DNA of 30,953 nt from a virus: positions 1 through 30,953 of IMG/VR virus record IMGVR_UViG_3300027849_000039. One strand, 5' to 3'. Below the pieces are notes generated by a model that ran no database searches, was not told where the DNA came from, and saw nothing but the letters and a program-made list of their open reading frames with translations. Both the position numbers and the translations under genes were made by a program. Below are positions 1 through 30,953 of the stretch, piece after piece. Each line of letters opens with the position of its first letter. Position 1 is the first letter of the stretch.

Positions 1-253
1 ATTTAGTAACCATTCCTGTCCAGTAATCTGAAACAGCACATTCAGTTTGTGCAAATCCTAAAAGTATATTTCCAACTAAATTCTTTTCTGAAGGTGTTAA
101 GTTTTCATTCCAATCTTTAACATCTCCCTGCATTGAAATTTCAGTATGTAACCAAAATGCTTGCATTTGTTTTAACCAACCTTCCGTATAATATTCAGGA
201 TATTCGAAAGGTTTATATTCTAATCTCTCTTTAAATAATTTAGAGTTACTCAT
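1..253 (-). CDS. nrdB: Ribonucleotide reductase small subunit, N-terminal part (cut by window edge)
   Basis: I translated this frame by hand: it starts MSNSKLFKERLEY and runs open to base 1, giving 84 residues. The motifs EGWLKQMQAFW, EISMQGDVKDW and NLTPSEKN are characteristic of the class I R2 subunit. The Asp in GDVKDW and the Glu in QTECAVSDYW sit where the first di-iron ligands lie in this family. The protein would hold the radical cofactor and, with NrdA, make deoxynucleotides for phage replication. It follows half a DNA polymerase gene after a 123-base gap that contains a hairpin. The active-site Tyr and the C-terminal tail are outside the window. Confidence 0.9.
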   Translation of the reverse strand, partial: MSNSKLFKERLEYKPFEYPEYYTEGWLKQMQAFWLHTEISMQGDVKDWNENLTPSEKNLVGNILLGFAQTECAVSDYWTGMVTK

Positions 254-286
254 ATTTAATTTGTTTTTTTAAATTTCTTTATAGGC

Positions 287-317
287 TAATAAAGGTCTTG
301 TTTAAAAGACCTTATTA
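287..317 (-). terminator. Hairpin between the polymerase half-gene and nrdB
   Basis: AAGGTCTT at 292-299 pairs with AAGACCTT at 306-313 around a six-base loop. The stem extends by four more pairs after one bulged A. No clear U-run follows on the minus strand, so it could be a terminator or a processing or stability hairpin in the nrdB leader. The rest of the 254-376 gap is AT-rich, with an ATATATAC stretch near 330. Confidence 0.45.
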
Positions 318-376
318 ATTTGTAGATAGTATATATTTCTATCACAAACACATCAGTTCCCGTTACACTTAAGATA

Positions 377-1774
377 TTATGATAATCTTTTCTTTAATCT
401 GTCAGCCTTTGTAAAAAATTCATATGACATTTGCTTGTAATCCTTACGCTGATCATATAGATCTCCTAGGATCTTTTTAAGGATAGAATCTTCTTTCGAA
501 TAAACTACACCATTATCGCAAACAATCACATTAGTGTCTTCTCTTCGTTTAGCTACTTCACTTTTATGTACCTGTTCAACGAATGCATCTGGTGAAATAT
601 TAAACTGTCTCATTATTGAAGGATATAGTGAAGCAAAATCAAATGCACTTACACCTTCGTAAAATCCTAAGATTGGTTCCTTAACATAAGCTCCGACATA
701 TTGACCGTCTTTTTCACCATCTTCTTTTCTTTCAGTTCCAATTCGCATTCCCTGTTCTGCGAGCTTTCTTGCCATAATGGATTCTGTAACTGCCACCGGA
801 GAAGCTGCTTTATAGAGAGGCATCTGGGTAATATTTGCTAGAGTTAATAGAACTTCCATTGACTTTAACTTCTGGTCTATATAATAGACTAAAACTGAAT
901 CGACTACGTTATAGTAAATATACTTAACAAAGTTGTCTCTATATAGATCCTGTAGTCCTCCCGTATATTTAATCTTCTTTACGTTTAATACTTGACCTGA
1001 TACATAATCAAGTGAATTAGATTCTTTTACTTTTACACTACGGTCATATTTATCATACAACTGCATGTAATCTAAGATTCCAATATGTAAAGGTCTACTG
1101 TCTTTTCTATCAACGTTCTTTGTCATACCAACTTCTGCTATATCTATTTGTAATCTCTTACATCTATTTACGATATATTGCCAGTCATAGTTTATAAAAT
1201 TCCATCCTGTCATCATTGGGAATTTAGGTAAGAACTTCATTAAGAACGTGTATACCATATCATATTCAGTATTGAACTTGTGGTATTTGAATTCCCAGTC
1301 TTGATCAAAGTCTTTAAAATACTCGTTAGTATCGTCTTGGATCTTTTTAATACTTTTAGAATCCATATCTTCCAATCCTAATACAATAGCCTTACGTTCT
1401 GGTGTAATAATTGAGAATGAAAGGATTCTACTTTTAGCTTCTTCAGCTTTTGGAAATCCATCAACGATTTCAGTTTCAATATCGACAAAGTACGTTTTAG
1501 GCATATTGTAGGCTAAGATTTCTTCTTTATCTTTTGCTGGTAAACCATCAATAAAATAATTAAGAGAAAACTTATTGAATTGGCGAGCGTATCCTAATTT
1601 TACTGGACGACCATCCCAATTCTTAAAGTCAGTACTTACACCTTTCTCGTTTTCACCACATATATACCAGTTTTGAAATTGGGCGATTGGATATTGCTTA
1701 TAAGCTACTTTACCTTCTTTATCATAATAAGATACAATGACGTCCTTATCTCTTTGTTCGATATCTAATATCAT
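377..1774 (-). CDS. 43: Family B DNA polymerase, N-terminal half only (split gp43)
   Basis: This 465-residue protein covers the N-terminal, 3'-5' exonuclease and early palm regions of a T4-type replicative polymerase. Exo I is YFVDIETE (D98, E100), Exo II is WNFINYDWQY (N193, D197) and Exo III is YYNVVDS (Y288, D292). Polymerase motif A is DFASLYPSIMRQFNISPD (D379). The frame then stops after LYDQRKDYKQMSYEFF, near the base of the fingers. Motif B (KxxxNSxYG) and motif C (YGDTDS) are absent here and everywhere else in the window. T4 gp43 has about 898 residues. The stop is a clean TAA, and nrdB starts 123 bases later, so no frameshifted remainder follows. It most likely assembles with a separately encoded C-terminal half. 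Its ATG overlaps the stop of the dUTPase/dCTPase gene by one base. Confidence 0.93.
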   Translation of the reverse strand: MILDIEQRDKDVIVSYYDKEGKVAYKQYPIAQFQNWYICGENEKGVSTDFKNWDGRPVKLGYARQFNKFSLNYFIDGLPAKDKEEILAYNMPKTYFVDIETEIVDGFPKAEEAKSRILSFSIITPERKAIVLGLEDMDSKSIKKIQDDTNEYFKDFDQDWEFKYHKFNTEYDMVYTFLMKFLPKFPMMTGWNFINYDWQYIVNRCKRLQIDIAEVGMTKNVDRKDSRPLHIGILDYMQLYDKYDRSVKVKESNSLDYVSGQVLNVKKIKYTGGLQDLYRDNFVKYIYYNVVDSVLVYYIDQKLKSMEVLLTLANITQMPLYKAASPVAVTESIMARKLAEQGMRIGTERKEDGEKDGQYVGAYVKEPILGFYEGVSAFDFASLYPSIMRQFNISPDAFVEQVHKSEVAKRREDTNVIVCDNGVVYSKEDSILKKILGDLYDQRKDYKQMSYEFFTKADRLKKRLS

Positions 1775-2241
1775 TAATAGTTGTTTTTCTGACGTTGAAC
1801 ATTCTCTTCAGCTTTTGCAAAGTAGTAATTGTATGCTGTTTTTGCGTCTAATCCAATAGAGGCAGCGTAATTGATAAAGAAATGTAGAATATCTACCCAT
1901 TCCATATACAATTCTTTTTTGTCTCCTTCAGACATATCAGAAATCTTTAATGTGTTGTATTTTGCAAAGTCTTTTTTCCAGTATTTCCATACTGCATTTC
2001 CAGAACCGTCTTTAATACCTCCAAGGGCGTCTGTCATTTCATGAATTTCATCTACAACTGCGTGAGTATTAACATGCCAGAATTCCATGATTTCTCTAAT
2101 AGTCATATCTTCAAAATTAAAACCATACGTTTTCTCTTGCATGTTTTTTTGATGAGACATTATATCTTCTAAGTGTGTTGTTGATTTATCATAGAAATCG
2201 TTTACTTCTAGATCCTTGCATTCATTATCTATATTTGCCAT
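1774..2241 (-). CDS. All-alpha dimeric dUTPase/dCTPase-like NTP pyrophosphatase (gp56-type)
   Basis: The 155-residue protein has the helical, metal-binding pattern of dimeric dUTPases: DEIHEMTDAL, then WKYWKK, then EWVDILHFFINYAASIG and YYFAKAEENVQRQKNNY. The Glu and Asp residues in the first and third of these are the expected Mg ligands. The family hydrolyses dUTP, and in T4 gp56 also dCTP, to the monophosphate plus pyrophosphate. T4 gp56 is 171 residues and keeps unmodified cytosine out of phage DNA. Here the gene is coupled by one-base TAATG overlaps to a T4-type beta-glucosyltransferase upstream and to the polymerase half downstream. That favours a role in making modified DNA, but the sequence alone does not separate dUTP from dCTP specificity. 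Confidence 0.75.
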   Translation of the reverse strand: MANIDNECKDLEVNDFYDKSTTHLEDIMSHQKNMQEKTYGFNFEDMTIREIMEFWHVNTHAVVDEIHEMTDALGGIKDGSGNAVWKYWKKDFAKYNTLKISDMSEGDKKELYMEWVDILHFFINYAASIGLDAKTAYNYYFAKAEENVQRQKNNY

Positions 2242-3278
2242 TATTTATTTATTTTAAAAGTTATATCTAATCTATCGAATAAGTTTCTTAATTCTTTCTT
2301 CTGTCTTGCGATTAAATCATCTGAATAAGATGCAACTAAATTATTAACATCTCTACTTGATTTCACGTATAGTTTTTCACGTAAAACAGGATCTTGTATC
2401 AGCTCCATGCTTGGGTCATATTCTATTTGAATTGCAGCTAAACAATCGCTTGCCATAGTTTCATAAAAACGAAATGTTGTTACATTATCTAAATGCTCTG
2501 CATCTCCTAATATTAAACTTGCTTTACTTTTTGAAATTGTATCTAATAAAACAGAGTGTTCCATTTTCTTTGCGAAGGTTGTTGGAACCTTTTTAGTCTT
2601 ATACCCAACTAACAAACTCTTTTCGCCATGTGGCATATACTTTCGAACTTGTTGTTCTCTGAATGCTGCTCGATTATCTCCATAGTATATTGCATCCCAT
2701 TCTTTCTTAGGAGCATCAAAGTCAAATAAGGCATTGGTTGGTGTGCTATTCAATTTACTTGCCATTCTGTGTTTAAACATGTAGGTAAACCAATCTAATC
2801 TTTCCCAATTCTTTGGTGTTCTTCCTAAGAATTTTGAGATGTTTTTACCAGGGAATAGGTAAGTTGCGTTCTCTATGATCTCGGACCACTCAGATTCAAG
2901 ATCTTGGATTAGATTGAATCTTTTCAATACTTTAACTGGATTTAAGAAATCAATCCGAGGATCATTTACAAGTGTGTATATTTTACCGCCATATCCTGCA
3001 AGAGCTCTTGCTATTGGTTCTGTGTGTTCTCCAACTTGACCTCCAAAGAAATTAGCTGTACTTAATTGGATAAAGACTGCGTCGTAAGAATCCCAATCAG
3101 CATCTGTATAATTTACGTAAAAATCAAACTCTGCTGTATTTCTATTTTTCTTACCAATCAAATCTACGTCATATCCATTCTCTTCTAAGAGTTGTTTGAA
3201 ATATGTAGCTTCTAAACCTCTGTGGTTTTTACTATTATATGTTAGATTTGAAAATACTGATGTGATTGCTACTTTCAT
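2241..3278 (-). CDS. bgt: T4-type DNA beta-glucosyltransferase (GT-B fold)
   Basis: The 345-residue protein matches T4 beta-glucosyltransferase along its whole length (T4: 351 aa). STANFFGG corresponds to SSINFFGG. KIYTLVNDPRIDF corresponds to KIYYLFTDIRLPF and keeps the catalytic Asp as D106 (D100 in T4). DAIYYGDNRAAFREQQ matches the UDP-binding DVIYGGSFRSGQRE. LILGDAEHLDNVTTFRFYE and ETMASD match the C-terminal sugar-nucleotide site. The T4 enzyme transfers glucose from UDP-glucose to hydroxymethylcytosine in DNA to block restriction. A similar role here implies hydroxymethylated pyrimidines in this genome. No hydroxymethylase is in the window. The gene shares a one-base overlap with each neighbour. 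Confidence 0.88.
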   Translation of the reverse strand: MKVAITSVFSNLTYNSKNHRGLEATYFKQLLEENGYDVDLIGKKNRNTAEFDFYVNYTDADWDSYDAVFIQLSTANFFGGQVGEHTEPIARALAGYGGKIYTLVNDPRIDFLNPVKVLKRFNLIQDLESEWSEIIENATYLFPGKNISKFLGRTPKNWERLDWFTYMFKHRMASKLNSTPTNALFDFDAPKKEWDAIYYGDNRAAFREQQVRKYMPHGEKSLLVGYKTKKVPTTFAKKMEHSVLLDTISKSKASLILGDAEHLDNVTTFRFYETMASDCLAAIQIEYDPSMELIQDPVLREKLYVKSSRDVNNLVASYSDDLIARQKKELRNLFDRLDITFKINK

Positions 3279-3547
3279 TACTCTACTTCGTTTACATAGT
3301 TATCTAATCCTTGAATATATGCAACAGCATCTAATAAATTATCACGTTTATGATTGTAACTTTCTCTAGAGAATTTAAGAGCTACTAAGGCCTTAAACAT
3401 ATCTGCTCCAGTTACTTCATGACCTGTCATTCCTTGAAAGATCATTGCCGCTCTATCCATTCCTTCTGAGAAAGGGCCGTATGCTCTATCTGCTTCTTCG
3501 CTTCTGTTGTTTACAATATCGTTTGCTTCTTCTAATATACTTTTCAT
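3278..3547 (-). CDS. DUF6378-like small phage protein
   Basis: This 89-residue protein has the layout of a common phage family of unknown function: EANDIVNNRSEEADRAYGPF, then MFKALVALKFSRES, then DNLLDAVAYIQGLDNYV. The closely spaced acidic residues and the NLLDAVAYI helix resemble small all-alpha nucleotide-handling proteins, but no catalytic set is certain. It is the first gene of the TAATG-coupled run through glucosyltransferase, dUTPase/dCTPase and polymerase. Co-translation suggests a link to nucleotide supply or DNA modification. The family name is from memory of the pattern and needs a profile search. Confidence 0.65.
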   Translation of the reverse strand: MKSILEEANDIVNNRSEEADRAYGPFSEGMDRAAMIFQGMTGHEVTGADMFKALVALKFSRESYNHKRDNLLDAVAYIQGLDNYVNEVE

Positions 3548-3595
3548 TCTTTATTTTATTTAGTAAGTATTATATATGCGATTAATAAAATGTTT

Positions 3596-3802
3596 CTAGT
3601 TAATTCTAGTTAAAGGTACCCATCCTCGGTCTTTTGTCATCTTGTGTGGAATTCCATTAATTGAAGTATATCCAGATGGTTTGATTTCTTTCTCGTCTTT
3701 TGCAGTTGCTCTTTTTAGTAAATCTGCCATTTCTTCAGCGGTTGGCTTTTCTGCTTTAACTGCGTGCATTTTGTACTCCCAAGGGTGTTTGTGTTTGATC
3801 AT
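3596..3802 (-). CDS. Small hypothetical protein (68 aa)
   Basis: I do not recognise this protein. It begins MIKHKHPWEYKMHAVKAEKP, is highly charged, and ends GIPHKMTKDRGWVPLTRIN. It has no membrane segment or cysteine pairs. Its start lies two bases after the stop of a 50-residue gene, so the two are probably translated together. The opposite-strand frame over it looks like an antisense shadow. Confidence 0.6.
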   Translation of the reverse strand: MIKHKHPWEYKMHAVKAEKPTAEEMADLLKRATAKDEKEIKPSGYTSINGIPHKMTKDRGWVPLTRIN

Positions 3803-3804
3803 AA

Positions 3805-3957
3805 TTATTTGCTTTTTTTATTTATTAAGTTTTCTAATTCTATTGATAAATCTTCAATACCTTCGTTATATGCCCACTGAGTTTCATCGTTAGGCTGACC
3901 ATATCTAATTGCCTCTGAGGCTCTTTCTAGTAGTATTTGTATTTCTTTTAATGTCAT
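3805..3957 (-). CDS. Very small hypothetical protein (50 aa)
   Basis: I found this frame by hand. It starts ATG at 3957 and ends TAA at 3805-3807, encoding MTLKEIQILLERASEAIRYG and then a second charged helix ending NLINKKSK. It is probably two amphipathic helices. Support comes from tight spacing to the 68-residue gene (two bases) and from its place directly after a terminator and AT-rich upstream region. The function is unknown. Confidence 0.55.
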   Translation of the reverse strand: MTLKEIQILLERASEAIRYGQPNDETQWAYNEGIEDLSIELENLINKKSK

Positions 3958-3959
3958 AT

Positions 3960-4000
3960 ATTATATATTAGTCTGTTATTATTATATAGTAAATATAAAC
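3960..4000 (-). promoter_or_regulatory. Possible promoter region downstream of terminator
   Basis: On the minus strand, the terminator U-run is followed by GTTTATATTTACTATATAAT and then an AT-rich leader to the ATG at 3957. A TATAAT-like box is visible, but I see no -35 element at normal spacing. The part GTTTATATTTAC also follows the terminator near 18.49 kb, ahead of another gene start, which suggests a phage-specific promoter. Confidence 0.3.
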
Positions 4001-4041
4001 AAAAAAAGTGAACCAGGAAAATCCTGACTCACTTATTTTTT
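4001..4041 (-). terminator. Intrinsic terminator (possibly bidirectional)
   Basis: Bases 4006-4018 pair with 4022-4034 as a six-pair outer stem and a five-pair inner stem around a two-by-two mismatch, with an AAA loop. An A-run lies to the left and a T-run to the right, so U-tracts follow in both directions. It would end the transcript carrying the sugar-nucleotide genes. Confidence 0.75.
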
Positions 4042-4064
4042 AAAGTTATTAACAATTATACATA

Positions 4065-4283
4065 CTATTGTCCGATTTTTCCATAGTATTTATTTAGAGC
4101 AGCTAACCTATCGTCTGCATCTACTAGCATTGTTAACGCTTCTTCTGCGTTCTTGTAAAAATCCCCGGTGGAGTGATCCCCTATACCTGTTCCTTTTTCG
4201 CCTAATAAATCTAGGGATAGAAGGGCTTTTGCTTTATCTGCTTCAGCTGAAGTTCTAAGCATTATGATTAAATGTTTATTCAT
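4065..4283 (-). CDS. Small hypothetical protein (72 aa)
   Basis: I do not recognise this protein. It begins MNKHLIIMLRTSAEADKAKA and has a mixed alpha/beta pattern, with GEKGTGIGDHSTGDFYKNAE in the middle. Its ATG overlaps the stop of the dehydratase gene (ATGA, four bases), so it is translationally coupled to it. A terminator follows immediately, making it the last gene of that transcript. Confidence 0.65.
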   Translation of the reverse strand: MNKHLIIMLRTSAEADKAKALLSLDLLGEKGTGIGDHSTGDFYKNAEEALTMLVDADDRLAALNKYYGKIGQ

Positions 4284-5209
4284 GTTTTATTGTTTTTAAT
4301 TGTGTTTACTTGTTCTAATAAAAATTCATGGAAGGAAAGTGGTTCCCAATCTGAAAATATTTCTTTTACTTTAGTGCAATCAATTGCATATCTTTTATCA
4401 TGTCCTAATCGATCTGCTACAAACTCAAACTTAGGAGTTTTACCTAACATCTCTCCAATCATATTTACGATTTCAATATTTTCATATCTTTCTCCAGATC
4501 CAATATTATATACTTCACCTTCTTGATCAGATAGCATAAGTCCGTATATGAGCTGTGCATTATCATCTGAGTCTATCCATTCTCTTACTTGCTTTCCATC
4601 ACCATATACTGGAATTGTTAAATCCTCTGCGATAGATTTCATAATTTTTGGAATAAACTTCTCTGCATTTTGATGTGCTCCGTAGTTATTGCATGTTCTT
4701 GTGATTAAATAAGGTAATCCGAATGTTCTACCTGCGGCTTCAACTAAAAGATCACTTGCTGCTTTGGTTGCTGAGTAATATGAAGATCCTTTCAATCCGA
4801 AAGTTTCATTTGACTCTGCTAATAATCCGATATCATCCATATCTCCATAAACTTCATCAGTTGAAATATGAATAAACTTTTTAAGATCTTTGTTCTGTCT
4901 AGCACACTCTAATAAATTGAAAGTTCCTTCAACATTTGTTCTAACAAAAGGTTTTCCGTCCTTTATCGAGTTGTCTACATGGCTCTCGGCAGCAAAGTGT
5001 ACTAAGTAATCATAAGAACCTAAATCATCTGCAGTTACATCGCAAATATCCATCTTAATAATTTTAGTTGGTTTAATTATATTATCTGGATTTGCAGCAT
5101 AAGTCATTTTGTCTAAAATAACGATATCATCATTTGGTAATCTTCTATTAAGTAAGTTTACGAATGATGACCCTATAAATCCTAATCCTCCAGTTACGAT
5201 AATTCTCAT
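4280..5209 (-). CDS. NDP-sugar 4,6-dehydratase-like extended SDR enzyme (RmlB family)
   Basis: The 309-residue protein starts with the Rossmann NAD-binding motif TGGLGFIGSS (residues 6-15). It carries STDEVYGD (T117, D118, E119) and YSATK (Y145, K149), which are the catalytic set of dTDP-glucose 4,6-dehydratases. NNYGAHQNAEKFIPK and GDGKQVREWID are family signatures for sugar-nucleotide binding. The reaction converts an NDP-hexose to its 4-keto-6-deoxy form. It is somewhat shorter than bacterial RmlB (about 350 aa). It is coupled by a four-base overlap to a nucleotidyltransferase upstream. The pair may make a sugar nucleotide for surface glycans or for DNA decoration; the sequence does not decide. 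Confidence 0.88.
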   Translation of the reverse strand: MRIIVTGGLGFIGSSFVNLLNRRLPNDDIVILDKMTYAANPDNIIKPTKIIKMDICDVTADDLGSYDYLVHFAAESHVDNSIKDGKPFVRTNVEGTFNLLECARQNKDLKKFIHISTDEVYGDMDDIGLLAESNETFGLKGSSYYSATKAASDLLVEAAGRTFGLPYLITRTCNNYGAHQNAEKFIPKIMKSIAEDLTIPVYGDGKQVREWIDSDDNAQLIYGLMLSDQEGEVYNIGSGERYENIEIVNMIGEMLGKTPKFEFVADRLGHDKRYAIDCTKVKEIFSDWEPLSFHEFLLEQVNTIKNNKT

Positions 5210-5784
5210 GCGTTGTCTAGTAATTTTTTAATTCCGTTTTTATATTGTTCTTCTGTTAGGTTTCCTTCAGTATATTGTGCGATTTCATCTCTAATCGCTA
5301 ACATTAAATGCTGAGCACTTGTAGTTCCTGCATCATTTTTAGCACGATCAATTAATTCTGGATTTTGCTTCACAGTTTGTACTGTTATTAAATCTTTTAG
5401 TTTGGTGGTAGACCATCCATGTGATCTTGTTGTATATACTACCTCTGGAGATAAATTATCCCCTGAAAATCTTTTACCAATATAATCATCACCTAAGATT
5501 CTAACGTCTGGTTTATAAAATTCTATTAACTTTATTAAGTCTTCCTCTGTTTGATATGTAACAACCTCATCAACATATTTAATAGCCATTAGTGTTTTAT
5601 ATCTTTCGTATAATGGAATTACTGGTTTGTATTTAGTAAATCTTGTTTCAGATGGATCTATTTGTAGAAAAACCATAAAGTAGTCACAGTGTTCCTTTGC
5701 AGTTTCAAAGGTGTAAATATAACCTGGGTGTAAAAGATCAAAGTTACCTGCAGTAAATCCTATTTTCTTTTTTAGGTTGCTCAT
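5206..5784 (-). CDS. Cytidylyltransferase-like nucleotidyltransferase with altered HxGH motif
   Basis: This 192-residue protein has the fold signatures of glycerol-3-phosphate cytidylyltransferase (TagD/TarD) relatives: FTAGNFDLLHPGYIYTFETA near the N-terminus, then KPDVRILGDDYIGK, then TRSHGWSTTKLKDL in the position of the RTxGxSTT motif. The usual HxGH is HPGY here, with the second His replaced by Tyr (Y22). That His normally helps bind the nucleotide phosphates, so activity may be changed or lost. Residues after about 135 form an added helical tail. It overlaps the dehydratase gene by four bases and presumably activates a substrate in the same pathway. Confidence 0.8.
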   Translation of the reverse strand: MSNLKKKIGFTAGNFDLLHPGYIYTFETAKEHCDYFMVFLQIDPSETRFTKYKPVIPLYERYKTLMAIKYVDEVVTYQTEEDLIKLIEFYKPDVRILGDDYIGKRFSGDNLSPEVVYTTRSHGWSTTKLKDLITVQTVKQNPELIDRAKNDAGTTSAQHLMLAIRDEIAQYTEGNLTEEQYKNGIKKLLDNA

Positions 5785-6017
5785 ATCTTATTTCTTTTTA
5801 AGTTTAAACTCAAATATAATTGTTTTGATATATCTTGTACTTGTTCGTCTTGATAAGTTTCATTAATTGCCATTGTTAGAATGAAATGATCTACCATTGC
5901 TTTCGATGATTCAAGATGCTCTTCTGTTTTACAAGATTCTATTACCTTTTCTATTTTATTAAGTGATTTAATAGACCACTCTGTATAATTCTCAGGTTTA
6001 AATAAAAATTGATTCAT
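5781..6017 (-). CDS. Small hypothetical protein (78 aa)
   Basis: I do not recognise this protein. It starts MNQFLFKPENYTEWSIKSLN and looks all-helical, with a conserved-looking KAMVDHFILTMAINETYQDE segment. It overlaps the nucleotidyltransferase gene by four bases and is the first gene of the sugar-nucleotide operon. A perfect hairpin lies just upstream. Confidence 0.65.
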   Translation of the reverse strand: MNQFLFKPENYTEWSIKSLNKIEKVIESCKTEEHLESSKAMVDHFILTMAINETYQDEQVQDISKQLYLSLNLKRNKI

Positions 6018-6037
6018 TGGTTATCTTTTTAAATGAG

Positions 6038-6065
6038 GAATGCCCTGTAGTTATACAGGGCATTC
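6038..6065 (-). terminator. Perfect 12-bp hairpin ending the cargo-gene transcript
   Basis: GAATGCCCTGTA at 6038-6049 pairs fully with TACAGGGCATTC at 6054-6065, with a GTTA loop. It sits between the last cargo gene (stop at 6118) and the sugar-nucleotide operon. The U-run after it is weak. Smaller hairpins (TTCAAC/GTTGAA around an ACGTG loop, and ATTTCG/CGAAAT) lie at about 6070-6110. Confidence 0.65.
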
Positions 6066-6117
6066 TTGAATTGTTTCAACACGTGGTTGAATGTATTTCG
6101 ATGATACGCGAAATTCG

Positions 6118-6591
6118 TTACTTATTTTCCTTGATCCAATCTTTCACTTCGTCAATTTCAGATTTAATTCTGTCTAACTCGTTTAGTGCTTCTTCTAATT
6201 CGCCTTCCCTTTCATCAAGTAGTTCTCCAGCCATATCCGCATCGTCATCTTCTCCATCCTGTTCGTATGTACTGATATCGTTTTTTATGTCAACTATTTC
6301 TGATCTTAGGCTTTTTACCTCATCAGCTGCTTCCGCATATTGATCTTGAAATTCTTTTAATTCATCAATAGCTTCTTTCATTTCATCATCAACTCCTGAA
6401 TCGCCAGAATCTCCTGTTATTTCAGCCTTTTTAGCTTGTAGTTTTTTGTAAAGAGGATTTTCTTTATCATCAATCATTGATGATATTTTAACTTCTCTAC
6501 CACTAACTGGGTTTTTAACTTTTGTGTTTAAAAACGCTTCTAGTTTGTCGTTTTCGTTTACAAACTGTTCGAATAATTTAATGTGTTTCAT
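6118..6591 (-). CDS. Head-targeted acidic coiled-coil protein (157 aa)
   Basis: The N-terminus MKHIKLFEQFVNE matches the T4-type capsid-targeting tag, with the predicted prohead-protease cut after E13. The body is acidic and strongly helical, with heptad-like stretches (ELKEFQDQYAEAADEVKSLR and DEREGELEEALNELDRIKSE) that suggest a coiled coil. An acidic linker, EQDGEDDDADMAGELLDERE, lies between them. It resembles scaffold or core proteins in composition, so it could be structural in the prohead core and not a delivered effector. It is the last gene before a strong hairpin. Confidence 0.8.
   Translation of the reverse strand: MKHIKLFEQFVNENDKLEAFLNTKVKNPVSGREVKISSMIDDKENPLYKKLQAKKAEITGDSGDSGVDDEMKEAIDELKEFQDQYAEAADEVKSLRSEIVDIKNDISTYEQDGEDDDADMAGELLDEREGELEEALNELDRIKSEIDEVKDWIKENK
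6553..6591 (-). repeat. 39-bp head-targeting-tag repeat, copy 1
   Basis: This stretch encodes MKHIKLFEQFVNE. It differs from the copy at 16901-16939 at about five bases, so it is a DNA-level dispersed repeat as well as a protein motif. Confidence 0.75.
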
Positions 6592-6614
6592 TTTTTTAGT
6601 TTTATTTATTGTTT

Positions 6615-6866
6615 CTATCTTAGTCCTAATTCATCTTCAATGTCTGTCCAGTCGAAATCTTTAATAACGTCTTTAACTGGATCGCCATCTCCCCAATCTT
6701 CAATGTAATTAAACATACTTTCCGGTGAGTATTCATCTTCATCAGCGTCTTCATATTCATCAAATATTTCATCCGATACCTTTTCTGCGAATTTCTTTAA
6801 TTTCTTAATATCTGATGAACTGTATTTTTCGTTAATAAATTGTTCAAATAATTGTACGTGTTTCAT
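6615..6866 (-). CDS. Head-targeted small acidic protein (83 aa)
   Basis: It begins with the tag MKHVQLFEQFINE, with a predicted cut after E13. The remaining 70 residues are very acidic (EIFDEYEDADEDEYSPES and DWGDGDPVKDVIKDFDWTDI) after a short basic start (KKLKKFAEK). A strongly acidic small protein delivered with DNA could mimic nucleic acid, as some anti-restriction proteins do, but no family match is visible. Its leader is A-rich with no Shine-Dalgarno. Confidence 0.75.
   Translation of the reverse strand: MKHVQLFEQFINEKYSSSDIKKLKKFAEKVSDEIFDEYEDADEDEYSPESMFNYIEDWGDGDPVKDVIKDFDWTDIEDELGLR
6828..6866 (-). repeat. 39-bp head-targeting-tag repeat, copy 2
   Basis: It encodes MKHVQLFEQFINE and differs from the copy at 16901-16939 at two bases only. 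Confidence 0.8.
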
Positions 6867-6887
6867 AATTGTTAGTTTTATGTTTAT

Positions 6888-7424
6888 TTATTTTGAGTCT
6901 ATTGACATGAATTCGTTATCTCTAATCTCTAAATTGTTATTACCAACTGATGCCATTGTACCATAGATTGTATCTTTTTTAGAAGCTATTGGAGAATTCA
7001 TCATTCCAGTCTTATCTATTTTCTTATACAATTTGCTACCGTTAACATCATCCATAAATCCAACGTTAATTACTAATTCATATCCAACGAATAATTGGTT
7101 AGAATCTTCGCTGTTTAATTTATTAATTTCGTCAATATGAAATCCTTTATCAAGATTAGCTGTTACGAATAATACTGAATCCATACTCTTTGCTCCTTTT
7201 TCAACAGCATCTAAGATAATCTTTTCTCCAGTTGATTTAAAACTTGACCATGTTTTATTAACCTCAGCTAATGTTGCTTTTTGATCTCCTTCATATTTAA
7301 TTTTAGAGATTTCTTGTTTAAATGCCTGCATTACCTTACCTACTAATCCTTTAGAACTATAGACTCCAGTCATTCTGTATACTTTTTCGTTTACGAATTG
7401 TTCGAATAATTGTACGTGTTTCAT
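6888..7424 (-). CDS. Head-targeted protein of unknown function (178 aa)
   Basis: The tag MKHVQLFEQFVNE is followed by KVYRMTGVYSSKGLVGKVMQ. The 165-residue mature body looks alpha/beta, with SMDSVLFVTANLDKG and NQLFVGYELVINVGF as likely strands. I recognise no family. The tag places it in the head interior, next to other tagged cargo on both sides. Confidence 0.75.
   Translation of the reverse strand: MKHVQLFEQFVNEKVYRMTGVYSSKGLVGKVMQAFKQEISKIKYEGDQKATLAEVNKTWSSFKSTGEKIILDAVEKGAKSMDSVLFVTANLDKGFHIDEINKLNSEDSNQLFVGYELVINVGFMDDVNGSKLYKKIDKTGMMNSPIASKKDTIYGTMASVGNNNLEIRDNEFMSIDSK
7386..7424 (-). repeat. 39-bp head-targeting-tag repeat, copy 3
   Basis: It encodes MKHVQLFEQFVNE and differs from the copy at 16901-16939 at two bases. 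Confidence 0.8.
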
Positions 7425-7439
7425 TATTTTATTGTTTGT

Positions 7440-8516
7440 TTAATAGAATGTTTTATTATGACCATATTTACGATCCCATGCATAATCGAAATCTTTTATC
7501 TTAGTTATTTCAACTTTAATTTTTTGAGCATGTACGAGGATATCTTCATCATAGTGTGTTGGAGCATCTCCGTATTTATCTTTTAATTCTGCTTGTTCTC
7601 CCATGGCATATGTGTAACTTCTAAAAGAACCCAATATTCTGTTCATTTGCATTGCAGCATGTATCATTGTCACTTCTTTACCACCGGGTGCAGTACCTAT
7701 AACAACATCATCGTCCTTTCCTACACTTCTTCCAAATTCTTTTATACCATCTTTAATTTGCTCGGTTAAATCCATAATAGCATCCTTGACCATTTTACCT
7801 AATGGAAGTTTAACTGCAGCACTTTGTAAAATGTCTTTATATCTTTTTAGGTTCTCAGATTTAAATTCCATATCGTTTTTATATGCAATGGCTCCAACTT
7901 TTTCAGCATCTCGTTGTGCTATCTTATTTACCGTTGAATATCTTTGTTGTAATGAATCGACATCAATAATAATAGCTCTATCTGAAACTTCAGCGATTCT
8001 CTTTACACTAGTAAGACCTGTTCCTTGCCATCCTGATCTTGTCTTATTAATACCTATAGTTTCTTCACCTCTTTTCTTATCTGTTTCTATACTTCTAGGA
8101 GTTTTATATTTTCCTGACATTTGTTGTACTCTGTCCAAATATCCATGTATGTCTCTATCAACAAAGAATTTATTATTTTCATCGGCAACACATAACATGT
8201 ATTCACCTCCTGGGATAGTTCCTGATCTTATAGATTGAGCTTCCTCGGGAGCGTATGGGTTAACTTTTTCAACATCTGAAATGTAGAAAGTAATTGTGTT
8301 TTTACCTTTAGCCTTATATGCAGCCTGTGGTGTTGTTACGATTAAATCATCATCTTGTATCTTATCTAGCTCTAGTTTAGTTTTACCATAAAATGCTTTA
8401 GGTAATGTACTGTGTACGCCACCTCCATTAAATAAATCTCTAAGTATTTGTGAGCTAAATGCCTCGTTTAATTTCTGTGAAGCTACAAATCCTTCGAATA
8501 ATTGTACGTGTTTCAT
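7440..8516 (-). CDS. Head-targeted protein, paralogue of the last polyprotein module (358 aa)
   Basis: It starts MKHVQLFEGFVASQKLNEAF. The likely protease site is KLNE|A at E18, not residue 13. From A19 on it is a paralogue of the C-terminal module of the 925-residue polyprotein at 9774-12551. LPKAFYGKTKLELDKIQDDD parallels LPKAFYQLTKMKLDQIGDED. TGLTSVKRIAEVSDRAI parallels TGVSSIKRAADLADRAV. Both end with a KIKDFDYAW-like motif. I recognise no catalytic family. The same domain following a cleavage site in both places is the best internal evidence that these sites are used. The gene overlaps the next upstream one by one base. Confidence 0.8.
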   Translation of the reverse strand: MKHVQLFEGFVASQKLNEAFSSQILRDLFNGGGVHSTLPKAFYGKTKLELDKIQDDDLIVTTPQAAYKAKGKNTITFYISDVEKVNPYAPEEAQSIRSGTIPGGEYMLCVADENNKFFVDRDIHGYLDRVQQMSGKYKTPRSIETDKKRGEETIGINKTRSGWQGTGLTSVKRIAEVSDRAIIIDVDSLQQRYSTVNKIAQRDAEKVGAIAYKNDMEFKSENLKRYKDILQSAAVKLPLGKMVKDAIMDLTEQIKDGIKEFGRSVGKDDDVVIGTAPGGKEVTMIHAAMQMNRILGSFRSYTYAMGEQAELKDKYGDAPTHYDEDILVHAQKIKVEITKIKDFDYAWDRKYGHNKTFY

Positions 8517-9772
8517 TATTTTATTTTAATTTTTGCTAAATGTCCTTCAATTTCAGTATATTGTGATCTGAATTTAGTAAGTGCTAATAAAGTTCCCATT
8601 GTAAAAGAAACGAAATTTCCTTCTGGTTTTTTCATTGCAGCTTTATATGCATCCTTTGCAGATTGTTCATTATCAAAAATACCAAGAATAGATTTACTAG
8701 TAGCAGATCCTATACCGTACCCACCAGATAATTTAATTTCTTGTCCATTAAAATTTACTTTATTGTGCGCAAATACTAAATATTTAGTTTCTCCTTTATC
8801 AGGTGCAGAATTCATAAATTCTCCAAATTCATTTGGAGAATTAAATAGAAATGAACTAAATGATTCATTAACTAATTCGTTAGCTACCGATTCGGTAATT
8901 TCTTTTCCTTTTTTAATTGAGTATTCCCAAATTAAAACATCTCCAATATTATCTTCAATCTTTTTAATATCTGATTTAGATAAATTAAACACAATTACTG
9001 ATTCATAACCTTCGTTATCATCAAATTCAGTAACAATATGTCTGTAATCATCACCAAATAAGTTTTCTAATTCTTCAACCAACATCTTCTTAGGAGCTGG
9101 TGATGCAATTTGATATATCTTAGTAGCCTTTGAAACTGCTTCGTTTACTACTGATTCAAATGCAGTACCTTTAACTTCTTCTGGTTTATTAAACCTTTTA
9201 ATATTACTTTTACATTTTTTCAATAGAGATATAACATGATCTATTGATTCGCCTTTACCTGAATCATTTCCAGCTTTGAGCCAATCATAATAAGTTGTTA
9301 GTGCTTGTGAAGCAGCGTATAATTCATTTTCTATCGTATCCTTAGACATTCTAGAAAATGCTTCATTAACTACTGATTCATTATAACTTACAATGTCAGA
9401 GTATTTAACTTCATGTTCTTCACCGTCCTGATCTAATGCAAAGATAACTTTGTCATTCCACATTGCAGTGTTTTCGTCATTTCCATTATCTGGGTTGTAT
9501 ATTATAAATTCATCTCCATTTGCTAGTTGAATAATACCATCATCGTGTTTCATCGCTTTCATTAACTTCTTCTTGTCAAATTTAGCTTCATTAACAAATG
9601 ATTCAAATGTTAGTAATTTTTTCATTTTCTTCTTTTTCTTTTTATATTCTTTTGTAGCGTCTCCTCGACCGGCTGGGATATCTCCTGATCCATCCTGTGT
9701 TGCTGTTGGTAATAGAACTGCTCCCATACCTCCAATGCTAGACGGTGTTATATTTTCTTCTAGTTCTTTCAT
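8516..9772 (-). CDS. Head-cargo polyprotein with four predicted cleavage sites (418 aa)
   Basis: I chose the ATG at 9772, one base after the stop of the preceding gene, over an ATG at 9790 inside it. The first 49 residues (including SSIGGMGAVLLPTATQDGSG and a KKKKKK run) precede a full tag, MKKLLTFESFVNEA, whose Met is codon 9625-9623. Predicted cuts follow E62 (FESFVNE), E137 (NESVVNE), E211 (FESVVNE) and E303 (ELVNE). These would give modules of about 75, 74, 92 and 115 residues. The first module, starting AKFDKKK, resembles the AKFKKGQ module of the 925-residue polyprotein. No enzyme family is visible. Either the whole frame is made and processed, or translation also starts at 9625. Confidence 0.8.
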   Translation of the reverse strand: MKELEENITPSSIGGMGAVLLPTATQDGSGDIPAGRGDATKEYKKKKKKMKKLLTFESFVNEAKFDKKKLMKAMKHDDGIIQLANGDEFIIYNPDNGNDENTAMWNDKVIFALDQDGEEHEVKYSDIVSYNESVVNEAFSRMSKDTIENELYAASQALTTYYDWLKAGNDSGKGESIDHVISLLKKCKSNIKRFNKPEEVKGTAFESVVNEAVSKATKIYQIASPAPKKMLVEELENLFGDDYRHIVTEFDDNEGYESVIVFNLSKSDIKKIEDNIGDVLIWEYSIKKGKEITESVANELVNESFSSFLFNSPNEFGEFMNSAPDKGETKYLVFAHNKVNFNGQEIKLSGGYGIGSATSKSILGIFDNEQSAKDAYKAAMKKPEGNFVSFTMGTLLALTKFRSQYTEIEGHLAKIKIK

Positions 9773-9773
9773 A

Positions 9774-12551
9774 TTACCAAGCGTAATCAAATTTCTTAAT
9801 CTGAGAAACTTTATCTTTTATTTCTTTAGCATAATTTTTAGCTTCTTTCTCAGCATAATTAGATGCGTATTTCTCTGCTTTAGCCTCTTCAGCTTGTTTA
9901 GTATAATCAACGTATCTACCATAATCATCTAATATTGTAGACATGTGATTAGATGCGTCTCTCATTTTAGCTTCTCTACCCTTAGAATTTCTTCCAATAA
10001 TAATATCTCCGTATCTTCCTTTTTCATTTTTAGCTAAACCATCTTTAATTTGAGCGGTTAATGCATCAATAGAATCTGCAACCATTTTATCTAATGGTAA
10101 TTTAGAAGCTTTAGTTGCTAATATTTCTTGGTACCTTGCCTTGTTTGCATCTTTAAAGTCTTTATCATTCATAAATGCAGTAGCTCCTGATTTTTGATCT
10201 ACTCTTGCAGCAATTTCTGATCTAGAAGATTTGGTAAGATTTGATAAACTAAATGCTACTGCTCTATCTGCTAAATCAGCGGCTCTTTTAATTGAAGAAA
10301 CTCCAGTTGCATCATATCCTTTATATGCTTTGTTACCACCAACTGCCATTCTATCATCTCCACCTTTTAAAGTTTTAGTGTTTGATTTTCTTCTATATCC
10401 TGTTGATTCGTATTTAACTCCTAAGAAATCTTTTCCTCTTGTTAATGCTAAAACACCAGGAGCAACTGATCCTGTTCCGAATGGATTTGCTTTGTCATTA
10501 TCTACTATGTAAAATACTACAGTGTCTCTATCGTTAGCATATGCTTTATAAGCTTCTTTAGGTGTCATGTCAATTAAATCTTCGTCTCCGATTTGATCTA
10601 ATTTCATTTTAGTTAATTGATAAAATGCTTTAGGTAATTCAGCATCTGCTTTATCGCCATATGTCATTGAATCTGTCATTGTTAATAAGTTTCTTAACTT
10701 AGAAGATTTAAATGCTTCAGTTATTAATGATCCTGATTCATTTAAAGAGTTTATAAAGTCTCCGAATGATTCGTAAATAAATTTAGTTTTCATGTTTTTG
10801 TTTTTGTTTTCATTTAAATCTAACGACCATCCATATTCTACGTATGATATTGCTTCATCTGGATTTACTTTATGTTTTTTAGCTACTTTTAATACTACGT
10901 CTCTTGTTATTTGAGAGTTTGGCAGTTTAGAAATTGCCTTATCAAATCCACCAGGAACCCATATTTTTGGATTCTCATCAGTTGCTTCGTGCAATTTCAT
11001 CTCTAATGGTTTTGTATTTATTGGTTCTTCTTCATTTACTGTGATTGAAGCTAGTGCTTTGCTACCAAACTTAGTTAATGAAATACCTTCTTCAGATACG
11101 CTAAAATATTTTGAGTTACTTTTAGTCCATCTTTTACCGTTAGTTGATAGTTCTTTTAGAATATTATTAAATTCCTCTTGTGTGATGTTACCGTCTCCGA
11201 TAGCTTCTAACATTTTGTTACGTATCTTAGCGTGTTTACCCACAGTAAGCGCTGGATGGTTTTCAGTATATCTTCTTTTAAGAGTGATTTTAGATTCAGT
11301 AACTACTGATTCGTACTTTTCCATATTGATAAAAACATCCGCAATATCTTTATTACCTATTGTATTATAGACTGCATTTGGATGTGAATTACCAATTGCT
11401 GCATTAACAACGTCTCCATTATCTTTTACTGTATAGCTTCCACCTTCAAATTCCTCACCGTTGATTGAGATTTCAAAACCAGCTCCTTTACCTTTAACAT
11501 ATTCTAAGTCATGTACTTTTGCTTTAACTTTATCAGCTTGAGAAATTGCAGATGCTATTAAGTTAGCAGCTGCTTCTACTTCTTTTTTACTAAAGTTAAA
11601 CTTTTCAGTAACTAATGATTCAGCAACGATAGTATCATAATGTACCTCTTCAACATCACCGTTATAATCAGCATAAACATCAATAGACCATTCTTTACCA
11701 TCATCATCTTTACCTAACCAATATTGATCTTGACCCTCATTACCGTGATTATCAATTATATCTTCGTAATCAAATTCAACTTTATGTTTTTTACTACCTA
11801 TTTTAAATTCAACATAAGGCCATTCTTTCTTAGTAACTTTAATTGATTTAGCTTCATTAACTACTGATTCCTTTACGAAATTCTTAAGATCATCTGGATC
11901 TATAGAGTATTCCACTTCATCCGCATCGCTCCAAAGAATAACTTCATCTTTACCAATTTCGTAAATTTCGAATGATGAGTTTTTTAAGATTTCAGATCCA
12001 TCAACGTCGTTAGTTTTATCATAAACATCTCCATCAAAATTATCGCTATCTTTTTTGGCTTTAATATACTGTCCTTTTTTAAATTTAGCTTCATTAACTA
12101 AAGATTCTGATTCAAATACGCTAATAGCGATGTTGGTAGATTTTTCATAGCTCTTTAGCTCCATTCCCATTGCATCTGCTACTAATTTCATTTCTGGTTC
12201 GCTCATGTAAGTTGAAGTTCTAACCTCGTATCCACTTTTACCTTTTTTAGAAATTTTCTTAATAGCTTTAACACTGTTACCTGTTGCTTCTTCGAATTTA
12301 TTTGGAAATTCATATTTAAAATCTTTTATATTTCCATCATATGCTTCGTTGGCTACTTCATTATATAAAGATTTTACCCATTCTACTGAGTCTGTTGTTT
12401 TCTTAATCTTAGCTCCAAATTGTTTGAAAAAATCTTTAGCAAAGGATTCAATATCCTTTGAGTCGCTTGCTAGTTGGTGAATATCAGACATAGTTCCTTC
12501 TAATAAGGTCATATAGTCTTGGTTTTCTAGTAAAAATGATTTAAAATTCAT
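9774..12551 (-). CDS. Giant head-cargo polyprotein with repeated protease sites (925 aa)
   Basis: The N-terminus MNFKSFLLENQDYMTLLEGT is tag-like. Strong internal sites are ESLVNE|A (E154), ESVVNE|A (E233), ESLVTE|K (E316), ESVVTE|S (E419) and GSLITE|A (E612). Weaker sites are EVANE|A (E69) and ITVNE|E (E507). They mark modules of about 80-190 residues and a last one of about 313. A second tag-like start, MKTKFIYESFGDFINSLNE, lies at residue 587 (base 10793) after an NENKNKN linker. The 613-925 module is a paralogue of the protein at 7440-8516. Modules two and three look like small acidic beta-rich domains. No known enzyme motif is visible. The design suggests packaging as one chain followed by cutting inside the prohead. 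Confidence 0.85.
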   Translation of the reverse strand: MNFKSFLLENQDYMTLLEGTMSDIHQLASDSKDIESFAKDFFKQFGAKIKKTTDSVEWVKSLYNEVANEAYDGNIKDFKYEFPNKFEEATGNSVKAIKKISKKGKSGYEVRTSTYMSEPEMKLVADAMGMELKSYEKSTNIAISVFESESLVNEAKFKKGQYIKAKKDSDNFDGDVYDKTNDVDGSEILKNSSFEIYEIGKDEVILWSDADEVEYSIDPDDLKNFVKESVVNEAKSIKVTKKEWPYVEFKIGSKKHKVEFDYEDIIDNHGNEGQDQYWLGKDDDGKEWSIDVYADYNGDVEEVHYDTIVAESLVTEKFNFSKKEVEAAANLIASAISQADKVKAKVHDLEYVKGKGAGFEISINGEEFEGGSYTVKDNGDVVNAAIGNSHPNAVYNTIGNKDIADVFINMEKYESVVTESKITLKRRYTENHPALTVGKHAKIRNKMLEAIGDGNITQEEFNNILKELSTNGKRWTKSNSKYFSVSEEGISLTKFGSKALASITVNEEEPINTKPLEMKLHEATDENPKIWVPGGFDKAISKLPNSQITRDVVLKVAKKHKVNPDEAISYVEYGWSLDLNENKNKNMKTKFIYESFGDFINSLNESGSLITEAFKSSKLRNLLTMTDSMTYGDKADAELPKAFYQLTKMKLDQIGDEDLIDMTPKEAYKAYANDRDTVVFYIVDNDKANPFGTGSVAPGVLALTRGKDFLGVKYESTGYRRKSNTKTLKGGDDRMAVGGNKAYKGYDATGVSSIKRAADLADRAVAFSLSNLTKSSRSEIAARVDQKSGATAFMNDKDFKDANKARYQEILATKASKLPLDKMVADSIDALTAQIKDGLAKNEKGRYGDIIIGRNSKGREAKMRDASNHMSTILDDYGRYVDYTKQAEEAKAEKYASNYAEKEAKNYAKEIKDKVSQIKKFDYAW
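10713..10730 (-). other. Predicted prohead-protease site SLITE|A in the polyprotein
   Basis: SLITEA (residues 608-613) precedes a module that also occurs as a separate tagged protein after a KLNE|A site. The I-x-E|A pattern fits the known T4 gp21 consensus. Confidence 0.6.
11292..11312 (-). other. Predicted prohead-protease site ESVVTE|S
   Basis: This is one of nine copies of the ES(L/V)V(N/T)E heptad in three long frames. It marks the boundary between an approximately 103-residue module and the next. Confidence 0.6.
11601..11621 (-). other. Predicted prohead-protease site ESLVTE|K
   Basis: This heptad copy separates an acidic beta-rich module (residues 234-316) from a mixed module (317-419). 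Confidence 0.6.
11850..11870 (-). other. Predicted prohead-protease site ESVVNE|A
   Basis: This heptad copy is nearly identical to the end of the head-targeting tags (FESFVNEA), which suggests internal sites are remnants of tags. Confidence 0.6.
12087..12107 (-). other. Predicted prohead-protease site ESLVNE|A
   Basis: This heptad copy ends the N-terminal module of about 154 residues. The next module starts AKFKK, as does the first cargo module of the neighbouring 418-residue polyprotein (AKFDKK). Confidence 0.6.
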
Positions 12552-12584
12552 GTTTAATATTTTGTTTTATTATATATTATAAGA
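12552..12584 (-). promoter_or_regulatory. Possible promoter in the gap before the giant polyprotein
   Basis: On the minus strand this 33-base gap reads TCTTATAATATATAATAAAA and then CAAAATATTAAAC to the ATG. It contains TATAATATATAATA, which resembles both a sigma70 -10 box and a T4-late TATAAATA-type box. No -35 is evident, so a late-type promoter is possible. Confidence 0.3.
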
Positions 12585-14468
12585 TTATATATCTTGATTA
12601 TTTATGAATTGTTCATATGTCATAAGACTATTTTCTAATTCTGTTGATTCTGGAACTAAATTCATAGATTTTTCAATTTCAGACTTTAAAGTATCATACA
12701 TTTTATGAATTGCCTTTGGTGTCATTTTCTTAAAGGTTTTTTCATCACCGTCTAATAATGCATTACGTACTTCAGTTGCTGATATGTTATCATCGGTTCT
12801 TGGAATTTCAAATAATCCAAAATCAGATCTAGAATTTAATTGATCTCTATATGAGTCATTATTAACTTGATATCCGTATGATTTCATTCTATCAGTACCT
12901 GTTCCCCATAATACTGGTTCGTATTTAGGTCTCATTGCATTGAACATATAGTCAATTGCTGCTCGATCTAATACTATGATTTCTTTTAAGAACTTATATT
13001 GTTTTTGAACTTGTTTAAACATCTGAACCTGTAAATCCTCAGAGTAAGGCTTTCTAAAATCATCGCCTTTCTTTATAGTTTTTGCTTTAATTAAAAAGAC
13101 AATAACTGGATATCCATTTTCTTTGTGGATTGCCTCTAGCACTTTTGCATGTCCTAATGTAAATGGTTGGAATCTACCAACAAACATATTAACAGGTTGT
13201 TTACCCTGTTCACCGTGCTTAACTGTTAGCGCTTCGTTTAAATGCATACTAGATTTAATTTTGCTATGCATCATAAAGTTATTATAGTCGTATATTGAAT
13301 TTTCATCAGTATTTTCTACAAATATAACTTCATTTATTTTATCTACAACTGTATTTAATTGTAAAACCATATCATCATTAATAATATCTGATGCTTTATT
13401 TCTTTGTTTTCTAAATGTTCCTATTGTTATTTTAAATAGAGACGCTAGAACTTCATTTGAAACATGTGTTAATGTTTTTTCGTTTTTAATAAAGTTAGTG
13501 TTTAGTTTAAAAGACTCTGAGTTTGAGAATTCAGCATTGTCAAAGTTAACTCCAACGTATCTTGATGCATTTTTAGAAATGTAGTCATTAAATACGACCG
13601 ACATTAATTCTAAGTATCTTTTGTTTGCTGTTTCTTCTGTTAGCTTTATTTCTTTAAAATCATATTTAACAAAGTGTTCTAATATATCAGCAATTGCTAT
13701 TTGATACATGTGAGAGCTTTCCCTAACCTCATCAACTTTAGTTTTTGTAAAATCTTCTAATTTATATGAAGATATCTTTTTACCTTCAGAGAAGTTTAAA
13801 ATTAATCCTTCAATCTCTTTCTCTAAATCAACTTGTAATATAGAAGAGTTTGAACTTGGATTAAATATTTTATATATTTCCTTAGTAAAACTAGTTTCAG
13901 CTTCAGTTTCGATATCATAATCAAATGCCTCAGAAAATTCCTTGTCGTTCATTTCTAATAATTTAATTAATTTATCTATTTGAATCTGGTCTAAGATTCC
14001 ATCAAAGATTATATCCTGAGCTTGTACATCTAATACTTTAGCCCATTTAGATACAATCGCAGGATCTATTATAGTTTTCTTAACTTTGCCTGCTTCTGTT
14101 AGTTGCTGGACATGTGTTAATATTAAATGGTTTTGTGGAATATTATCATATGTTATTGATGATACATTAGTTTCCGGTAAGTATTCAAATCCAAATCTGT
14201 AATCTGATGGTAGTGATTCTTTACTACCTGGATTTAAACTTTGAATATGTTTGATAGCAACTTCATATAGGGACATGATAGTCCTGTCAATCACTGTAAG
14301 TGGTTTTCCATTTGAAGACTTATAGTATTCGAATTTGTCATTAATTCTCCTAACATAAAAAGACGGAGCTGAGATTTTCTCAACTACCATCACCCTATTC
14401 TTTAACAATCTATAGAACTCATTCACATTTGTTCCTTGAAAATACTCTCTTAATTTTTGTAATGCCAT
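12585..14468 (-). CDS. Ligase-like nucleotidyltransferase fused to NMN adenylyltransferase-like domain (627 aa)
   Basis: Residues 1 to about 240 look like an RNA-ligase-type nucleotidyltransferase. MVVEKISAPSFYVRR has the candidate nucleophile K31, FGFEYLPE fits motif IIIa, EIEGLILNF (218-226) fits motif IV and SSYKLEDF (K236) fits motif V. Motif I is KISA and not the usual KxDG, so activity is uncertain. The middle is helical. Residues 427-600 are a NadM-like adenylyltransferase: FVGRFQPFTLGHAKVL (HxGH-type at 431-440), then WGTGTDR, then DDNISATEVRNALL (562-568). MHLNE|A (E412) lies between the halves and could be a protease site. The N-terminus (NVNE at 14-17) is only weakly tag-like, and the C-terminus LMTYEQFINN oddly resembles a tag. 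Likely roles are RNA end repair and NAD synthesis from NMN and ATP. Confidence 0.78.
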   Translation of the reverse strand: MALQKLREYFQGTNVNEFYRLLKNRVMVVEKISAPSFYVRRINDKFEYYKSSNGKPLTVIDRTIMSLYEVAIKHIQSLNPGSKESLPSDYRFGFEYLPETNVSSITYDNIPQNHLILTHVQQLTEAGKVKKTIIDPAIVSKWAKVLDVQAQDIIFDGILDQIQIDKLIKLLEMNDKEFSEAFDYDIETEAETSFTKEIYKIFNPSSNSSILQVDLEKEIEGLILNFSEGKKISSYKLEDFTKTKVDEVRESSHMYQIAIADILEHFVKYDFKEIKLTEETANKRYLELMSVVFNDYISKNASRYVGVNFDNAEFSNSESFKLNTNFIKNEKTLTHVSNEVLASLFKITIGTFRKQRNKASDIINDDMVLQLNTVVDKINEVIFVENTDENSIYDYNNFMMHSKIKSSMHLNEALTVKHGEQGKQPVNMFVGRFQPFTLGHAKVLEAIHKENGYPVIVFLIKAKTIKKGDDFRKPYSEDLQVQMFKQVQKQYKFLKEIIVLDRAAIDYMFNAMRPKYEPVLWGTGTDRMKSYGYQVNNDSYRDQLNSRSDFGLFEIPRTDDNISATEVRNALLDGDEKTFKKMTPKAIHKMYDTLKSEIEKSMNLVPESTELENSLMTYEQFINNQDI

Positions 14469-14483
14469 CTTTTTTTATTTATT

Positions 14484-15005
14484 TTAACCCATAGATCCTT
14501 CAATGTCCCATTGAATTCTCTGTAGTGGATCATCTCCTCTAAAGTTCTTCTTTACCCAATCAATAAGTCCAGTTTCGTTTTTAGCATTTTGTGCCATATC
14601 AAAAGCATTATCTGCTCCTCCATTTGCTGCCATATCTTCTAACCATTGATCGTATTTCTTTTGGTTCCATTTAACAGCCTTAACTGCTTTCTTATGTGGT
14701 CCATCTCCTAATGTAGAAACAGATGCATCATAACTACCAGGTAAGAATACTCCTAAATAAGTACCATCTCCAAATTTAATAGACTTTCTAAATCTTCTTA
14801 AAGAATATTCAGCACTATCAATTTGTTTTTTCTTGTTGGTCTCTCCTTGTTTTTTACCAAGTTCCATTTTCATTAACTCAGCTCTCTTAGGATCTGTTTC
14901 AAAGTGTAATGCTTTAATAGGATCTGCGATAGAATCAAATATACCTTCATTTAATTCCAACTTAACTTCTTGTATAAATTGTTCAAATAATTTTACTTTC
15001 TTCAT
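14484..15005 (-). CDS. Head-targeted protein of unknown function (173 aa)
   Basis: It begins MKKVKLFEQFIQEVKLELNE, with predicted cuts after E13 and again after E20 (ELNE|G). The body, from GIFDSIADPIKALHF, contains a basic helical region (GKKQGETNKKKQIDSAEYSL, then RRFRKSIKFGDG). A strand-rich part, TYLGVFLPGSYDASVSTLGD, follows, and it ends IQWDIEGSMG. I recognise no family. It lies between two nucleotidyltransferase genes that share the ligase-like fold, which hints at a joint role. Confidence 0.75.
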   Translation of the reverse strand: MKKVKLFEQFIQEVKLELNEGIFDSIADPIKALHFETDPKRAELMKMELGKKQGETNKKKQIDSAEYSLRRFRKSIKFGDGTYLGVFLPGSYDASVSTLGDGPHKKAVKAVKWNQKKYDQWLEDMAANGGADNAFDMAQNAKNETGLIDWVKKNFRGDDPLQRIQWDIEGSMG

Positions 15006-15012
15006 AATATAT

Positions 15013-16308
15013 TTATCCTCCGTATTTTATGATACCCATTAGCTGGTTGATTGCTGCAAAAGTACCTGTTAATTTCATTGTTTTTCCTTTATATACAAAT
15101 ACAATACCTTCGGTTGGAATAATTGATTCAACACCTCCGATTCGATCTAATCTTTCTAACTCTGAAATTACTTTATTAACTTGAGCAACTTCTCCACCCT
15201 TTTTAATTTTGTCAGCTTCAGTTCTAATTTGATTATGTAGTCTTTGCATTTCAGCGTCTGGATTAGCTGCAACAAAATTACTTGCATTTTTAAGAATGAT
15301 AGATCCTAGTTCTAAGAAAAGGTCTTCAAACGGTCTAATGTTTTCTTTTTGTTTTACTTTAATATCTTCTTTATCAAATTTCTTTATAGCGGCTGCTTCG
15401 TCTTTACCAATCTCTTTTGCAAGTGATCTCATATTTAACGTCTTTTTGTCTCCGTACGCCCATCTTAATAATAAACCTTCTTTATAGTCTTGTTGTAAAT
15501 CTGGAAAACTTGTATCGATTGTTTCTCTCCACCACATTTCGTGATATTTAGAAACTTGATCAGAGTCTGCTAATTTATATTTGTTCTTTAGATCTTCTAC
15601 TTTCTTAATAAATTTAGCTTTGTTCTTTTCAAAATCTAAATCTTTTCCTAATTTAATAATTTGTGGTGGGATAACTGTAAATGTTTTACCAACATTAATT
15701 TTAAGATCTTTCATTGCTTTCGCTATTGATCTTGCTGGTTTGTTATCATCTCCTATAATGTTTCCTTCTCCATCTGTTTTCTTAATACCATGAAATTGGA
15801 TAACATCACGGTCATAATAAATTACATTTGGATTCTTAGAGTAAATTAACTCCATGTTCATCCAGTTTTTACCATTATCAAAAACTTCTAAATCTTTAGA
15901 GGATAATTTATTTAACGAGTTTGCTAAGTCTTCTGCTGCGAATTGAAAAGTATCTTGTACTAATTTACTTGGATGTCCTTCGAATTTTTGACTAAACGTA
16001 GCAAGATCCATTGGATTCTTTAATTCACCTTTATTTCTAGCGAATTTAACCTCTCCATCTTGTACTGTTGCAAATACGTTTTGGCCATCTGTTTTTTCAG
16101 TTGCTTCTTCCTCAAAGTTTAGTTCACCTTGTAAACCTGCCTCGATAATTTTCTTAAAATCTCCGAATGTTAAATCTTTCTCATCAAATGGATGGGACAT
16201 GTGTCCTGCTGCTCCACCTTCTAAAATTAATTGAGAATCATTAGATTCTAATAAGTCTTGATTTGCCCTTTCTACTAAAAAGCTTTGGAATGATAATAGT
16301 TTTTTCAT
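15013..16308 (-). CDS. Head-targeted ATP-dependent ligase-like nucleotidyltransferase (431 aa)
   Basis: The tag MKKLLSFQSFLVE is followed by a second possible site, LILE|G (E30). The body has the covalent nucleotidyltransferase motifs in order: TEKTDGQNVFATV (motif I, nucleophile K72), then RNKGE, then WMNMELIY (motif III, 149-156), then EGIVFVYKGK (motif IV, 400-404) and MKLTG (motif V, K412). This is the arrangement of DNA/RNA ligases and capping enzymes, with a long helical insert between motifs III and IV. The spacing is unusual, so the substrate (nicked RNA, tRNA or DNA) cannot be named. The tag implies that it enters the cell with the DNA. It sits two genes upstream of the second ligase-like protein. 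Confidence 0.82.
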   Translation of the reverse strand: MKKLLSFQSFLVERANQDLLESNDSQLILEGGAAGHMSHPFDEKDLTFGDFKKIIEAGLQGELNFEEEATEKTDGQNVFATVQDGEVKFARNKGELKNPMDLATFSQKFEGHPSKLVQDTFQFAAEDLANSLNKLSSKDLEVFDNGKNWMNMELIYSKNPNVIYYDRDVIQFHGIKKTDGEGNIIGDDNKPARSIAKAMKDLKINVGKTFTVIPPQIIKLGKDLDFEKNKAKFIKKVEDLKNKYKLADSDQVSKYHEMWWRETIDTSFPDLQQDYKEGLLLRWAYGDKKTLNMRSLAKEIGKDEAAAIKKFDKEDIKVKQKENIRPFEDLFLELGSIILKNASNFVAANPDAEMQRLHNQIRTEADKIKKGGEVAQVNKVISELERLDRIGGVESIIPTEGIVFVYKGKTMKLTGTFAAINQLMGIIKYGG

Positions 16309-16312
16309 ATTG

Positions 16313-16615
16313 TTATTTTGACCAAGGATGATTCTTAGCTACCATTTTTTTAAAGTTAATAAGTCCTAAAACATCTCTGTCCTTTAAATCGTGATGTAAT
16401 CTGTAATCATCGTGATTATATCGCCAATGAGCTTCTTTAGAGCCCTTCCTGTGACCATATGTGACATCATCTTTTTTATCGTAAATTATTACGTTATCTG
16501 GGTGAAGGTCCTCGTATGACTCTTTAAACTTGTCAAAGGTATACCCGACAACTTCATTATAGGTCATAAACATTCCTTCACTAACAAATTGTTCGTATAA
16601 TTTAATATGTTTCAT
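16313..16615 (-). CDS. Head-targeted small protein rich in His/Asp (100 aa)
   Basis: The tag MKHIKLYEQFVSE has a predicted cut after E13. The body contains NVIIYDKKDDVTYGHRKGSK and AHWRYNHDDYRLHHDLKDRD. This concentration of His and Asp could bind a metal, but no nuclease motif is clear. I do not recognise it. Confidence 0.75.
   Translation of the reverse strand: MKHIKLYEQFVSEGMFMTYNEVVGYTFDKFKESYEDLHPDNVIIYDKKDDVTYGHRKGSKEAHWRYNHDDYRLHHDLKDRDVLGLINFKKMVAKNHPWSK
16577..16615 (-). repeat. Diverged head-targeting-tag repeat
   Basis: It encodes MKHIKLYEQFVSE. It is more diverged at the DNA level than the five close copies but alignable over all 39 bases. Confidence 0.6.
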
Positions 16616-16618
16616 CGT

Positions 16619-16939
16619 TTAATAGTTTTTATGTCCTCCGTTAATTCTTGCAATCTCATCGTATTCACTTCTTGAAAGATTAGATGAGTCTCCTGAAATA
16701 CTAATACCAGAACTTCCACCATAGGTCATTCCAGCTTTAGTTAATTTTTGATCAATGTCATCTACAATTTTGTCAGGTGCATCATAACCTACGACAATAT
16801 CGATTTCATTCCATTTAGTAACTAACATAATTGTAAATGGATATTTTGATTTACTTAATATTTTAACTACTTTGTCAAAATACTTTTTATCTACCTTTGC
16901 TTCGTTTACAAATTGTTCAAATAATTGTACGTGTTTCAT
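16619..16939 (-). CDS. Head-targeted small protein (106 aa)
   Basis: The tag MKHVQLFEQFVNE is followed by AKVDKKYFDKVVKILSKSKY and an alpha/beta body of about 93 residues. YPFTIMLVTKWNEIDIVVGY reads as two strands, followed by the helix DKIVDDIDQKLTKAGM. The predicted cut is after E13. I recognise no family. Confidence 0.75.
   Translation of the reverse strand: MKHVQLFEQFVNEAKVDKKYFDKVVKILSKSKYPFTIMLVTKWNEIDIVVGYDAPDKIVDDIDQKLTKAGMTYGGSSGISISGDSSNLSRSEYDEIARINGGHKNY
16901..16939 (-). repeat. 39-bp head-targeting-tag repeat, copy 4 (reference copy)
   Basis: It encodes MKHVQLFEQFVNE. It differs by one base from 17904-17942 and by two bases each from 6828-6866 and 7386-7424. Confidence 0.85.
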
Positions 16940-16943
16940 CGTG

Positions 16944-17594
16944 TTAAAATTTATTCATTATATCCATTAGTTGTTCAGAATTACCTAATTGGTAAGAACT
17001 ATTAACTAGTCCAATAGTGTCATAATTTGTACCCGTACTATGTTCAAACATTACTCCACCGTCTGAAGAATTGTATTGATCTAATACAAACAGAAGTTCG
17101 TAAATTTCTTGGAACATTTTATCTTTGATTTTACTATCGATTCCACTACCACATGTTACTGCTACTAAGAAATCTCTTCTACCACCCGGATTAAAGTTTG
17201 CTCTACCTTGAATTTCTCCACCAACAGTGGAACTCATTGTACCAGACCATCCGCCAGCAGCACCCGTTGAAGATTGATCAACTTCATATTTCTTATATTT
17301 CTTAATTACCTTAGAAATATTCTCTGCTAATTTAACAGAATTTCTTCCTATGAATATATCATAATCTTCTTGTTTATCATCACCCTGAACCATTAAAGGT
17401 TCCTTATAGCTAGGTAATTTACCAGACTTAAGAGATGCTTCAACTTTTGATAATATTTTTTCATAGCTTTTTCCCCATTTTTCAACAGCGATCTTTGCGA
17501 TTCTAACTTTATCTTCTAATTTAGCTTTAATACCTTTTTTATCAAAAGATACTGCTTCGTTAATAAAAGATTCGAATAATTTTACGTGTTTCAT
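16944..17594 (-). CDS. Head-targeted protein of unknown function (216 aa)
   Basis: The tag MKHVKLFESFINE has a cut predicted after E13. The body starts AVSFDKKGIKAKLEDKVRIA and has a Gly/Ser-rich strand region (TGAAGGWSGTMSSTVGGE, GRANFNPGGRRDFLVAVTCG). A helical segment, KIKDKMFQEIYELLFVLDQY, follows. I do not recognise it. It belongs to the tagged run in which genes are separated by 4-15 bases. Confidence 0.75.
   Translation of the reverse strand: MKHVKLFESFINEAVSFDKKGIKAKLEDKVRIAKIAVEKWGKSYEKILSKVEASLKSGKLPSYKEPLMVQGDDKQEDYDIFIGRNSVKLAENISKVIKKYKKYEVDQSSTGAAGGWSGTMSSTVGGEIQGRANFNPGGRRDFLVAVTCGSGIDSKIKDKMFQEIYELLFVLDQYNSSDGGVMFEHSTGTNYDTIGLVNSSYQLGNSEQLMDIMNKF
17556..17594 (-). repeat. Diverged head-targeting-tag repeat
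   Basis: It encodes MKHVKLFESFINE. The start-proximal half is nearly identical to the other copies (TTTTACGTGTTTCAT on the plus strand). Confidence 0.6.
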
Positions 17595-17609
17595 TTTTTA
17601 TTATTTTAT

Positions 17610-18455
17610 TTATGATATGTCCATTGCGTCGTCATGGTCGCATACAATGCCTTTTTTAGCTATTTGTTTACATAAAGCGTCTAGCTGATTAGTGTCATAA
17701 TTACCTGGAACTTTATCAGTAATTTTAATAGATTTTAAGAAAGCTTGTACTTCGTCTAATCCGAATTTAACTTTATGGCTTACATTTGACGTTTTTGCAA
17801 CATCATATAAATAAGCTCCATAAAACCTACCACGTTGTTCTGTATATGTAAAATTAATTCCTTTTACTTTGAAAGGTTCATTTTGTGCAGAAATTGCCTT
17901 TGCTTCGCTTACAAATTGTTCAAATAATTGTACGTGTTTCATTATATATTCACTTTTTTCTATTTTATTATATATCTCACTCATACTCAACATATCTTTA
18001 ATACTATTGATAAATACATCAGCAGGAACTCTATGTCCTCCATCATATACTGCATGATTAAAAGATACTTTATTGTCTTTAAAGTATTTTCTTACCTCTC
18101 TCCCACTAACGACTGAATCGCTCTTGCCAAATCTTATTTCTATTTTAGTCTTTTTTAAATCAGAATCATCTACTACTGGATCGAATGTTCTGTTAATTAC
18201 CGCTGGATTAAATAACAATACTGGGATTGAAAGTTTGCTTCCAATTAAATAAGAAACATATCCTCCCATTGAAGATCCTACAATAAGATCTGGATTTAAT
18301 GATTTAATATCTTTGTATAATTTATCAAAAGTATTATCATCCCTATAGTTTATTGATGGCATGTAAGCCTTGTCAAAGTTTTTGTTTAAAAATATAATCT
18401 TTGGGTCTTTTTGATCAATACTAGATTCTAAACCATGTAAATACGCTATCTTCAT
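17610..18455 (-). CDS. Alpha/beta hydrolase fused in frame to a head-targeted cargo module (281 aa)
   Basis: Residues 1 to about 160 form a small YcfP/YqiA-like alpha/beta hydrolase. It has LHGLESS near the start, the nucleophile motif GSSMGG (S62), an acidic residue in FGKSDSVVS and a His in DGGHRV (H141). At residue 172 (base 17942) a complete tag, MKHVQLFEQFVSEAK, begins in frame with no stop between, followed by 97 residues of unknown type. This could be a true fusion, or the tag Met could be a second start giving a 110-residue head protein. The hydrolase itself has no N-terminal tag, so its delivery in the virion is uncertain. The substrate is unknown. The upstream gap holds a terminator. 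Confidence 0.8.
   Translation of the reverse strand: MKIAYLHGLESSIDQKDPKIIFLNKNFDKAYMPSINYRDDNTFDKLYKDIKSLNPDLIVGSSMGGYVSYLIGSKLSIPVLLFNPAVINRTFDPVVDDSDLKKTKIEIRFGKSDSVVSGREVRKYFKDNKVSFNHAVYDGGHRVPADVFINSIKDMLSMSEIYNKIEKSEYIMKHVQLFEQFVSEAKAISAQNEPFKVKGINFTYTEQRGRFYGAYLYDVAKTSNVSHKVKFGLDEVQAFLKSIKITDKVPGNYDTNQLDALCKQIAKKGIVCDHDDAMDIS
17904..17942 (-). repeat. 39-bp head-targeting-tag repeat, copy 5 (internal to a gene)
   Basis: It encodes MKHVQLFEQFVSE and differs from 16901-16939 at a single base. It lies inside the hydrolase reading frame. Confidence 0.85.
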
Positions 18456-18485
18456 CTTTATCTTATTTGTTATATGTAAATATAA

Positions 18486-18521
18486 ACAAAAAAAGTGACA
18501 TAAAAAAATATTACGTCACTT
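18486..18521 (-). terminator. Intrinsic terminator after the 197-aa cargo gene
   Basis: AAGTGAC at 18493-18499 pairs with GTCACTT at 18515-18521. On the minus strand the hairpin is followed by a seven-base U-run. The flanking bases 18476-18498 are identical to 3989-4011. Confidence 0.65.
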
Positions 18522-18534
18522 ATTTTAATTTATT

Positions 18535-19128
18535 TTAAATTTTAGGTCTTCCTAATAGTATTTTATCGTGCATTTTACCGCCTAACTTCCTAGAATACCA
18601 ACCAGTACCTGGCTCTCCTTCTTTAAGACCGATCCAATCTACTTTTTTACCTAGTACTTTTTCAACAGTATCTAGATCTGAAACTACAGGTACACTATAT
18701 GAATCTAATAAGATCTCTGCGATTTTACCTGAAACTTCAATATAAAATCCTAATTTATTAAGATCCCTACCTCGAGCTGCTATGTATTCTCTCTTTGCTG
18801 GTGAACTTCCATCATGACCAACTCCAGAATACTTTACACCAAACTTAGTTTTTTTACCAAACATAACCATGTCGAAATCTTGATCTCCGTGAATATCAAG
18901 TCCTTCCCAGTAGTTCCAATCTGGATCTGCAAAAACGTCTTCCGGGGATTTAATCTTAGCATGTCCTCCTATTACAGAGTATGCTGTTGAAATTAAATCA
19001 AAGAATTCTCCTGCAAGTTCTGGATATTTTTTATGATTAAATTGTGTAATCTTGCCTCTTTTTGGTTTAATTAACTCACCACTAGTTGCTTCACTAATAA
19101 ACTCTTCAAATAATTTTACTGGCTTCAT
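18535..19128 (-). CDS. Head-targeted protein of unknown function (197 aa)
   Basis: The tag MKPVKLFEEFISE has a predicted cut after E13. The body includes GGHAKIKSPEDVFADPDWNY, then DFDMVMFGKKTKFGVKYSGV, then REYIAARGRDLNKLGFYIEV and VSDLDTVEKVLGKKVDWIGL. The alternating strands and helices suggest an alpha/beta enzyme, but I cannot name a family. It is co-transcribed with the ATP-grasp gene six bases upstream and ends at a terminator. Confidence 0.75.
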   Translation of the reverse strand: MKPVKLFEEFISEATSGELIKPKRGKITQFNHKKYPELAGEFFDLISTAYSVIGGHAKIKSPEDVFADPDWNYWEGLDIHGDQDFDMVMFGKKTKFGVKYSGVGHDGSSPAKREYIAARGRDLNKLGFYIEVSGKIAEILLDSYSVPVVSDLDTVEKVLGKKVDWIGLKEGEPGTGWYSRKLGGKMHDKILLGRPKI

Positions 19129-19134
19129 ATCTAT

Positions 19135-20169
19135 TTATTGTATCGACATAGGTGCAAGGCTCGATTTGAATTCCTTTGGATATTCTTTAGCCATAAAAGC
19201 CCTATGTTCGTTTGCTATTTCTAATAATTCTTTTTCGCATTCTTCTGGAATATTAATATCGTGAGCCATTTTAATAAATGTCTTATATATCACATGGAAC
19301 ATTGATGGTCCTATACCAGGGGCTCCGTTCACTTCAGGTACCCACATCACACCTTTTTTATCTAACATTAAATCAATGTTATAAAAATCTAAGTTAACCT
19401 CTGAGCTTAATTCATCAATCATCTTTAAGATTTGGTCAGTGTATTCGAACTTTTCAATATCTTGATCAATGTATATTAAATCAATCTTATCATCAGCATC
19501 TTTTTTACCAACCGACATGTCGTTATTTGTGTTTGTTATTCTTTCTGCAATATGGATTAATTCTCCATCCATAATAAATGCTCTGAATTCTCTATCTAAT
19601 TCTTTAGCCTCTTGCCAAATATCAAATTCCATATCTGATTTTTGAGCTTCTTCATAAGTATCAAACTTTTCAATTCCCTGTGCACTAAATCCAGCAGCTG
19701 GCTTTGCAATGATAGGTAATTCTAACTTTTCAATATCTTCTAGATTATATACAGTATTTGGAACTGAATCCATATTTTCTGCAAATGCTTTATAGAATAA
19801 TTTCTTATCTGCACTGATCTGAAGATCTTCTACTGTATTAAAAGTAGTAGCTTTCATATCTCTGTGAAAGTTATGCTGAGTTGATGAAAAGTTAAGTAAT
19901 GGAACATCATATCTTATTTTATTATGCTTTCTATTATGAGGTATTAAAACCCCTTCTTTAGAATGATCTTGTTCATAATATCCATCAGTTCCGTCAATTA
20001 ATACAAGGTGTAGATATTTTTCATATATAACCTCCATTAGTTTTTTAGTAACTGGCTCTTTTTTTGATGTTAGGCCTATAGTTCCTCTTAATGCAATTTG
20101 TAATTGTGGAATCTGATCTTCAACAAACCTTTCATTAATAAACTGTTCAAATAACTTTATGTGTTTCAT
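19135..20169 (-). CDS. Head-targeted ATP-grasp enzyme (344 aa)
   Basis: The tag MKHIKLFEQFINE precedes an ATP-grasp ligase body. ELPIIAKPAAGFSAQGIEKF holds the ATP-binding Lys (K156) and a small flexible loop. FDIWQEAKELDREFRAFIMD is the adenine-side region. DFYNIDLMLD and WVPEVNGAPGIG carry the Mg ligands (D266, E279, N281). The fold joins a carboxylate to an amine or thiol through an acyl phosphate. RimK-like modification of a host protein is one possible role, but the acceptor cannot be read from the sequence. An ATP-grasp enzyme carrying a capsid tag is unusual. Confidence 0.85.
   Translation of the reverse strand: MKHIKLFEQFINERFVEDQIPQLQIALRGTIGLTSKKEPVTKKLMEVIYEKYLHLVLIDGTDGYYEQDHSKEGVLIPHNRKHNKIRYDVPLLNFSSTQHNFHRDMKATTFNTVEDLQISADKKLFYKAFAENMDSVPNTVYNLEDIEKLELPIIAKPAAGFSAQGIEKFDTYEEAQKSDMEFDIWQEAKELDREFRAFIMDGELIHIAERITNTNNDMSVGKKDADDKIDLIYIDQDIEKFEYTDQILKMIDELSSEVNLDFYNIDLMLDKKGVMWVPEVNGAPGIGPSMFHVIYKTFIKMAHDINIPEECEKELLEIANEHRAFMAKEYPKEFKSSLAPMSIQ
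20131..20169 (-). repeat. Diverged head-targeting-tag repeat
   Basis: It encodes MKHIKLFEQFINE. It is clearly related to the 39-bp set but with more third-position changes. Confidence 0.6.
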
Positions 20170-20183
20170 ATCTATTTAATCAA

Positions 20184-20212
20184 GAAACGACCCGGAAATA
20201 CCAGGTCGTTCT
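20184..20212 (-). terminator. Hairpin after the 603-aa polyprotein gene
   Basis: AACGACC at 20186-20192 pairs with GGTCGTT at 20204-20210, with two further pairs inside a mismatch. A GC-rich stem in AT-rich sequence right after a stop codon fits a terminator, although the U-run is imperfect. Confidence 0.55.
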
Positions 20213-20223
20213 TTTATTGTTTT

Positions 20224-22035
20224 TTAATTATTTGCTTCTTCAACCTTATAAGTTTTTCCGTCAAATTCAAATTCTTTATCTCCAGCTTCTTTAGCCTTTC
20301 TAACTGCATCTCCGAAAGCATTACCTTCTTCAACTTCTTCAACTTCTTCAGTAACTACCTCTTCTGATAATGAATCTTCATTAATTGTTACTGGGTAAGT
20401 TTTACCGTTAAATTCAAATTCTTCTAAATCTTCTTCAATTGCTTTAGCTCTTGCTCCTAGAAATGCATTACGCTCTTCTAATTTAGTAGCTTCATCAGAA
20501 ACTGTAATAGATTCAACTTCATTTGATTCGTTTATTTTAGAATCTAAATCAACTCTAACATCTTCACCTTCAAAAGTTTGGTTAAATTTGTTAATTGCTG
20601 CTTGTCCCATTGCCTCTTGTTTGATCTGCTCTAAATAAAGTGCAGTACCTTCAACAATACCAATACCTGACCATCCAGCTGCATTTGCAATATCTGAATA
20701 ATATTTGTCTAAGATTGATTTAATAGTGGCAGGTCCTATCTTAATAAAGTGTCCACCTAATCCATTCATTTTAATTTCTAAAGGCTTAATGTTTCCTTTA
20801 ATCATTTTAGAAACTGCATCCGCTTCTCTGTGAAAGTTTGCATCTCCCATTGCTTCAAACGTTAAATACTTAATACATCCTAAAATAGATTCAGTAGACA
20901 TAGCTCCTAAATCTACTAATACTTTATTAAATATTTTATTATATGCCGTTACGACTTTTTTAGCGTCTCTTTTACCTTCAACTTTAATAGCTTCATTAAC
21001 TACTGATTCTTTAATACCAAATTCTTTAGATAACATAGTTTGTACGTCTCCAACGTTTGCACCAGAGATTTCCATACCTTCCGTGTCGTTTGCTGCGAAA
21101 TCTTCAGGTTGAGCGTATACAAATTTAAGTAATAAATCTTCAACGTCGTTTATGTCTTTCTTGTTTTTCTTGTAAACATCTTTTAATTCTTTCATAGTAA
21201 CTGAAAGACCTAAGGCACCGTGTTCATCAGAATCAATATCTAATTGAAATAATTCTTTAGCTTCAGTAACTACAGATTCTTTAACAAATATTGCTTCTTT
21301 ATCACTATATCCGGGTTCTAATGAAAGTCCGTGTTTTTTCATTAATGACTTGTATTTATCAACATTATTAATAAATTCAATAGCAACGTCATCCATATCG
21401 CTTGGATCCGTATTTAAAAATCCTGTATAGTCATTATGTTTTTTATCAAATTGATAGTCTTTGGAAATCATTGATAAGAATGCATTAACTTCTGATTTAC
21501 CCTCAGTAACTAATGATTCTCCTATTCTATTATATAGATGAACATAGTTGCTTCCTTTTTCAGAGTAAACTGATTTTATTGAAAATTCTTTTTGTGCTTT
21601 AGTGTAATATGCTTTAAAGAATAAGTTGTTGTCTAATTCTCCAAAGAAATGATCTGATTTACCAGTAAAGAATTCTGCATTTGGATAAAGCTCTAAAACT
21701 TCTTCCCTTGTTTTAGCGTTTAAAACATCTTTGTTAAAGTCTTTTACAAATTTAGCTTCATCGACTTGTTGCTCTTCTTCATCACTAACTTCCGGTAGAT
21801 TTTCTTCAGTTTCTTCTTCAGAAATTTCTCCAAACAGTTGTGAAATTATTGCTGTTTTTTGTTCTTCTTCTAATCCTTCGAATGAAGTGATTTCCATTGA
21901 ATCTAATATAGATGCAATTTTTGTAGATAATTCCGATCTTTTAGCGTTATTCTCTACTGCTAATTTAATTACCGCCTCATGCGCTAATACATCAGAGAAA
22001 GATCTAAAAGATTTAATTTTGTTCATTTCTGCCAT
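20224..22035 (-). CDS. Head-cargo polyprotein with repeated protease sites (603 aa)
   Basis: I chose the ATG at 22035 (MAEMNKIKSFRSFSDVLAHE) over one at 22152, which lies inside the UvsW gene. The N-terminus is tag-like. Predicted cuts follow QQVDE (E93), ESLVTE (E178), ESVVTE (E258), ESVVNE (E348) and SKINE (E503), with a weaker one in VVTE (E563). The modules are about 80-155 residues long. The largest (349-503) includes NANFHREADAV-like helical sequence and KMNGLGGHFIKIGPATIKSI. The C-terminus carries two copies of a NAF...EFEF(N/D)GKTY element. No enzyme is recognised. Acidic, helix-rich parts could also act as prohead core. A hairpin follows the stop. Confidence 0.82.
   Translation of the reverse strand: MAEMNKIKSFRSFSDVLAHEAVIKLAVENNAKRSELSTKIASILDSMEITSFEGLEEEQKTAIISQLFGEISEEETEENLPEVSDEEEQQVDEAKFVKDFNKDVLNAKTREEVLELYPNAEFFTGKSDHFFGELDNNLFFKAYYTKAQKEFSIKSVYSEKGSNYVHLYNRIGESLVTEGKSEVNAFLSMISKDYQFDKKHNDYTGFLNTDPSDMDDVAIEFINNVDKYKSLMKKHGLSLEPGYSDKEAIFVKESVVTEAKELFQLDIDSDEHGALGLSVTMKELKDVYKKNKKDINDVEDLLLKFVYAQPEDFAANDTEGMEISGANVGDVQTMLSKEFGIKESVVNEAIKVEGKRDAKKVVTAYNKIFNKVLVDLGAMSTESILGCIKYLTFEAMGDANFHREADAVSKMIKGNIKPLEIKMNGLGGHFIKIGPATIKSILDKYYSDIANAAGWSGIGIVEGTALYLEQIKQEAMGQAAINKFNQTFEGEDVRVDLDSKINESNEVESITVSDEATKLEERNAFLGARAKAIEEDLEEFEFNGKTYPVTINEDSLSEEVVTEEVEEVEEGNAFGDAVRKAKEAGDKEFEFDGKTYKVEEANN
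20236..20325 (-). repeat. C-terminal NAF-EFEFDGKTY element, copy 2
   Basis: NAFGDAVRKAKEAGDKEFEF followed by DGKTYKV at the end of the polyprotein. It parallels the element at 20383-20472. Confidence 0.65.
20383..20472 (-). repeat. C-terminal NAF-EFEFNGKTY element, copy 1
   Basis: NAFLGARAKAIEEDLEEFEF followed by NGKTYPV. The two copies share NAF, RxA, EFEF and GKTYxV and are separated by an acidic linker with a possible VVTE site. Confidence 0.65.
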
Positions 22036-22078
22036 TTTTAATAAATTTATTTTATGTTTTACATGTTTAATATATATC

Positions 22079-23578
22079 TCATTCAAAAGAGACTCTTTTA
22101 ATATTATAATCAAACTTTTCTTGTTTGTATATTGATTGTCTTGCCTTTCCATGTTTCCATAGATAATTATCCCACTCCTGTGTTCTAATATTGTCTACAA
22201 AATCTACAATTAATACTTTGTCCTTTGATTCATGTTGTCTTAAACCACGACCAATTGACTGTCTAATTATTACTTCTGATTTAAACGATTCCGTAAAAAA
22301 GATACTGTGTATTTTCTTAATAGAAATACCTGTTGAAAAGGTACCGTAACTCGCGACGATAACGACCTCATCACCTGCTTCCATTTTTTTCTTATACTCT
22401 TCTCTAATATCTTTATCAGTTCCACCGTCGACATAAAAAACTCTTTTATCGCTCTCCTGCCTAAGCTTCTCATATAATTTTTTACCATGTTCAATCCTGT
22501 GGAAAAGGACAAGTGAATTCCTGGGTATTCTGCCAATAACACTTGAAATAAAGTCGAGACGAGCTTCGCTAGTAATAACAAAGTTTTGTTCAAGTGAAAA
22601 TACATCTTTTCTATCATATTTATTCTGTGCTAATTCCTGGAACGCAAGCCTTTGTGAATCTGTTGCATAATTCATTTCTATTACTTTAACAATACACTTT
22701 GCAATGTGTCCTTCTTTCTGTAGAAAGCTAGCTTTAACTTCGCTAATAACTGGACCTGTTTGACTCATTAGTGTTAATTTATCGAGAGTTCCTTCTTTAG
22801 GAATTGTTCCAGATAAACCAAATTTATATTGTGCGTTAGTACATTTCTGTAAAATAGTTTTAATTGAATTACTTTTTGCCTTATGAGTTTCATCAACAAG
22901 GACTGCATCAAATTGTTCAAAGTACTCAGCATCTTTTTTTACTAATGACTGGTACGTTCCAATAATAATGTTTTTATTTGATTTGATTTTTTGACCTGCA
23001 AAGATTTGTTGAATCTTTAACGGGACTTTGTTCATGTAGTTATAGTCATGAAAGTCTTCATGCGCCTGTAATACTAAAGAAACGTTAGGTACTATCATTA
23101 GGATCTTTTCAGCCTTTCCTTTTTCTAACATATATGCTATAGTTAGGAAACTTATAAGAGTCTTACCTGCTGATGTTGCTAACTCTGCTAAGCACTTTCT
23201 AAATTTAAGTATGTTATATGCTGTTTCAATTTGATAATCTCTAGGAGTAATCTCGGCTCCTTTAAAAAAGTCAAGGGACCATTTCTCAAAAGTCTCTGCA
23301 TTTATATTAGGATCAATTAAACGTTTGATTCCGTTCATTTCAATCTCTAGATTATAGTCTTTACATATTTGTAAAACATGGCGCCATAATCCAGCAGGAA
23401 TCCATTTGTCATCCTTTATATAAGATACATATCCATCCCAAACTCCTCGCTTTACTAACGGATTAAATCTCCAGCTCTCGATTCTTTTCGTGAGGGAGAT
23501 TGTAATTTGTTCTAATTCAAGTTCAGTCGCATCGTCAATTCTTAAGAACTGATTATCATCTGTTAATGTGAGTATCAA
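22079..23578 (-). CDS. uvsW: UvsW-type recombination helicase (SF2)
   Basis: The 499-residue protein is close to T4 UvsW in length (503 aa). It has the SF2 helicase motifs: RDYQIETAYNIL (Q-like), ELATSAGKTLISF (motif I, 134-140), VLVDETHKAKS (motif II DETH, 229-232), FGLSGTIPKE (motif III), SYGTFSTGISIKKIH (motif V) and RQSIGRGLRQ (motif VI). The first 100 residues form the small DNA-binding domain of UvsW. It unwinds branched DNA and R-loops and helps T4-type phages switch to recombination-dependent replication. Its neighbour upstream resembles UvsY, as in T4. Confidence 0.93.
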   Translation of the reverse strand: MILTLTDDNQFLRIDDATELELEQITISLTKRIESWRFNPLVKRGVWDGYVSYIKDDKWIPAGLWRHVLQICKDYNLEIEMNGIKRLIDPNINAETFEKWSLDFFKGAEITPRDYQIETAYNILKFRKCLAELATSAGKTLISFLTIAYMLEKGKAEKILMIVPNVSLVLQAHEDFHDYNYMNKVPLKIQQIFAGQKIKSNKNIIIGTYQSLVKKDAEYFEQFDAVLVDETHKAKSNSIKTILQKCTNAQYKFGLSGTIPKEGTLDKLTLMSQTGPVISEVKASFLQKEGHIAKCIVKVIEMNYATDSQRLAFQELAQNKYDRKDVFSLEQNFVITSEARLDFISSVIGRIPRNSLVLFHRIEHGKKLYEKLRQESDKRVFYVDGGTDKDIREEYKKKMEAGDEVVIVASYGTFSTGISIKKIHSIFFTESFKSEVIIRQSIGRGLRQHESKDKVLIVDFVDNIRTQEWDNYLWKHGKARQSIYKQEKFDYNIKRVSFE

Positions 23579-23596
23579 TATTCATAATACTATTTT

Positions 23597-24025
23597 TTAA
23601 ATTCTTGACATGTCAAGGCGATTCTTTATTGCAAAGCCCATATTATCAAGCGTTTTCACAGTTGCCTCAAAGAAAGACTTCTGCGATTCTAAAAGATCAA
23701 GCAGCTGATTGTCTTCTGCTAAATCTGCTAATAAAAACTTTTCACGCTGTTTGTCTGTTAACTTATAATCGTAATTATAATACTCAATCCACTTTGTCTT
23801 ATATTTTTGATCAACTGAAGATTTTTGAGCACGCATTCTAATAGACATAGAAGTTAAACTTTCAACCAATATTTGTCTATAACTTAAAGAATAAGAGCTA
23901 ACTTGCTCTAGATTATTACCTAGCTTTAGATCTTCAGTTAGAGCTTTTATCTTATCTGTCCACTCTATTCTTTGCTTTCCTAGATATTCATCTAGTTTAA
24001 TTATTTTATCTTTTAAGTCTGCCAT
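23597..24025 (-). CDS. uvsY: UvsY-like recombination mediator
   Basis: This 142-residue helical protein compares well with T4 UvsY (137 aa). The C-terminal TLDNMGFAIKNRLDMSRI parallels IKSRGFAIKHIQDMRAF, and RMRAQKSSVDQKYKTKWIEY parallels the EAQKKVALKARLDYY region. UvsY loads the UvsX recombinase on gp32-coated single strands. The match is short and was made by eye, but the position next to uvsW and downstream of gp32 and primase fits. UvsX itself is not in the window. Confidence 0.72.
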   Translation of the reverse strand: MADLKDKIIKLDEYLGKQRIEWTDKIKALTEDLKLGNNLEQVSSYSLSYRQILVESLTSMSIRMRAQKSSVDQKYKTKWIEYYNYDYKLTDKQREKFLLADLAEDNQLLDLLESQKSFFEATVKTLDNMGFAIKNRLDMSRI

Positions 24026-24035
24026 TTATTATGTT

Positions 24036-24257
24036 TTAAAATAATTGGTTTTTATTATTTTTAAAATTCTTTATATAAACTGTAGTGTTAATCTTTTCCT
24101 TTAACTTTGGTTCTTGTATCGTTATATCTTTTTCATTATAATTTACAATAGAACTTTTAAAGCTAATAAGCTGTTTCAGATTTTTTCTGCGGTTTCTATC
24201 TTGTTCGAATTCTTCGAATTCTTCATCGATCATATCGATTATGTCTATTTTTGTCAT
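24036..24257 (-). CDS. Small charged hypothetical protein (73 aa)
   Basis: It begins MTKIDIIDMIDEEFEEFEQD, turns basic (RNRRKNLKQLISFKSS), and ends VYIKNFKNNKNQLF. I do not recognise it. Its start overlaps the primase stop by four bases (ATGA), so it is coupled to primase and may be an accessory of the replication machinery. Confidence 0.65.
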   Translation of the reverse strand: MTKIDIIDMIDEEFEEFEQDRNRRKNLKQLISFKSSIVNYNEKDITIQEPKLKEKINTTVYIKNFKNNKNQLF

Positions 24258-25381
24258 AGGTAAAAAGCATCTAGTTTTGAATTACTAAAATACTTTGAAA
24301 GATCTTTGATGCAATTATCCTTTAAATAATATGCAACTCTGACTAAATCATTTAAATCACCTAGTTCTTTAGGATATTTATCTCTGTTATTTTTGTCAAT
24401 AGATTCCAAAAACTTTTCCCATCTTATGTCTAATTTAGTTTCATTAAAAAACTTACTCCACATAAATATCTCTTTGCCTCTTCTAAGTTTCTGCATCATC
24501 TTCTTTTTACCAGTAGTATCGTTATCGAACATATATCTAATTGTTGGTATCTCATCAAATTCATCTGTTGATCTACCGGCAGTTGCCAGCCCAATACTAT
24601 TTTGCATAAACATTGCATCGATAGGTCCTTCGAACATTGTTACTTGTCTTTGCAAATCTACTCGTAAAATTCCAAATAAGGTTGATATCTTTTTAAGACT
24701 TATTAATTCATCTATAGAAACTCCAATATCTTTTTTCATCTCTTGATATATTTTTTCAATATCATAAGTTAAATATCTTGCGCTTTTATATTTAGAAAGT
24801 GCTCTGGTCTGAAATCCAATAACCTTACCCTTAGGTGCTAAATTAAGAACTACCATTCTCTTATCTTTAGGAGAATACATAAAGTTTTCAAGCTTATGAG
24901 ATAGAAGCCTACCTCTTAGATAGAAGTAACCGGGATCACCTACTTCAATTTCTTTAAATCCGAATGTAGTTTTAAGTTCATCTCTTGTTGGTGCTAGATC
25001 ATATATTTTTTTAAATACATCATGTTCTAATACTTCAACAGATTCTGCGGAAATCTTATGTTCTTGTATAAAGTCAATAACTTTAATAGAATCTTCTCGA
25101 TCTTTAAATCCAATGTGATGATCTTTTAATAAGCTATAAACGTCGCCATGTTGACTACAGTTAAAACAGTGATATTGTAAACTATCCCAATATATACTGC
25201 CTCTTTTTTTATAGGTATCTTCATGACTATCTCCACAATAAGGGCATGCCAGACTCAAACGGCCTGGCATTTCCTTAAGCATTTGCTTATTAGGGTTAGT
25301 ATGTTGGCTTGTTACAACCTGCTTTACTAAACTTCTAATTTTAGATTTTAATGATTCGTCTATCTTAGATGTCGAGGTCAT
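24254..25381 (-). CDS. 61: T4 gp61-type DNA primase
   Basis: The 375-residue protein has an N-terminal zinc finger, CPYCGDSHEDTY then YHCFNCSQHGDV (C46, C49, C72, C75), which recognises the priming site. A Toprim domain follows, with EGPIDAMF (E251) and FDNDTTGKKK (D286, D288) as metal ligands. T4 gp61 is 342 residues with the same order. It makes RNA primers at the fork together with the gp41 helicase, which is not in the window. Its start lies 17 bases inside the end of the gp32 gene. Confidence 0.92.
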   Translation of the reverse strand: MTSTSKIDESLKSKIRSLVKQVVTSQHTNPNKQMLKEMPGRLSLACPYCGDSHEDTYKKRGSIYWDSLQYHCFNCSQHGDVYSLLKDHHIGFKDREDSIKVIDFIQEHKISAESVEVLEHDVFKKIYDLAPTRDELKTTFGFKEIEVGDPGYFYLRGRLLSHKLENFMYSPKDKRMVVLNLAPKGKVIGFQTRALSKYKSARYLTYDIEKIYQEMKKDIGVSIDELISLKKISTLFGILRVDLQRQVTMFEGPIDAMFMQNSIGLATAGRSTDEFDEIPTIRYMFDNDTTGKKKMMQKLRRGKEIFMWSKFFNETKLDIRWEKFLESIDKNNRDKYPKELGDLNDLVRVAYYLKDNCIKDLSKYFSNSKLDAFYL

Positions 25382-26279
25382 TCAAGAAAGAATCTAGGTC
25401 ATCGCTGTCTTCCGAACTTGCCGGTGTTGGTGATGGATTAGTAGTCAAATTTGCTTCACTTGTAACTGCTTCAGCTACTTTAGCTTTAACAGGTGCTTGT
25501 TTTGGTTTTGAAGTAACTTTGTCCATTGAACTACCTGGATTCAAATATTGTCTTAGAATTCCATTAACAAAGTCTCTTGCGTCTCCATCCCATGCTTTAT
25601 ATTCATAAGGCTCTAGTGATGGTGCAGCTTCTAATTCAGCTTTAATAGTAGCCATAGATTCTTTGTTTCTTTCTGCTGGTTCTCCTTCGACTGAAATTGC
25701 TGAGCGACTTGCTGAGAATTTAGATTTATCGTAGTTGTTATATTCACCTTGTCTTGTGATAATCAACTCAAAGTTCTTTCCTTCAAATAGGTCAAATACT
25801 TGTGTTGGTTCACCAAAAGCTGGCTTTAATTCCTCATCGATCTTTTCTTTGATCTTATAACCGAACTTGTATACCATATATTGGCCTTCCATTGCGGTGT
25901 TTTGAGGGTCTTTAACTACTTTAATAAGTGCGTAGTATTGCTCACGTCTTTTAAGTTTCTCACTCATCTTACGGTCTACTGCTGAATCACTGTTACGTAA
26001 TTTGAAAAATGATTCTGCAATCGGACAACTTTCTCCAACAGAACTTGGTGAATCGACTAATCGACCGTTACCTGAAGCATCTGTTAGCCAGTGTACGTAT
26101 TTTTTAACTAATGAGTTACGTGGATTTGATGGATTTGGAACGAAACGTATTAACGCTTTGTAGGTTCCATCTTTACCTTGATCAGCACTAGGTTTGTAGA
26201 TTACATCTGTCTTAGTGTTTTGTTGATCGTGTGTTTCGACGTCTGCGACGCCTAAATTGAAAATGTCAAAATCTGCCAT
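25365..26279 (-). CDS. 32: gp32-type single-stranded DNA binding protein
   Basis: The 304-residue protein (T4: 301 aa) has the gp32 core: DGTYKALIRFVPNPSNPRNS, then YYALIKVVKDPQN, then YKFGYKIKEKIDEEL, then NNYDKSKFSASRS. It ends in the acidic tail SSEDSDDLDSFLNDLDI, which binds partner proteins. T4 gp32 binds zinc through H64, C77, C87 and C90. Here only H63 and C85 (ESCPIA) align, and the other two Cys are gone, so the zinc site is probably lost. It coats single strands during replication and recombination. A strong promoter and a repeat-rich leader precede it. Confidence 0.93.
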   Translation of the reverse strand: MADFDIFNLGVADVETHDQQNTKTDVIYKPSADQGKDGTYKALIRFVPNPSNPRNSLVKKYVHWLTDASGNGRLVDSPSSVGESCPIAESFFKLRNSDSAVDRKMSEKLKRREQYYALIKVVKDPQNTAMEGQYMVYKFGYKIKEKIDEELKPAFGEPTQVFDLFEGKNFELIITRQGEYNNYDKSKFSASRSAISVEGEPAERNKESMATIKAELEAAPSLEPYEYKAWDGDARDFVNGILRQYLNPGSSMDKVTSKPKQAPVKAKVAEAVTSEANLTTNPSPTPASSEDSDDLDSFLNDLDI

Positions 26280-26345
26280 GTCTTTAATTCTTTAATTCTT
26301 TTAATTTGTTAAACTTTAAATTCTTTGATCGTTAATTCTTTCGGT
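26280..26345 (-). promoter_or_regulatory. Unstructured repeat-rich gp32 leader, possible autoregulatory site
   Basis: The leader contains repeated AAAGAATT/AATTAAAG units, three of them in tandem next to the start (26282-26306), and no stable hairpin. T4 gp32 represses its own translation by cooperative binding to an unstructured A/U-rich leader with UUAAA repeats, so a similar control is plausible here. Confidence 0.4.
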
Positions 26346-26366
26346 ACCTTTAATAAACTTTCATGT

Positions 26367-26396
26367 ATTATATAAGAGACTTTATAAAAGTTTCAA
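26367..26396 (-). promoter_or_regulatory. Sigma70-like promoter for gp32
   Basis: On the minus strand TTGAAA (26396-26391) and TATAAT (26372-26367) are 18 bases apart. Transcription would start near 26360 and give a leader of about 80 bases. This is the best promoter match I noticed in the window. Confidence 0.6.
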
Positions 26397-26407
26397 ATAT
26401 AACTAAA

Positions 26408-26596
26408 CTATATATCGAAATTATATAGTGCACCTTCCTCGTCTACAAAGTTATTGCCGTCTTCAGATACACTGAGACCAGCCTTCTTTAATATGTATAA
26501 GCTTTCTTTTTTTGTTATTCGGTCGGTTGAGACCATTAAGTCTAAAGTACGTTTTAAATCCATAAGGCTGCTAGATGTTATCTTTATTTTAGTCAT
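26408..26596 (-). CDS. Small hypothetical protein (62 aa)
   Basis: The sequence begins MTKIKITSSSLMDLKRTLDL and ends VDEEGALYNFDI. It seems to have a helical N-terminal part with KKESLYILKKAGLSVSEDGN, perhaps a small DNA-binding helix pair. I do not recognise it. It lies just upstream of the gp32 promoter. The 83-base gap before it has a weak hairpin (stem about 26641-26663) and no clear promoter. Confidence 0.6.
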   Translation of the reverse strand: MTKIKITSSSLMDLKRTLDLMVSTDRITKKESLYILKKAGLSVSEDGNNFVDEEGALYNFDI

Positions 26597-26679
26597 TACA
26601 ATATTATTATTAAATTATTTTACTAATTATGAAACTTTATACCCGAAGTACAGTATAAGTTATGTCTTTAAGCTGAAAG

Positions 26680-27330
26680 TTAAATATGGTCTAAAGTCTG
26701 AATGTAAGAGTTCAAGAAGTAAGCATCCACCAAGTCATCAAATGGCTTTGGGATCTTAGTTGTTTCGCCGATTTCATTAACACAAAAAAGAAGGAAGTCA
26801 GAGTCTCGAATAATCTCATCCGTCCCGGTTCCATTTTCAATAAAGACTTTCCATAACTGAGACTTGTTCATGTTACCTTTACCGGCATGTTTCTTAATAG
26901 TCGATGGGGCAATTGTTTCTATAGTTATTGGATTGAATGATTCTAAGATCTTAAGTTTAAGTATTGCGGCGCCAGCGGCCATGTCAATAATATTGTTAGT
27001 TCCTTGCTTTGAGCCAAAACTAGTTCCTTCAAAAGCAAAAACAAATTGAGTTTCCCCCTCTGTAAGTTCTTTGATAATTTTAATGATGTCGTTTGCTGAA
27101 GTGATATATCTGTTAATCTTACCTAACTCAACTGATGAGTAACCACCGACATTAGTAAAATCAGGTTGCTCTTTTAAAATAACATCAGATAGTAATCCCA
27201 TGTCTTCTTGAGTTCTTTGATCTTTTTTAGTTCCTGACTTTGGTTTTAAATAAGAAATAAAGTGGTAAGTGTCTTTAAATATACAAATACCTGGTGAGTT
27301 TAGTGAAAAGTCTATTGTAACGTATGTCAT
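26680..27330 (-). CDS. RuvC-like endonuclease (Holliday-junction resolvase fold)
   Basis: The 216-residue protein has an RNase H/RuvC layout. YVTIDFSLNSPGICIF carries the first Asp (D7), FAFEGTSFGSKQG carries the Glu (E101), and PFDDLVDAYFL carries the last Asp pair (D198, D202). ETIAPSTIKKHAGKGNMNK resembles the RuvC TIKKxxxGxGxA region. It probably cuts branched phage DNA before packaging, replacing the unrelated T4 gp49. It starts next to the stop of the glycine-zipper gene. Confidence 0.8.
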   Translation of the reverse strand: MTYVTIDFSLNSPGICIFKDTYHFISYLKPKSGTKKDQRTQEDMGLLSDVILKEQPDFTNVGGYSSVELGKINRYITSANDIIKIIKELTEGETQFVFAFEGTSFGSKQGTNNIIDMAAGAAILKLKILESFNPITIETIAPSTIKKHAGKGNMNKSQLWKVFIENGTGTDEIIRDSDFLLFCVNEIGETTKIPKPFDDLVDAYFLNSYIQTLDHI

Positions 27331-27699
27331 TTATATAGATTTACCGATTGCAGCACCTAAAGCGGCTCCTACTAATCGTGAAGTTAACATGTTATAAAAT
27401 ACTCCTTTTTCAATTCCTAAAACTTTAGCTATTGTTTTACCAATTGTTTTACCTAATGCAGCTCCAGTTAATCCACCAATGATAGAACCAAATATACCTT
27501 CATTAGTCATTTCATTATTGAATCTCTCTATATTATAAGATCCATCTTCATTTTGGTATTCTTTAGCGAATTCCTCCAATGCTGTATCTACCTTTTCCTC
27601 AAGTTCATCTGTCCACTCAGTCTGTAAAGACTCTGTCAGTATGCTAAGTTCTATAGGAGTAAGGTCCTGTTCTTTGATTAATTCTAAAAATGTTTTCAT
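27331..27699 (-). CDS. Glycine-zipper protein with head-targeting-like tag (122 aa)
   Basis: The N-terminus MKTFLELIKE is close to the T4 tag MKTYQEFIAE. A second site, NNEMTNE|G (E67), would release the C-terminal 55 residues. That part is a glycine zipper: G71, G75, G79, G83 and G87 in GSIIGGLTGAALGKTIGKTI, and again G111, G115 and G119 in VGAALGAAIGKSI. Glycine zippers pack helices in membranes and form pores or oligomers. The acidic first half (DELEEKVDTALEEFAKEYQN) may keep it soluble until cutting. It might aid DNA entry through the inner membrane. It could also be a tail or head protein with an accidental tag match. Confidence 0.7.
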   Translation of the reverse strand: MKTFLELIKEQDLTPIELSILTESLQTEWTDELEEKVDTALEEFAKEYQNEDGSYNIERFNNEMTNEGIFGSIIGGLTGAALGKTIGKTIAKVLGIEKGVFYNMLTSRLVGAALGAAIGKSI

Positions 27700-27712
27700 A
27701 TAAGTATATATC

Positions 27713-28264
27713 TTAATCTATTTCTAACTTTAAATTAAATTTATTATAGTAGAAGTTTATAGTAAATGTATTAAACTCCGCAATGTTAGAACTCATATTT
27801 AATTCTAACTCTGTAATTGAGTTCATGATAGGTTTTTCAAACACAGCACTCATTACATGAATTCCTTCAGCATCTAAAATTTGTAGTTTTAAATCATCTA
27901 GAAAAGGACTTTTAGTTTGTCTTGCATAATAATATAATAGAGTGTCTTGTATTATCCAGTAATTAATAAAACCATCTAACAATTGCATTTCAACAGAAAA
28001 TTGACGTTCAACTGTATTTTGAATTGGTATCGCTCCTCTATGATAAGTTATTGTTCCATCATTTGCAGCTTGCTCAATTGGATCAAACGATAAACCAGGA
28101 ATTGCAATTCCTTGTATTGAGTAATTTATAAAGTCAATAGGTTCTGTCATTAAATTACCAGGAACTCTATTTAAATACTGTTTATATTTTTCAGCAACTT
28201 CCTCAGGTATAAACTTCCTAGGAAACTTAAAGTTGAATAAATTATTTCTACTGTTTAATATCAT
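27713..28264 (-). CDS. Putative tail-tube or baseplate-type structural protein (183 aa)
   Basis: I do not recognise this protein with certainty. VERQFSVEMQLLDGFINYWI in the middle and ITELELNMSSNIAEFNTFTI followed by NFYYNKFNL at the C-terminus resemble the strand pattern of T4 gp19-type tube proteins, whose size (163 aa) is similar. Its start overlaps the stop of the large virion-like gene by one base. It may be a tube-fold protein of the baseplate or neck. Confidence 0.45.
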   Translation of the reverse strand: MILNSRNNLFNFKFPRKFIPEEVAEKYKQYLNRVPGNLMTEPIDFINYSIQGIAIPGLSFDPIEQAANDGTITYHRGAIPIQNTVERQFSVEMQLLDGFINYWIIQDTLLYYYARQTKSPFLDDLKLQILDAEGIHVMSAVFEKPIMNSITELELNMSSNIAEFNTFTINFYYNKFNLKLEID

Positions 28265-30324
28265 TATATGATGTTTACTTTTCCGTAATATAAAAGAGAT
28301 TCAGTCTCTCCGTTCTTTAAGTTAATATAAAATTTATCTTGACTCAAGTTAGTGTCTTTTTGATCAAATCTACTAGCGATTGATTTAGTCACTTTAAATA
28401 AAACTTCACCTTTTCCTAAATCAATATCTGGGAAATTAGGATCATGATATACTTGTTGTTCTACTGTACCGCTTTTAATAATAAGAATAATATCATCAGC
28501 ATTTACTAAGCTAATTGATTCTATATCATCTCCCTTTGGTTTTGCAATACTAAACTTAATAAAGTTATCTGAAACTTTTGAAAGCTTTATTATAGTTTCT
28601 CCTTCCGGTTTGTAATCTATTTCATTAGTTGCACTAGATTCAGTTCCTTCTAAAGTTACATTAGTTGATCCTGCTAAAATACCATAAGTATCTAAGGCAA
28701 CTGGAACATACTTAGTTTCCCCGATTGAAGGTCTAATTGAATTAACGAATTGATTTAATTCCCTGTTAACCTCTGTATTTGCTAATTTATTATAAATAAC
28801 ATTAACATTATAGTTACTGTTTAAATTAATCTTATTCATTCTTTTTCCGTATTTCTTAGGCTTGTTGTAAACTAAAGAAGCGATTTTTAAAATCTGAGTA
28901 TTATCAGTCTCGTTGTATATTCGCATATTAACTGTCAGTAGAAAATTACTTGATACCGCTGAATTTAAAATAACAGGTCTATATATAATAGGTACGTCGT
29001 AATTTGCAATCTGAGAGAATGATGTATTATATGTGCTTACATAATTTAATCCTAACTGTTCGCTAACTTCAATATCATAAAATACAGTTATGTCATCTCC
29101 TGAAGATTGAAGTCTACCGTTAATATAGCTTTCAAAACCAGATTTTGAACCGTCTTTAGTTCCATATATTTCAAAATAATCACCATAATCAGATTCTTCT
29201 AATGTAACTGCAATATCTACGAATTCATCTTCACGTGTAAGGGTTAATTCTTTTGAATCAGATATTTCAATATAATCATGTCCGTTTACCGTCTTAACTG
29301 TTTCAATTAAATTTAATTTAATTTCATAGTTTCCGGAAACACACGCCGCTAATTGACCTGATCCAAAAAATGAATCGTTAAATTCTTGATTTCTAGCAGG
29401 GTCATTCATGTAAACTAATGAAGGAACTTTAATTTCTACATATTTAGAAAAAGAACTATCTGATAGTGTAAACGGTTTAGGGTTTTGAATTTCAAAGCTT
29501 GATGAGTTTAAATAAACTAAAGAAGTAAAATAGTTATATCCTCCATCAAATTCTCTTCTTGATTTTACTTGAAAATTAAAACCTTCATATCCTCTTCCGT
29601 TAAAAGAATATCCTGTTCTTAAGTGTAATCTTATTGTATCATACCATACCGCCTGCACCGCTGCACTAGGAATAACTACAACCTCTCCTGATTGATCTCC
29701 TAACCATTCGCTTGAATCTAAATAATCTAAACTGTTATTTAATAGTGCTAATACATTTTCATTACCAGTAGGAACTGCATAATATCTACCGCTCTCACCT
29801 GGTGCCGTTTTAATAGAATTACCTGTTTCTTGTAAAGGTCTAGCATACAAAGAGTTTGCTCGATCTCCAACAACTAGATTTCCACCAACTAAAACATCAC
29901 CAGCTGCGTTAGTATATGAGTATGTATATGTTCCATTTGTATTAGGTGTAAACGTTACGATGCTGTTTGATTGAGTCTGTTGAATACCTCCAATATAAAA
30001 CCCATTTAGATTATCAATAGAAATATCGCTTAAGTCAAATTTATAAGTTAATCCATTCTTAACAAGTAATTCACGTGCTGCGAAATTATTAACATAAACG
30101 TATCCATTTGCTATATTAACTGTAAAATTTACAACATCAGATCCTAATTCATGAATTAACATTCTAGGGGCAGAGTTGTCTCCTTCGACAGTGTTTAAGT
30201 ATTTTAACTGACTACCGTTATCATCGTTCTCGATTTTAGCTAAATCAGGCGCACTTTGATCGTTATAGATAAATTCTAATAAAATATCCTCGTCTAATCT
30301 TGCGAACTTTGATGATTGTGCCAT
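28264..30324 (-). CDS. Large putative virion structural protein (686 aa)
   Basis: The protein begins MAQSSKFARLDEDILLEFIY and appears almost wholly beta-structured, with many Asn/Tyr/Ser-rich strands (NGFYIGGIQQTQSNSIVTFT, FNFQVKSRREFDGGYNYFTS). It has no signal peptide or cysteine motif. Such composition is usual in baseplate, whisker or fibre proteins, and the linked tube-like gene supports a tail location. I see no collagen repeats or peptidase motif. The exact T4 equivalent is not evident. Confidence 0.5.
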   Translation of the reverse strand: MAQSSKFARLDEDILLEFIYNDQSAPDLAKIENDDNGSQLKYLNTVEGDNSAPRMLIHELGSDVVNFTVNIANGYVYVNNFAARELLVKNGLTYKFDLSDISIDNLNGFYIGGIQQTQSNSIVTFTPNTNGTYTYSYTNAAGDVLVGGNLVVGDRANSLYARPLQETGNSIKTAPGESGRYYAVPTGNENVLALLNNSLDYLDSSEWLGDQSGEVVVIPSAAVQAVWYDTIRLHLRTGYSFNGRGYEGFNFQVKSRREFDGGYNYFTSLVYLNSSSFEIQNPKPFTLSDSSFSKYVEIKVPSLVYMNDPARNQEFNDSFFGSGQLAACVSGNYEIKLNLIETVKTVNGHDYIEISDSKELTLTREDEFVDIAVTLEESDYGDYFEIYGTKDGSKSGFESYINGRLQSSGDDITVFYDIEVSEQLGLNYVSTYNTSFSQIANYDVPIIYRPVILNSAVSSNFLLTVNMRIYNETDNTQILKIASLVYNKPKKYGKRMNKINLNSNYNVNVIYNKLANTEVNRELNQFVNSIRPSIGETKYVPVALDTYGILAGSTNVTLEGTESSATNEIDYKPEGETIIKLSKVSDNFIKFSIAKPKGDDIESISLVNADDIILIIKSGTVEQQVYHDPNFPDIDLGKGEVLFKVTKSIASRFDQKDTNLSQDKFYINLKNGETESLLYYGKVNII

Positions 30325-30339
30325 TTTCTTTTTATTATT

Positions 30340-30953
30340 TTAAAATTTTAACCAGCTAGGTGAATAATAAATACCAACTCCGATTGAAGGACCGGTGCTT
30401 ATTACTTGGTTATTGTTTAAGTTTATTCCATATCCGAAACCAACTCCAATTGACCAACCTGCTTTTTTCTTTTGTTTTTGATTTAATTTATCATTAACAA
30501 TATTAATATTTTCAATCGAAGTAAAATCTAAACCAGGATAAGGGGTTGTAATTCTTAAAATGCTTCTTCCTTCTTCCTTAACGATTGCTGTTGTTAAACT
30601 AATACCTTGATTAAAATCAAATCTAGAGGATTTAACGTTAAACATTGAATCTAATTTTATTAGTTTCAATTCTCCGCTGAACTCTCTATAGTTATATTTA
30701 TCCCAATTTTTATTGTCACTAAACTTAAATGTAACAGTATCTTTGTCTTGTGATACTATAACGTTTGAATTTAAGATAGAATCTTTAATCGTTAAATCAG
30801 TTGAGATTAATGTGTTTATGTTTTCAAGTTTGGTTTTTTCTTTAAGAACCTTATCGTATCTATTTAACAATTTAGATTTATCTGACTTTAATACTTCAAC
30901 ATCATATTCAAATGTTCCTATTTTAGAAACTAATTCGCCATTCTTATTTAACT
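30340..30953 (-). CDS. Partial protein with coil and glycine-rich C-terminus (start outside window)
   Basis: The frame is open to base 30953; my hand translation of the extra part is LNKNGELVSKIGTFEYDVEV then LKSDKSKL. A TTG at 30870 could be taken as a start, but the open frame shows the gene continues. Visible are a charged helical segment (LNRYDKVLKEKTKLENINTL), a strand-rich centre and a C-terminus KKKAGWSIGVGFGYGINLNN ending GIYYSPSWLKF. The last part looks like membrane-associated or barrel strands. Similar C-termini occur in small phage proteins of Bacteroidota, from memory of the pattern only. The function is unknown; a spanin-like lysis role is one idea. Confidence 0.6.
   Translation of the reverse strand, partial: LNKNGELVSKIGTFEYDVEVLKSDKSKLLNRYDKVLKEKTKLENINTLISTDLTIKDSILNSNVIVSQDKDTVTFKFSDNKNWDKYNYREFSGELKLIKLDSMFNVKSSRFDFNQGISLTTAIVKEEGRSILRITTPYPGLDFTSIENINIVNDKLNQKQKKKAGWSIGVGFGYGINLNNNQVISTGPSIGVGIYYSPSWLKF

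Follow-up and report, generated by a model that had tools for sequence, protein, structure and literature searches.

To our knowledge, packaging guided by a capsid-targeting sequence (CTS) has been described mainly in the internal proteins of phage T4 and in Alt, the ADP-ribosyltransferase delivered by the T4 virion. The CTS-bearing internal proteins of T4 include the anti-restriction protein IPI* (PMC3012670). Mutants of T4 indicated that targeting by the CTS involves residues 4 and 7 and its processing residues 8 and 10; gp21 cleaves after L/I-X-E, and a CTS with Asp at the place of the P1 Glu still targets while its processing is blocked (PMC9026906). As regards ATP-grasp ligases, the closest described systems are RimK, the S6 glutamate ligase, in which R189 and N262 contact and hold the glutamate chain (PMC10092738), LysX/ArgX, D-alanine--D-alanine ligase (Ddl), and the R2K ligases of phages, which are likewise predicted to modify host proteins and which the available excerpts of the reports describe without virion targeting (Burroughs 2015; jumbo phage survey 2021). 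No earlier report of a virion ATP-grasp protein, or of an ATP-grasp protein as CTS cargo, was found in the open-access literature.

We analyzed a 30,953-bp viral fragment from IMG/VR (IMGVR_UViG_3300027849_000039), referred to below as the window, in which a minus-strand ORF with an ATG start encodes a 344-aa protein beginning with MKHIKLFEQFINER. Its N-terminal signal resembles that of T4 IPI, IPII, and IPIII (the CTS of IPII and IPIII is MKTYQEFIAE) in that it is short, contains the aromatic, F, I/L, and E residues, ends in L/I-x-E and is common to unrelated small proteins, an S77 protease being encoded in relatives. The window tag is however three residues longer, its cargo is an enzyme, and tagged genes are much more numerous in the window (ten or more in 31 kb). 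Like Alt, the ATP-grasp protein is predicted to be a head-packaged enzyme ejected to modify host proteins, whereas its chemistry would be ligation rather than ADP-ribosylation, and the two proteins show no homology. The features of the window are listed in Table 1.

Table 1. Coordinates of the features identified in the window.
Feature	Position	Strand	Evidence
CTS-tagged ATP-grasp (RimK/LysX-like) ligase, predicted, 344 aa	19135..20169	-	Pfam, PHROG, model, alignment
CTS-like tag MKHIKLFEQFINE, with a predicted cleavage by the prohead protease after E13	20131..20169	-	motif statistics, matrix
ATP-grasp catalytic core, about residues 110-300	19270..19842	-	profile alignment, homologue alignment
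Candidate internal-protein polyprotein, encoded upstream and containing multiple ES[LV]V[NT]E sites	20224..22152	-	sequence
CTS-tagged GNAT-fold protein, 197 aa, immediately downstream of the ATP-grasp gene	18535..19128	-	homologue alignment, model
CTS-tagged protein, 216 aa, in the tagged block	16944..17594	-	tag motif
CTS-tagged protein, 106 aa	16619..16939	-	tag motif
CTS-tagged protein, 100 aa	16313..16615	-	tag motif
CTS-tagged protein with KxDG ligase-like motif, 431 aa	15013..16308	-	tag motif; KxDG read from sequence
CTS-tagged protein, 173 aa	14484..15005	-	tag motif
Three CTS-tagged proteins, 157, 83, and 178 aa	6118..7424	-	tag motif

The N-terminal tag

Residues Y4, F7, I8, and E10 of T4 IPIII correspond to F7, F10, I11, and E13 of the window tag, which fits at all four positions. 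The tag thus has the features of a T4-type CTS, namely an N-terminal signal of 10-20 aa with the key residues 4/7/8/10 and an L/I-X-E site. Starts similar to MKHIKLFEQFINE were found on about ten further window proteins with otherwise unrelated bodies, most of which are grouped in a single block extending from 6.1 to 20.2 kb. Since a loose version of the motif is N-terminal in 12 of the 37 minus-strand ORFs, as compared with about 1.4 expected from its internal rate, the tag is not attributable to chance; a stricter test was passed by 10 of the 36 other window ORFs. When a matrix built from the window tags alone was applied to T4 proteins, the IPII/IPIII CTS "YQEFIAE" was scored at p=0.001, gp22 weakly (p=0.01) and IPI more weakly still (p=0.04), and none of the proteins gp23, gp24, gp67, gp68, and gp21 were picked. 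In the AlphaFold2 model, the tag segment is flexible and of low confidence (pLDDT about 50). No signal of phage-specific tag dialects was obtained, the ATP-grasp tags being no closer to the tags of the same contig (9/19).

The relatives of the window protein, for which the catalytic core rather than the tag served as the search seed, amount to 35 distinct proteins forming two groups: the first consists of proteins showing from 86 to about 24% identity with the window protein, and the second is a tagged second ATP-grasp group. In four contigs (L007, L008, L009, and L010), a tagged paralogue of this second group lies in tandem with the first. A recognizable tag was present in 33 of the 35 relatives, 30 of which have kept the P1 glutamate (E10 in IPIII numbering); the IPIII F7 position is aromatic in all 33 and the I8 position is I, L, or V in 30. 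The three tags lacking the P1 Glu are those of L003, L021, and L034, and the tag is absent in two distant homologues, L044 and L103. It was retained even in proteins showing as little as 21-25% overall identity with the window protein. Among the other ORFs of the same loci, only 82 out of 545 (about 15%) are tagged, as against 25 of 28 ATP-grasps (Fisher test, p about 1e-16); a strict recount of this set gave 24/28 and left the conclusion unchanged. In L015, the start codon was taken to be an internal one so as to include the tag. Among the phage records, the uncultured LR756500 was the only strong relative, PQ867840 being a weak one (26%). The pairing of predicted tag and ATP-grasp is found again in dozens of contigs of related phages. 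The gene shows a dN/dS ratio of about 0.03-0.08 in five close pairs of relatives, and the protein is therefore maintained.

The head genes of the relatives

The T4 portal is encoded in 13 and the T4-type S77 prohead protease in 12 of the 16 relative contigs checked, the protease also being present in L002. As the window fragment does not include a head cluster, the presence of a cognate protease in the window phage itself is deduced from these relatives. In 7 of 10 head clusters (L108-L111, L114, L116, and L117), the interval between the portal and the protease is occupied by an acidic protein of 112-123 aa, in the position of gp67, which carries the tag or a variant of it at its start; no gene was found in this interval in L112, L113, and L115. 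The major capsid proteins (PHROG 138, 4e-45) begin with ..LINEAE.., ..LLNEAE.. or similar sequences, i.e., with an [IL]NE/[AS] site (the slash marks the cut) matching the end of the tag, and an [IL]NE/A-type motif occurs in 11 of 388 untagged proteins. In L002, the gene order is gp4, gp2, gp20 portal, ATP-grasp, tagged 118-aa acidic protein, gp21, as compared with 20-67-68-21-22-23 in T4; this is the only relative in which the ATP-grasp gene lies inside the head cluster, and in most of the others it lies outside.

The S77 proteases of L108-L117 are 540-820 aa long, versus 212 aa in T4 gp21, and the interval between the protease and the capsid gene of these contigs showed no separate gp22; the long protease is probably a protease-scaffold fusion. 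In L003 (LR756500.1), intein-like ORFs and an additional portal-like fragment, which is degenerate, adjoin the ATP-grasp gene at about 256-262 kb, and the complete portal sits apart, at 229 kb.

The class of the ATP-grasp enzyme

The ORF matches the Pfam family Dala_Dala_lig_C (4e-7, over the cut-off of that family) and PHROG 2599, "ribosomal protein S6 glutaminyl transferase" (3e-12), and its AlphaFold2 model (pLDDT 82) matches 626 PDB chains (E<=1e-3), the best of which include ArgX/LysX, PsnB, Ddl, and RimK. The catalytic core carries K122, K156, S162, G165, E187, E194, R196, R210, D266, E279, and N281. Among 27 homologues, K122, K156, S162, G165, D266, and E279 are invariant, as are R196 and R210 (27/27); E occurs at position 187 in 20 homologues and Q in 6, and position 281, that of the metal-binding Asn, is N in 19/27 and S in 8/27. 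The two-lysine nucleotide site, the Gly-rich loop, the metal ligands, and the fold match all place the protein in the ATP-grasp superfamily, as the initial annotation had claimed from K156, E187, D266, E279, and N281, all five of which are present; Pfam, PHROG, and AlphaFold2 agree on this assignment. From its sequence, it is very probably an active ATP-dependent ligase.

In a profile alignment with E. coli RimK, the residues K100, K141, E178, R189, R203, D248, E260, and N262 of RimK corresponded to K122, K156, E187, R196, R210, D266, E279, and N281 of the window protein. It therefore has the equivalents of R189, R203, and N262 (the last being N281, present in 19/27 homologues) expected in a RimK-like mechanism, and shares the fold and the nucleotide and Mg ligands with RimK and LysX/ArgX. 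It differs from them in its diverged N-terminal domain, the presence of the CTS and an identity of 13-17% in the structural matches. It is also far under the curated cut-off of the RimK family TIGR00768 (18.8 versus 143.4 bits; homologue L014 scored 34.9 bits, E 1e-8), and therefore falls outside that family: it is predicted to be a RimK/LysX-type carboxylate-amine ligase by mechanism. This substrate Arg pattern supports the amino-acid or peptide ligase class put forward in the initial annotation. The structure prediction suggested there for settling the class confirmed the ATP-grasp fold and left the class undecided, since ArgX and LysX lead, followed by RimK, Ddl, and purine-pathway ligases, within a narrow, nearly tied range of Z scores (15-17.5). 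As the sequence profile also scores DdlB higher than RimK overall, the substrate class is a soft assignment.

For the nucleotide-binding core, Ddl is the top match both in Pfam and by sequence profile. Its catalytic Arg, which we take to be R255 of E. coli DdlB, two residues ahead of the metal Asp, is however replaced by N264, which varies (N/S/C/A/T/G) in the family, and the window protein carries the RimK-type Arg pair; a D-Ala-D-Ala ligase was rejected on these grounds. Members of the R2K clade lack the linker lysine, carry a second Lys/Arg in the loop, and have no Gly-rich motif (PMC4431377). Since the window enzyme retains the linker lysine (K122 is invariant) and has an SxxGI loop, it was not assigned to this clade. 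GshB gave no convincing profile match to the window ATP-grasp, and a sequence search in the PDB yielded only weak matches with Ddl, synapsin, and TTL.

The tagged neighbors and other ORFs of the window

The E13 residue of the tag of the GNAT-fold protein is invariant in the 21 homologues aligned. The model of this protein (pLDDT 91) gave top VIA rows consisting essentially all of GNAT-type acetyltransferases, the best structural match being distant (Z 9.3), and the same order of the ATP-grasp and GNAT-fold genes occurs in L008. Two protein-modifying folds encoded by adjacent genes and bearing a common head signal are compatible with an injected effector set.

Several other ORFs of the minus strand can be described from their sequence. 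Sites of the ES[VL]V[NT]EA type occur roughly every 70-100 aa in the ORFs 8516-9790, 9774-12551, and 20224-22152, which are candidate polyproteins from which the prohead protease would release many internal proteins. The KxDG protein (RNA/DNA-ligase-like) adjoins a protein of 627 aa that contains a nucleotidyltransferase domain (12585-14468); homologues of both were found in LR756500, L017, and L020, and a virion-packaged RNA or NAD repair function is possible. In the ORF 17610-18455, a UPF0227-type esterase is followed, in the same frame, by an internal MKHVQLFEQFVSEA tag and another domain; this may be either two genes or a fusion. A beta-glucosyltransferase-like ORF (2241-3278, PHROG 7922) hints at modified phage DNA. 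Just upstream of the ATP-grasp gene, a hairpin followed by a T-rich stretch (20175-20215) probably acts as the terminator of the gene before it.

Discussion

The head-targeting tag proposed in the initial annotation was upheld by the match with the T4 IPII/IPIII CTS and its family-wide retention, as well as by the tagged gp67-position protein, the capsid-protein site, and the S77 protease of the same genomes. We can therefore say with good confidence that the ATP-grasp protein is probably packaged in the head of a large T4-like phage. The 13-residue CTS would dock the newly made enzyme into the scaffold core of the prohead, where the S77 protease would cut it after E13 (FINE/R), giving a mature enzyme starting at R14 inside the head, and a modest number of copies would leave the head together with the DNA during infection. 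Inside the host cell, the RimK/LysX-like site would form an acyl-phosphate on the carboxylate of a substrate and join an amino acid or a short peptide to it. The acceptor would most likely be a host protein, possibly its C-terminus, as in the action of RimK on ribosomal protein S6, and the ligation would be an immediate-early takeover or counter-defence step, comparable with Alt in its delivery and not in its chemistry. The docking and cutting steps (signal, site, and protease being present) and the catalytic apparatus are supported by the sequence and by comparison with relatives, while the actual cleavage and packaging, the ejection with the DNA, the substrate, and the host target are what we infer. 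Because the pairing of tag and enzyme recurs in the relatives, the phage probably injects the enzyme to modify a host protein; for injection and action on a host protein, the balance tilts slightly in favor, and the reading as a whole, that of a tagged internal head protein which is cleaved, ejected, and ligates in the host, is likewise favored by a little. The initial annotation, reasoning from Alt, thought of host RNA polymerase as the target, which is a guess; given the homology to RimK, a ribosomal protein or another protein C-terminus is at least as likely. It had also named a housekeeping biosynthetic role as evidence to the contrary; no relative was found in 84,980 cellular genomes by two motif scans, which used short conserved peptides and thus reach fairly close relatives only.

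The enzyme might be docked or packaged via its tag and act in assembly, by modifying scaffold, capsid, or core proteins in the prohead. The position of the L002 gene between the portal and the prohead protease and the tag common to the ATP-grasp and the gp67-position core protein would fit this role, but a single relative has the gene in the head cluster, the others having it among unrelated or accessory tagged genes; since some of the group's contigs, which may be fragments, yielded no copy, the gene is probably accessory, and we consider an assembly role rather unlikely. Still less probable is a virion-delivered counter-defence enzyme modifying or inactivating a host immune protein or a signaling metabolite: T4 IPI*, a CTS-bearing anti-restriction protein, provides a precedent (PMC3012670), and the two divergent tagged paralogues are sporadically distributed, whereas the strong purifying selection shows no trace of an arms race, and the lack of a PADLOC match means that the enzyme is not among the known defence proteins, and no more.

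The tag would be incidental if the enzyme built a small molecule or modified the phage DNA by amino-acid or sugar hypermodification. The glucosyltransferase-like protein (PHROG 7922), a nucleotide-sugar dehydratase-like ORF recognized by sequence in the window, and the weak sugar-transfer ATP-grasp matches in the second group point that way. Yet the tag is kept at low core identity, no dedicated small-molecule operon was recognized around the gene in the relatives, and a head-targeted DNA-modifying enzyme would be misplaced, as DNA modification precedes packaging; this explanation is improbable. That the tag is a sorting or docking signal within the cell other than for capsid targeting might be argued on the grounds that packaging of these phages' proteins is a prediction from sequence. 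With the T4 CTS match at p=0.001, the L/I-x-E end, the S77 protease, the tagged core protein, and the [IL]NE/A site in the major capsid protein, it is most improbable.

CTS cargo as a kind is known from T4; ATP-grasp cargo, in tandem paralogues across diverse large phages, did not turn up in the open-access literature. With the CTS-like signal, the cargo injected by large uncultured phages can be predicted from sequence, and one recurrent cargo is predicted to be an ATP-dependent ligase, a new sort for the CTS route. If the proposed reading is true, amino-acid ligation would join the chemistries that phages inject, and there would be a general rule for listing the injected effectors in T4-like phage genomes. 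More tentatively, a widespread lineage of large T4-like phages may deliver in its virions RimK-like peptide ligases (often two paralogues), a GNAT-fold protein, and other CTS-tagged enzymes which alter host proteins, possibly those of the ribosome, at the onset of infection; ATP-dependent ligation of amino acids would then be a virion-delivered weapon.
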